Of a stretch of 50,117 nt of DNA, positions 1 to 50,117 are shown piece by piece (positions within the stretch are counted from its first letter, which is position 1; each line of letters starts with the position of its first letter). The position numbers and the translations under genes are program-made. The DNA is taken from the NCBI GenBank assembly GCA_016840465.1, contig JAEOSH010000011.1:1-50117 (forward strand), read 5' to 3'. The notes beneath the pieces are model-generated. The model did not search any database. It saw nothing but the letters and a program-made list of their open reading frames with translations, and was not told the origin of the DNA. This stretch comes from Candidatus Baldrarchaeum yapensis. GTDB lineage: Archaea; Asgardarchaeota; Baldrarchaeia; Baldrarchaeales; Baldrarchaeaceae.

Positions 1-25
1 GTATTTAGGGTCTCGGGGGATCGGC

Positions 26-1312
26 TTGTCGCTTGATATGTTTGGCGAGCATCCGAGTAAGAGCATCCGAGGCGTGACTTCACAGGTTCTTGCTGGAAAA
101 AAGATAATCCTTTGTATTACTGGTAGTGTTGCCGCGATCCAAAGCCCGATTATTGCTCGTGAACTTATGAGGCATGGGGCTGAAATTTTTACTGTTATGA
201 CGAGGGATGCCTGTTATCTGATAAAGCCTGAGCTTATGGAGTGGGCAACCGGCAACCCTGTTGTGAAAGAGATCACTGGCAAGATAGAACACATACTATT
301 CGCGGGAGAGCATGAGAAGACGGCGGACTTGGTATTAATAGCCCCCGCAACTGCTAATACGATAAATAAGATTGCATACGGGATTTGTGATACCCCGGTT
401 ACTCTAGTTGCCGCCACAGCGTTGGGGAGTGGCGTTCCTATCGTCATAGTTCCTGCCATGCATACCTCTCTTTATAAGAACCCGATATTGCTTGAGAGCA
501 TTGACAAGCTGAAGAGGCTTGGTGTTATTTTCCTAGGCCCACGGATAGAGGAGGATAAGGCGAAAATTGAGAGAATTGACGTAATCGTGGAAAAAGTTAT
601 AGAGATACTGACCGCAAAGAAAGGAGATCTCAGAGGTATCAAGATTCTTGTCACTGCTGGCCCCACTCGGGAGTACATCGATGCCATTCGATTCATAAGT
701 AATCCGAGCACCGGTAAGATGGGTATAGCCATATGTGAGGAGGCAATTTCTAGAGGTGCTAATGTTACGCTGATATACGGTCCTGGGACGGCGATGCCCC
801 CTCCGGGCATCAGAGTTTTGAGGGTCACGACAACGGAGGAAATGGTAGAGGCCGTAGTATCCGAGTTGAAGAATAACAAGTATGACGTGTTTATCAGCAC
901 CGCGGCTGTCTTAGACTATGGTCCGGAGACCAAGTATGATGAGAAATTGCCTTCAGGACTTACTGATCTTGTTATAAAGTTGAAACCATTGCCTAAGGTT
1001 GTCAATGCGGCAAGAGAGGCTGATCCTGATGTCTTCATAGTTGGATTCAAGGCGGAGTACAATGTTCCAGCAGAGGTTCTTGTGGAACGTGCGTATGATA
1101 AGCTGAGGAAATCAGGGATGGACCTGATAGTAGCTAACGATGTTGGCCGTGAGAAGAGAGGATTTGAGAGCGATACAAACGAGGTTTACATAATAGATCG
1201 AGACAAGAATGTGATACATGTTCCATTAAAGACAAAGAGGGAGGTCGCGCGCGAGATATTAAATGTTGTTGCTGCTAAGCTTCGGGAGAGGAGTAAGCTT
1301 CCCGCCGGGTGA
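26..1312 (+). CDS. coaBC: Bifunctional phosphopantothenoylcysteine decarboxylase / phosphopantothenate-cysteine ligase
   Basis: Makes 4'-phosphopantetheine for coenzyme A: CoaB joins cysteine to 4'-phosphopantothenate and the FMN-dependent CoaC domain decarboxylates the product. CoaC covers about residues 1-195: flavin-binding GSVAA (33-37), His89 in an IEHILFA segment at the catalytic His position, PATANTINK (107-115) and PAMHTSL (143-149), the archaeal form of the PxMN substrate loop. CoaB follows from about residue 205 with AGPTREYIDAIRFISN and STGKMG, then FIVGFKAE and VANDVG. The length (428 aa) is normal for the fused enzyme. TTG at 26 follows a GGGGGATC site; an in-frame ATG lies at 38. 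The frame is open upstream to the window edge, so a slightly earlier start is possible. Its last 38 bp overlap the convergent peptidase gene. Confidence 0.95.
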   Translation: MSLDMFGEHPSKSIRGVTSQVLAGKKIILCITGSVAAIQSPIIARELMRHGAEIFTVMTRDACYLIKPELMEWATGNPVVKEITGKIEHILFAGEHEKTADLVLIAPATANTINKIAYGICDTPVTLVAATALGSGVPIVIVPAMHTSLYKNPILLESIDKLKRLGVIFLGPRIEEDKAKIERIDVIVEKVIEILTAKKGDLRGIKILVTAGPTREYIDAIRFISNPSTGKMGIAICEEAISRGANVTLIYGPGTAMPPPGIRVLRVTTTEEMVEAVVSELKNNKYDVFISTAAVLDYGPETKYDEKLPSGLTDLVIKLKPLPKVVNAAREADPDVFIVGFKAEYNVPAEVLVERAYDKLRKSGMDLIVANDVGREKRGFESDTNEVYIIDRDKNVIHVPLKTKREVAREILNVVAAKLRERSKLPAG

Positions 1313-4300
1313 TCCGTGGCGGTATTAGCATTACAGCAGCCATTGATGCAAGTAGGGATCCTAGGAATGCTATTAGCGAGAGTGTTTTTGCTTCCTTTGG
1401 CAATTTTACGTAAATGATGGTGAAAGAGGCATCATACCCCTCCGCTGCGGCCATAATCGTTATGGGGAGTCCGTCTCGAGGTATTTCGCTCACTCTTATG
1501 GACACGATGTATGTATCGTTTTCGTGAAGAGTTGCAGTGGTGCGCTCTCGGAAGTCTCCGGTCCATGCGAGTACTGTTGCATTTTCGCAGATGCTGGATT
1601 CAGAGGCTAAAACCTCTACCTTTATTTTTGCAACACCACCCCTGATCACTGGTATTGAGATCACTTCGATGTTTTTGATTTTTAATGGTTGTAAGAAAGC
1701 CCACATCAATATGTTTTCCATGAATAGAGTCATGTTGTCTCTGTCGGGCGATGCGGCCATAAATAACATCTTTCCGAGAAAGTATCGGCCAGCTAGTATT
1801 ATCGGCCTTCCTGATTTGTCATACGCCAACACCGACAGATTATGATGATAATTTGCAAAGCAACCATAATATGGGACCTCTGTGATGTTATTTGGATACG
1901 AAAAGATCGGATGTTCGGACAGAAGATCTGCGTAGTTAGCTATCCCATTAGTCGGTTTTGCCGTGACCTGAAGCGGTAGCCAGTCGATATTTGTGTTATA
2001 TGCTCCGAGTATTATTAGAATTCCTCCCATTCTCACGAACTCTTCGAGTTTATCGGCGTATTGCCTAAGATTTTCATCAAAAGTATTAACAATTCCGCTC
2101 TCTACGATTATCACTCTATGTATTTGGAGATTTTCCATGAGGGAGGAGAGTTCATGCTCGATCGAGTATTCTGAGAACGATATTTGCAGAGTTTTGTTAA
2201 TTTCCTCTAGAAGTTTTATGAGGTATCCGCATTTCTCGCTGTAAAGCGCTGCGTATGTTGTCAGTTTGTAGTCGGGAAGATGACCGCCCACGCTAATGAA
2301 TTTTGGTTGCACGAGTTCAGGTTTGGGAGTATTAGGTGTATAAACTTGCAACAACGGATCTCCGAAAAGAACGAACGAAAATGAATAATCATAGCCGTAA
2401 GTTTCTTCCAGGTATATTGGACCCGCAATTCTTGTTAGCGCGCTGAGAGCCTCACCCACCCGGGCTCTCTGTGTAATATGATGGTTCATTTTAACGTCAA
2501 GCCATGCTGCGGGTTCAAATCCCACGGTACGTAGTGGTGCGATGACAAGGGACGCGCCATGCTTGAATAGCGTGTACGGAAGGTTTGACGCACCCACGGT
2601 ACATGCGAGTATTAAGATTACTGTTCCATGTAGGTTTTCCAGGTAGGCATCCAAGTATTCGGCTGATACTATGCGGCAGTTTTCGGGTGGCGGATTAACT
2701 ATTCCGTTCACGCCATCGCTGTAATAGGATTTGTTTTCAAAGTAAAATAAGAGAACTCCTTCAGCATTAGGCCGTACTCCGAATGCGCCACCGTGAGTCG
2801 AGATTATCCAAAGTGTGGGGCCCTCATTTGCGCGGTAAATTACTTCTGTATATCCTATCTGGTAGAGCGGTGTGAATCCTCCATTGACAATCGTTACATT
2901 AACATCCTTGAATTCACTTATTTTCTCATCGGCAAAAGTGCCGTTTTCGAGGTATGCGAGAAATGATAAGAGAGCCTTATCCTTGTTCTTATTGCCCGAA
3001 GCGAGAGCGGGATATAAGGCCTCACGCATTACGAATGCCACTAGTTCTTCACAGGTATATCCGGAAATTCTTCCGACGGGGAATGTTCCAAGAATTGATC
3101 TGTCAATGCTTGGTTCTACCGTCTCTAATGGTGCGATTATAACTATGCTTTTCGGTTTTTGACTCATCAAGCGGGATATTGTCTTGTTAAACTCTTGCGC
3201 TAATCTTTTCATGAGGTAATAATGGGGGACCAGGTAATCGTAGGTATGTGTGGAATCGATATAACCCTCGTATCCGTCGGGGCTTGTTTGCAGTCTAAAA
3301 GTTGCCCATGCGGCATGAATCCAGTCGAGGAATGTTCTGTTTACCGCAATAATGGGTGCACGATGATAAGCCCCCAAGATTGCAGCAGCAGGTATGCATA
3401 TTGGCTCGGGGGCTACTAATATCATTGCCTCTGGGGTTGTGAGATTTAACAAGTAATTGAGGTATGTGCTTACACTCTTTATTATGGTTACTTGAGCATT
3501 TGGGATTGCGTTATGAATTTTCTCCACTAATGAGGTCGAGCATATGTTGTAAATGTCCATTAGCACTACTCTTTTGGTATGCAGTTTGTTCATGGCGTCG
3601 ATTACCGATTCGGGTATATCGTTACATAATACGTACATGAGGGGGGCATTAAGAAATGAAGAGAGAATTGCCGCATTTGCGGAGTTTAGAAGCCATTTTA
3701 ATGCGATTGTGTCGTTTCTTTTAGCCAATGAGATGTTTATGTAGCAGGGAAGGGACGTGATATTGTTCTTGGACCCGATAAGCGCCGTCCAAGTACCTGG
3801 TATCGGTTTATATATCTCAATGTGTTCGAATGTTCCCGTATCGTTGGCCGAAATTCCTGATAAGAGACCATTTGGGCTTATTAAGAACAGATCTAGGTCT
3901 ATTCTCTCGTCGGTCCATTCAAGGGTGACATTTAGCCAGAGCGTCGAGTTATCCACGAGAATTTCCTCTCTGATTCCGGGGTACAGAGTTATGATAATAT
4001 TATTATCACTATATGTGTAGCCTTCCAAGACTTCGAACTTATAGGTGCCAGGCACCGTTGATGGAAACATGAAAGAGGAGTTGGGAACCAATGCATATGA
4101 GATTTCAATACCATTAGGATCACTTATGACGAATCCTATGTCCTTGGTGAGGGATCCTTCTATCCACGAGACGTTACTATCGATTTCAAATGCGCCAGGG
4201 GGGTAATTTATGAGTTTTGTTCTTCGAAGCATGTTTTTAAGCGTGATTTTACACACATTCGTGATTGTTACCTCTTGTAAGGTTTGTTCCTTCAATGGTG

Positions 4301-4865
4301 CTGGTGCAAGTACAACATATTCCGATGAGAACCAATCATAGGTTGCAAGAAGTGCAGACATGTTCTGCAAGTCGCTTTCCCGTAGGATGGAGGTTAAAGA
4401 ATTACTGAGATATTTATTCAGGCTGGTAGGTGGACTCTTCCCCGATAGAGTGAGCACTATTGTTCTCCTGCTTACTCCTTCCTGCGAACATGTGGAGACC
4501 CAGTCATCTAGAAGATATTGCTCTGGTATTCCGCCGTAATACATAATAATAGGCGATATATATGTTTTGTTTGTTGCCGGGTCATGGAATATCGAGAGGG
4601 GGATAGAGGAGATTAGGAGGAGTTCATCGAGAAGAGAGTTTCGGTTTGAGAGCACTATTATCTCGCGTGAAAAGAACGTCACATTATCCTGGTTACGTGA
4701 TGTACCTTCCACGGGCATGAGGTATGTGCGAATCGACATAAGAGAGGATGCCGAGGCCACCGGAAGGATATACGCAACCGATAATACCAACAGTATCAGG
4801 ATACTCGTTTGGAGCATTCTGGCCATAGCCCGTCTAGAGTGTTTGTGCCTGAGCAGGAGAGGCAT
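1275..4865 (-). CDS. Large secreted, membrane-anchored C25 (gingipain)-like cysteine peptidase
   Basis: Predicted extracellular protein of 1196 aa. After a basic N-terminus there is a hydrophobic signal segment (about residues 17-40). A beta-rich region with pre-peptidase-like DLDLFLISPNG sequence follows. The centre carries the caspase-clan arrangement of family C25: His691 in WIISTHGGA and Cys755 in LILACTVGAS, then LFGDPLLQVY, typical of the gingipain fold. About residues 850-1000 resemble a GATase1/ThuA-like domain (MGGILIILGAY). A late Ig-like domain and one transmembrane helix (about 1163-1185) with a short basic tail anchor it. The peptidase call rests on the His/Cys motifs and local pattern; substrate is unknown. 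A TATA-like box at 4886-4901 would place transcription start about 4 nt before this ATG, so the mRNA may be almost leaderless. Confidence 0.72.
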   Translation of the reverse strand: MPLLLRHKHSRRAMARMLQTSILILLVLSVAYILPVASASSLMSIRTYLMPVEGTSRNQDNVTFFSREIIVLSNRNSLLDELLLISSIPLSIFHDPATNKTYISPIIMYYGGIPEQYLLDDWVSTCSQEGVSRRTIVLTLSGKSPPTSLNKYLSNSLTSILRESDLQNMSALLATYDWFSSEYVVLAPAPLKEQTLQEVTITNVCKITLKNMLRRTKLINYPPGAFEIDSNVSWIEGSLTKDIGFVISDPNGIEISYALVPNSSFMFPSTVPGTYKFEVLEGYTYSDNNIIITLYPGIREEILVDNSTLWLNVTLEWTDERIDLDLFLISPNGLLSGISANDTGTFEHIEIYKPIPGTWTALIGSKNNITSLPCYINISLAKRNDTIALKWLLNSANAAILSSFLNAPLMYVLCNDIPESVIDAMNKLHTKRVVLMDIYNICSTSLVEKIHNAIPNAQVTIIKSVSTYLNYLLNLTTPEAMILVAPEPICIPAAAILGAYHRAPIIAVNRTFLDWIHAAWATFRLQTSPDGYEGYIDSTHTYDYLVPHYYLMKRLAQEFNKTISRLMSQKPKSIVIIAPLETVEPSIDRSILGTFPVGRISGYTCEELVAFVMREALYPALASGNKNKDKALLSFLAYLENGTFADEKISEFKDVNVTIVNGGFTPLYQIGYTEVIYRANEGPTLWIISTHGGAFGVRPNAEGVLLFYFENKSYYSDGVNGIVNPPPENCRIVSAEYLDAYLENLHGTVILILACTVGASNLPYTLFKHGASLVIAPLRTVGFEPAAWLDVKMNHHITQRARVGEALSALTRIAGPIYLEETYGYDYSFSFVLFGDPLLQVYTPNTPKPELVQPKFISVGGHLPDYKLTTYAALYSEKCGYLIKLLEEINKTLQISFSEYSIEHELSSLMENLQIHRVIIVESGIVNTFDENLRQYADKLEEFVRMGGILIILGAYNTNIDWLPLQVTAKPTNGIANYADLLSEHPIFSYPNNITEVPYYGCFANYHHNLSVLAYDKSGRPIILAGRYFLGKMLFMAASPDRDNMTLFMENILMWAFLQPLKIKNIEVISIPVIRGGVAKIKVEVLASESSICENATVLAWTGDFRERTTATLHENDTYIVSIRVSEIPRDGLPITIMAAAEGYDASFTIIYVKLPKEAKTLSLIAFLGSLLASMAAVMLIPPRITRREAYSSPEA

Positions 4866-4885
4866 GTAGTAATATCCGGTGGACC

Positions 4886-4901
4886 ACTAAATTATTTTTA
4901 T
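4886..4901. promoter_or_regulatory. Shared A/T box for divergent transcription
   Basis: The only strongly A/T-rich stretch between two divergent genes (AAATTATTTTTATG). Read on the plus strand it is a TATA-like element about 26 nt before position 4921, giving the 78-aa gene a roughly 28-nt leader with a GGTGATGG site. Read on the minus strand (CATAAAAATAATTTAG) it predicts a start near 4869, almost at the peptidase ATG. Inference from spacing only. Confidence 0.5.
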
Positions 4902-4948
4902 GGGTAACGGACAATAAGTATGGTTACGAAGGGGGTTGGTGATGGACA

Positions 4949-5185
4949 ATGAGCGGAGAGGTAGAGTATAGTGTTAAGGCGATAAGGACCGTTATGAGGG
5001 AGTATCAAGAGAGGCTTATCGAGATATTAAGGAAGTATGGCGTTTCGTCGATAAGGGAATTCCGCGAGATGGTTATGAGAGGGAAAGTGAGAGGGGAGAG
5101 TGCACAAGACGACTTAATAGAGGCTATTTCGATAGGGAGGACGATAAATATACTAAGGGGCATGTTGGAAAGAGCAAGGAAATAA
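4949..5185 (+). CDS. Small charged helical protein, function unknown
   Basis: A 78-aa protein that I do not recognise. It is almost entirely charged and predicted helical (Arg and Glu alternate with Ile, Leu and Met), without Cys or membrane segments. A short turn around YGVSSIREF separates two helical halves, so a helical hairpin or small DNA/RNA-binding or dimerising protein is possible. The ATG follows GGTTGGTGATGGAC, a good archaeal ribosome site, and the divergent A/T box at 4886-4901 fits as promoter. Strong ribosome site and coding-like composition support a real gene. No operon partner: the next gene starts 250 nt downstream with its own TATA box. Confidence 0.6.
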   Translation: MSGEVEYSVKAIRTVMREYQERLIEILRKYGVSSIREFREMVMRGKVRGESAQDDLIEAISIGRTINILRGMLERARK

Positions 5186-5351
5186 TATGGCTAGTTTGGT
5201 GGGCATAGAACGTTTTGTTTTCAAAAAGGACATGTACTTTTAGAATAGAACCAAATCTGCCCATAAGTGGCGCAACTTGTTCGGGAGAAAATTATCCGAA
5301 TCGGTTTAATTCTGAAAATGATGTGTCTGGTCTAATGTGATCAAGTGAAAA

Positions 5352-5361
5352 ACTTTAAAAT
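5352..5361 (+). promoter_or_regulatory. TATA box for the decarboxylase gene
   Basis: CTTTAAAAT preceded by GAAAAA (BRE-like). The expected start about 26 nt downstream (near 5383) leaves a leader of about 50 nt before the ATG at 5435. Confidence 0.5.
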
Positions 5362-5434
5362 TGGAATATGTAGGATTACATGCCAACGTCTACATACAAA
5401 TTATGGTAAAAAGAGATCTAAGGAGAGATCGGCA

Positions 5435-5848
5435 ATGAAGGGATTAGGGTGGCATGTAATTGCGGAACTTTCCGGAGTGGATCCAAAGGTTCTTGACGAT
5501 GAGCAGTTATTGATCAAAATAATGGTCGAGGCTGCGAAAAAGGCAGGGCTTACGGTACTTGCAACGAAAACCCACAAGTTTTCACCGCAGGGAGTCAGTG
5601 CGGTTGTAATAGTTTCAGAAAGTCATCTCTTCATACATACGTGGCCGGAGTTCGGATACGCCGCGTTAGATGTCTTCAGCTGTAAGGACGAAGAGAGTAC
5701 ATGGACGGCGTACAATGAAATTGTCAAAAAGTTGCGGCCACGCGGCGTACAGGTGATAATGATAAAGCGTGGAATGTTACAGAGGCAGGAACTGCCAGTG
5801 CCCCCGCTTGGGCAGGAGGGTTATCAAATTGAGCAGTTGCAGCGATGA
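5435..5848 (+). CDS. speD: Pyruvoyl-dependent S-adenosylmethionine decarboxylase (or arginine decarboxylase) proenzyme
   Basis: Polyamine biosynthesis: supplies decarboxylated AdoMet as aminopropyl donor, or agmatine if it is the arginine-specific paralogue known in Crenarchaeota. The 137-aa product is the short prokaryotic type. Self-cleavage at Glu62-Ser63 in VSESHLFIHTWPE would turn Ser63 into the pyruvoyl group; His68 and Cys83 (DVFSC) are at the conserved catalytic positions. The upstream FSPQGVSAVV segment is also family-typical. I chose ATG 5435 rather than the longer in-frame extension to 5345 because the homologous region begins with MKGLGWHVIAEL and GGAGAGATC lies just upstream. Specificity between AdoMet and arginine cannot be settled by eye. 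The stop codon lies in the loop of a hairpin (5834-5864). Confidence 0.9.
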   Translation: MKGLGWHVIAELSGVDPKVLDDEQLLIKIMVEAAKKAGLTVLATKTHKFSPQGVSAVVIVSESHLFIHTWPEFGYAALDVFSCKDEESTWTAYNEIVKKLRPRGVQVIMIKRGMLQRQELPVPPLGQEGYQIEQLQR

Positions 5849-5864
5849 TGAAGATGCGCAACTG
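5834..5864 (+). repeat. Hairpin spanning the decarboxylase stop codon
   Basis: Perfect 7-bp inverted repeat CAGTTGC (5834-5840) / GCAACTG (5858-5864) with a 17-nt loop that contains the TGA stop (5846-5848) and an ATGATGA sequence. No clear T-run follows, so it is not a standard intrinsic terminator. It could protect the mRNA end. A C/D-box reading fails because CTGA is inside the stem and the spacing is too short. Confidence 0.4.
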
Positions 5865-6014
5865 AGAAGCAATGTAATTACAGAGATAATTCACAGAATC
5901 GAAAGGATGTTTTGGTTATTTGGGAGTATATATGAGGATAATGTAAACAATGTAAACTTTGTATAAGAATTGTATTGTTAAGTCTACTTTTAGTGCTCTT
6001 GATACCCATCTATT

Positions 6015-6620
6015 CTATCTTGATGAAAGGGCAATTCTCTCGATTTCGTCTTTCCTTCGGATGGCATAACTTCTGGAGTCGCCCATAGCGGCGTATATTA
6101 TTTCGTCCGCAAGGCACTCCTCTATTGGCTTCACATTATTAAATGCCGCAAGTGTTGCTCCCTGTACGAGAAAGCGTAGTGCCAAGTCAACTCTTCTTTG
6201 TGGAGCAACGTCGACCGCTACATGGTATCGTATTCCACCGTAGGTGACGGTAGTTGTTTCCTCGCGTGGAGCGGCATTCTCTATTGCGCGTACGAGCACC
6301 TGGATGGGGTTTTCACCGGTCTTTAGGTGTATGATTTCAAATGCCGCCTTAACGATATTCATCGCTTTATGCTTTTTACCGGAGCATCTTCCCTTCTTAA
6401 GGACCCTTCCACCACGTCCCTTGGCGAGACCGGGGTTCATGAGCTTGTTTATCAATCGTTCAACTATGGGGACTTCTGCCTTTCTAAACCTAGTTTTAGC
6501 ATGTCTTCCACACGTGTGAGGTATGAAAACGGGTTTGAGGCATATATACCGCTTGAGCCCGGGATCCCTTACTTCTATTCCTTCAAAGCTCCACTTTCCG
6601 AATAGTTTTATTTCCGTCAT
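6015..6620 (-). CDS. rpsG: Small-subunit ribosomal protein uS7
   Basis: Primary 16S rRNA-binding protein that organises the head of the 30S subunit. The 201-aa length fits the archaeal/eukaryotic S7 (S5e) type, which has an N-terminal extension compared with bacteria. Recognised segments are [54 protein letters not shown] and DEIIYAA, with a basic SSR C-terminus. ATG 6620 follows TAAGGTGATGATC, a very strong ribosome site. It lies 23 nt downstream of an ATPase-like membrane-protein gene on the same strand with no TATA box between, so cotranscription is likely. S12, EF-1A and S10, its usual partners, are not here. Confidence 0.97.
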
Positions 6621-6643
6621 CAGATCATCACCTTAGGTGAGCG

Positions 6644-9016
6644 TCATGGCATCCTCCTAAGCAAGTTCTCTATCACTTTTTTAACTTTTACCAAATTGTC
6701 CTCAACGACGATTATATTATCCATTCCATATTCCCTCACCACGCGATCCAATTTCTTTGCGTTTTTCTTATCAGTAACTATGACAAAGAAGGAGGTGTTG
6801 GTGTTTGCATTAATATATCGTCGTATCATCGATAGGTACTGATTTATTTGAACACGTGAGTTGACATGAGAGGGTAGTACCTTAAGGAGGATCCTTCCCT
6901 CATCTATTATCAGATCTACGAGATCTCCTTCGATGTTCTCCTCATACACTATTCCAGTCTGCCATAGACTTTGTTTAATGGATTCCAAGAGATCGTTATA
7001 TGTGCTATCTTGCTGTAATAAGCTTTCAGCAGACGCTTCGTCAACCTCTATGGTGTCATTAGGACTATCTTCTCTTTCTCCGTCCATAAGCAGAGCAGGA
7101 AAGTATGTCTTCATATACCTTTTAAGTTCCGGTTTTTCTATTACGGGAAGTTCAAGCTTGTTTATCATATATACTCCATGAAATTCCACCGATTTTCTGT
7201 CTTTTATTCTCATAATCATTACACTTTCCTCGTCGACATATGAGGAGATGCTTTCGTCAATATTTATTGGAAAAATTTCGTGAGTTGCCGCGAGAGTCTC
7301 CCCGTCTAAAAACACAACAACGGGCGAAAAATCCACAAGCGCAGATACAAATACCGGCACCAGCATTATCGTGACCCTGGCCTTATCGAGCCATTTCGTT
7401 GCAATAGCAGGTATGTTATCGATTATTAGGAGAATGTTGCCATCATTAACTGCACTGAATAGTTCTATGAATGCGTGTAGAATGTTTATAAGAGTCTTTG
7501 GCGGGACTTCCCATTTCAACTCGTTGACGATTATCACTACATCTTGATTTTTCAAAACATCTGTGAGATCATTCTTTTTCTGGTTAAGGAATACGTTCCG
7601 TATGAAGTTTAGAAGTTTAGAGTTATAATCTGGCACTTCGCCTTTGTGAATTTCATGGAGCAACGATATCACTTCTTCGGTTGTAAAGTTGTTACTTGAA
7701 AGCATTCGCTCGAGTATTTTAGATTCTTCATGTTCATGTAGGTCAAAGAGCATACGCAATATCTTTGCTTTGCTTTCTGCATTGATTTGAAGTTTTAGCA
7801 AGTTAAAAGAGATGCCTGGGGATTGTATCGAGAGATCGATAGTAATGATGGGATTTTCCATCAACTCCAATATTCCGGATAGGTCGCCAAATGGATCTAT
7901 GAGCAGAAAACTTGCTTTCCATTTGCGCTTAATAGCGGATATGAGTGCTGGTAATAGAGCCTTCCACTTACTTCTATTCGTTCCGCATACTACTACACAC
8001 TGAAAGTTCGCGGTATTTATTACGTTGTTAAGTGTATCGTTAAGCGCGACAGACACATGCGCCCCATCAGTGATTTGTTCCTGGTCATCAGACAGAGAAA
8101 TGCTTAAAGTTATGGATGGATGCATGCTCTTTGTCTTTGTGGACATTTTTCCAATTAACGGAAGTCTGCATAAGATCCTGCCTATATTCCTCGTAATTTC
8201 CTTCGATGAGAGGAATTCATATGATGAATCTTCATTAAAGATTTCAAAGGGCGAATTCTCGGTCTCCTGCCCCGCCGACTTTGATATTAAAACCTTATAT
8301 TCGGAAAATAGCCATTTTTTCCTCATTCTTGCAAGCGAAACCACATGATGGCAGTTTGCATTCTGTTCCGGTAACTTAAACATTACTTCACGAGATTTGT
8401 GGTTTTTATCCTTAATAAGTACCCTAATGCGCACTGCTTCGTCCGAAGTCTTTACCGTACACGTGTTTTTTCCACATTTTTTGATCTCTTTGACAGCACC
8501 TCCGACGATCTTCCACCAAGTATTCAATAGCTTTCTACTGCTCATAATGGATGCATGTCCGAGTAGTTCATAGAGTAGTTTTTCGACGGCCTCCTTGATA
8601 CGTTTCACCTTATCGATGCAACTGTATTCATCACTTGAAATTGCCCCCGTTAAAATCAGCAAAGCATTTTCGTTTCCACTCTGAGCATATTCAACTGCGA
8701 TCCAAGAATCTGTCAGCAACATGTTACTCAAATCTTCTAGCTTTAATTTTATACATTTATTTTCCGGTGGTGGTGACAATTTTACCTCGTATATCGATAT
8801 TACTGCGCATTTTCTTTTACCCTTCCCCTTCAGTATTAAGTACTCATTTCTAACAAAAAACGTCCTTATCGAGGTTAAATATCCTTTACTAACAGTAAGA
8901 AGGAAAAACACAAGCAATGATATGCTTAGAAGTAGGGTTAGCGGGTCACAGAGCACACTGTAGACCATCTGGAGGAAATTTTTCGATGTGGACTCGAAGG
9001 TTTCTATCTGCATCAT
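6644..9016 (-). CDS. Membrane-anchored protein with degenerate HerA/FtsK-like ATPase region, function unknown
   Basis: A 790-aa protein. One hydrophobic helix near residues 25-48 probably anchors it, with the bulk in the cytoplasm. About residues 335-620 look like a RecA-fold translocase ATPase: a beta strand then a glycine-bearing loop (VVVCGTNRSKWKA, near 345) at the Walker A position, followed by FLLIDPFGD, as in HerA-type proteins, and a Walker B-like ILLIIDNIP near 525. The GK[ST] signature is absent, so ATP hydrolysis is doubtful. The last ~120 residues (LVDLIIDEGRILLKVLP, then FFVIVTD) resemble a restriction-endonuclease-like fold without an obvious PD-(D/E)XK set. Family membership is inference. 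It has its own TATA box (9041-9050) and leads into rpsG. Confidence 0.6.
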   Translation of the reverse strand: MMQIETFESTSKNFLQMVYSVLCDPLTLLLSISLLVFFLLTVSKGYLTSIRTFFVRNEYLILKGKGKRKCAVISIYEVKLSPPPENKCIKLKLEDLSNMLLTDSWIAVEYAQSGNENALLILTGAISSDEYSCIDKVKRIKEAVEKLLYELLGHASIMSSRKLLNTWWKIVGGAVKEIKKCGKNTCTVKTSDEAVRIRVLIKDKNHKSREVMFKLPEQNANCHHVVSLARMRKKWLFSEYKVLISKSAGQETENSPFEIFNEDSSYEFLSSKEITRNIGRILCRLPLIGKMSTKTKSMHPSITLSISLSDDQEQITDGAHVSVALNDTLNNVINTANFQCVVVCGTNRSKWKALLPALISAIKRKWKASFLLIDPFGDLSGILELMENPIITIDLSIQSPGISFNLLKLQINAESKAKILRMLFDLHEHEESKILERMLSSNNFTTEEVISLLHEIHKGEVPDYNSKLLNFIRNVFLNQKKNDLTDVLKNQDVVIIVNELKWEVPPKTLINILHAFIELFSAVNDGNILLIIDNIPAIATKWLDKARVTIMLVPVFVSALVDFSPVVVFLDGETLAATHEIFPINIDESISSYVDEESVMIMRIKDRKSVEFHGVYMINKLELPVIEKPELKRYMKTYFPALLMDGEREDSPNDTIEVDEASAESLLQQDSTYNDLLESIKQSLWQTGIVYEENIEGDLVDLIIDEGRILLKVLPSHVNSRVQINQYLSMIRRYINANTNTSFFVIVTDKKNAKKLDRVVREYGMDNIIVVEDNLVKVKKVIENLLRRMP

Positions 9017-9040
9017 TCCCTTATTGTGTTCTTCAGATTA

Positions 9041-9050
9041 GTATAAAAGG
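9041..9050 (-). promoter_or_regulatory. TATA box for the ATPase-like gene and rpsG
   Basis: On the minus strand CCTTTTATAC, centred about 29 nt before the ATG at 9016, so the transcript would have a leader of only a few nucleotides. It separates this two-gene unit from the upstream MoxR/DUF58 run. Confidence 0.5.
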
Positions 9051-9069
9051 TCGTACTCGGCCTTTACGC

Positions 9070-10200
9070 TCATTCACGTCTATGTGCAATTTTTGAGACC
9101 AATAACAACAGCATTACAATCGGTACTAGGAGAAATACTGTAAGTTCGGGTATAAGGGCCTCCACACTTTCTGTGAGAGGCGTGGATCCCCACTTTTCAA
9201 TAATAATTTTCGGAAAATAAACAATTGCATATGTTATCGTTAAGAGCAAAGGTATCCTTAATGGAAGATCCTTAAACAGCGAAAGTAGCATTCTTCTTTC
9301 TTCCGGCGGAGTTATACGTGGCGCCAAGTATATCTTTATTCTGGGATCCTTTCGCTGAAGATCCTTTAAATAAGCCGAGGCTCTTTTCAGCACTCTCTGC
9401 CGCCCAATTTCGTATTTACCTTTTCGCGTTCTTCGCTCTATTAACTCTCTTAGATAATGTATCGCGTCGATAGTTAAAAGTGGTCGGCGAGGGATTATCA
9501 TCTGAGGTTTCTCTGAAATTTTTTCTTTAAATCGAAGCAACTCATTCACCTGCCTCTCTATCCTACGGCTTCTCTTCATAGATTTCTCGAAAATCTCGTC
9601 AACATATGATGAGCGAAATGACATCTCTAGCCCCACATATGAGATGACCGCTAAGAGTACTCCCATTAGCGGATCGCTGTACTCTATTTTCAGGTTTTCA
9701 AACGGAATCCCGATGCGCACACATATCATTGGAAATAAGATCAGTAGATAAATGCTCAAAAAGGATAGAATTGCCCCTCTTACTGACCCGATATACGCGA
9801 ATGCTACTACCCCTAAGATCCCTATAATTATGCAAAATTGAATGAGAAATATTGGCGCATTTGCATAAAACTGTTGCAAATCAAATCTTACTTCTGCTGG
9901 ATGAGGAAGCCATAGAGAAATAAAATTTTGATAAAATTCATTAACTTCCTCCATAGAAACAGAGGTTCCATCACCCATTATTTGTACTGCAGCAAACATG
10001 ACGAGGATGGCAAGCCCTAGCCCTGTCAGCAGTAAAAATTCGTAAATGTAGAAGATACCCAACTTTAGCAATGAAACTATGAGATTTACCGTTACCGATA
10101 TGTCAAAAAACGTCTCAGGAATTCTTCGTAAGAGCATATACCACGATATTAAAAAACAAATAAGAGCAATTGTCCTAAGCAATATTCGCGAGATCTGCAT
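9070..10200 (-). CDS. Multi-spanning membrane protein of the MoxR/DUF58 cluster
   Basis: A 376-aa integral membrane protein without a family I can name. Hydrophobic helices lie at about residues 7-25, 35-70, 115-135, 140-165 and 180-195; a charged cytoplasmic stretch of ~120 residues (RRIERQVNELLRF to ITPPEERRML) follows, then two final helices (about 310-330 and 345-368). The start ATG is 3 nt after the DUF58 stop with AGGTG upstream, so it is translationally linked to that gene. The position, last in the MoxR-DUF58-DUF4350-transglutaminase series, suggests it belongs to the same envelope complex; many such operons include membrane proteins of unknown role. Confidence 0.65.
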   Translation of the reverse strand: MQISRILLRTIALICFLISWYMLLRRIPETFFDISVTVNLIVSLLKLGIFYIYEFLLLTGLGLAILVMFAAVQIMGDGTSVSMEEVNEFYQNFISLWLPHPAEVRFDLQQFYANAPIFLIQFCIIIGILGVVAFAYIGSVRGAILSFLSIYLLILFPMICVRIGIPFENLKIEYSDPLMGVLLAVISYVGLEMSFRSSYVDEIFEKSMKRSRRIERQVNELLRFKEKISEKPQMIIPRRPLLTIDAIHYLRELIERRTRKGKYEIGRQRVLKRASAYLKDLQRKDPRIKIYLAPRITPPEERRMLLSLFKDLPLRIPLLLTITYAIVYFPKIIIEKWGSTPLTESVEALIPELTVFLLVPIVMLLLLVSKIAHRRE

Positions 10201-10203
10201 CCC

Positions 10204-11526
10204 TTACACCTGCGCGAGACCCCTCATCTTCATTTTCAAATACTCGGAAATCACCGCAGGGATACAGTCATCGGGACCCACATTCACCACCGCTACACCG
10301 TATTTTTCTATTTCACGTGCTACTGCTCTTCGTTTCTCCCACATCTCTATTAAAAGCGCCTCGGCGAGTGCCCTTTCCACGGGAGACAGTTCCTCGGCAC
10401 TCACCTCAAACCATGGACCAAATGGGGAAATTACCACAACGCTGTGTCCTCTTGCAACTGCTAACTTTATACCCTCTAAAATGAATGAAGATGGCGCCTC
10501 TAGGTCCGTAAATATCAGGAAAAGAGTGCGCCTTTTCAGTCTGCTGATCGCGTATTCTATAGCATTCGCCAAGTTTGAACGTCCTCCCGCGCTGACCTTT
10601 GCTAAGACATCTAGGATGTCGTAAAATTGTTTTTCGCTCGATTTGGGTTTAATGAACTCATGAACTCTGTCTGAGAACACGCACAGACCAACATTGTCCT
10701 TACGCTCTAATGCCATTTTCACTAGTGTCACAATGGCCCTTATTGAATATTCCAGTTTGTTCTCCTCTGGTGGACCCACAGCCATCGACTTGCTACTATC
10801 CAAAAATATCATTATTTCCACATTTCGTTCACTCTCAAATTCTTTCACCATTAGTTTGCCAGTTCTAGCGGTTGCTTTCCAGTCTATTTTTCTGAACTCA
10901 TCCCCCACTTCATACTCTCTTATCATCAAAAACTCCATACCTATTCCCTTTTGCTTAGTGCTGTGAACCCCATACTCCATCCCTATAAATCTCGCTCTTG
11001 ACAGAATATCTAACCTCTTTATTTCCTCGTAGGATGGATAGACAGTGATTGTGGTAATTGAGGGAATTTCCCTTTCTGCCCAGAAAAATCCCAATCTGTC
11101 TTTTATTACTAATCTTATTGGGCCTATCGCGTACGTGCCGCGCATTTTTGGATATAAAACGTAAGAATATGTAAATGATGCTCCTGGAGGAAGGTTTGCA
11201 ACAGCGACGTTGTCTCCAGCAATTACTTCGAAGACTTCAGGAATGTTATCCCTTATCTCCACTAAATCATAAGCATATCTGCTCCTATTTTCGATTGTGA
11301 CCTTTATATTTACAAAATCTCCTGCGAACACCTTGTCCTTATCTAAAATCCTCATGACGATAATATCTGCGAAAGATACCGTATAGTAAAAGAGAGGCAT
11401 CGTTACTGCTATGGATAGGATTAATAAGGTTCCAATAAACACGAAGAGCAGTTCGGATAGCGATAACCCCATTATGAAGAGGAAAATCCCGAGAACCGTA
11501 ATTGCTCTTCCGCGAGGGGCCATCAT
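10204..11526 (-). CDS. DUF58 protein with von Willebrand A-like domain
   Basis: DUF58 proteins accompany MoxR AAA+ ATPases and carry a vWA-like metal-binding fold. The 440-aa protein has two N-terminal membrane helices (about residues 8-45), a beta-sandwich region, and the diagnostic DUF58 stretch REYEVGDEFRKIDWKATAR (about 206-224), followed by IMIFLDSSKSM, a MIDAS-type DxSxS motif. Later TLFLIFTDLEAP supplies the second vWA metal-site region. The expected role is a substrate or adaptor partner of the MoxR encoded just upstream, acting at the membrane. MoxR ends 13 nt before this start; the following gene begins 3 nt after its stop. Confidence 0.9.
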   Translation of the reverse strand: MMAPRGRAITVLGIFLFIMGLSLSELLFVFIGTLLILSIAVTMPLFYYTVSFADIIVMRILDKDKVFAGDFVNIKVTIENRSRYAYDLVEIRDNIPEVFEVIAGDNVAVANLPPGASFTYSYVLYPKMRGTYAIGPIRLVIKDRLGFFWAEREIPSITTITVYPSYEEIKRLDILSRARFIGMEYGVHSTKQKGIGMEFLMIREYEVGDEFRKIDWKATARTGKLMVKEFESERNVEIMIFLDSSKSMAVGPPEENKLEYSIRAIVTLVKMALERKDNVGLCVFSDRVHEFIKPKSSEKQFYDILDVLAKVSAGGRSNLANAIEYAISRLKRRTLFLIFTDLEAPSSFILEGIKLAVARGHSVVVISPFGPWFEVSAEELSPVERALAEALLIEMWEKRRAVAREIEKYGVAVVNVGPDDCIPAVISEYLKMKMRGLAQV

Positions 11527-11539
11527 ATGCCTTCTCCCT

Positions 11540-12499
11540 CTACGCCGGAACGCTTACCTCTTCTAGAATCTCCTCGATGATTCTCTTAACGCTAACACCT
11601 TCAAGTTCGGCTTCAGGCTTCAAGATTAGCCTATGGTTGAGAACGTTGAATGCCAGCGCCTTTATATCGTCTGGTGTAACGTAATCTCGACCATGAAGTA
11701 TTGCTCTCGCTTTGGATGCGTACAAAAAGACAATAGATGCACGAGGGCTTGCTCCCAGCAATATTAGGGGGTGATTTCGCGTTCTCACAACGATATCCCT
11801 TATGTAGTAAAGGATGCTGTCGTCGACGTATACGTCTCTAATTGCTCGTTGCATTGCAACAACGAGTTTCGGTGAGGCCACTGTTTCCACGTTTTCCCCA
11901 ACATACGCGTTTTTTCTCCGAAGAATTTCAACTTCTTCTTCTGCAGATGGATAATCTAGTATAAGGCGGAAAAAGAACCTATCGACCTGAGCTTCTGGTA
12001 GGGGGTATGTTCCCTCTAATTCTATAGGGTTTTGCGTCGCTATTACAATGAAAGGTGTGGGTAGCGGGTATGTTCTGCCCTCTATCGTCACCTGCCTCTC
12101 CTGCATACATTCTAGTAGAGCCGATTGCGTTTTTGGAGGTGCTCGGTTTATCTCATCGGCTAATATTACGTTTGCAAAAATAGGGCCCTTCTTAAGATAA
12201 AAGCGCCCGGTCTCCTTGTCGTATACATTTACACCAATAATATCTGATGGCAGTAGATCCGGCGTAAATTGTATTCGCTTAAACTCGCATCCTAACGTCC
12301 TAGCAAACGTTTTGGCTATCAGCGTCTTCGCAATCCCAGGAACCCCCTCCAGCAACACGTGACCCTCGGCAAGTAGTGCAATCAATATGTTTTCGAGTAT
12401 GTCGCGTTTGCCGACGACAACCTTGCCGATCTCATTTAGTATTCTTCTTGTTATTATTCTTACTTCCTTTAACGTGAGTACGGGAAGTTCTTCACCCAA
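11540..12499 (-). CDS. MoxR-family AAA+ ATPase
   Basis: AAA+ chaperone-like ATPase of the MoxR class, which remodels or activates vWA-domain partners. In the 319-aa product the Walker A loop is GVPGIAKT (about residues 56-63), the MoxR variant with Ala for Gly before Lys. Walker B is [15 protein letters not shown], followed by the MoxR-typical [11 protein letters not shown], sensor 1 [15 protein letters not shown] and the lid helices ending [14 protein letters not shown]. The TTG start at 12499 overlaps the DUF4350 stop by 8 bp and has GGTGAGG four nt upstream, a translational coupling arrangement. DUF58 follows 13 nt downstream. Confidence 0.95.
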
Positions 12500-13811
12500 C
12501 TTTCCTCACCAACTCGTCAAGAAACTTTATGTCGAAGTAGTATTTAAGAAAGTCTTCTCTTCCTATCTGCCTCCGCCCTCTTAACACGTCCCTTATGCCC
12601 CTTAATGCCTCTCTGATTTTTCTGAGTGTTTGAGGATCGACCTTGCGACTCAAAAAGTCTAAGAGATATTCTTCCTTTAGATCTTGTACTTTAAGTATCT
12701 TTGAAGCTTCTTTCCTGAAATACTCGTACAATGTTCTTAAAGCCTCCCTATACATGCCATATCTTTCATAAATATGAAGTTTTGCCACAAAGCTTCCGAA
12801 CTTTCCTCTCCTTCTAAATGTTGGTCTCTTTATCTTTATCCCACGTCTCCTAAGAACCCTTAATGCAAAGACTGATGCTATTACCGGAAAAATTAACGCA
12901 AGATATGGCGTCGAGGTGAACCATATAAGGGGCTTTAAAAAAAGTCCGCACACAGTCACATCCGAAAATCCCTCCCAATTGAGATGGCTTTCATCGAAGA
13001 TTATGGTAACATTCGTTTTGCCGTGTGCCAGCCATTTTATTACATTTAACGCAAAGACGGCATTATCTCTGCGAGTTATCATGTCATTTATGAAAACGCT
13101 CGGATCGCTAATTAAGACTACTCTTCCACGACCTATTTCTGCCACCGCGACTACCGGGAGCGGTCCTGGAATATCCGTTCCATTGAGTATTCCGTAGGGC
13201 TGGTGATCCATATCGACATCGAGCCAACTGTACCGTGAACTCATCGCTACTACTTGGAACACTCCACCACCAGTTGTGTTTGTCAATGCCATTTTAATAG
13301 CCGAGGGATAATTGAAAAGAATTTCGTGTACATCCTCAAAAATGGGGTGCGGGAGGAAGTTCCTTATTATTGGAAGTACGGGATTCTTGTCATAAGACCC
13401 GGCATCCATCAATAAATATCCATAAAAACTCACCTCAGGAAACGTTTGTAATAATAAAGAGTTTGCACTACCGAAATCATCCGCTATTAATACTCCTCCC
13501 CCATTTATTATGAACGGTATAATTCCAAAGATTCCATCATCAGGAGTGTACATTTTTGACGGGCCTATTATCACAATAACGCAGTTCTTGTTGAGTTTAT
13601 TAGCAACACTTAACGATGATACTACAACCTTCACCTTGTAACCTCTCTCCTCCAGCATTTCTTTAAATTTCGAACAGCCATCCCAGTCTTTGTTGAATAC
13701 GGAAAATGTTGGAGTTTTCCCTGGTTTAAAGATCAATACGGAAAGCATAGGCATTAACGCAACAACGAATGCTAACGAAAGAAGCATAATAGAAACACTA
13801 ACTCTTGGCAA
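12492..13811 (-). CDS. DUF4350-containing membrane protein
   Basis: A 439-aa protein with an N-terminal membrane anchor ([16 protein letters not shown]) and a GATase-like fold outside or inside the membrane: a [13 protein letters not shown] helix, a glycine-rich [11 protein letters not shown] turn and [16 protein letters not shown], all typical of DUF4350. A second helix ([17 protein letters not shown]) precedes a basic cytoplasmic tail of ~120 residues. Related operons in bacteria and archaea place DUF4350 beside MoxR, DUF58 and transglutaminase/DUF4129 genes. I chose TTG 13811, 9 nt after a GGGAGGGA site, over TTG 13862; the former overlaps the upstream gene by 14 bp, the latter by 65 bp with no ribosome site. 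Function is unknown. Confidence 0.8.
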
Positions 13812-16800
13812 GTGAAAGAATCCCTCCCGTAACTTCCTTGTAAATCTTGGAGAGTGCCTCAACGAAAGATCTGTACTCGTCCACTCCTATAGATTTTATT
13901 CCATATCGGGCACGTTCAAATGTCCTCACGATTCTCAATAACATGTCATACCCTAATCCGTACCTTTCGGATATTCTGCGCGCAAATTCGGCGGGAGTTT
14001 CGCCACGAGACCTCTTTACATGATAATATAAGAGTATAAGCTCCTCATAGAGTTTATATCCCTCGAGTACCGCCTCTCTAAATCTCCTTCTTCTAACAAG
14101 GTCGTTTATCCTATCTACCCTCTTCTGCAAATGCATCAGGATGCCTTTCTTCTTTTCTTCCCGCTTTATACGCTTCTTAAAGTAATATGCAACCATAGAG
14201 ACAGCCGCCACCGTGGCAACCACATATACGGCTATCTCCACGGTACCTGAGATCCCCAACGGCGCTCCCTCTGCGGTAACGTTGACAATAAACTCACCGG
14301 AGGAAAAAATCTTCGTTCCGTTGTAAAGTTTACATCTCAATTCGGCTCTTATTGAGAGCACGTATGAGCGCCTTCCCAAATCTTCTACGACGTACGTGCA
14401 AATATATGTACCGTTTCCGATATTTGTTGCCCGGATTTCGGTATTATTGACATAAATAATAACAAGTCTGCCGTCGACTGGCGTGCTGTTATCCGTAACT
14501 ACGTTAACTACTATGGGTATCTTATCTCCCGGCCTTGCACTCTTATTGGCATGAAGAGTTATCGTCACATTCGAAAAAATGTCAAATGCCTTCTGGTAGT
14601 TTGAAGGGAGATAGTAGAGGCTTCCCATGTATAGTACTGAGAGGAAGAACCTTCCATTTTTACCATCGGCCGATGGCGCATTACACGTTATGTTGAAATG
14701 TCCGTAAGCATCTGTGGTTGTGTTCTTTTCACCAACATAGATAACAGCACCGCTAATCGGAGTGCCTCTGTCATCGGTCAATCTTCCTTCTACGAGTACC
14801 TCCTCACCCTCGAGATAGGGTGGCGGCGGTGTGACATTAACGTTGATCTCCGTCCGTGCGTTTATTATGATATAATGTTCCATTGCTAGTGTCAGCTTTA
14901 TTGTTTCATTTGAAAACAACAAAATGGTGTAATTTCCGACCTCGACCTCATAGGGTATTGTCACGTTCGCGATAAACTGTCCAGACTCGTTTGTGTAAAA
15001 TACTTGCCCCATGGATGTCTCTTTTCCGGTTTTCGCATTAATCAGTTCTACAGATATAGGAGCGTTCGAAACCGGATCATCAGTTTCGTTCAACACTTCT
15101 CCAAAAAGTATTAGACTTTCCTCTCCTCTCGTCACGTTACTGTCTTGAACATCAAAGATACACGTGGCATTCATGACTACTGCGACCTTTTTCTGAATAT
15201 TTGCAAGTTTCACGTAAGGATGCCCCGGGTCGAACGTTACATTCAACAAATAGTATCCGATCGGCTGGTCAATCGGGACAAAAACGTTCCAAAGGCATCT
15301 GTTCGTATTCGAGATCGTCTTATTCTTATTTATAAAACTTAATGTGAAAGTACCGTTTATGATCGTGTTGTTGTCGAGAACGACCGATGCGTTCACTGAG
15401 AACGTGTGATTTCTAAATACATGATCCTCCGCGTTGACTGACAGCTTACATGTTGCGAAAATGGTGACATTGACGAATGCCTTTGTCGAATTGAGTAACG
15501 TTACTCCATTTACCACATATCCCGGGAAGTATAACGTCATATTTGCTGGGCCCAAACTCTCTGATATGCTTACATACATTGCCCCACCGAATTTGCCATC
15601 GTTCGTCAATTGTAGAGTTCTGCCCTTAACTCCATTGAGAATAATCCAAATTTCGGAATTTACGCCTATAACGCCCATTTCGGTACCATTCTTTTTATCA
15701 TATATCCACTTGTCCACTAGCATTCCGCCGATTTCCAGTTGTTTCCCTCGAATAACCTCACTGTTGTTTCGGGGCTTATCGCATACTATTAGAACGTCCC
15801 CCGTGAAAAATAATGATGTCTGTCCAGATGCTATTATATACTTCGTTCCATCACTCGTTACTACCCAGTCCGCACGAAATGTGTGATTACCGACCACATA
15901 ATTGTCCAGAAAAACATCATTAAATACAGCATTCCCGAAATTATTCGTGACATTTTTTCCTAGTACTCTACTCACGGAGCTATCATAAAATTCCAAGATT
16001 TCGTCTCGTATTTTCCATACAATAGTAGGGTTTTCTGCTATTAACGTACCATTTAACTGAAAAGAGTGTCCTCTTTCCACGTAAGTTGTTCTTAAATCGG
16101 ATTGTGCAGAAAGGAGGAGTGCCACCTGAGGATTTACAACGTAAGGGTCGCAGACCCCATTGGTCATGAGGTAGGAGTAAATATACGGGGACGGATCAAA
16201 GGGGATCCAAGCCCCCCTTATCACACCATTCTCTTCGTAAGGAATCCAAACCTCCACCCAGAAGTGCAGATGGTACGCATATACTTTTCTCACATCACCC
16301 TCTTTAACTCCTGGGAGAAATCCCAGAACGACCCTTGCAGGGATCTTTAGTAGGCGTAATGTTATCGCGTAAGCGGTCGCAAAGTGTAAAGATATTCCAC
16401 TCTTCCTCCTAATAAACCAAGCAACCCAATCTTCATCGCTAGTGGGCTTATCAGACGATCCGTGGTAAAGCATCTCTAAATCATATGAAAAGACTTCCTG
16501 ATAGAATAAAAGAACCTTTAGTGCAATTTCGAAAGTCGAATTCCCCTCAAGTCTGCTAAAGGTGGAAGTGATGAAGGATTTTACACTCTCTGGAAGGTCA
16601 TTCTCAGGTATTTGGAGATATTGTTTGAGATCTTCCCCGATAGTCGTTTCATTTGGAGGTAAGGAATGCATGGAAATTTTTGTCAGGTTTATTTCAACAT
16701 AATTAACCTTATATTCCAAATAACTTGTTCCGCTACTCGAGAACGACGCATCTAGTATCACAGCGCCGTAATTGTCTCTAGATATCGCTACTTCCAGCGC

Positions 16801-17427
16801 ATCGGTTATATTGATGCTATTTGCTACCATTTGGGGGTAGCCGCTTTCGTTCACCAGACATGGAATATAGGAGATGTATTGAGTGGCGTGTGTGAAGTTC
16901 ATGCGAATAGTGTAGGTGGAGAAAGGTGCGGAAACGCCACCGAAAATGTAAGTAGTATTGTCCGATATCAACCAAGTCCCTGGGTCATCTCCAACCCTAC
17001 CAGTATAATAATCCATGGCATAGAATCTCCAATATCTCGGAGGATCTGCCGGATATACTTCAAAAATTAGCGAATCGGCATTTGAGATACCCTCATAGGT
17101 AAGAAGATCGAGCCAATCGATTGCTGAGATGTCCTCCAGCGTTGGCGATAGCCCTTGGACTATTATCTGTATCCACCAGTTACCAGTTGTCGCGTTCCAT
17201 ACAGATATGTCGACTGATGAGGGTGGGATTTCATCGTACGGTACCTGTTGTTCCACTTGAGCGCGGGCCGGACTTATGAGGATTGAGAAAGGTACGATTG
17301 ATGATGTTAGTATTAATACCGTAAGAACTGCCGATAGGAAGTACCTTCTGGAAAATGATGTTGGCAAATGCTCGTCACCCATATTTTTCATGCCTATACT
17401 GTTTTTCAAACTTTTTGGCACTTGCAT
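13798..17427 (-). CDS. Secreted transglutaminase-like protein with Ig-like repeats and C-terminal DUF4129
   Basis: A 1209-aa envelope protein. The N-terminus carries SRRYFLS plus a hydrophobic stretch ending ARAQ, a signal peptide with a twin-arginine look. A transglutaminase-like (TgpA-type) domain lies at about residues 290-420: KSGISLHFATA, IPARVVLGF, His388 in HLHFWVEVW and Asp411 in WIPFDPSP. The nucleophile position, normally Cys, is Ser346 (codon TCT at 16390-16392). About 440-1070 form serial Ig-like/big domains rich in Asn-X-Ser/Thr sequons. One helix (about 1080-1105) crosses the membrane and the cytoplasmic DUF4129 domain (ETPAEFARRI) ends it. An alternative TTG start 63 nt downstream, preceded by GGGTGACG, would begin just before the signal peptide. 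Confidence 0.8.
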   Translation of the reverse strand: MQVPKSLKNSIGMKNMGDEHLPTSFSRRYFLSAVLTVLILTSSIVPFSILISPARAQVEQQVPYDEIPPSSVDISVWNATTGNWWIQIIVQGLSPTLEDISAIDWLDLLTYEGISNADSLIFEVYPADPPRYWRFYAMDYYTGRVGDDPGTWLISDNTTYIFGGVSAPFSTYTIRMNFTHATQYISYIPCLVNESGYPQMVANSINITDALEVAISRDNYGAVILDASFSSSGTSYLEYKVNYVEINLTKISMHSLPPNETTIGEDLKQYLQIPENDLPESVKSFITSTFSRLEGNSTFEIALKVLLFYQEVFSYDLEMLYHGSSDKPTSDEDWVAWFIRRKSGISLHFATAYAITLRLLKIPARVVLGFLPGVKEGDVRKVYAYHLHFWVEVWIPYEENGVIRGAWIPFDPSPYIYSYLMTNGVCDPYVVNPQVALLLSAQSDLRTTYVERGHSFQLNGTLIAENPTIVWKIRDEILEFYDSSVSRVLGKNVTNNFGNAVFNDVFLDNYVVGNHTFRADWVVTSDGTKYIIASGQTSLFFTGDVLIVCDKPRNNSEVIRGKQLEIGGMLVDKWIYDKKNGTEMGVIGVNSEIWIILNGVKGRTLQLTNDGKFGGAMYVSISESLGPANMTLYFPGYVVNGVTLLNSTKAFVNVTIFATCKLSVNAEDHVFRNHTFSVNASVVLDNNTIINGTFTLSFINKNKTISNTNRCLWNVFVPIDQPIGYYLLNVTFDPGHPYVKLANIQKKVAVVMNATCIFDVQDSNVTRGEESLILFGEVLNETDDPVSNAPISVELINAKTGKETSMGQVFYTNESGQFIANVTIPYEVEVGNYTILLFSNETIKLTLAMEHYIIINARTEINVNVTPPPPYLEGEEVLVEGRLTDDRGTPISGAVIYVGEKNTTTDAYGHFNITCNAPSADGKNGRFFLSVLYMGSLYYLPSNYQKAFDIFSNVTITLHANKSARPGDKIPIVVNVVTDNSTPVDGRLVIIYVNNTEIRATNIGNGTYICTYVVEDLGRRSYVLSIRAELRCKLYNGTKIFSSGEFIVNVTAEGAPLGISGTVEIAVYVVATVAAVSMVAYYFKKRIKREEKKKGILMHLQKRVDRINDLVRRRRFREAVLEGYKLYEELILLYYHVKRSRGETPAEFARRISERYGLGYDMLLRIVRTFERARYGIKSIGVDEYRSFVEALSKIYKEVTGGILSLAKS

Positions 17428-17436
17428 TCCGATATC

Positions 17437-17715
17437 TTAACCGCGTAAAGATCTCCTTCTTGAGAAACGCTCGATGAATGACCTTATCGCGATCTCTTTC
17501 TCAAAATATTCGTCGAGATCCCGTGACAATTTCTCCTCTATGACCTCCTTTACTGCTGTTTTTATTAACAACGGGAAGTCTATTTCTCTAATTGCTCTTC
17601 TCAGTTCTTCTTTTATTATCCGTTCGAGATACTCCTTTATCTCGTCAAAAATTTGCCTTTTTAAAAACTCAGAAGATCGAGAGTCAATGTTTCCACTCGA
17701 TGAGGATTGCGACAT
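17437..17715 (-). CDS. Small helical coiled-coil-like protein
   Basis: A 92-aa protein not recognised. After a Ser-rich, disordered start (MSQSSSSGN) it is highly charged and helical (FDEIKEYLERIIKEELR, VIEEKLSRDLDEYFEKE) with heptad-like hydrophobic spacing, then a basic RRRSLRG end. It sits 10 nt after the PAC2 gene and 9 nt before the transglutaminase-like gene, so it is almost certainly cotranscribed. A role as a small oligomerising partner of the envelope complex is inference. Confidence 0.6.
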   Translation of the reverse strand: MSQSSSSGNIDSRSSEFLKRQIFDEIKEYLERIIKEELRRAIREIDFPLLIKTAVKEVIEEKLSRDLDEYFEKEIAIRSFIERFSRRRSLRG

Positions 17716-17725
17716 AGCTTTGCAC

Positions 17726-18553
17726 CTAGCTTATGTACTCTGGCGGCTTCCTCTCCTCTACTTTCCTTGTAACTCTTCTTTCCGCTTGCAGAAATCTTCT
17801 CTTCATTGCCTCCGCCAACTTAACAACTCTCTCGGCCTCGCGGTGGAGAGCAGATGTGTTGATATCCAAGTTAAACAGTTTACATATCACATCCACTAAT
17901 GCCTTAGAGGCCGCTGGATCCTTTGGTATCCCTACAAGCCTATCAATCATGTAGCAGGCTTCTCCTAAGAATATGAGACCGTCAGCGCCGTAAAGCGTGC
18001 TTGCAATTATGGGGACTAAACCGTTCATTCCAGTAATTACACCTTCCCTTAATACCTGTACGTGGGATACTCGAGATGTAACAAATGATATTATTTCGTT
18101 GGACGTCCCCGTTACGTACACCTTGGGATTCAATGTGGGTTCATCGATAGGGGATGCTGCAAGAGCAATTACCATCTTTGCTCCCATACTCACAACCGTT
18201 CTTGCCACGAAGTCGGATAACATGTTCATTCCTATTACTGACGTTGGTTGCCACTCCCCACTGATAAATATGAAATCATTTTCAAGTTTATCATTCTTCC
18301 AGACATAAATTCCGCAGGCGGGCGCTAAAAGCCTACCTTCCAAGGTGACCTTGACGTTTGGTGGGAAATCCGCAGAATATATTTCTGCAACTTTGACGGC
18401 ATTTGTATTTTTTATCAAAAAATCAACTGCTGTTTTTCCAGCAAGGGCGATGCCGGGCATCCCTTGTATACACACTGGGTTCTTTAATTTCAGCGAATCA
18501 AGTTGTGTGAGTTCTCTCATCTGCACCTCTAAAAGTACGCTTTTCTCCTCCAT
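17726..18553 (-). CDS. PAC2-family protein (proteasome-assembly-chaperone-like)
   Basis: PAC2 proteins have a nucleoside-phosphorylase-like fold; archaeal members include proteasome assembly chaperone homologues that contact the 20S core. The 275-aa product shows the family start pattern NPVCIQGMPGIALAGK (about residues 25-40), then ADFPPNV, FIFISGEWQP, ALAASPID, and GVITGMNGLVPI, ending in a charged helical tail with EYIS. The last three residues lack the Hb-Tyr-X order needed to open the proteasome gate. The ATG at 18553 follows GGTGTCATCAG and a TATA box lies near 18592. It heads the envelope-type run (small helical protein, transglutaminase-like, MoxR), which is an uncommon neighbourhood for PAC2. 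Confidence 0.88.
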   Translation of the reverse strand: MEEKSVLLEVQMRELTQLDSLKLKNPVCIQGMPGIALAGKTAVDFLIKNTNAVKVAEIYSADFPPNVKVTLEGRLLAPACGIYVWKNDKLENDFIFISGEWQPTSVIGMNMLSDFVARTVVSMGAKMVIALAASPIDEPTLNPKVYVTGTSNEIISFVTSRVSHVQVLREGVITGMNGLVPIIASTLYGADGLIFLGEACYMIDRLVGIPKDPAASKALVDVICKLFNLDINTSALHREAERVVKLAEAMKRRFLQAERRVTRKVEERKPPEYIS

Positions 18554-18586
18554 CTGATGACACCATATAGAAGATTAAACACGTAA

Positions 18587-18596
18587 CTTAAAATAC
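18587..18596 (-). promoter_or_regulatory. TATA box for the PAC2-led run
   Basis: Minus-strand AAGTATTTTAAGTTACG, predicting a start near 18566, about 13 nt before the PAC2 ATG with GGTG in the leader. It is the only clear promoter for the PAC2-to-membrane-protein series. Confidence 0.5.
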
Positions 18597-18810
18597 TTGC
18601 TCATGAGGATAAGTTCTCTAAAAGCACCGAACATAAATTATGTGACTTGATCTTATCACGGTAACCGAAATCTTCTATGCGTCGTTGCGATGATGTACAC
18701 GTTTCTTAAACTTTCCTCGTTGCTCTAATTCTTCCTATTAAGTGAGTTTACATTTCGGAATTACCCATGAAACCAACAATATGCGGTTCAGAATTTTAAG
18801 ACAAAAATTA

Positions 18811-18821
18811 CACTTATAGGG
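18811..18821 (+). promoter_or_regulatory. TATA box for the C/D sRNA and roadblock gene
   Basis: CACTTATAGGG, preceded by AAAAATTA. Its centre is about 26 nt before position 18842, which is almost exactly the predicted 5' end of the C/D sRNA. The rest of the 379-nt gap 18554-18932 upstream of this box (about 18605-18805) shows no gene that I can support. Confidence 0.5.
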
Positions 18822-18843
18822 TAATTTGCGTTTTGAAAAATAT

Positions 18844-18904
18844 GGCGATGATGAAAATTCCTTTAGCGTACGGTACGGATGAAGACCGACAGGCGGTCTG
18901 AGCC
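18844..18904 (+). ncRNA. Box C/D guide sRNA predicted to target 16S rRNA
   Basis: Perfect C box ATGATGA (18848-18854) and D box CTGA (18898-18901), flanked by a GGC/GCC terminal stem (18844-18846 with 18902-18904). The inner D' (about 18867-18870, degenerate) and C' (about 18876-18882, CGGATGA) are spaced as in archaeal sRNAs. The first guide contains AATTCCTTTA, complementary over 10 nt to the conserved archaeal 16S segment UAAAGGAAUU (E. coli 912-921). The second guide, GACAGGCGGT next to box D, complements conserved ACCGCCCGUC (1398-1407) at nine of ten positions; the D+5 rule points to C1402. L7Ae, fibrillarin and Nop5 would assemble on it. It ends 28 nt before the roadblock start, so cotranscription and processing are possible. 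A competing local hairpin (AGACCG/CGGTCT) overlaps the second guide. Confidence 0.75.
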
Positions 18905-18932
18905 AACTCTACCCACTAAAGGGTGAGATGTT

Positions 18933-19313
18933 TTGTCGACAGAAATAGAGAGGGCGAGACAACTGCTACAAAATTTGGTTTCAACATCACCGAACATCGA
19001 AATTTGCACTCTGATATCAAGTCAAGGACTGCCCATGATCACAATCGGAAGTTCTCAAGTCGATGACCGCGTTATTGCCGTAACGACACTCACTCTTTTC
19101 TCTGTGGCCAGAAAGGCGTTAAATGAGTTGAAGAGGGGCGATATTAAGAAGATGTTGATAGAGGGAGAGAATGAGTATGTTATATTAGCAAGTATTAATA
19201 ATCAGGGCTTCCTTGTGGCAATTACTAGGAGCAAGAACGTAAACTTGGGACTTATACTCATGAGCATGTCCCGGGCGGTTGAGGAGTTGACCAAAATACT
19301 GACTGCCAAATAG
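18933..19313 (+). CDS. Roadblock/LC7-domain protein
   Basis: A 126-aa single-domain roadblock/LC7 protein. Such proteins form homodimers that act as scaffolds or regulators for small Ras-like GTPases. The pattern is complete: N-terminal helix (ERARQLLQNLVS), strand and turn with ICTLISSQGLPMI, a central helix (VTTLTLFSVARKALNEL), strands around MLIEGENEYVILASI and GFLVAITR, and a final helix (ILMSMSRAVEEL). The TTG start follows GGGTGAGATG. A C/D sRNA sits directly upstream and purB starts 57 nt downstream behind its own TATA box. A Rab-like GTPase 19 kb away (37584-38144) is a possible partner by domain logic only. Confidence 0.9.
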   Translation: MSTEIERARQLLQNLVSTSPNIEICTLISSQGLPMITIGSSQVDDRVIAVTTLTLFSVARKALNELKRGDIKKMLIEGENEYVILASINNQGFLVAITRSKNVNLGLILMSMSRAVEELTKILTAK

Positions 19314-19321
19314 CGTTACCT

Positions 19322-19333
19322 TTACATATATTA
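19322..19333 (+). promoter_or_regulatory. TATA box for purB
   Basis: TTACATATATTAG just after the roadblock stop codon, predicting a start near 19353 and a leader of about 18 nt with a strong GGAGGTG ribosome site before the GTG start. Confidence 0.5.
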
Positions 19334-19370
19334 GTAACAATGTTGCTCGGCGGAAAAAGGAGGTGCGCCT

Positions 19371-20741
19371 GTGTCTCAGGGCTTTTTGATACACCCTATA
19401 GATTACAGATATGGAACCCCAGAAATGAAAAAAATATTCGATAGAAGAAGTTGGCTTCAGAAGATGTTGGAAGTAGAGGCGGCGTTAGCACGCGCACATG
19501 CTGAAGTTGGAAATATTCCGAAAGAGGCGGCGGATGAAATTTCTAAGAAGGCATCCCTCGAGTTTGTAAAGTTAGAGAGGGTTAATGATATAGAGGCCGT
19601 TATTAAACATGAAACTATGGCAGTTGTCAAGGCATTTGCAGAGGCTTGTGGGGAGTACGGAAAGTATATTCACTTAGGCGCAACAAGTTCCGACATTTTA
19701 GACACCGTCTTGGCATTACAGCTTAAAGAGGCCATAGATCTGGTGGAAAAAAGGCTCATAGAATTATGCAAGATTCTTGTGAGTCTTGCTGAGGAACACA
19801 AGGATACTATTTGTGTCGGAAGAACACACGGACAACACGCACTACCTTACACTTTGGGGCACAAATTTGCGGTATGGGCCTATGAGGTCAAACTACATAT
19901 AGAGAGGCTTAGAGAATGCAGGAAGCGTGTATGCGTTGGTAAAATGAGCGGTGCAGTTGGCACATATGCCGGATTTGGCAAGCATGCGAAACTTATCGAA
20001 AAACTCACTATGGAGTATCTGGGAATAAAACCCGCGGAGATTTCGACGCAGATAGTGCCTCGTGATAGACTTGCGGAGCTTCTATGCCTCCTTGCGCTGA
20101 TTTCCAGTTCTCTTGACAAATTTGCAAGAGAGATTAGGAACTTGCAGAGGACGGAGATAAGGGAATTGGAGGAGCCTTTTGCAGAGGAAACACAAGTCGG
20201 TTCGAGTACCATGAGTCACAAGAGGAATCCCATAAATTGTGAGAGGGTTTGTGCGCTCGCGAAGGTCTTAAGAGGCATTGCCGTTGCGGCGCTTGAAAAT
20301 GTGGTCTTGGAACATGAACGGGATCTCACAAACAGTGCGTGCGAGAGAGCAATAATTCCGGAAGCGTTTGTTCTACTAGACGAGCAACTAGTTACAATGA
20401 TTAAAGTTTTTCGGGGGCTCAGAATTTATCCAGAAAATATGGAGAGAAATCTGCATCTGACGAAGGGGCTCATACTTTCCGAGAATGTGATGCTTAGACT
20501 AGCAGAGAAAGGAATAGGACGCCAAGAGGCTCACGAAATTGTTAGAAGATGCGCGATGAAAGTTTATTCCACCGGAAAAACGTTTGCCGAGGTGCTTAAG
20601 AAAGACCCTGTTGTGAGAAAACACCTATCAGAGGATGAAATAGACGAGCTACTCAATCCCTACAATTACATAGGCATCGCATCGGAGAAGGTGGTAGAGG
20701 TCACGAATGAAATTAAAGAATTCCTGAGAAATCTCGAATAA
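19371..20741 (+). CDS. purB: Adenylosuccinate lyase
   Basis: Purine synthesis: removes fumarate from SAICAR and from adenylosuccinate. The 456-aa protein matches the fumarase/aspartase superfamily: GATSSD (103-108), GRTHGQHA with catalytic-base-region His153 (150-157), and the signature GSSTMSHKRNPIN (277-289), with the mobile catalytic Ser279 loop and Lys284/Asn286. The N-terminal MSQGFLIHPIDYRYGTPEM region is typical of archaeal PurB. The GTG start is preceded by GGAGGTGCG. The gene ends 2 nt from the convergent Hel308 gene. No other purine genes are nearby. Confidence 0.97.
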   Translation: MSQGFLIHPIDYRYGTPEMKKIFDRRSWLQKMLEVEAALARAHAEVGNIPKEAADEISKKASLEFVKLERVNDIEAVIKHETMAVVKAFAEACGEYGKYIHLGATSSDILDTVLALQLKEAIDLVEKRLIELCKILVSLAEEHKDTICVGRTHGQHALPYTLGHKFAVWAYEVKLHIERLRECRKRVCVGKMSGAVGTYAGFGKHAKLIEKLTMEYLGIKPAEISTQIVPRDRLAELLCLLALISSSLDKFAREIRNLQRTEIRELEEPFAEETQVGSSTMSHKRNPINCERVCALAKVLRGIAVAALENVVLEHERDLTNSACERAIIPEAFVLLDEQLVTMIKVFRGLRIYPENMERNLHLTKGLILSENVMLRLAEKGIGRQEAHEIVRRCAMKVYSTGKTFAEVLKKDPVVRKHLSEDEIDELLNPYNYIGIASEKVVEVTNEIKEFLRNLE

Positions 20742-20743
20742 CG

Positions 20744-22972
20744 TTACGTGCTAAAATCGAATATCGTAGTTTGCTTGATGATTTTTCTTCTTTCCTTTGG
20801 AACCTCCTCGGTTATCTGCTCACCACCTATTTGTTCTCTTATCTTCTTTATCGTTTCAGGGCCTATTCCAGGAACCATCAGAAGATCACTATTTCTTGCC
20901 CTTCTCAGGTCTTCTATACTCTTATATCCATAATTATACAATGCCCTCGCCTTGATACGCCCTATTCCCTTAAGCGATACGAGTTCAAGAAGTTCCTCTT
21001 TAACTCCATGTTTCACCCGTAACTCTAACCTTTCTAATTCTTTAACGCGATCTTTAAGTTCGAAGAGCCTTGCTATCTCCTTTGCGGCATATACGAGCCA
21101 ACCAGCCGTTTCAGCGTATCTTAAGAGATCGCCGGAGCCTAAATTATATTTATCAAGTATTTCGTCCTCGCTTTTCTCATTTATCCAGTCATATATCATC
21201 AGAGCGGTTTTCAGCGATGCCAGATACTCTTCAAACTCCCACGGGTTAAAATCTGGATCTGGGCTTTTTATGAGGAGTTCGTCTTCCTTTTCGTATAGGA
21301 CTTCCATCAGAACCTCATAGTCCCGCTTACTTATGTGTAGTTTAGGCATATCTGGTGTGTAACTTATTAGATGTAGGTATGCAAGTTCATCTACATGCCC
21401 GCCGTCAATGGGCAGATGCTTTCTTATTATAATAGCGCTCATGGGGTCGATATAAAGTTCGGATACCCGCTTTCCAAATAGCGTTGGCAGAAAGAATCTC
21501 TCCCTCTGCTCTATGAGCCCCTCCCCTGTTAAAAACATAAGAGTATCTCTAATATCGTTTAGAATAGTATCTGCTTTAAATCTGTACCCCCAGAAGGTTT
21601 TTCCTAAGAATTTTATTATCAGCCCCTCGGTGTTTGCATAACCGGTTGCTATCATCGCGAGGAGATGAAACCTGAGGGCTGATGGTGTTGCCAGCTTCGA
21701 AGTTATCTCCTCCGGCTCTCCGAACACGTACCTCTCAAACAGGTATCTCCTTTCCTCCTCGCTCTTAGCTATGAGAATCGCCTCTCCCAAGTCGTCATAC
21801 TTGGGTCTTCCGGCCCTTCCCGCCTGCTGCTTATATTCGAGTACCGGCAATTCTTCGTAGCCGTATTCCGGGCTGTATCTGTGGTGATCTCTTATAATTA
21901 CCCTCCTAGCGGGAAGATTCACTCCCGCTGCAAGTGTGGGTGTTGCACAAACGACCTTTATTAGGTTTTCGCGAAAACTTCTCTCAATAATCTTCCTATG
22001 CTCATACCTCAGCCCGGCGTGATGGTATGCTACGCCGTGCTCTATCAACTCGGATAATCTTTTGCTTTGCTTTGTGGTCTCGCCATGTTTTAATATTTCA
22101 TTCGCCAATCTTTTCAACTGCTCTTTCTCACGATTATTGAGGTATTTGTTAAGGTATCTTGCAATTCTTGCCGATAATGCTACTGTGGATTTTCTGGTAG
22201 ACAGAAATACGAGGGCTTGTCCTCCGTTGTTGAGCGTATCGAGCACTATATTAACTGCGGGATCACTGTCGACTATTGGTATCGTCACATACGTTCCATC
22301 GTTGAATTCTATCTCTCCTCTGAAGTACACGCCCTCTCTTAGGTATACTGGTCGCCAGTTGCTCAGTATTAGTTCTGCGTTCAGCCATTCGGCAATTTCT
22401 TGAGCGTTCTTGATTGTAGCACTTAGTGCAAGAACTTGAGCATCAGGTCTCATCTGCATTAATCTTGCAAGAACAACCTCCAACGTGGGGCCACGTTTTT
22501 GATCCGTAATCAAGTGTATTTCATCCGCAACTATGACCTTAACGTCCTTTAGCCACTTTGCATGATGGCGAATCAGCGAATCCGCTTTCTCGTTTGTAGT
22601 AACAATGATATTATAATTCTCAAGCCAAGGGTCGGATGAATCATAGTCTCCAGTCGATAATGCGACTCTTAAGTCTATTTTCTCGTATTTAGAAAATTCT
22701 TCGTACTTCTCATTTGCAAGAGCCCTCAATGGAACCATATAGAGGGCCTTGCCGCCCTCCTCAAATATTTTCTTCAGAATTGCGAGTTCTGCCACAAGTG
22801 TTTTTCCTGAGGCTGTTGGAGCAGAAATAACAACATTTCTTCCCTTGAGGACTCCTTTCTTGACAGCTTCCTCCTGTGGCGGAAAGAGTTCAGTGATTCC
22901 TTCGGATATGAGCAGATTCTTTGCTCGCTCCGGTATGTCAAGTTGCTCTATTTTAATGTCAAAACCCTCCAC
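20744..22972 (-). CDS. hel308: Hel308 superfamily 2 DNA helicase
   Basis: 3'-5' DNA helicase acting at stalled forks, related to eukaryotic HelQ/PolQ helicase. Visible motifs: Q-motif LFPPQEEAV, motif I SAPTASGKT (about residues 50-58), motif Ia MVPLRALANE, motif II ADEIH, motif III ALSATIKN, motif IV VFLSTRKS, motif V CATPTLAAGVNLPARRVI and motif VI QQAGRAGRP. A winged helix, ratchet domain and C-terminal helix-hairpin-helix (VPGIGPETIKKIREQ) complete the family layout. It ends in TTIFDFST, which resembles a PCNA-binding PIP box (QxxIFDF type: KQTTIFDF). I chose GTG 22972, directly after the MCM stop; TTG 23011 would run through MCM coding sequence. Third gene of the GINS-MCM-Hel308 operon. 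Confidence 0.95.
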   Translation of the reverse strand: MEGFDIKIEQLDIPERAKNLLISEGITELFPPQEEAVKKGVLKGRNVVISAPTASGKTLVAELAILKKIFEEGGKALYMVPLRALANEKYEEFSKYEKIDLRVALSTGDYDSSDPWLENYNIIVTTNEKADSLIRHHAKWLKDVKVIVADEIHLITDQKRGPTLEVVLARLMQMRPDAQVLALSATIKNAQEIAEWLNAELILSNWRPVYLREGVYFRGEIEFNDGTYVTIPIVDSDPAVNIVLDTLNNGGQALVFLSTRKSTVALSARIARYLNKYLNNREKEQLKRLANEILKHGETTKQSKRLSELIEHGVAYHHAGLRYEHRKIIERSFRENLIKVVCATPTLAAGVNLPARRVIIRDHHRYSPEYGYEELPVLEYKQQAGRAGRPKYDDLGEAILIAKSEEERRYLFERYVFGEPEEITSKLATPSALRFHLLAMIATGYANTEGLIIKFLGKTFWGYRFKADTILNDIRDTLMFLTGEGLIEQRERFFLPTLFGKRVSELYIDPMSAIIIRKHLPIDGGHVDELAYLHLISYTPDMPKLHISKRDYEVLMEVLYEKEDELLIKSPDPDFNPWEFEEYLASLKTALMIYDWINEKSEDEILDKYNLGSGDLLRYAETAGWLVYAAKEIARLFELKDRVKELERLELRVKHGVKEELLELVSLKGIGRIKARALYNYGYKSIEDLRRARNSDLLMVPGIGPETIKKIREQIGGEQITEEVPKERRKIIKQTTIFDFST

Positions 22973-22973
22973 A

Positions 22974-25022
22974 TTAGGAGACCTTCTTGACGTATCCCTG
23001 TTTTGGCTCAAATATCAATCCGTCCCTACGCAATTTATCAATTGCTTCCTTCACAAATTCCTCGCTTATTCCCTCGCTTTTCGCCCGTTCGATGACTCTT
23101 TCTATCGGAACCGCTCTTCCGAGTTCCATTTCAAGTTCCTCTATTATATCGAGAACTCTGGAGAGTCTGTCACGTTGCGAGCGGCTGTGTCCTGTCATAA
23201 TCAGGTCTATGTCAATCTGTCCGGTTTCTTGGTCGTATCCCACCTGCTTCAGCGATGCCATCATTAACCTTATTGCCTCTTCCGCATCCTCAACTGTTAC
23301 TTTATCACGCAATGCCATCTTTGCATGGGCCTCTGCAAGCCTTATCAGCGACTCTAGTTGCCTAGGTGTGATCGCAACCGGCGAGTTTACCCCTTCACTC
23401 ATCTTCCTTAGTTCTAGATAGAATTGCTCTATCCTCTCTGCTGCTTCCTTTGTCAGCACTGGTTTTATGTGCTTCCTTGCGTACAGTATATATTTCTTTA
23501 ACAGGTCCGGAGGTATTGGCGGTTTTTCTCCTTCCTCCATGTGGAGAGCGAGGATATGCTCAACCATTTGTTTGTCCCGTTCGATGGATGGTCTGTCTGT
23601 GAGAATGAATATCAAATCGAATCGTGATAGAAGTGTAACCGGGAGGTCTATGTTGTCCGCTACGGATCTATAAGGATCATAACGTCCGAGTTTCGGGTTA
23701 GCGGCTGCCAAGATCGCGCATCTGGCGTTTAATGTCGCCACAATTCCTGCCTTTGCAATGCTTATAGTTTGTTGCTCCATTGCTTCGTGTAGTGCTACTC
23801 TATCCTTCTTCTCCATTTTGTCAAACTCGTCTATGCATACGACACCCATGTCCGCTAGAACTAAGGCACCCGCTTCTAGTGCGAGACCTCCTGTCTCACT
23901 ATCCTTTATGACTGCAGCCGTCAAACCCGCGGCGGTCGTTCCCTTGCCCGATGTGTATATTCCTCGTGGCGCGATCGTTGCAACGTATTTGAGCAGTTGA
24001 CTTTTTGCGGTTCCGGGATCACCTATCAACAAAATGTTGCTGTCTCCTCTGATCCTAGTTCCGTCGGGTAAAGTTTTTGGCACTCCTCCAAAAAGCATGA
24101 GGGCTATTGCCTTCTTGACATCCTCATATCCGTATATTGACGGGGCTATTGATCTAACGATTTTCTTATGTATCCACGGATCCTTTGCGAGTTCAAGTAT
24201 CTTCTTCTCGTCTTCTGGCGTTATTTCCATCTCTTCTAGTTCCTTCTCCTGTATCTCTATGTTGTTAACATCAAGATACATCTTAAAGGTCGATGTTCTC
24301 CTCCTCTGCGAAGTTTCGGGCGCTATTCTTAAGATGCCTATTAGTGTCACTCTGTCACCTGGTCTCGCCTTATCGACAAGGTCATCGAGAAGGTACGCGT
24401 CGAGAAATCGTGGAAGTTGCCCTGGCGGGAGATCCTCGGGGCGCTCCTGTATTCTTATTTTCTGCCAGTCTATGAATTTCGATTCCTCAACTATCAAGCG
24501 GAAGGAACCTTTAGATTTGCAGGAAGGGCACTTATCAGGCGTCACCATTTTTCCGATTTCGTTCTGCTCCACTATTACTCGCTCACCGCACTTACATTCG
24601 AAACACCCCCTGACGAGGAGAGGGCGTATTTCACTGGCTCTCGTCAGAATACCATCTATTGCAACGAGTTTCCCGGCATGCTCAGATCTGATCCCTCTGA
24701 GCAGTATCTTTTCGGGAATGTGTGAAAACCTCGCATAGAAGTTCTCGTATTGTTGAGCGTAATCCGGGTCTTCTATCATCAGCACGTTTTTCACGGCTTT
24801 GGAGGCCGCACTTATTCCCTCGTCTGGATTTAATAGGAGCCAATCCGATAACTTAGGGTCGAATGTACAGAGGTCTTCGAAGTTTATGATCACTGACTTT
24901 CCACCAGTTAGCGATAGCCTACGGATTGCCTCTCTATACTTGTACACTCCCTCCTCGCTAACATAATTTTTCAGAAAGTCCTCGAATCTCCCTATCGGAT
25001 CGAAGACTTCGTCTACTTCCAT
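22974..25022 (-). CDS. mcm: MCM replicative helicase
   Basis: Hexameric 3'-5' DNA helicase of the archaeal replisome. In the 682-aa protein the N-terminal domain holds a zinc site (Cys140, Cys143, Cys165, Cys168). The AAA+ core has Walker A GDPGTAKS (334-341), Walker B CIDEFDKM (396-403), sensor 1 AAANPK and arginine-finger SRFD. After the lid, a C-terminal winged helix (AVPIERVIERAKSEG) follows. No intein. It starts 1 nt after the GINS stop and its stop almost touches the Hel308 start, so the three are one transcription unit. GINS and MCM are two of the three parts of the CMG helicase. Confidence 0.98.
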   Translation of the reverse strand: MEVDEVFDPIGRFEDFLKNYVSEEGVYKYREAIRRLSLTGGKSVIINFEDLCTFDPKLSDWLLLNPDEGISAASKAVKNVLMIEDPDYAQQYENFYARFSHIPEKILLRGIRSEHAGKLVAIDGILTRASEIRPLLVRGCFECKCGERVIVEQNEIGKMVTPDKCPSCKSKGSFRLIVEESKFIDWQKIRIQERPEDLPPGQLPRFLDAYLLDDLVDKARPGDRVTLIGILRIAPETSQRRRTSTFKMYLDVNNIEIQEKELEEMEITPEDEKKILELAKDPWIHKKIVRSIAPSIYGYEDVKKAIALMLFGGVPKTLPDGTRIRGDSNILLIGDPGTAKSQLLKYVATIAPRGIYTSGKGTTAAGLTAAVIKDSETGGLALEAGALVLADMGVVCIDEFDKMEKKDRVALHEAMEQQTISIAKAGIVATLNARCAILAAANPKLGRYDPYRSVADNIDLPVTLLSRFDLIFILTDRPSIERDKQMVEHILALHMEEGEKPPIPPDLLKKYILYARKHIKPVLTKEAAERIEQFYLELRKMSEGVNSPVAITPRQLESLIRLAEAHAKMALRDKVTVEDAEEAIRLMMASLKQVGYDQETGQIDIDLIMTGHSRSQRDRLSRVLDIIEELEMELGRAVPIERVIERAKSEGISEEFVKEAIDKLRRDGLIFEPKQGYVKKVS

Positions 25023-25023
25023 G

Positions 25024-25584
25024 CTACTTCCGCCCCTCCCCTGTTATTTCTTCAATCCACGTCCTTATGATACCTGATAATTTCTCGTACAGTACTTTTT
25101 CCTCCTGAGAAAGAGCGTTCAACTCGGACGGTCTTGGGTTCTGTAATGCAAGTTTTATTATCTTGTTAAGTCGCGCGATCATTATATCTCTCAAGAAGGT
25201 TGCAAGTCTTTCAGATTCACCAGCTGCATGTGGACTTTCTCTTTCACTGGCTTTCATGCTTTCCATTTGCTCGCGCACCGTCAGGTAGAACATCTCTGGA
25301 AGTGGGTTTATTCCCGGCTTCCCTATCTCGGCCCTGAGAATCTTATATAGGTCCACAGATGTAAATTTATCGAGACCCTCTTCTATCCTTGCAATACCCT
25401 CTTGAGAGAGTATCTTTGCAAGCCATAGGTACATTTCGACGGTGTCACCTTTTTTGAATGGACCGATTTTATCCTCTCCGAGGTCGATTTCGGGGAAATC
25501 CCTTAGAAACATAACCTTGACCTTCTTGTGCAAGAACTCGAAGGCCAACCTTCTGAGAGCGGCACGCTCATCGGCTAATATCAT
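25024..25584 (-). CDS. GINS complex subunit, Gins23 type
   Basis: Subunit of the archaeal GINS complex that bridges MCM and Cdc45/RecJ at the fork. The 186-aa protein opens with the small beta-rich B domain (KVMFLRDFPEIDLGEDKIGP, GDTVEMYLWLAKIL) followed by the helical A domain (ERLATFLRDIMIARLNKII). The B-before-A order is that of Psf2/Psf3, hence Gins23 rather than Gins15 (Gins51). ATG 25584 follows GGGATGATCG. A TATA-like TATCATATACAATT region at 25631-25645 (minus strand) would give a leader of about 28 nt. First gene of the operon with mcm and hel308. Confidence 0.88.
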   Translation of the reverse strand: MILADERAALRRLAFEFLHKKVKVMFLRDFPEIDLGEDKIGPFKKGDTVEMYLWLAKILSQEGIARIEEGLDKFTSVDLYKILRAEIGKPGINPLPEMFYLTVREQMESMKASERESPHAAGESERLATFLRDIMIARLNKIIKLALQNPRPSELNALSQEEKVLYEKLSGIIRTWIEEITGEGRK

Positions 25585-25630
25585 CGATCATCCCTTCAAA
25601 CTTAGGCGTTCATGGTATTTGAGGGTTGCC

Positions 25631-25682
25631 TATCATATACAATTTAGTACCAAGACTTTGAAGTCGTGACCAGTATTTTAAG
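25631..25682. promoter_or_regulatory. Divergent promoters for the GINS operon and carbonic anhydrase
   Basis: Two TATA-like elements. On the minus strand AATTGTATATGATA (25631-25645) fits a start near 25612 for GINS. On the plus strand AGTATTTTAAG (25672-25682) fits a start near 25703 for the gamma-carbonic-anhydrase-like gene. Confidence 0.45.
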
Positions 25683-25740
25683 TGGCGTGTGTATCTGGTA
25701 TAATTGTCGATTTGAGCAGATTGATGGAGGGATCACAAGT

Positions 25741-26268
25741 ATGCCACTAATCCCCTTTAATGGTAGAAGGCCAAGAGTCGATGCGACCGCATACGTTTCG
25801 GATCGAGCAGTGCTTATAGGAGACGTAATGGTTGGCAAGTACTCGAACATTTGGGAGTACGCCGTGTTAAGAGCAGATTTTGATAGAATAGAGATAGGAC
25901 GTTACGTAAGTGTTCAGGATAATGTAACATTGCACGCAGCTACGGGGCATCCGACCGTTGTGGGAGATTACGTGGTTATAGGGCATAATGCTGTCGTCCA
26001 CGCATGTAAGGTTGGTAATTACGTATTAATCGGAATGGGAGCACGAGTGTGCACAGGAGCCATTATCGAGGATAACGTAATAATTGGCGCAGGGGCCGTT
26101 GTTCCAGAGGGCATGCGAGTGCCTTCAAACTCGCTGGTGGTAGGGATCCCAGCGAGAGTGGTCAGAGAACTGAAGGAAAGTGATATCAGGAGAATAGAAA
26201 TCGGAGCCAAGATGTACGCAGAGCTTGGTCAAAAATATAAAAGATTGCTCACACGGGAATCATTCTAG
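25741..26268 (+). CDS. Gamma-class carbonic anhydrase-like hexapeptide-repeat protein
   Basis: Left-handed beta-helix protein of the gamma-carbonic anhydrase/YrdA family, expected to be a trimer with metal sites between subunits. The 175-aa product has hexapeptide repeats throughout (IGDVMVG, IGRYVSV, VGNYVLIG) and the three zinc-ligand histidines at family positions: His65 in TLHAATGH, His82 and His87 in IGHNAVVHAC. The C-terminal helix (DIRRIEIGAKMYAELGQKY) is typical. I chose ATG 25741, preceded by GGAGGGATC, instead of the 25-residue extension. Whether it hydrates CO2 cannot be read off; many family members are uncharacterised. Its end overlaps nrdJ by 9 bp, tail to tail. Confidence 0.9.
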   Translation: MPLIPFNGRRPRVDATAYVSDRAVLIGDVMVGKYSNIWEYAVLRADFDRIEIGRYVSVQDNVTLHAATGHPTVVGDYVVIGHNAVVHACKVGNYVLIGMGARVCTGAIIEDNVIIGAGAVVPEGMRVPSNSLVVGIPARVVRELKESDIRRIEIGAKMYAELGQKYKRLLTRESF

Positions 26269-29145
26269 CAAACAACTCGTTCTTTTGCATCCACCGGCGC
26301 TTTCTGCGTCGAGCAGTGGTATTTTGTCTTTATATTTGGATAGTATTTCGATAGTGCGTCTCTCTATTGGTTCGACTCCTCCGAAGAAGATCACCTGCGT
26401 TTTCTTACTTTTATCTCTATACACGGTTATTCCCTTACATTTGAGCTTCCAAGCCAACATGAAAACCTTTGCGACGGTTTCTGGAGGTTCGTCATGGCGG
26501 AGGTTCACAGTCTTAGAAACCGCATTGTCGACGTATTTCTGAAAGGCAGCCTGCATTCTAACGTGCCATTCCGGATCTATGTCATGCGCAGTTTTAAATA
26601 TTCTCTGAACATCTTCTGGGACATCTTCAAGTCCCTGTACACTTCCGTAATTTTCAACGATTTTAAGTAGGAGTTCTTTACTATAGAACCCGCGCTTTTT
26701 GGCAACTTCTTCGAATAGCGGATTTATTTCTATCATACCCCCTAGTATGTTGCGAACAAACACTATGGCGAACAATGGTTCTATGCCACTGGATGCACCT
26801 GCAATTATGCTTATCGATCCTGTCGGGGCAATCGTCGTCACGGTTGCATTTCTCATATATCTATAGCCTAGTTTCTCCCAGAGACTCCCGGGGAAGGCCG
26901 GAAAGTTTCCCCGCTCCTCACCAAGTTTCACACTCGCGTTTCGCGCAGTTTCTGTGATGAATTTCATAACTTTCTCAGCAAGAGATAATGCTTCCTCGGA
27001 GTCATACGGTATTCCCAGTTTTATAAGCATATCCGCCCAGCCCATCACTCCTAGCCCTATTTTTCTTGTCCTTAGGGTTGCGATTTCTATCTGCCTGATC
27101 GGAAACCTGTTGACATCTATGACGTTATCTAAGAACCTCACCGCAAGTTCAACCACGTATTTCATTCTCTCCCAGTTTATGCGTGGTCTTCCCTTTCCGT
27201 CGACCTCCACAAACTTCCCAAGGTTTATACTTCCCAAGTTGCAGGACTCCCACGGAAGTAGTGGCTGCTCCCCACAGTTGTGAACATAGAACCCATTCGC
27301 GTCAAACGCATTCAATCCGAGAATTCTTACGTCATAGACTCTCTCCTCACCGCAGGGGGCAACCTCTTCAACTGTTGCCAAGAAGAGTTCCCGCTTAGGA
27401 TTATATCTGTTGCACTTTACTGCGTTCTCCAGAATTTTCATCTTTTCTTTACTTCCAAAGCCTACCCTTTGGTAGAAGTAAAGCACGTTGTCATCTGTTA
27501 TCGTCAACTCGTATCTGTCCGCTCGTCCGTTTCCTCCGTCGATTGCACGTATTCTGGAGAATATTCCGAATCTTAGAAGGATCCTCTGTACGGCTTTGAG
27601 AAGATCAAGATCATGCTCGGATAATCTAATAGTGACGCTGCCTGACTCGTTTCTTTCCACCAATCCGTTTACGTCAAACAATCCCCTTAAGAGGCCCTTG
27701 CAGAACTCCGATGATGCCTTTTCCATTGCCTCAGTTATTACTCTCTTGCACGTCCTTAATCCAAGTTCCTCCATTATTACTGTGACGTATGAAGGATGAT
27801 TCTGAGATTCTTCCTCGACTATCTGTGCACAGTTGGCGAGAATCTTCCCTACCAGGTAACCATCTTCCACTGAGTATTTTCCGTTCCATCCATTGAGGTT
27901 CCTGTGGTTATTCATGAGGATCTTGTCACCAGGTTTTAGATCTCCAGCTTTGACCCATTCCACTTCGATTCCACGTCTGCCAACTCTTTTTACTCTAAGA
28001 ACCGGATGATCCTTTGTCAGGCGCAGTTCGAATCCCTCTTTGGTTTTAAGCATATAGACCTTCTTTACTCCCGTTGCGAAGAAGCCTTCATCGCCTGACG
28101 GCCATTTTTCGCCATTAACAATCGCAGTAAATCTCCTTCCGATCAGGTCTTTAACCATCCTGGGACCTTCATCTGTCATTATCCACGTATCTGCTGTTAT
28201 GCAGGGGTTTGTCGCTTCTATTTTTCCCAAATGTGAAACGGGGTGCTTTCTGTTGATCTCATCTATAAATATGAGTCCGGGGTCTCCCGTTTTCCATGCG
28301 CACTCTACCATTAGGTTAAATATGTATCTGGCGCGCACCTTCCTTACTTTCTCGCCCGTTCTCGGGTTTATTAACCAGTATTCGCCGTCCTCCTCAACTG
28401 CTCTCATGAAGTCATCAGTAACCGCGACACTTAAGTTGAAGTTCTGGAACTCCCCCTCCTTTTCCTTTGCTCTTACGAATTTCTCGATATCCGGGTGGTC
28501 TACTCTTAATACTCCCATATTTGCTCCTCTTCTCCTCCCACCCTGCTTTATGACCTCCGTGGCCACGTCAAAGATCTTCATGAAACTCACAGGGCCGCTT
28601 GCAACACCCGCGGTGCTTCTAACAATGTCGCCTTCAGGTCTTAGCTTTGAAAACGAGAAACCCGTACCTCCTCCCGTTTTATGAATTAATGCAGCATATT
28701 TTACTGCGTCGAATATTGATTCGAGATCATCCTCTATCGGTATAACAAAGCACGCTGATAACTGTCCTATGTCAGTTCCCGCGTTCATGAGGGTCGGGGA
28801 ATTTGGTAGGAATTCCAAATTAGACATGATCTCGTAAAAGGCCTTTGCCCACCTCTCCACTTCACGTTCGGTCGCTCCGTATTTTCGCTCTGCCCTCGCA
28901 ACGTGTCTTGCGACTCTCCAAAACATCTCTTGTGGGGTTTCTATGATTCTCCCGCTAACGTCCTTGAGGAGATACCTATTTTCCAGAACCCTTAACGCGT
29001 TTAACGAAAACTGTAGATCCTTGGGATTGATGGGCTGATCTCCCTTACCCGCCTGTTCGTAGATTCTCCTGAGTACCTCTAGCTTCATTTCCTCTAACTC
29101 TTCCCGCGTGAATATATGAACCCTGATATTGCCACTTTCCGTCAT
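26260..29145 (-). CDS. nrdJ: Class II (B12-dependent) ribonucleoside reductase with intein
   Basis: Reduces ribonucleotides to deoxyribonucleotides using an adenosylcobalamin-derived thiyl radical. Markers: [19 protein letters not shown] with a redox Cys, [26 protein letters not shown], then NPC, interrupted by a 309-aa intein, and [19 protein letters not shown] after it. [18 protein letters not shown] and a C-terminal GGCKRTSC cysteine pair complete it. From ATG 29145 the precursor is 961 aa and the spliced enzyme 652 aa. The intein lies directly before the radical Cys (624 in the precursor) of the NxCxE loop, so activity needs splicing. GTG 29166 is an alternative start, but the TATA box at 29181-29191 predicts transcription from about 29160, downstream of it. 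Confidence 0.96.
27277..28203 (-). mobile_element. Intein in nrdJ, splicing-competent looking, endonuclease decayed
   Basis: 309-aa intervening protein, precursor residues 315-623. Splicing blocks are intact: Cys1 with CITADTWIM (block A), LTKDHPVL with the Thr-x-x-His of block [22 protein letters not shown]-type block F ending His-Asn, and Cys at +1. Between them are two relics of a LAGLIDADG endonuclease: LVGKILANC, where the acidic residue is gone, and LRGLFDVNG, where the catalytic Asp is Asn. The endonuclease should therefore be inactive and the element fixed rather than mobile. The insertion point is the conserved NP/CGEQ site of ribonucleotide reductase. Confidence 0.93.
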
Positions 29146-29180
29146 AATTACCACTTCTATGTACACCTAAGAATGTGGAC

Positions 29181-29191
29181 ATTTTAGTTTT
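29181..29191 (-). promoter_or_regulatory. TATA-like box for nrdJ
   Basis: Minus-strand AAAAACTAAAATG centred near 29186; expected start near 29160 supports ATG 29145 as the nrdJ start. The remaining gap to 29395 shows only a plausible TATA (CATTATAG near 29315) for the TatD gene. Confidence 0.4.
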
Positions 29192-29395
29192 TGGTATCAG
29201 CGAACTCCTCCATTCCTCATAATACCTGTCCTTCGGCAACTATTCAACGATGCATTGCCTAGATGATTAGTGGGTCATCGAAACTTTTTGACGCCGAAAC
29301 GGGGCGGAAGACTCCATTATAGAAATCGAGAAATAATGCGCAGCAGATGTCCCGTATGGAAATATGCCAAGAGCAAGATGACGAGATGATAGAGC

Positions 29396-30169
29396 ATGTC
29401 GCCGGTCTGTGAGATCGTCGACGTACATTGCCATTTCGATGATTACATAGAGGCAGGAAGGGCTAAGGAGATCATAAAGGCTGCGCGGGAAGTCGGTGTA
29501 ATAAAAATAATAGGCGTCGCATATGATGTCCCCAGTAATGAAAAGCTCCTCAAGTATATAGACATCTTTGAAGAGTTAGAATGTTGTTTGGGAATACATC
29601 CATGGGAGAGTTGGAAAGTGCCTGATAGCGAGGTTCGTCTAGTATTGGATCTCTTAGAGAGTAATTCTGAGAAGGTGGTAGGTGTAGGAGAAGTGGGGCT
29701 AGATTTCAGATTTGTACGAGGAGAGGAAAGGTGGAAACGCCAGCGGGAAGTGTTTGAATTGTTTGCAAAGACAGCTGCTGATCTCGACCTTCCAATGAAT
29801 GTTCATGCAATTAAGTCCGAGAATATCGTTTTGGAGATCCTGAGAAAGCATGACGTTGGTAGAGCTGTATTCCACTGGTACTCTGGATCTTTGACCCTAC
29901 TAGAGGAGTTGCTCGAACTCGGCTATTACGTTTCTACGAACCCCTCCATACTGTACTCACAGCGTTCTAGGAAGGTCGTTGAGATCACGCCCCTTGATAG
30001 ATTACTTGTGGAGTCGGACAGCCCATACAGGTTCGGCGACTTGGATGCTGACCCGCAACATGTAAGGCTGGTCGTGGAGGAAGTAGCAAAAATAAAAAAC
30101 ACCCCCCTTGAGAATGTATGTCGTGCAACGACGCTTAACGCCTATAGACTGTTTAATATAAGGAGGTAG
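29396..30169 (+). CDS. tatD: TatD-family metal-dependent hydrolase (DNase)
   Basis: Amidohydrolase-superfamily TIM barrel; TatD proteins are metal-dependent 3'-5' DNases or related phosphoesterases. The 257-aa protein has the metal-binding HxH (His11/His13 in VDVHCHFD), Glu in GVGEVGLDF, His in PMNVHAI, His in AVFHWYSG and the final Asp in VESDSPY. Length and motif order are right for TatD. The ATG at 29396 has only a weak ribosome site (GATGATAG). The Nudix gene follows after 5 nt, and its ribosome site lies within the last codons of this gene, so the two form an operon, perhaps both serving nucleotide or nucleic-acid housekeeping. Confidence 0.88.
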   Translation: MSPVCEIVDVHCHFDDYIEAGRAKEIIKAAREVGVIKIIGVAYDVPSNEKLLKYIDIFEELECCLGIHPWESWKVPDSEVRLVLDLLESNSEKVVGVGEVGLDFRFVRGEERWKRQREVFELFAKTAADLDLPMNVHAIKSENIVLEILRKHDVGRAVFHWYSGSLTLLEELLELGYYVSTNPSILYSQRSRKVVEITPLDRLLVESDSPYRFGDLDADPQHVRLVVEEVAKIKNTPLENVCRATTLNAYRLFNIRR

Positions 30170-30174
30170 TCGTT

Positions 30175-30582
30175 ATGAGCGAGAGAAAAAGACCCGTATT
30201 GACGGTTGATGCAATAATAAGGCTTGAAGACGGAAGAATCGTGCTAATAAAGAGGAAGAATCCTCCGTTTGAGGGATGGTGGGCGCTACCTGGTGGAATT
30301 GTCGAATATGGCGAGAGAGTTGAAGACGCCGTCAAGAGAGAGGCATGGGAAGAAACCGGCATCGACATAAAAATAGAGAAGCTTGTTGGAATATATTCGG
30401 ATCCGAACAGAGACCCTAGAGGCCATTTCATATCTATCTGTTACCTGTGTAGCGGGCGTAGTGAGCAAATGCGTGCAGCAACCGATGCTGCAGAGGTAGC
30501 CGCCTTCCACCCGGATGAAATAAAGAAATTGAAGTTGGCATTTGACCACAGGAAGATGCTGAAAGATGCCGGAATAATATGA
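30175..30582 (+). CDS. Nudix hydrolase
   Basis: 135-aa hydrolase of nucleoside-diphosphate derivatives. The Nudix box is complete: GGIVEYGERVEDAVKREA followed by WEETGI, matching GX5EX7REUXEEXGU with the catalytic Glu residues present. The preceding PPFEGWWALPGG is typical of ADP-ribose pyrophosphatase/MutT-like members, so ADP-ribose or an oxidised nucleotide is a reasonable guess, but the substrate cannot be assigned. ATG 30175 is preceded by AAGGAGGTAG, a perfect ribosome site, 5 nt after TatD. It faces RNase Z across a 24-nt convergent gap. Confidence 0.93.
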   Translation: MSERKRPVLTVDAIIRLEDGRIVLIKRKNPPFEGWWALPGGIVEYGERVEDAVKREAWEETGIDIKIEKLVGIYSDPNRDPRGHFISICYLCSGRSEQMRAATDAAEVAAFHPDEIKKLKLAFDHRKMLKDAGII

Positions 30583-30606
30583 ACTTAGTACAAGTAAGCA
30601 TTTCAA

Positions 30607-31347
30607 TTATAGAACTATGCGCATCTGGTCGTAGGCCACTAACACAGAGCCCAAGAACTTTTCTTCTGCCTGCTTGAGAAATTTCTTTTCCATATCCTGA
30701 AACTCAGGTGGTATGTGGAAAAGTATCAGAGAAGAAGATCCGCTCTCCTTGGCAATCCACGCTGCATCTTGGGGAGTGGAGTGTCCGAATTTTATTGCGG
30801 TTTCACGTAACTCGTTTGGAAATGTTGTTTCGTGAATCAGAAGAGTACTTTTCTCGGCAAGAGTTATTAGGTCCGCGCACGGCCGCGTGTCGGAAGAGTA
30901 CGTCACAGATTTTTCCTTGCTCACTCTCAGTGCCAATGTGAATATCGTGTGATCTACCGGATATGTCCTTAAATCTCCCTCCTTGAACTCTCCTTCTATC
31001 TCGATGAACTCTATTTCGAAAAGAAAACTATCAATGGGCGTATTCACTATCTGCAAAAGCTTGTGGATTGCATCTTTAATCCCGGTCGGCCCGTAAATTT
31101 TCAGCTTAGATGTACGCCGCCCGAGCCAAAACGTCCATAATAATGTTACTATCCCAGAGATGTGGTCGGCATGAACATGTGATATGAAGACCCTCTCTAT
31201 GTCGTCCGGCTTCAGGTTGAGAGATAACAACCTCTGCGTTGCACCCTCACCACAGTCTATCAGTAACTCTTTATCGAGAAGTATTGCTGGGCATGCCCTG
31301 TCCTTCGAGGGATAACTTCCTGAGGTTCCTAGGAAGACTATTTCCAC
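30607..31347 (-). CDS. rnz: RNase Z-like metallo-beta-lactamase nuclease
   Basis: tRNA 3'-processing endonuclease of the metallo-beta-lactamase fold. The 246-aa protein starts MEIVFLGTSGSYPSKDR, has LLIDCGEGATQRL, the metal motif SHVHADHISG, SDTRPC and the later FGHSTPQDAA of the short RNase Z family. At the C-terminal His motif, where RNase Z usually has HFSxRY, the sequence is FHIPPEF: the metal-binding His is kept, the flanking residues are not. It is shorter than most RNase Z (about 280-320 aa), with a reduced exosite region, so a related phosphodiesterase remains possible. GTG 31347 follows GAGGTGG. The window's tRNA-Tyr encodes CCA, a feature known to inhibit RNase Z in some systems. 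Confidence 0.8.
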   Translation of the reverse strand: MEIVFLGTSGSYPSKDRACPAILLDKELLIDCGEGATQRLLSLNLKPDDIERVFISHVHADHISGIVTLLWTFWLGRRTSKLKIYGPTGIKDAIHKLLQIVNTPIDSFLFEIEFIEIEGEFKEGDLRTYPVDHTIFTLALRVSKEKSVTYSSDTRPCADLITLAEKSTLLIHETTFPNELRETAIKFGHSTPQDAAWIAKESGSSSLILFHIPPEFQDMEKKFLKQAEEKFLGSVLVAYDQMRIVL

Positions 31348-31425
31348 GCGACCACCTCATTGCGGCTTCTATTTTAATACCCTCGCGACAAAGTTATTCT
31401 TAGCATAGAGCAAGAGAGTGAAAAC

Positions 31426-32655
31426 ATGGTTAAAAAATTGCTGATCGTAGGGTTTAATGCGCGTCCCGTGGCGAAGTCTGCAAAGCTTTCGGGATACTCA
31501 ACAATAGTAATTGATTACTGGGGAGATGTCGATTTAATACCAGTAGCTGATCACTTTCTCGCAGTTACCCGATGTTTCGATGAAAATCGTATCTCGGAAA
31601 CTCCCACGAAGGAGTTGTTCTTGGAGTTGGCCGAGAGAGCTGTAAAAATGTGGGGACCCGTCGATGCAATATTAATATGTAGCGGGTTCGACGACTTTCC
31701 GGAAATATGGAAGCAATTGAGCGAATTAGCACCAATTTGTGGCAATGATCCGAAGATCCTAGAAAAAGCAAGAAATGTGAAAAACCTGTTTGATGAGGCT
31801 CGAAAGGCTGGTGCTTATTTTCCAAAAACCTATTATGCTGCAGAGCCTGATGATGTGTTAAAAATTCGGGAAAAGATAGATTTTCCTTTCGTCATAAAGC
31901 CTAAGACCGGAGGAGGTGGGATAGGTATCAGGCTAATTCGCTCAGAGAAGGATCTTGATAGGGTATTCTCAATATGGAAGGAAAAGTACCCAAATGGAGC
32001 ATATGTCCAGGAATACGTAAGAGGGTTGGACGTGAGCACTTCCGTCATGTGTACAGGCCATTCAGCCATCACAATCAGCGTGAATGAGCAATTAATAGGG
32101 GTTAAGTATGCATGCCCGCCCACGAGGTTCACGTACTGTGGAAATATTGTTCCGTTGGATGCACATAGCGAAATTTTAGAGCATTTAATGGAAATATCAT
32201 CCACACTCGCTGAAAGATTGCACTTAGTCGGTAGTAACGGATTCGATTGGGTGCTGGACATGGAGGGATGCCCCTTCATCATGGAATGCAACCCTAGGTT
32301 TCAGGGCACCTTAGAGCCCATAGAAATGGCAACAGGAGCATCGATCGTAAAAATGCATATACGCGCTTGTGAGGGCGAATTACCAGAAGGCCCCCTCCAG
32401 TTCAAAAGATACGCATGTAAGGTGATATTGTTTTCGGAAAGAGATATCCATGTACCCGATCTCTCAAATATTAGAAACATATTCGACATACCGCATCCAA
32501 ACTCTGCCATAAGGCGAGGACAACCCATATGTACCATTATTGAGACGGGATACTCGAGAAAAATCGCATTAAGAAAATGTTTAATGAAGATCGCAGCAAT
32601 TCGAAGGTTGCTGAGAGCAAGAAATGAAAAATTTAGAAGCCAAAAGCCTTCTTAA
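31426..32655 (+). CDS. ATP-grasp carboligase-like protein (COG2232 type)
   Basis: Predicted ATP-dependent ligase that joins a carboxylate to an amine or thiol via an acyl-phosphate. The 409-aa protein opens with a preATP-grasp fold (LLIVGFNARPVAKSAKLSGY), then ATP-grasp: FPFVIKPKTGGGGIGIR (glycine loop), VQEYVRGLDVS, and the metal-binding LDMEGCPFIMECNPRFQGT. The GFNARPVA start is a mark of the archaeal COG2232 group, common in methanogens and relatives. The substrate is unknown. It stands alone: an 80-nt divergent gap to RNase Z upstream and a separate thioredoxin gene downstream. Confidence 0.82.
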   Translation: MVKKLLIVGFNARPVAKSAKLSGYSTIVIDYWGDVDLIPVADHFLAVTRCFDENRISETPTKELFLELAERAVKMWGPVDAILICSGFDDFPEIWKQLSELAPICGNDPKILEKARNVKNLFDEARKAGAYFPKTYYAAEPDDVLKIREKIDFPFVIKPKTGGGGIGIRLIRSEKDLDRVFSIWKEKYPNGAYVQEYVRGLDVSTSVMCTGHSAITISVNEQLIGVKYACPPTRFTYCGNIVPLDAHSEILEHLMEISSTLAERLHLVGSNGFDWVLDMEGCPFIMECNPRFQGTLEPIEMATGASIVKMHIRACEGELPEGPLQFKRYACKVILFSERDIHVPDLSNIRNIFDIPHPNSAIRRGQPICTIIETGYSRKIALRKCLMKIAAIRRLLRARNEKFRSQKPS

Positions 32656-32832
32656 AACCCTGTCTACTGGTGCGGGGAAATGGTTTTCTCTGTGTATCTT
32701 CATGCATCATCCCCCTTGCCATGGGATTTTCCGGCAAGAAGTAAGGGACTTTATTCAAGTACATGTACCGTTATACAGCCATCGAAATCATTAAAAGAGC
32801 AGTTCCGAGATCTGATTGAAAGGGAGATTCAT

Positions 32833-33261
32833 ATGGCGCCCGAGGAAGTAGAAGATCTGGAGCTCGAGATGATACGAAGGAAGAAACTCAGGAGGTATAT
32901 GGAAATGCTGAAAAGGAAAGCGGAAGGAACGGAAGAAGGAAAAGGCGGCGTGGTTGAGGCGAACTCGAGGAATTTCAACGACCTCATTTCGAGAGGCAAG
33001 CCCGTGATTGTGGACTTCTGGGCGGAATGGTGCCCGCCCTGTAAGCTCATGGCCCCTATCTTCGAAAAACTCGCCAAAAAGTACGAAGACAAAATCATCT
33101 TCGCAAAGGTAAATGTGGACGAAAACCCCGATCTTGCAAGGGCATTCAACATTTACGCAATTCCGACATTCGTCATCCTGAAAGATGGGCGAGAGGTTGA
33201 CAGGATCATAGGTGCAATTAGAGAGGAGGAGTTAGAGGCGAGGCTGAGAAGGTACATTTAA
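32833..33261 (+). CDS. trxA: Thioredoxin with charged N-terminal extension
   Basis: Thiol-disulfide reductase. The 142-aa protein has a ~50-residue charged helical extension (EEVEDLELEMIRRKKLRRY) before a complete thioredoxin fold: VIVDFWAEWCPPCKLMAP with the active site WCPPC (WCGPC in most thioredoxins), KVNVDENPDLARAFNIYAIPTF with the cis-Pro, and FVILKDGREV. I chose ATG 32833, which follows AAGGGAGAT; the frame stays open to 32680 but that part is not thioredoxin-like. A TATA-like CATTAAAAG near 32792 supports this start. Nucleotides 32656-32832 otherwise hold no gene. Confidence 0.92.
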   Translation: MAPEEVEDLELEMIRRKKLRRYMEMLKRKAEGTEEGKGGVVEANSRNFNDLISRGKPVIVDFWAEWCPPCKLMAPIFEKLAKKYEDKIIFAKVNVDENPDLARAFNIYAIPTFVILKDGREVDRIIGAIREEELEARLRRYI

Positions 33262-33321
33262 ATCAACTCTCCTATTTCTTTCTGCACCAAAGACTTAGCC
33301 TTCTACAAACAGGTGGACAAG

Positions 33322-34311
33322 TTGAGAAAATCAACGCTTGAGATTCTGGCATGTCCCCATTGTCGTGGAGATCTAATTTTAAGGGCGCGCGAGGAAAGGG
33401 GAGAAGAGATAATAACGGGAGGTTTAAAGTGCACTAGGTGCGGGGAAACCTACAACATAATCCGAGGAATTCCTCGTCTTCTCCCGTTCAGAGAAACCAA
33501 AAAACTGAGAAAGATGTACAAGTACATCGAACAATACTATGACGCTTACGCCCCCCAGTACGATATCAACTATCACAATCCCGAAATAGAGTATATGCGA
33601 CGCGTGGAGGACTCCTGCATACTCAAAACCCGCCCAAAGGGAACCGTTCTAGACATAGGATGTGGAGTGGGGCGTCAGTCATTAATGCTGGCGTCTTTGG
33701 GCTGCGAAGTCTTCGCACTGGACATATCAAAGGAAATGCTCACGGAACTGAAGAGAAGAGCCGAACTCCTCGGACTCGAGGATAGAATAGAGGTAATACA
33801 GGCGTCCGCAGACCTCCTCCCCTTTAAAGATGAAATCTTCGACCGCGCATACGCGATTTTCGGGGCATACAATCACGTCCCCCACGTGAAACGGGCATTC
33901 AACGACCTCTATAGAGTCTTAAAGGGAAAATCCGCCGCGTTGCTATCGGTACTAAATAGGTATAGGCTAATGTGGCTACTCTATGTGATACTAAAGCGTA
34001 GAGCGCGGCACTTCATCAAAACTTTGCACTCCAAACATGGATACATCGTGATGAGAGCCGGCAGGGAGAGATACCGCGTATGGACAAGATACTTCTCTAA
34101 AAGCGAAATAGAGAACTTGCTGAAAAGTGCAGGTTTCCAAGATGTGAGAACTTGTGGAGTCCTCATATTCCTGCGACCGAGATTTTCCTACTCCTCCGAT
34201 CTGAGACTCCGAGGACCTAAAGCCCTCCTTGCCAAGCTTGAAGATCTTGTAAGGTTCACTTACCCGTTTAACGCGCTCGGAACATACCTGATAGTCTTCG
34301 CATATAAATAG
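33322..34311 (+). CDS. SAM-dependent methyltransferase with N-terminal Trm112-like zinc ribbon
   Basis: The first ~55 residues form a Trm112/UPF0434-like domain with paired cysteines (LACPHC and LKCTRC) followed by IIRGIPRLLP. Then comes a class I methyltransferase: VLDIGCGVGRQS (motif I, SAM), FALDIS (acidic motif II), IQASADLLPFKDEIFDRAY and post-motif LYRVLKGKSAALLSV. Trm112 is normally a separate activator of RNA and protein methyltransferases, so the fusion suggests a self-contained enzyme; the substrate is unknown. TTG 33322 has AGGTGG five nt upstream and is preferred over GTG 33313. A TATA-like CATTTAAATC lies near 33260. Confidence 0.82.
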   Translation: MRKSTLEILACPHCRGDLILRAREERGEEIITGGLKCTRCGETYNIIRGIPRLLPFRETKKLRKMYKYIEQYYDAYAPQYDINYHNPEIEYMRRVEDSCILKTRPKGTVLDIGCGVGRQSLMLASLGCEVFALDISKEMLTELKRRAELLGLEDRIEVIQASADLLPFKDEIFDRAYAIFGAYNHVPHVKRAFNDLYRVLKGKSAALLSVLNRYRLMWLLYVILKRRARHFIKTLHSKHGYIVMRAGRERYRVWTRYFSKSEIENLLKSAGFQDVRTCGVLIFLRPRFSYSSDLRLRGPKALLAKLEDLVRFTYPFNALGTYLIVFAYK

Positions 34312-34346
34312 CAGTTTTAACTATCTCTAAGCCTTTAACCGATTTT

Positions 34347-35579
34347 TCACTCATCCATCCCGCTCATGCGTTCTCGACTTTTCAGAACCTCTAATGTTCT
34401 CTCGGCTAACCTCGTAGCAAGCCCATAGAGCCTCTCCGTAAGGCTATAATTTATAATTACGTACCAGTACGAATCTCTTGCAACAAATCTCGCAACTTTC
34501 TCCAAACGCCTCCTGACCTCCGGCGAATTGAACGTACCGTGATGCAACAGCAAGTTTCGACCTCTAATCTCGATCATAATGTCCAATGCACCATGATATA
34601 TCGTATTTCTTATCTTTCTCGCCAAATCTATTAAGAGAAGATCTTCATCGGAGATCTTAAACCCCAAATCCTCAATCTGCTTCCTGCTTCCTTTCGCGAA
34701 ATCTATAAGTTCTAAAAAGGTCGATGCCTCGGCGCTTTTAAGATCACCCTCGATCAGATACCTTATTTCCCGAAGACACACCTCCATGAGAGCACCTAAA
34801 CTCTCTAAAAGCCCGAGCACGTCATAAAGAACTTCTTCCATACCCAGCCTCCCGAAATCTACCCCTTGTACCAAGTTCCTAACTTCACGTAACCTGCGCA
34901 TTATTTGTATGGACCACGGATTCACCCATGCTTTCAGATATGCTAGCAACCTTCTCCCAATAGTAACCAAAATATAACTTTCCCTTTCACCAACAAGCCG
35001 GTCACACCGCCTATACTTGGAAAGAAACTCCATCTCATCGGCCTTTAAAACCCCAAGATCTGCCAGAAACCGAACTACGTCCCCCCATGTTGAAAACTTA
35101 CCGTTAAGCATGGCTATGAGATAACACAGCATGTGAACGGTCTTCATAAGAAAATCAAAACCCCGATAACCTAGCGCATTCAACCTTCCCTCTAAAATGC
35201 GAAGATTTCTCGCGACAAACGACTTTATACGTGTTATCGCCTCCTTTCTGACAACTTGAAGTTCTACACCTAGATCATCATCCCTCAAAAGAATAACACG
35301 ACCGGATATTATCACATTCGTCAGAAAAGGATCTCCCCTCCTCAGATATTCGAGAAATTCCGGCTTCTCATATACCACAAGATCTAAGCGCGTATTACCC
35401 TGTTTCGAGATTCTCAAAAGCCCCTCCTCAACTGATAACTGACTCCCCCTCTCGCACACAACAAGCACATCTATATCGTTATACTCCTCGTCCCGCAAAA
35501 AACTCCCAAATAGGATTACGAGAATTACGTCGTCCCTTGTCTTTAGAGCATCTAAGATCCCATTAATTACTTTCATCAT
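34347..35579 (-). CDS. MNT-type nucleotidyltransferase fused to HEPN-like domain
   Basis: A 410-aa protein. The N-terminus is a minimal pol-beta nucleotidyltransferase: LFGSFLRD (Gly25-Ser26) and NDIDVLVV with metal-binding Asp35 and Asp37. The rest is helical. One helical region (about 140-190) and a second (about 240-345) follow; the second holds RNTIYHG, an Rx4H motif (Arg324, His329) like the catalytic motif of HEPN ribonucleases. MNT and HEPN are usually two adjacent genes forming a toxin-antitoxin pair in which MNT modifies HEPN. Here they are one chain, which is my inference from motifs. A TATA at 35651-35660 and a GGAGGAGAT site at 35616-35624 precede it; the first in-frame codons after that site are ATT, so translation may start there rather than at ATG 35579. 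Confidence 0.65.
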   Translation of the reverse strand: MMKVINGILDALKTRDDVILVILFGSFLRDEEYNDIDVLVVCERGSQLSVEEGLLRISKQGNTRLDLVVYEKPEFLEYLRRGDPFLTNVIISGRVILLRDDDLGVELQVVRKEAITRIKSFVARNLRILEGRLNALGYRGFDFLMKTVHMLCYLIAMLNGKFSTWGDVVRFLADLGVLKADEMEFLSKYRRCDRLVGERESYILVTIGRRLLAYLKAWVNPWSIQIMRRLREVRNLVQGVDFGRLGMEEVLYDVLGLLESLGALMEVCLREIRYLIEGDLKSAEASTFLELIDFAKGSRKQIEDLGFKISDEDLLLIDLARKIRNTIYHGALDIMIEIRGRNLLLHHGTFNSPEVRRRLEKVARFVARDSYWYVIINYSLTERLYGLATRLAERTLEVLKSRERMSGMDE

Positions 35580-35615
35580 CTTTACAACTCTGGCATTTGC
35601 TCTTAACCAAATAAT

Positions 35616-35660
35616 ATCTCCTCCAAGAAGATTATTTTTATCGAACAAAGTAACTTTAAA
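35616..35660 (-). promoter_or_regulatory. TATA box and ribosome site of the MNT-HEPN gene
   Basis: Minus-strand TTTAAAGTTA (35651-35660) predicts a start near 35630, just before GGAGGAGAT (35616-35624). The TTG at 35648 is upstream of that start and therefore unlikely. The site is followed immediately by in-frame ATT codons, not ATG; the first ATG is 37 nt beyond the ribosome site. Confidence 0.4.
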
Positions 35661-35758
35661 AACGACACATTACAAATCGATGAAAAATTGAAATACGAAA
35701 ATGGGAAAAATATTGAACCTGGTCGGGCCGCCGGGATTCGAACCCGGGACCTGGCGGT

Positions 35759-35775
35759 ATCTGTCCGAGCAGGGG
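35759..35775 (-). other. tRNA-Tyr intron 2 (17 nt, canonical site 37/38)
   Basis: After intron 1 is removed, anticodon-loop bases CTGT (32-35) pair with ACAG at 35764-35761, and 3-nt bulges AGC and ATA flank this four-pair helix: a canonical bulge-helix-bulge at 37/38. The intron's inner helix is only CC/GG. The exon between the introns is A36-G37 (35777-35776). Confidence 0.65.
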
Positions 35776-35777
35776 CT

Positions 35778-35824
35778 ATTGCTCCTTGGGACCCTCTCTC
35801 ACACCACATCAAGGGTCCCAAGGT
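35778..35824 (-). other. tRNA-Tyr intron 1 (47 nt, non-canonical site 35/36)
   Basis: Contains a perfect 11-bp hairpin CCTTGGGACCC/GGGTCCCAAGG with an 18-nt loop. Flanking bases form a bulge-helix-bulge: 3-nt bulges GTA (35826-35824) and ATA (35779-35777) on either side of GGCT/AGCA (three Watson-Crick pairs, one G-A), closed by GGGC/GCCC outside. Cutting between the second and third bulge base leaves U35 joined to A36. Confidence 0.7.
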
Positions 35825-35861
35825 ACAGCCGCCCGCTCTGGCCAGGCTGAGCTACGGCCCG

Positions 35862-36281
35862 GGAGGATTTTCTTTTCTCTTCAGTTCCATCCTTATCTTT
35901 ACATTAGTGTTGGGTTAATATACTTTTTCTTGATGTAGGATGCAGAGGCTTTGCGATTTTATGGAGAGGTCTTGCCAATTAAGGGAGGAAATGATTATGG
36001 GTTTAAGCTTAGAGTTAACGGCATAAGTGGCAGAGAGGGCGTTTAATGGTCGCTTGAGTTATTATTATTAGTGATTGCTTTAATCACGAAGAGAGGATTG
36101 CAAGGTTGATTAAAGGATGATAGCTTACGGATCTAAGGGAGAACATAGGATTTTATATGGCGATGTAATGAGAGGTTGCGCTTTTAGAGGTCACACGTAT
36201 TTTTGTGCGGTACTGTTTCATTTTGTAACTTAAGCCAACACATCTATATCATGTTGATACAATTCTCTAGCGGGTGGTAGG
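35862..36281. other. 420-nt region without a recognisable gene
   Basis: It holds the probable tRNA promoter (near 35920, minus strand) and, close to the end, a TATA-like ATCTATATCATG (about 36243-36254) and GGTGGT ribosome site for the MBL gene. Between them is a 6-bp hairpin GTGATT/AATCAC (36071-36087) and only short open frames. I found no tRNA, no acceptable C/D box pair and no protein I would defend. Confidence 0.5.
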
Positions 36282-36980
36282 ATGGAGTTGTGCATTTTGA
36301 TAGATAATGCGGTTGCAAGACCCAAGGTGAGGAGCTGTTGGGGTTTGTCTATTGTGGGCGTTCATGCGGGGAGACAGTTTATTTTTGATGTTGGTCCCTC
36401 AATAAGCATTTTAAGACACAATGCCTCGGTTATGGGAATAGATTTGAGGAAGATGTCGTTTGTCGTGATAAGTCATTGGCATGCGGATCACAGCGGTGCC
36501 CTTTCGGAGTTTGTGAAGGAGTTTTGTCCTGGGTGTCCGGTTTATGTTCCCAGGCTGACGTGGGGTTCGGTGGTTCCGGAGGATTATATTGAGGTTAGGG
36601 AGGGGCGGAAGATAGCGCCAGGGGTTTACACCACTGGTTGTGTACCGCCGTTAGAGTTCTGCGAACAGGCCCTTGTGATCATGACGGAAGTTGGTGCATG
36701 TGTTTTGACGGGGTGTTCACATCCGGGTCTTCTTAGGATATTGGAGGCGGCGCGTGAGGTTTGTGGGGAGAACGTGTATGCCATTATTGGGGGTTTTCAC
36801 GGATTTGGTTCGAGCGAGGCGGAGAGGGAGGCCTTTATGAGATTTATTAGGGAGAACGGCACGGAGCTTGTGTGTCCATGTCATTGCAGCGGGGGTGCGA
36901 TAATAAGGTTTTTGGAGAGGAGGATGCCGGAGGTGTTGGTGGAGGGCGGTGTTGGCCGAGTTATAAGGATACCTAGATGA
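36282..36980 (+). CDS. Metallo-beta-lactamase-fold protein (COG1237 type)
   Basis: 232-aa MBL-fold hydrolase of the group often annotated from a pterin-linked synthase in methanopterin biosynthesis. Metal-site motifs: SHWHADHSGA (HxHxDH), TGCSHPG and GGFHGFG, plus CPCHCSG near the end. The opening MELCILIDNAVA with an early Asp-Asn pair and CWGLS also fits COG1237. The biochemical role of most members is not known. ATG 36282 follows GGGTGGTAGG; a TATA-like box lies about 32 nt before it. It overlaps the convergent GDT1-like gene by 8 bp. Confidence 0.85.
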   Translation: MELCILIDNAVARPKVRSCWGLSIVGVHAGRQFIFDVGPSISILRHNASVMGIDLRKMSFVVISHWHADHSGALSEFVKEFCPGCPVYVPRLTWGSVVPEDYIEVREGRKIAPGVYTTGCVPPLEFCEQALVIMTEVGACVLTGCSHPGLLRILEAAREVCGENVYAIIGGFHGFGSSEAEREAFMRFIRENGTELVCPCHCSGGAIIRFLERRMPEVLVEGGVGRVIRIPR

Positions 36981-37575
36981 TGCCTGTTACTAAGAGCGTT
37001 CCGAGTGTTATGAATATCGCGGCCGACAGTATTCTTATGTTTCTTTCGCCTATTTTCTCGCTGAGGGTTTTTCCGGCGATTGCGGTTATTCCGTTGATTG
37101 TGGCGAATGCGAGGACCGCACCTGTTATTACCATGAGTGGGTGGAGGAAGGTGGCGAAGATGAGGACCGAGATCCAAGTTTTATCGCCGATTTCAGACAA
37201 AAATGTAATTATGAAAGAAGAGATTATGACCGAGGCTGCAGTTGTCACCTCCCCCTTATCATTGCGGGTGGGGGGACCTTCCGTGCTTTTGTCTTTTTGA
37301 CTTATTGCTGATTTAAGTGTTGCCAGTCCCATGAGGATGAACACTACTCCGCCTATCTTTTTCAACAGCGTATAGTCCGCAACTATGGATGCGATGCTTC
37401 CAATGCAGACGCCAATTACTGTTGTGGCCGTTAATGCTAGGAACACGCCGATGAACACGTGCAAGCTACTTCTATACTTTCCCACGAGGGCGAGGGTAGC
37501 TAACCACGTCTTGTCCCCAAGCTCATCGATTGCCACTACCAAGAATACGATTAATGTGCTGAAGAGCTCTTCCAT
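36973..37575 (-). CDS. GDT1/TMEM165-family (UPF0016) membrane transporter
   Basis: 200-aa membrane protein with the two signature motifs of the Ca2+/H+ or Mn2+ antiporter family: DELGDKT near residue 17 and SEIGDKT near 123, each in the first helix of a three-helix repeat. A hydrophilic linker (SQKDKSTEGPPTRNDKGE) separates the halves. The first motif has Asp where Glu is usual. Expected role is divalent cation export. It begins 8 nt after the stop of the small GTPase gene, so the two are cotranscribed, an intriguing pair because eukaryotic TMEM165/Gdt1 is a Golgi protein; any functional link here is speculation. Confidence 0.9.
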   Translation of the reverse strand: MEELFSTLIVFLVVAIDELGDKTWLATLALVGKYRSSLHVFIGVFLALTATTVIGVCIGSIASIVADYTLLKKIGGVVFILMGLATLKSAISQKDKSTEGPPTRNDKGEVTTAASVIISSFIITFLSEIGDKTWISVLIFATFLHPLMVITGAVLAFATINGITAIAGKTLSEKIGERNIRILSAAIFITLGTLLVTGII

Positions 37576-37583
37576 GGGCGTCC

Positions 37584-38144
37584 CTATCCCTTGTGGGTTC
37601 TCTTAAGCATCTCGTTGATGAGCATGTTGAAGGCTTCGGAAACGTTGTATCCTGTCTTTGCGCTTGTTTCCACGTATTTAGAGAGGTTTAACTCTTTTAC
37701 TGCGTTTTCTCCTGCGCTTTCCGGAACCTTTCTCAGATCATTCATGTCGATCTTATTTCCGACCAGTATTATTGGTATGTTCTTGTCATAAGCCTCCTCT
37801 CTCAGCATATCTATCCATTCAGGTATCTTTTCGAGGGTGTCGGGGTTTGTAACGTCGAAAACTGCGAGTGCGCCATGTGCTCCCCTTATTATGTTGCGAA
37901 TGTGCCTAATAAATAGGTTCTTGAATTTTTCCTGTCCGCCGAGATCCCATATTTGCAGTTTTATCAGTTTGTCTCCCATGGGTATCGGTTTTGTTAAAAT
38001 GTCAACTCCAATTGTTGGCTTGTATTCTACGTCGAAGTATCCGTGGGCGTACCTTCTGCAGAGAGAAGTCTTGCCGACCCCCCATTCTCCCACTATCACA
38101 ACTTTTCTTAGGATTTTTGTCTTCTTTTCTTCACCTAAGGACAT
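37584..38144 (-). CDS. Rab/Ras-like small GTPase
   Basis: 186-aa GTPase with all five G motifs of the Ras superfamily: G1 GEWGVGKT (19-26), G2 Thr44 in YKPTIGVD, G3 WDLGGQE (66-72; Gln71 at the catalytic position), G4 NKID (130-133) and G5 TSAK (160-163). PTIGVD is the Rab-type switch I; WDLGGQE is between Rab (WDTAGQE) and Arf (WDVGGQ). There is no C-terminal prenylation Cys (ends KRTHKG) and no clear N-myristoylation site. I chose ATG 38144 behind GGGGAG rather than ATG 38162. It is cotranscribed with the GDT1-like gene. A roadblock protein and longin-like protein elsewhere in the window belong to families that regulate such GTPases. Confidence 0.9.
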   Translation of the reverse strand: MSLGEEKKTKILRKVVIVGEWGVGKTSLCRRYAHGYFDVEYKPTIGVDILTKPIPMGDKLIKLQIWDLGGQEKFKNLFIRHIRNIIRGAHGALAVFDVTNPDTLEKIPEWIDMLREEAYDKNIPIILVGNKIDMNDLRKVPESAGENAVKELNLSKYVETSAKTGYNVSEAFNMLINEMLKRTHKG

Positions 38145-38171
38145 CTTGACTCCCCGAATCATATTTTTTAA
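38145..38171. promoter_or_regulatory. Compact divergent promoter between the GTPase gene and an unknown gene
   Basis: Only 27 nt separate the two starts. The block ATATTTTTTAAG (about 38161-38172) reads as a TATA element in both directions; for the GTPase it sits about 25 nt before ATG 38144, so that mRNA may be leaderless. Confidence 0.35.
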
Positions 38172-38747
38172 GTGGGAGAGGGAACAGTTGTTGAACGATG
38201 CACATGCGTTCTTTTACGTGATGAGCAATTAATATTTGTTGTTACTCGAGTGTTGCAGAACGGTGGGGTGGAAGCCTTGGGAGTGAGCGAAAAGGAGGTC
38301 GCAAAGAAGGCATTTACGGAAGTATTGAGCGAGTTAGGCTTCAGGATCGAGGAGCCCAAGGTTAGTGGCGCAGATGTTTACGCGGTGAACGGCGATGAGT
38401 TGTATGTGATTCTTTCCGATAAGTGGGGCGAGAAAGTAAGGGAGGAGTTTAAGAGGTTTGAAGAACTTCAGGGTACTGTGAAGCGGGGCTATTGTGCGAT
38501 AGTCCTGTACTTTGACGCTCAGAAATCGATGTTAAGCGAGAGGGATCTTGATGACGCCCGAAGAGAAGCCGCATTGCATAGGGTCAACCTGATAGGATTT
38601 GAAGTTACTGGGAAAAAAGTATTTCCAATTGCGCTTTCATTTAAGGGAGCCCCTGACGCTCTCGTTTCTCGCATGATGAAGGATAGGCTCTTTGAGGCAT
38701 CGATTCGCCATCATGCGACCCTTTACCGGAAGTCTTCGGAGAAGTAA
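38172..38747 (+). CDS. Protein of unknown function, 191 aa
   Basis: Not recognised. Predicted mixed alpha/beta soluble protein: an N-terminal strand pair (CTCVLLRDEQLIFVVTRV), a helix around SEKEVAKKAFTEVLSELGF, a central region with ELYVILSDKWGEKV and CAIVLYFDAQ, and a C-terminal helix-rich part (LDDARREAALHRV, SRMMKDRLFEASIRHH). The codon pattern looks genuine. The GTG start at 38172 is uncertain: there is no ribosome site before it and the nearest A/T box would start transcription near 38190. It is divergent to the Rab-like GTPase and overlaps the DUF84 gene by 25 bp at the 3' end. Confidence 0.6.
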   Translation: MGEGTVVERCTCVLLRDEQLIFVVTRVLQNGGVEALGVSEKEVAKKAFTEVLSELGFRIEEPKVSGADVYAVNGDELYVILSDKWGEKVREEFKRFEELQGTVKRGYCAIVLYFDAQKSMLSERDLDDARREAALHRVNLIGFEVTGKKVFPIALSFKGAPDALVSRMMKDRLFEASIRHHATLYRKSSEK

Positions 38748-39283
38748 AGATTTGGGTTCATGCGTGGGACTAATGCCATAAGTACGGCTATTTCTGTCAA
38801 TCTCTGGCGGTTCATTAGATTCTTCGAAAGAAAGCCGATTGCTCCTTGTTTTTTCCCGAGGTTCTTTACGCCTGATATTTCATCCATGATGTTTCCTACT
38901 TCTTCTCCCCGTTCAAGTACTCGCTTTACCACGATGGGCGGGTACTCGAAGCCAGGGCCAGCACCTATGGTTATGGTACCTTTGTCATCGCAGATTGCAC
39001 AAAACTGCACATCGACATATCCGGTGATCGTAAATGGCATCTTCACTAGTCCCGCTTCTATCCCGACGCCAAATTTTGCACCGTTTACCACTCGAATAGC
39101 ATTCTTGGCTCTATTTACTGCGCCCTTTATCGTGGCCTCTAGACCTACAGGTTGTGAGCCCACACCTGACTCTACAGATACGGGAACCGCAATTATGTCC
39201 TCATGTAGGACCTCTTGGAATACCTTTTTTACGGCATTTACCTTTACGGGATTAGTTGAGCCTACTGCAACTACTATTGACAT
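38723..39283 (-). CDS. DUF84 inosine/xanthosine triphosphatase
   Basis: House-cleaning pyrophosphatase that removes ITP and XTP (YjjX/Maf-HAM1-like fold). The 186-aa protein begins MSIVVAVGSTNPVKVNAVKKVF, the diagnostic DUF84 nucleotide-binding start, then GLEATIKGAVNRAKNAI, FGVGIEAGLV and GAIGFLSKNLMNRQRL. The length is typical. ATG 39283 and GTG 39289 are both possible; GGCGGTG precedes. Tail-to-tail overlap of 25 bp with the unknown 191-aa gene; the SCP2-like gene ends 31 nt upstream of its start. Confidence 0.92.
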   Translation of the reverse strand: MSIVVAVGSTNPVKVNAVKKVFQEVLHEDIIAVPVSVESGVGSQPVGLEATIKGAVNRAKNAIRVVNGAKFGVGIEAGLVKMPFTITGYVDVQFCAICDDKGTITIGAGPGFEYPPIVVKRVLERGEEVGNIMDEISGVKNLGKKQGAIGFLSKNLMNRQRLTEIAVLMALVPRMNPNLYFSEDFR

Positions 39284-39314
39284 AATCACCGCCTTGTCTC
39301 CGACCTCCGAGGCA

Positions 39315-39887
39315 TTAACTTATTACTAGCACCTTAAAAAGATCTATATTGAAGTACCCTTTCTTTCTCAGATCATCGAGACCCTTTAGGAGGTGTATTT
39401 TTATCCTTCTCGTGTATTCGTCCTTCTTCATTTCCTCTTTTATCATATTAACCATTTCTATCAGACTTTGTGCATCTGCGAGCATTCCTGCAAAATCCTC
39501 AGACATTTTTATGAAAATATCGGGGTTTGATATTCTTCCCTCCTCCACCTTGAATATTTTCTGCCCGTGGTGTTCAAATGTTTTTATGTAGATAGGGGTT
39601 CCACCGACAAGCATCTGTATGGCTATCTCGCTATCTCTAAACTTAAAAAGTACCTCTGGGGTGTTGAGTAGCATATTGAGACGCCCTTTCAGGGTGTATC
39701 TCCTAATTACTGGCACATAGGCTGGTATCTCTATCGTTGGAGGAGCAGGTTGAGGTTTGATCTCCTTAACTTCAGGGAGTGGAGGTGTTCGAGTTGGTGG
39801 TGGCTGTATTGGTACCTCTTGAGTCTCCTGCCCCTCGGTGGGCTTCTTACTGACGAATTTCTTCAGCTTTTTGATAATGAATGACAT
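39315..39887 (-). CDS. Proline-rich protein with SCP2-like domain
   Basis: 190-aa protein. A basic N-terminus (FIIKKLKKFVSKK) is followed by a proline-rich linker (about residues 24-58, PPPTRTPPLPEV). The remaining ~125 residues look like a sterol-carrier-protein-2 fold: LFKFRDSEIAIQM, PIYIKTFEHHGQKIFKVEEG, NPDIFIKMSEDFAGMLAD and a helical end. In archaea such domains may bind lipids or act as scaffolds; the call is by pattern and moderate. A TATA box TATATATTTT near 39944 (minus) and a GGTGGTGAAC site fit ATG 39887. The basic tail could contact membrane or nucleic acid. Confidence 0.6.
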   Translation of the reverse strand: MSFIIKKLKKFVSKKPTEGQETQEVPIQPPPTRTPPLPEVKEIKPQPAPPTIEIPAYVPVIRRYTLKGRLNMLLNTPEVLFKFRDSEIAIQMLVGGTPIYIKTFEHHGQKIFKVEEGRISNPDIFIKMSEDFAGMLADAQSLIEMVNMIKEEMKKDEYTRRIKIHLLKGLDDLRKKGYFNIDLFKVLVIS

Positions 39888-39986
39888 CGTTCACCACCAG
39901 TAAACCACACTCTCGTAAATTGAAAGACAGAACACTCGGTATATATTTTTGGCTCACTATTTTCGTGACAGGGCGTTCTACGCAGT

Positions 39987-40781
39987 TTAAGATTTTTGTT
40001 TTTCGAGCACATCTTTCACCCGCTTCGAGATGAGATACGCGAAAACCGCCGCGTGCACCCCGTTATCTATATTTACAACCGCTAGTCCCGGAACGCAGGT
40101 TTGAAGCATCCCCATGAGGGCCGCGACGCCCCTTCCACCATAGCCGTATCCTGAGGATGATGGAACACCTATGACCGGAAGATCTACGAGGGACGCCACT
40201 ATCGATGGGAGTGCGCCCTCCATGCCCGCTATCACTATTATTACGTCGACATCTTCCATTATCATTTTCTTTAACGCCGGAAACAGTCTATGGATCCCCG
40301 CTATTCCCACATCATAGGCTGTAACGGTATCACAACCCAGTTCTTCGGATATTACCCTTGCCTCCTCCGCCACAGGTATATCGCTCGTGCCAGCGGCTAT
40401 TATACCTATCTTTCTCCCTATCTTTCTCGGCTTTGCATTCTTTCTCCTAACGATAACAATTCTTGCTTTTTCATGAACTTCTATCGTGTATTGATCCAAT
40501 GGTATTTCTTTTAAGATTGCGTCAATGTGCTCTTTCGATGCGCGCGATATTATTGCTCTTTCTTTCTCTTCAAGCACCTTTCTTACTATTAGTACTAAGT
40601 CTTCAGGAGATTTCCCCTCTGCAAGTATTATTTCCGGCGCTCCAGATCGCAATTCTCTAAGCACATCCATTTTCGCAATGTTTCCGATCTCGAGTATCTG
40701 TACGGCTTTTACCATCCGCTCGGCGCGCTCAATATCTATTTCCCCTCTAAGCAGTTTTTCCAGTATCTCCCGTATGCTCAA
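39987..40781 (-). CDS. larB: LarB, pyridinium biscarboxylate mononucleotide synthase
   Basis: First step of nickel-pincer nucleotide synthesis: carboxylates and hydrolyses nicotinic acid adenine dinucleotide to P2CMN. The 264-aa protein has a helical N-terminus and a C-terminal PurE-like fold: GIIAAGTSDIPVAEEA, TAYDVGIAGIHRL, IVIAGMEGALPSIVASL and GVPSSSGYGYGGRG. TTG 40781 follows GGAGGGCTGACC. larC is divergent, 80 nt away, with A/T-rich promoter elements between. A larE gene is not in the window, so the pathway must be completed elsewhere. Confidence 0.93.
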   Translation of the reverse strand: MSIREILEKLLRGEIDIERAERMVKAVQILEIGNIAKMDVLRELRSGAPEIILAEGKSPEDLVLIVRKVLEEKERAIISRASKEHIDAILKEIPLDQYTIEVHEKARIVIVRRKNAKPRKIGRKIGIIAAGTSDIPVAEEARVISEELGCDTVTAYDVGIAGIHRLFPALKKMIMEDVDVIIVIAGMEGALPSIVASLVDLPVIGVPSSSGYGYGGRGVAALMGMLQTCVPGLAVVNIDNGVHAAVFAYLISKRVKDVLEKQKS

Positions 40782-40861
40782 GGTCAGCCCTCCAGTACAT
40801 TATTATACTTCGCGCGTTCTTTCAATATGATCACTATGACTCATCGAGGTGCTCACTATAA

Positions 40862-42127
40862 ATGCCGCCGCAGAAAATCTTACTGGTGGATTGCCGATCC
40901 GCGGGAATCTCGGGTGATATGTTGCTCGGAGCGCTTATCGACCTCGGAGCAAATCGAAAATCGATATCCGAAACTCTAAATCTAATTCCTGACGTTGTTG
41001 AAACATGTAAAGAGTTTATCATTGAGTTTAGAGAGGTCAGAAGAGGGGGAGTAAGAGCCCTAAGTGTGGTTTTCAGGTATGAGGATCAACGAAGTGAGAT
41101 GTCCGGGGTCGATTTGATAAATTATGTGAAGAAACTTTGTAAGATCTCTAATTTGAGCGAGCGGGCGGTGGATTTCTGCGAAAGAGTTGCGAACACAATT
41201 GTACATGCCGAGGCAAAAATACATGGTGCGGCTCCGAGGGATGTACACCTCCACGAACTCGGTAGTGTAGACACGATCGCGGATATTGTGGGAGTTGCAT
41301 GTGCGTTGGACTCTTTAGGGGTCTTTAGCGGCGAGATCGCCATCTATGGAACTCCAGTTGCAATAGGTGGTGGTACTGTGAGGATCTCACACGGTGTCGT
41401 CAGCGTTCCCACGCCTGCCGTTTTGGAGATATTATCATCGAGGGCATATCCGTTCGTGGGTGGGCCCGTAGAGGGTGAGCTGACGACTCCTACGGGCGCG
41501 GCCCTCCTAGTAAATGTCGTTGAGAATATTGTCGATTTTTACCCCAGCATGGTGGTAGAGAGATACGGGTTTGGAGCAGGGTATAGGGACATTCGCGGAT
41601 TAGTTAACGTGCTTAGAGCAGTCATCGGAAGGCTTTATGACGTTAGCGAGTTTCTTAGTGATAACGTTTGCGTTCTTGAAACGAATGTGGACGACGCAAC
41701 AGGCGAGGTTATAGGCTATCTTATTGAAAAGGTCATGGAGGCGGGCGCGAGAGACGCTTCTGCAATGCCCATCATTATGAAAAAAGGAAGGCCTGCTTAT
41801 CTGTTGAGAGTAATCTGTGACCCTCATCTGGTAAACCGAATTACGCGAGTACTTATTGAGGAAAGCGGGACGCTTGGTGTCAGGATACTGAGGTATGTTG
41901 AGAGAAGAATACTGAACAGGGAAATTATACCCATCTGCGTGACCATATATGGCAAAACGTTTGACGCGAGAGTGAAGGTTGCACGTGATTCACAAGGCAG
42001 AATTATAAGGATAAAGGCAGAGTATGAGGATGCACGCAATATATCAAGGAAGACGGGAGTGCCTCTGAGGGAGGCCATCAGGAGAATCGAGGAAGAGGCC
42101 AGGAGGATGTTAAAGAGTATTAAGTGA
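40862..42127 (+). CDS. larC: LarC, nickel-pincer cofactor nickel insertase
   Basis: CTP-dependent cyclometallase that puts nickel into the pincer nucleotide used by lactate racemase-type enzymes. The 421-aa full-length protein opens with DCRSAGISGDMLLGALIDLGA, has HLHELGSVDTIADIVG (metal-binding His/Glu region), GGGTVRISHGVVSVP, GELTTPTGAALL and the C-terminal LETNVDDATGEVIGYL, MPIIMKKGRPAYLL and EYEDARNISRKTGVPLREA. ATG 40862 follows GAGGTG. It is a single frame, not the larC1/larC2 frameshift form seen in some bacteria. Ends overlapping the UDG gene by 8 bp. Confidence 0.95.
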   Translation: MPPQKILLVDCRSAGISGDMLLGALIDLGANRKSISETLNLIPDVVETCKEFIIEFREVRRGGVRALSVVFRYEDQRSEMSGVDLINYVKKLCKISNLSERAVDFCERVANTIVHAEAKIHGAAPRDVHLHELGSVDTIADIVGVACALDSLGVFSGEIAIYGTPVAIGGGTVRISHGVVSVPTPAVLEILSSRAYPFVGGPVEGELTTPTGAALLVNVVENIVDFYPSMVVERYGFGAGYRDIRGLVNVLRAVIGRLYDVSEFLSDNVCVLETNVDDATGEVIGYLIEKVMEAGARDASAMPIIMKKGRPAYLLRVICDPHLVNRITRVLIEESGTLGVRILRYVERRILNREIIPICVTIYGKTFDARVKVARDSQGRIIRIKAEYEDARNISRKTGVPLREAIRRIEEEARRMLKSIK

Positions 42128-42707
42128 AGCGCTCTATTATTTTTTTCAGTAGTTCAAAGTCCTCACGCAATACTTCCCTCAGCGGGGGTTTGTATAGCGC
42201 GGTGGCGGGATGATACGTTGGTAGTAGTATGAAACGCATCTTAAGGGTATTTATGCGAAAGATCCTTCCCCTGACGCGACTTATGTTGGCCGGCTTGAGT
42301 CCAAATTTGGACATTATGAATGTCGTGGCGTAGTTTCCAAGGGTGCATATTATTTTCGGGCGAATTATCTCAAGCTGTTTTTCAAGGTAAGGGGTACATG
42401 CTTTTATTTCCTCGGGAAGAGGATCCCTATTGTTGGGCGGGCGGCATTTGAGTACATTTGTTATATAAACATCTGATCTTTTCAAGTTTATATGCTCGAG
42501 CATTTGGTCAAGAACTCTCCCGGCCGCCCCACAGAACGGCCTTCCTTCCCTGTCCTCATTTGCGCCGGGAGCCTCCCCGATGAACATTACATACGTGTCG
42601 AGATTTCCTTCTCCAATGACGACGTTGGTTCTTGTTTTCCACAGGGGGCACTTGCGGCAGTTCTTTATTTGATCTATGAGTTGATTCATCAGGCATGCCT
42701 TATCCAT
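42120..42707 (-). CDS. Family 4 uracil-DNA glycosylase (4Fe-4S)
   Basis: Removes uracil from DNA, important at high temperature where cytosine deaminates quickly. The 195-aa protein has the family-4 signature: NCRKCPL (two cluster cysteines), GEAPGANEDREGRPFCGAAG (uracil-binding and catalytic loop), KCRPPNNRDPLPEEIKAC with the other two cluster cysteines, TLGNYA and the C-terminal TYHPAT loop with the conserved His. ATG 42707 is preceded by GTGGTG; an upstream GTG adds four residues. A TATA-like CCTTTAAATG near 42746 (minus) fits. Nucleotides 42720-42843 hold only this promoter. Confidence 0.96.
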   Translation of the reverse strand: MDKACLMNQLIDQIKNCRKCPLWKTRTNVVIGEGNLDTYVMFIGEAPGANEDREGRPFCGAAGRVLDQMLEHINLKRSDVYITNVLKCRPPNNRDPLPEEIKACTPYLEKQLEIIRPKIICTLGNYATTFIMSKFGLKPANISRVRGRIFRINTLKMRFILLPTYHPATALYKPPLREVLREDFELLKKIIERFT

Positions 42708-42843
42708 TGGGCACACCACTTAGTACTACTCTTCGATCTTCATTTAAAGGCTCTTATCATGTATTTATCCACACCCATGCGTATCATGCAGAATAATACG
42801 AGTTTCTATGAATATTAACTATGAATTGCTGCAGGTGCGGTTG

Positions 42844-43818
42844 CTACTTTATACCAAATGACAGCAATAACATCAACAGAATTAGAATCGTCACTGAGAC
42901 CATAATTATGATTATTGCGAAATACTTCCTGTTTTCAACGATTGATGTAAATTTTGTCGCCTCTTTATGCGTTTGTTCTTGCTCAATATACATTTGCCTT
43001 AGTTTTTCCGTCAGAATTCTAAGATTCTCGTAAACGAGTGCAAGCTTGTCCTCACCCGGTGTTCTGTTCGTTTCGGAGGCTATCATCTTTTTCACATCTT
43101 CTATCGTAAACTCCCCGAGCGATAATTTCCTCAGTATCTCCTCTGCAAGTGATGGTCGTTTTGTCAACGTCATGTATCCTCGAAACACAGCATACTCTAT
43201 TATTTCCTTAACTTTAGATAGGGGGAGCCCTAAGTACTTGGCAATAGAGGTTATTGTGAGAGAGCCATCTGCAATGCTAAGCACATCAATAGAGTCATGC
43301 CCGAATCTTGTTATTAAGTCTCTGTGAATGTCACTATCCCTTCTTAACACTTCTATGAGACTGCATTTACGCTTAGGGTATAAGCGTTCCGCGTCATGCT
43401 TACTTATCGATATAGGAACTATCTTTGAGCGAGAGTTGAACTGTTCAGCAAGCATATCAATGTACTGTTCGAATGCTATGACCTCGGGAACCTTTCTTAG
43501 CACACCGCTGAAGAGGTAAAGTTTTCCCTCAAATCTTCTGAAGAACTCGGATATTACGAGATCAAGAAACTTCTCCCCCTCATATCCGCTTTTGTCATCC
43601 GTCGATACGACGAAAAGTAAGTTTCTGCGGACCTTAAACGTGAATGAGAAATGCCCCATGTCTATGTTACGGATTTCCGAGTGCCCCACCTCACGAGCAA
43701 AAATGTAAAGAGCGGTGAAAAAACCAGATATTAGATTCGGCTCTAACTGGAATCCTCCATAATTCCTGTGGATGAGACAAAGGCCGGAGGGATCAATTAT
43801 CCATACCTCATAAATCAC
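42844..43818 (-). CDS. Longin-like, winged-helix, coiled-coil tail-anchored membrane protein
   Basis: 324-aa protein not matching a family I can name. Residues 1-100 read like a longin/profilin-like domain: IYEVWIIDPSGLCLIHRNY, then LISGFFTALYIFARE helix, a strand pair (FSFTFKVRRNLLFVVSTDD) and a second helix (KFLDLVISEFFRRF). About 185-235 resemble a winged helix (SITSIAKYLGL-like, KVKEIIEYAVFRGYMTL). About 255-295 are coiled-coil-like (ENLRILTEKLRQMYIEQEQ), and one hydrophobic helix ends the chain at about 297-322 with FGIK, a tail anchor. The GTG start 43818 has only a weak ribosome site. It follows the second PAC2 gene by 27 nt, so they are probably cotranscribed. Longin, coil and tail anchor is the order of R-SNAREs; homology is not shown. 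Confidence 0.65.
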   Translation of the reverse strand: MIYEVWIIDPSGLCLIHRNYGGFQLEPNLISGFFTALYIFAREVGHSEIRNIDMGHFSFTFKVRRNLLFVVSTDDKSGYEGEKFLDLVISEFFRRFEGKLYLFSGVLRKVPEVIAFEQYIDMLAEQFNSRSKIVPISISKHDAERLYPKRKCSLIEVLRRDSDIHRDLITRFGHDSIDVLSIADGSLTITSIAKYLGLPLSKVKEIIEYAVFRGYMTLTKRPSLAEEILRKLSLGEFTIEDVKKMIASETNRTPGEDKLALVYENLRILTEKLRQMYIEQEQTHKEATKFTSIVENRKYFAIIIIMVSVTILILLMLLLSFGIK

Positions 43819-43845
43819 ATCCCTACACCGTTTACCGAATTTTTC

Positions 43846-44607
43846 TCAAATAACATATGGCCAGCCCGGCTTACCTCTCTCCTCGGGGCTCTCCTCCTCA
43901 TCTATTCCTAAAAGGTCGGACAAGTCTTTAAGCCCACGTATTTTCCTCTCTAATTCTACAAGGTCCAAATTCAGCTCCAGTTTGTCATTCAATAACTCAA
44001 CTAGTGCTCTCGATGCGTTAGGATCTAATCTCAGGTTTTCGTGAGTTTCCGCAAGTAGTGCGACCCCATCTATTCCAAATAGCGTCTTGCAGAACACCGG
44101 TATTGTTCCATTGGCTCCGGTTATCGTGCCGCCCTGGTATTTTACTGCATTTCTATGCTCCGAGAAGTATTCTAGGAGTTCATCGGACGTTGCTGCGACG
44201 TGGACACGTGGAGTTTTTGGTATACGAAACATACTGTATGCCGCTAGGGATATTATCAGCTTGCATCCCCAGTTATGGAAAGTTTCCGCGACGAATTTTG
44301 TGAACTGATAAAGGCCGTGAGGGCTAATGGGCTGAGCATCACCGGTGAGGAAAAAGATGTCTCTGTCTTCACCCCGCCATATGAAGAAGGCGCTTCTCAG
44401 GAGTTTAGATACCCCGTTCTTGTTGACTATGACCCACGCGGGGAAATCATACGGGAATACTTCCATAATTTTCTCCGCACCAAGCCCCACTATCAGACTT
44501 ATCACTGCAAGTTTCCCAACACGTGCAATTCCCGGCATGCCAACTATTGCGATCGGGTCTCTCAGCGTGGAGGGGTCTATTTCCTTTAGCACTTTGATTC
44601 TCATCAT
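43846..44607 (-). CDS. PAC2-family protein, second copy
   Basis: A second PAC2 protein (253 aa from ATG 44607). Family motifs: DPIAIVGMPGIARVGKLAV near the start, YDFPAWV, FFLTGDAQPISPHGLYQF, LIISLAAYS, GTITGANGTIPVF, DGVALLAETHENLRLDPNASRAL and a Glu-rich tail ending GWPYVI. As in the first PAC2 (17726-18553), Tyr is third from the end, not second, so it is not a strict Hb-Tyr-X proteasome motif. GTG 44625 is the alternative start; a TATA-like AGTATTAAAC near 44655 (minus) leaves a leader of ~20 nt before ATG 44607. It precedes the longin-like membrane protein. Two PAC2 paralogues are known to work together in archaeal proteasome assembly. Confidence 0.9.
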   Translation of the reverse strand: MMRIKVLKEIDPSTLRDPIAIVGMPGIARVGKLAVISLIVGLGAEKIMEVFPYDFPAWVIVNKNGVSKLLRSAFFIWRGEDRDIFFLTGDAQPISPHGLYQFTKFVAETFHNWGCKLIISLAAYSMFRIPKTPRVHVAATSDELLEYFSEHRNAVKYQGGTITGANGTIPVFCKTLFGIDGVALLAETHENLRLDPNASRALVELLNDKLELNLDLVELERKIRGLKDLSDLLGIDEEESPEERGKPGWPYVI

Positions 44608-44686
44608 ACCATCACGCTCTGTCACGAGTTAATCATCCCATCATGAATGTTTAATACTATCCTTGGGGGAAGTGATGCTCATTCTT

Positions 44687-45235
44687 TCACTTAAATACGT
44701 TTTCGACATGCTTCCGGAAGGCCTCTGCAAGTTCTTTATTAAATCCTATGAGTACGACCCTCTTTAATGTCGTTCCCTCATCGATGTGGCTCTTTGCTTC
44801 CTCGCACATAACCCTCGCGGCGTCCTCGTATGGAACTCCTCCGACCCCAGTGCCCATTCCGGGGAATGCTATCTCAGTAATATTATTGTCCTTTGCACAA
44901 TCGAGGGCCGCGCGTGTCGCTAACCTAACTTTCTCAGTATTCGTGCTCATGGCGGGTCTCTCCATCGTTGGTGCATGTATGACGTACTTAATTTTGGGTA
45001 GCTTCCCGGCATGTGTTACAATAGCCCTTCCTATAGGCACTGGTGCATGCTTTACTGCTTCCTTCTCGATCTCCTCTCCCCCCTTTCTCCTAATGGCCCC
45101 TGCAACCCCACCTCCCATTAGCATCTGGCTATTCGCGGGGTTCACTATTGCTTCTACCCCTAGTTCAGTAATGTCACCCTGCCATACTTCCACGGATACA
45201 CCCTTATACTCACGAGCCATTATTTTCTCGGGCAT
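44687..45235 (-). CDS. Macro-domain (ADP-ribose-binding) protein
   Basis: 182-aa single macro domain, the MacroD/Af1521-like type that binds ADP-ribose and often removes it from proteins or O-acetyl-ADP-ribose. Motifs: GDITELGVEAIVNPANSQM, LMGGGVAGAIRRKGG, PVPIGRAIVTHAG, YVIHAPTM, IAFPGMGTGVGGVPYEDAA. The NPAN Asn and the GGGVAGAI loop needed for catalysis are present. ATG 45235 follows GGGGATCG. Minus-strand TATA GTTTAAAAGTAC near 45271 gives a ~10-nt leader. Alone in its transcription unit. Confidence 0.95.
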   Translation of the reverse strand: MPEKIMAREYKGVSVEVWQGDITELGVEAIVNPANSQMLMGGGVAGAIRRKGGEEIEKEAVKHAPVPIGRAIVTHAGKLPKIKYVIHAPTMERPAMSTNTEKVRLATRAALDCAKDNNITEIAFPGMGTGVGGVPYEDAARVMCEEAKSHIDEGTTLKRVVLIGFNKELAEAFRKHVENVFK

Positions 45236-45465
45236 AACGATCCCCTGAAAACTTTGGCTAACAGTACTTTTAAACTACACTATTGCCCGAATCGGACGTC
45301 GTTTGCCATATTTTCTCAATCGAGAATCACACTTTTAGAATAAAGTACACTATAGTTTATATTCCGGAAATCGTGCTTAGGTAAAATGTACTAGTTGCCA
45401 TGGCGTGTACTTATATTTTTTCAGAGGGATTATCAAATGTTTCAAAGATGCCAGAGGGATGGACC
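45236..45465. promoter_or_regulatory. Divergent promoter region, macro-domain gene and alaX
   Basis: Contains the minus-strand TATA near 45271 for the macro gene and, for alaX, plus-strand candidates TAGTTTATATTCC (about 45353-45365) and CTTATATTTTTTC (about 45409-45421). The latter predicts a start near 45440, leaving ~26 nt with the GAGGGATGG ribosome site. No other gene seen. Confidence 0.4.
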
Positions 45466-46719
45466 ATGAGGACGCGTAAACTCTATTACGAGAATCCATA
45501 TGTGCAGAAATTCGAGGCAAAAATTGTGAAGATATCCAAGAAAAACGATAAGATTACCATTATTCTGGACAAAACTGCATTTTATCCAGAGGGTGGAGGG
45601 CAACCTCATGATACTGGGGTAATCGAGGGAAGGAATGGCATTGCACACGTGTATAGAGTGTTGGAGGAAAATGGAGAGATACTACATTTCGTCAGTATTG
45701 AGGGGAAGTTTGAGGAAGGCGAAGAGGTTATAGGAAGGGTGGACTGGGAGAGGCGCATTGAGCACATGCGACATCACACGGCGGCGCACATTGTATGGGG
45801 AGCCATAAAGAGAGTCTTGGGGCACGAGGTCAAGGCGGCAGGGTCGGATTTGACGACCAAAAAAGCGCGTCTCGACGTTTTCATCGGTAAAGGAAAGAGA
45901 ATAACTGCGGAACAAATCAGGGAAATTGAAAGGCTAAGCAACCAAGTGATTTTGGAGAATAGGCCAGTAAGAACTTATTTCATAAGTGCAAAGGACGCTC
46001 TTGAGAGGTTTCCGGACGTTGAGTTGAAGAAGGAAGTGGAGATGGTACGTGTCGTTGAGATCGAAGATTGGGATGTTAACTTCTGTGGGGGGACGCATGT
46101 CTCGCGTACGGGCGAAGTCCTTGCTATAAAAATCTTTAAGAGGGAGCGGATTAGTGAGGGGACGGACAGATTGCTGATTGCTGCCGGGAAATCCGCTCTT
46201 TCGATGTTATTTGACGCCCATAACACATTACAGGAAATATCCGAAATTGCAAAGACAAAGGACGTGAAAAATTGGGTAATTTCCATAAAAAACAAGCTGA
46301 AGGATGCTGAGGCAGAGATAGAAAAACTTTCATCGAAAATTTACGCATACAAATTGCTAAGGCATTTGGAGCGCATTGAGCGATTTGGAGTGTTAGTAAT
46401 GGAGGTTGATTGCCCTAAGAAGTTACTTAGTGAGGTTGCAAGGGCAATTGTGGCAGAGGAGCCAAATGCAATTGTGATTTTAGGAAGAAAGGATGGAGGC
46501 GCCGCATTGGTCGGTGCAGCAGGTAGGAATATTCCTAAATTTGTGAACGTTAGCGAGGTGCTGGGTGAGATTGCAAAGGCAATCGGAGGGAAAACAAAGG
46601 GATCGGCGGAATTCGCGCAGGGAGGAGGTCCTAAGGGTGAGAAATTAAACCAAGCATTAGAAGATGCAAAGAAAATTCTCAAAGCAAAGTTATTAGAGTT
46701 CACGAGGCAGCAGCCTTAA
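45466..46719 (+). CDS. alaX: AlaX alanyl-tRNA editing protein with C-terminal DHHA1-like domain
   Basis: Trans-editing enzyme that hydrolyses mischarged Ser- or Gly-tRNA(Ala). The 417-aa protein starts KLYYENPYVQKFEAKI, followed by AFYPEGGGQPHDTG (beta-barrel part shared with AlaRS), zinc-site MRHHTAAH, and FCGGTHVSRTGEV with the other Cys/His ligands. About residues 260-417 carry a coiled coil and a DHHA1-like domain (GAAGRNIPKF, AEFAQGGGPK), making it the long AlaX-L type. I chose ATG 45466, 6 nt after GAGGGATGG and aligned with AlaX starts; the frame runs open to 45400. Overlaps the S25e gene by 20 bp, tail to tail. Confidence 0.95.
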   Translation: MRTRKLYYENPYVQKFEAKIVKISKKNDKITIILDKTAFYPEGGGQPHDTGVIEGRNGIAHVYRVLEENGEILHFVSIEGKFEEGEEVIGRVDWERRIEHMRHHTAAHIVWGAIKRVLGHEVKAAGSDLTTKKARLDVFIGKGKRITAEQIREIERLSNQVILENRPVRTYFISAKDALERFPDVELKKEVEMVRVVEIEDWDVNFCGGTHVSRTGEVLAIKIFKRERISEGTDRLLIAAGKSALSMLFDAHNTLQEISEIAKTKDVKNWVISIKNKLKDAEAEIEKLSSKIYAYKLLRHLERIERFGVLVMEVDCPKKLLSEVARAIVAEEPNAIVILGRKDGGAALVGAAGRNIPKFVNVSEVLGEIAKAIGGKTKGSAEFAQGGGPKGEKLNQALEDAKKILKAKLLEFTRQQP

Positions 46720-46987
46720 CGGGTACGTAGAGCCTAGTCCTTCTATTTGCGAACACGAGTTTAACTATGCCTTTCTCCTCGAATTCTTTAAGCAACCTCT
46801 TTGCAACGCTGACCCTGATATTATACTTCAGCGCGAGGTCGGTTGGCGTCACCACCTTCATGCCCTGGATTTCCTTTTCTATCCTTTCCTTCAGCTCACC
46901 AGTTACTAGGATGTCCCTCACCGTATACTCGTATTCGTAAACCTTTCCAAACTTTTTCTTTTTCTTCCGAACCTGGCGTTGTGCCAT
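46700..46987 (-). CDS. rps25e: Ribosomal protein eS25
   Basis: Small-subunit protein found in archaea and eukaryotes only. The 95-aa product has a basic N-terminus (RKKKKKFGK) and the winged-helix S25e body: KEIQGMKVVTPTDLALKYNI, VAKRLLKEFEEKGIVKLV and NRRTRLYVP. The ATG at 46987 is in a short 27-nt gap after the dolichol-kinase-like gene's start side (divided by AACGTGGTGATAGC, a GGTGAT ribosome site on the coding strand). It ends inside the alaX C-terminus on the other strand. Confidence 0.93.
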   Translation of the reverse strand: MAQRQVRKKKKKFGKVYEYEYTVRDILVTGELKERIEKEIQGMKVVTPTDLALKYNIRVSVAKRLLKEFEEKGIVKLVFANRRTRLYVPVKAAAS

Positions 46988-47014
46988 GCTATCACCACGT
47001 TCACGTTAGTAGGA

Positions 47015-47896
47015 TCAAGACAGCAAGATGGTTATAAATGTCACGGTGGTAGCGATGACGAGGGAGTTTAAGAGGTTATCATCGATAAGCGTGTCCATCA
47101 GGTCCACAAGGGCAAAGACCGCCGCCCCCGCAATTGCTGCGATCGGATTTATAAAGAACAGGAGAACAACAAATGTTGAAAGAAGTCCAGCGATGAAGCC
47201 CTCCATAGTTTTTCGTGAGAATTCCATTGCCATCTTCCCCATACGGGAACCAACCACCGCTGCCATGGCGTCACCTATTGCGGCCGCCATCACCGAGGCC
47301 ACTGCTATGTTCACGGGGAATGCCATCATTACAAGAGTTGCGGAAACAGCGAAATACGTATGTGGGCCGAATGTCCAATACTCGTTTCTCATCATTGAAA
47401 GTCTCGTCAGCCTCCCAAATGGGGAATACCCTGGGAAGAACATTCGCAGAACATCAAACGTGTAGAAAAATAAAAACGCCGCTAAGACAAGCGCTTTTGC
47501 CGCATCTCCACCAAATAACAGGTAGATGACGATTATTATTGCACTCAGTCCGTGGAAAAGCTTTCGAAGAAGTTCGCCATGCCTCGTAGTGCTCATTATT
47601 TGTCTTCCTAGAAATATGCCCACCACGGGGCTTATCAGCCTTTTCTCGACCTCCCTCACGATCAGGAGAAGGACAACGCTGAGGAAGGGGCACACTGCGA
47701 GCATGAATATTATGTCAGGATGGAGATTTAACGGCTTTGACACGTATACGAGTGTGCTTATGATGAGCATAAGAGCACCTGTCATTGTTGTCGAGAGGAA
47801 CGCGCGCAGATCCTTCAGTCTAAGCGATATGTACGAGCATAATGCGGTAGGAATAGTTCCAATAGAGATTATCGTTGAGAGAAGAGCGTACCACAT
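47015..47896 (-). CDS. Dolichol/phytol kinase-like CTP-dependent membrane protein (COG0170)
   Basis: 293-aa polytopic membrane protein. The second half has the SEC59/CTP-dependent lipid kinase and phosphatidate-cytidylyltransferase pattern: RKLFHGLSAI, AAAIGDAMAAVVGSRMGK (nucleotide-binding Asp-Ala and Gly-x3-Gly-Lys) and SRKTMEGFIAGLL. About eight helices are visible, with the first three forming an N-terminal region of ~90 residues. In archaea such proteins are expected to phosphorylate dolichol or other polyprenols, or to act in lipid synthesis. The substrate is not readable. It is upstream of eS25 on the same strand, 27 nt apart. Confidence 0.82.
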   Translation of the reverse strand: MWYALLSTIISIGTIPTALCSYISLRLKDLRAFLSTTMTGALMLIISTLVYVSKPLNLHPDIIFMLAVCPFLSVVLLLIVREVEKRLISPVVGIFLGRQIMSTTRHGELLRKLFHGLSAIIIVIYLLFGGDAAKALVLAAFLFFYTFDVLRMFFPGYSPFGRLTRLSMMRNEYWTFGPHTYFAVSATLVMMAFPVNIAVASVMAAAIGDAMAAVVGSRMGKMAMEFSRKTMEGFIAGLLSTFVVLLFFINPIAAIAGAAVFALVDLMDTLIDDNLLNSLVIATTVTFITILLS

Positions 47897-47988
47897 CGGT
47901 GCCCCCTACTTTTAGCTTTTCTGGTACGTAAAAAACTTTTACATCAGTGCATTCACAATTTATGAAAAGCGCACAGGTGTACGGGCTC

Positions 47989-48651
47989 ATGGAACACTTA
48001 AGAAATATCATTGATAGGCTCGAAAATGCTTATCCGGAGAGATGGGAGTGGAAGGAAAGAGATCCGTTCAAAATTTTGATTGTGACAATTATTTCTCAAA
48101 GGACTAACTGGAAGAATGTGGATGCCGCTGTGCAAAGGCTTGAAAGTGAGGTGGGAATATCCCCGGAAACGCTCGCGTCTACTGACGTTGGAAAGATCGC
48201 TGAGTGCATCAGAGTTGCCGGACTTTATAACGAGAAAAGTGAAAAGATAAAGAAAATTGCCCAAGTCGTGCTTGAGGAATACGGCGGAGACCTGAGCAAA
48301 ATTATATCTATGCCATTAGATGAGGCCAGAAGGGAACTTCTTAAGCTTCCAGGCATAGGACCCAAGACTGCCGATGTTGTTCTACTGTTTGGCGCAAGAA
48401 AACCCGTGTTTCCGGTGGATACTCATATAACGAGGATCTCGAAAAGATTGGGAATTGTAAGGGAAAATGCAGACTATGAGGAAATCAGGAGAGTTTGGGA
48501 GGATGCGCTGCCACCCGAGAAGTACGCCATCGCACACATCCTCCTCATAATTCACGGAAGGCGTGTGTGTAAGTCTCAAAAACCCAACTGTCAAGAGTGT
48601 GTCATTAAGGAGTATTGTGAGTACTATAAAAGAAAGGAGGGTTCCAGATGA
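47989..48651 (+). CDS. nth: Endonuclease III-like DNA glycosylase/AP lyase
   Basis: Base-excision repair enzyme for oxidised pyrimidines. The 220-aa protein has the HhH motif LPGIGPKTADVVL, with the catalytic Lys in PKTAD, the catalytic Asp in FPVDTHITRIS, and the 4Fe-4S loop with C-x6-C-x2-C-x5-C spacing at the C-terminus. ILIVTIISQRTNWKNV is the typical early segment (SQxT). I chose ATG 47989, behind AGGTGT and downstream of a CTTTTACATC box near 47935; GTG 47947 adds 14 residues. It overlaps yjbQ by 4 bp (ATGA), so the two are translationally coupled. Confidence 0.95.
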   Translation: MEHLRNIIDRLENAYPERWEWKERDPFKILIVTIISQRTNWKNVDAAVQRLESEVGISPETLASTDVGKIAECIRVAGLYNEKSEKIKKIAQVVLEEYGGDLSKIISMPLDEARRELLKLPGIGPKTADVVLLFGARKPVFPVDTHITRISKRLGIVRENADYEEIRRVWEDALPPEKYAIAHILLIIHGRRVCKSQKPNCQECVIKEYCEYYKRKEGSR

Positions 48652-49052
48652 GAGTATTCTCGCGTGAAATTTCGTTTAACACCCGTGGAGAAATAGATAT
48701 AATTGACATAACTGGTGAGGTTGAGAAAATTGTTAGAGAGTCAGGAGTCAAGAATGGCATTGCAACAGTATTCATACCGGGCGCAACTGGCGCCATAACA
48801 ACAATAGAGTACGAGCCGGGTTTAATAGAGGACTTCAAAGATGCACTAAGAAGACTAATTCCACGAGAAATAAGATATCGTCATCCGGTTAACGGACATA
48901 GCCATGTCAGAGCGTCTCTTCTCGGCCCAAGCGTTACAGTGCCAATAATAGGGGGACATCTGCATCTTGGCACCTGGCAACAGATAGTGTTCATAGAACT
49001 TGATACCCGTCCTCGACATCGGCGCGTCATAGTTCAAATAGTGGGCGAATAA
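48648..49052 (+). CDS. YjbQ/UPF0047 family protein
   Basis: 134-aa protein of the widespread YjbQ family, for which a weak thiamine-phosphate synthase activity has been described in E. coli. Family marks: FIPGATGAITTIEYEPG, RYRHPVNGHSHVRASLLGPS and PIIGGHLHLGTWQQIVFIELD, with clustered His and the conserved Gln-Gln strand. The ATG overlaps the nth stop (ATGA) and follows GGAGGGTTCC. The real metabolic role is not established. Confidence 0.94.
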   Translation: MRVFSREISFNTRGEIDIIDITGEVEKIVRESGVKNGIATVFIPGATGAITTIEYEPGLIEDFKDALRRLIPREIRYRHPVNGHSHVRASLLGPSVTVPIIGGHLHLGTWQQIVFIELDTRPRHRRVIVQIVGE

Positions 49053-49313
49053 CACATCAGGAGATCATCGTCACCGATGGTTTTTATTCACATGCCATAT
49101 CTGATGCCCCCATCGCAATGACGCACGAGAAAACTTTTAAAAGACGACTGGTGCTTCATGTTAGGTAACAACCCAAGGGGACGACCGGTGATGTCCTGCC
49201 AATTTCTTTAAACTTCTGCGGAATCTTGCATGATCCGGGTGTGTTTGTGGACTTAGTTCTCATTCTATACTGTGAAAATCTAAATTCAGGATACTATCTG
49301 GGAGGTGCTCCTT
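49053..49313 (+). promoter_or_regulatory. Promoter and leader region of pheS
   Basis: Strong BRE/TATA-like GAAAACTTTTAAAAG (TATA 49132-49142) predicts a start near 49164, giving a leader of about 150 nt; a second candidate TTCTTTAAAC (49204-49213) would give about 75 nt. The ribosome site GGGAGGTG (49300-49307) precedes the TTG start. I saw no riboswitch or upstream peptide rich in Phe. Confidence 0.45.
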
Positions 49314-50117
49314 TTGGTAAGCGACTCTGCTGAGCATGTAGTACTATATTCTACGGAAAAGGCCGTTATAACGGCGTTTCCAAGGGATAAGAGAGAGGTC
49401 ACTCCCCAAGAGATAGCGAGAATTTCCGGAATGCCCGTCGAGAAAGTTCTCTCGACGATAGCATCGCTACAAAGTAAAGGCCTAATAAGGGTTTATGAAA
49501 GGACGAAACGTATCGTAAGGCTCACTGAGGAGGGTAAAGAATACGCGGAGAAAGGATTACCCGAGTACCGCCTTCTTAAGTACTTATCGGAGCGGAAAAG
49601 TGTAACTATCGACGAATTAGTGAAGAAAGGGGTGCCCGGGCTTGATAGGAAAAGGATCAATATAGCGATTGGCCACCTCAGAAGGAGGGGATTGATCGAA
49701 ATAGAGAAAGTCGACAATAAGAGAGTACTTAGGGTGACAGAACAGGGGCTTAGACTTTCGAAAGAGGTGCCGGAGGAGCAACAGGTCTTAGGCATGATCT
49801 TGAAACAAGGGTGGGTTCCCGCGGAGGAGGTAGATGAAAAAATATTTAAGTCACTTGCCAGCAGAAACCTTGTTATCATCGAAGAGAGGACCGAGAGAAT
49901 TCTGAAATTGACCGATCTGGGAGAAAAGGTTGTCAGCGGAAAGATCAAAATACTTGAGGAGGTCACAAGGCTAACAAGGGAACTTATAATTTCGGGTAAG
50001 TGGAAAGAGGTGAAGTTGAGAAAATACGATGTGACGGTGGAGCCCCCGAGAATATACCCCGGAAAGAAGCACCCCTATGTTGAGTTTTTGGAAGAGGTGC
50101 GCAGAATTCTGATAGGC
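49314..50117 (+). CDS. pheS: Phenylalanyl-tRNA synthetase alpha subunit, 5' part
   Basis: Partial gene of 268 codons, open at the window end. The N-terminal half consists of consecutive winged-helix units typical of archaeal/eukaryotic-type PheS: TPQEIARISGMPVEKVLSTI, LIRVYERTKRIVRLTEEG, YRLLKYLSERKSVTIDELV, LGMILKQGWVPAEEVDE. The end RKYDVTVEPPRIYPGKKHP, then FLEEVRRIL, is the start of the catalytic domain (in PheS the PGKxHP motif leads to motif 1). TTG 49314 is 6 nt after GGGAGGTG; no earlier suitable start exists. pheT presumably follows outside. Confidence 0.93.
   Translation, partial: MVSDSAEHVVLYSTEKAVITAFPRDKREVTPQEIARISGMPVEKVLSTIASLQSKGLIRVYERTKRIVRLTEEGKEYAEKGLPEYRLLKYLSERKSVTIDELVKKGVPGLDRKRINIAIGHLRRRGLIEIEKVDNKRVLRVTEQGLRLSKEVPEEQQVLGMILKQGWVPAEEVDEKIFKSLASRNLVIIEERTERILKLTDLGEKVVSGKIKILEEVTRLTRELIISGKWKEVKLRKYDVTVEPPRIYPGKKHPYVEFLEEVRRILIG

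Follow-up and report, generated by a model that had tools for sequence, protein, structure and literature searches.

A tRNA-Tyr gene of a probable Asgard archaeon predicted to contain two introns separated by a two-nucleotide exon

Introduction

Archaeal tRNAs that carry several introns, and in which the formation of one bulge-helix-bulge (BHB) motif depends upon the prior removal of another intron, have already been described (PMC8450103). They employ the same motif as the gene described here and, by inference, the same enzyme. Unlike this gene, however, they are not said in the accessible part of that paper to contain a two-nucleotide exon or an anticodon letter carried on such an exon (PMC8450103). 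Among the Asgard archaea, the Atabeyarchaeia and Freyarchaeia have been reported to carry introns in 92-95% of their tRNA genes, with more than half of these containing several, often at non-canonical sites (PMC11291895). These genomes are intron-rich like the one examined here, and a two-nucleotide exon goes unmentioned in the accessible part of that report (PMC11291895). Hence neither ordered splicing nor multi-intron tRNAs are new, the Asgard archaea included, but an exon this small is unusual. A search of the open literature returned no description of a two-nucleotide tRNA exon or of one dividing the anticodon; Sugahara 2007, Sugahara 2008, and Fujishima 2010 lay outside that search, and the absence of a description does not equate with novelty.

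The canonical intron of archaeal tRNA-Tyr is located between positions 37 and 38. It has in common with the gene described here a hairpin, a YAGC element, and an ACAG-NN end, but it is single, whereas in the present gene it appears to be split into segments of 47 and 17 nt around the dinucleotide AG. Here we describe this gene, which lies within a 50,117-nt stretch of DNA (hereafter, the window). The preliminary description had set it against the background of the Thermoproteales. The host is most likely an Asgard archaeon, however, given that the genome encodes eukaryote-like actin homologues, scoring up to 440 bits, and a Ras-family GTPase, and that many of the 228 genomes of its phylum are 3-5 Mb in size. 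The latter, a small GTPase of the kind expected for an Asgard genome, is encoded in the window at 37584-38162 (PF00071, E 4.3e-48). Also located in the window, at 26260-29166, is a ribonucleotide reductase gene into which an intein bearing a LAGLIDADG-like domain (Pfam PF14528, PF14890) is inserted.

Results

Identity of the gene

A direct reading of the minus strand from 35861 to 35720 reveals a complete class I tRNA-Tyr(GUA) gene in which all of the stems are paired. C1, at 35861, pairs with G72, the discriminator base A73 lies at 35723, and the CCA end is encoded at 35722-35720. The anticodon loop contains 64 extra nucleotides. Neither ARAGORN nor Rfam at its gathering score detected the gene in a search of the window, and with permissive filters the Rfam tRNA model assigned it 49.6 bits. 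The 40 other tRNA matches in the 2.27-Mb genome, a 100-contig draft that is 96% complete, yielded no second tRNA-Tyr, although a few of the multi-intron tRNAs among them were identified only by eye. As the only tRNA-Tyr found, the gene should be functional. The parts of the gene are listed in Table 1. Re-reading of the sequence agreed with the preliminary description on the 64-nt insert, the proposed 47-nt intron (35824-35778), the AG mini-exon, and the 17-nt length of the second intron.

Table 1. Features of the tRNA-Tyr gene, numbered according to the window
Feature	Coordinates	Strand	Basis
Exon 1, positions 1-35 (CGGGCCG...CUGU)	35825..35861	-	Direct reading and structural parse
Putative intron 1 (47 nt), splitting the anticodon between U35 and A36 (site 35/36)	35778..35824	-	BHB scan and controls
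Putative mini-exon A36-G37 (AG)	35776..35777	-	Sole parse giving the invariant loop CUGUAGA; inside the conserved YAGC element of same-phylum introns
Putative intron 2 (17 nt) at the canonical site 37/38	35759..35775	-	BHB after removal of intron 1; size fits the genome
Exon 3, positions 38-73	35723..35758	-	Direct reading and structural parse
Encoded CCA end	35720..35722	-	Direct reading
Intron 1 hairpin, 12 perfect bp (35823-35812 with 35795-35784), terminal loop UGA...GUGA (35811-35799)	35784..35823	-	Fold z = -5.6
AUAGCCCCUGCUC, able to pair with exon positions 22-35 through 13 base pairs and one bulged base	35767..35779	-	Minimum free energy fold; duplex z = -3.1

Predicted splicing motifs

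The insert was scanned exhaustively for every pair of 3-nt bulges with a 4-nt helix between them. The bulges and the product loop of the preliminary description, namely GTA/ATA followed by AGC/ATA and CTGTAGA, were all recovered. The first motif, BHB1, displays a 3-4-3 geometry with bulges GUA and AUA, an outer helix GGGC/GCCC, and an inner helix of 12-13 pairs. Three of the four central positions are paired and the fourth is a G30.A mismatch; one central mismatch also occurs in four other introns of the genome. BHB1 is therefore imperfect, a point on which the preliminary description was silent. The second motif, BHB2, has a fully paired center, CUGU/ACAG (4/4), as had been claimed, with the anticodon stem as its outer helix and bulges AGC and AUA. 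In keeping with the earlier suggestion that it arises only once intron 1 is gone, a BHB with these bulges was found solely in the intron-1-removed product, where its 5' bulge spans the ligated mini-exon.

When the insert was shuffled, a motif equal to BHB1 appeared in 0.14-0.35% of the trials. As a natural control, a two-intron parse leading to the loop CUGUAGA was sought in every intron-bearing tRNA-Tyr gene. The gene in the window scored 13, versus a best score of 10 among the 66 others; when the control was confined to 30 same-phylum genes, including that of the window, the runner-up scored 9 versus 13. These shuffle and control statistics depend in part on the conserved YAGC element, and are supportive rather than decisive.

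Position 37 in related genes

The preliminary description had called for a comparison with the tRNA-Tyr genes of relatives. Among named genomes and same-phylum loci, G37 is present in 81/81 other archaeal-type (C1) tRNA-Tyr genes that could be parsed, and A38 occurs in all of them. A tRNA-Tyr sequence pattern ending in G has matches in 98 of 228 same-phylum genomes, whereas the same pattern ending in a base other than G matches only the gene in the window; this survey pertains to tRNA-Tyr genes with a standard D-arm. The non-G pattern gave two matches in the 398 genomes of the phylum to which L173 belongs (record 'Thermoprotei archaeon'), neither of them within a tRNA. In the sister family (L098-L100, from G001-G003) the sequence CTGTAG is followed by an intron and then by A, and the mature loop, CUGUAGA, is identical to that of the predicted two-intron product. 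Indeed, C1-G72, A73, the anticodon GUA, G37, and A38 are all present in the two-intron product, whereas G37 is lost in any single-intron product.

The sister-family genes further resemble that in the window in the sequence toward the 3' end of the intron (UAGCCGCCGCUCGGACA versus UAGCCCCUGCUCGGACA) and in having overlapping motifs that imply ordered splicing. They differ in apparently possessing three introns, located at 30/31, 37/38, and 43/44 in a manual parse, with exons of 7 and 6 nt. In addition, the AG at positions 36-37 belongs to an ordinary exon in the sister family rather than to a mini-exon. An automatic parse of these three-intron genes took the 3' strand of the anticodon arm from an intron, and the manual parse, which retains the universal A38, was preferred.

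Other introns and the splicing endonuclease

Seven other introns at site 37/38 were identified in the genome, with lengths of 12, 12, 14, 16, 17, 17, and 17 nt. By this standard, an intron of 17 nt is normal and one of 64 nt is not. The elongator tRNA-Met (L102, minus strand) is interrupted twice, by a 27-nt intron at 30/31 and a 17-nt intron at 37/38.

The genome encodes two splicing endonuclease paralogues. The catalytic subunit is closest to A. pernix chain 3p1z_B (E 1.5e-47), and the alignment runs through the stretch GKPIGIRKPK, interpreted here as the Crenarchaea-specific loop. In the second paralogue, the conserved stretch HAPFLVH, to which the catalytic histidine belongs, is missing. 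As judged from these sequences, the assembly is probably of the (alpha-beta)2 type. Endonucleases of this type can remove relaxed motifs (PMC6379350).

Folding of the transcript

When the acceptor, D, and T stems were imposed as constraints, the helix formed between positions 26-29 and GCCC, the outer helix of BHB1, had a calculated probability of ~0.89 at 37 C, falling to 0.43 at 60 C and to 0.24 at 75 C. The corresponding values for the anticodon stem are 0.04, 0.26, and 0.33, such that at 75 C its probability equals or exceeds that of the BHB1 outer helix. At 37 C, the exact center of BHB1, GCU/AGC with its G.A mismatch, is less stable by ~3 kcal/mol than the neighboring register, UGU/GCA, which is not a BHB; the energy model is unable to judge recognition by the enzyme. 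In the absence of constraints the minimum free energy structure is neither of these. In this third fold, exon positions 22-35 are paired with AUAGCCCCUGCUC, and the pairing competes with both splicing motifs and with the cloverleaf.

The pairing of the 3' half of the insert with exon positions 22-35 had been overlooked in the preliminary description. Such intron-exon complementarity, amounting to ~11-13 pairs with z about -2 to -4, is observed in the window, in its sister family (L098-L100), and in a few other genomes (L056, L059, L060). It was considered as a general archaeal feature and rejected, the median z over 67 genes being -0.13.

Discussion

The best reading of the gene is that of two introns flanking a two-nucleotide exon, with an obligatory order of removal, and we place its probability at roughly 85%. 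It alone yields the otherwise invariant G37, its first motif outscores the natural controls, and the size of its second intron is usual for the genome. The central proposal of the preliminary description, two introns with a middle exon of two nucleotides, is supported by these same three lines of evidence.

A contrasting interpretation, which we regard as unlikely, is that of one canonical 64-nt intron at 37/38, with AG being merely part of the intron and the mature tRNA carrying C37 in the loop CUGUACA. The gene is collinear with its single-intron relatives in terms of the hairpin, the YAGC element, and the ACAG end. Moreover, a BHB for it does exist, with bulges ACC and AUA and a CUGU/ACAG center that is paired at 4/4 positions, and it ranks first among the single motifs in the scan. 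The preliminary description had discounted a single intron for its poor inner helix. That helix, UUGGG/CUCGG, is indeed limited to five pairs, mostly wobble, and competes with the perfect 12-bp hairpin, inside of which both C37 and the cut site would fall. Structural impossibility, on the other hand, does not follow, given the fully paired center. As had been noted for a cut at 37/38, which leaves C37, a single intron gives the wrong product: all contiguous 64-nt removals give C37, U37, or a different anticodon, and none retains GUA together with G37. C37 is without parallel among the 81 parsed archaeal genes, the 98 genomes with the G pattern, and the 228 same-phylum genomes searched for a non-G base. 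Pus7-type enzymes target the sequence UNUAR. The genome encodes a TruD/Pus7 homologue, and UGUAG conforms to this target, whereas UGUAC does not, so that C37 would destroy it. Finally, a 64-nt intron would greatly exceed the genome's other introns at this site, which measure 12-17 nt.

It is also conceivable, but highly improbable, that there are two introns with the first cut at 34/35, which would leave a middle exon of three nucleotides, UAG. A U precedes both cut sites, and a slide of one base leaves the mature sequence unchanged. The 3-nt bulges GUA and AUA, however, set the cuts between GU and A and between AU and A, respectively, and the same rule parses the other introns of the genome. 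Least probable of all is that the locus represents a pseudogene or an assembly error, with a normal tRNA-Tyr encoded elsewhere. The draft nature and incomplete state of the assembly (100 contigs, 96%) leave some room for this, but the arms of the tRNA are all intact and no tRNA-Tyr was recognized among the 40 other matches, a few of them assigned only by eye.

According to the two-intron reading, the transcript would be cut twice by the archaeal splicing endonuclease. Initially, the 5' side of the anticodon arm would pair with the insert (26-29 with GCCC and 31-33 with AGC) and stack on the 12-bp hairpin to create BHB1. Cleavage after U35 and before A36 would release the 47-nt intron, and ligation would then join A36-G37 to U35, thereby allowing the canonical BHB2 to form. 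Cleavage of BHB2 would remove the 17-nt intron and leave the loop CUGUAGA. The exon strands of the two motifs overlap: BHB1 occupies positions 26-33, and the anticodon stem together with BHB2 occupies positions 27-35, such that the two arrangements are mutually exclusive. We infer the cuts, and their order at 35/36 and then at 37/38, from the sequence; the order would be obligatory, both because the ligated mini-exon forms part of the 5' bulge of BHB2 and because the two motifs draw on a common exon strand.

With respect to the origin of the mini-exon, the same-phylum single-intron tRNA-Tyr genes have a common layout in which a hairpin is followed by YAGC or YAGU and then by the 3' splice site. 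Of 30 same-phylum introns, 23 have YAGY in their 3' part versus 7.9 expected, although the species are related and the counts are not independent. The sequence AAUAGCCCCUGCUCGGACAGAU in the window aligns with CUUAGCCGCCGCUCGGACAAGCAGAC of the sister family. On the basis of this alignment and the common layout, the AG read here as A36-G37 corresponds to intron in the relatives. The YAGC element is conserved for some other reason, and the presence of AG by itself does not prove an exon. From the comparison with relatives, the ancestor would have had one intron at 37/38. A shift of its 5' splice site two nucleotides upstream, from after G37 to after U35, would have removed a pair of exon nucleotides that the intron's own AG then replaced. 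We consider the chances evenly balanced that two nucleotides of an ancestral intron were recruited in this manner from the YAGC element, supplying the third anticodon letter (position 36) and G37. The alternative to exon capture is convergence of a short repeat. The preliminary description had not recognized that the AG falls within this conserved part of the ancestral intron.

A further aspect of these introns concerns a possible guide function. In the same-phylum tRNA-Tyr introns (L289-L318), a kink-turn-like hairpin of the form UGA...UGA is observed in 22 of 30 versus 2.7 expected. In many of them GUCAGCC directly follows the hairpin, and this sequence, by eye, can pair with positions 30-34, adjacent to U35. 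In intron 1 of the window (loop 35811-35799), UGAUGUGGUGUGA is found in the corresponding place. The hairpin and its adjoining complement are reminiscent of an H/ACA-type guide that would direct the formation of pseudouridine 35. The Rfam guide-RNA models at gathering score gave no match.

The manner in which this gene evaded detection demonstrates that standard searches, such as ARAGORN and Rfam at its gathering score, can overlook an essential tRNA gene. If the two-intron reading is true, the gene contains an extremely small functional tRNA exon, and the anticodon itself is divided by an intron. The locus would also provide a clean test case for whether the archaeal endonuclease imposes a splicing order by way of mutually exclusive folds. 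If the proposed origin is likewise true, the extra intron can be traced to an old intron that was divided in two around a captured dinucleotide. A new tRNA intron would then have arisen by fission around a captured two-nucleotide exon, rather than by insertion, with the order of splicing made obligatory in the process.
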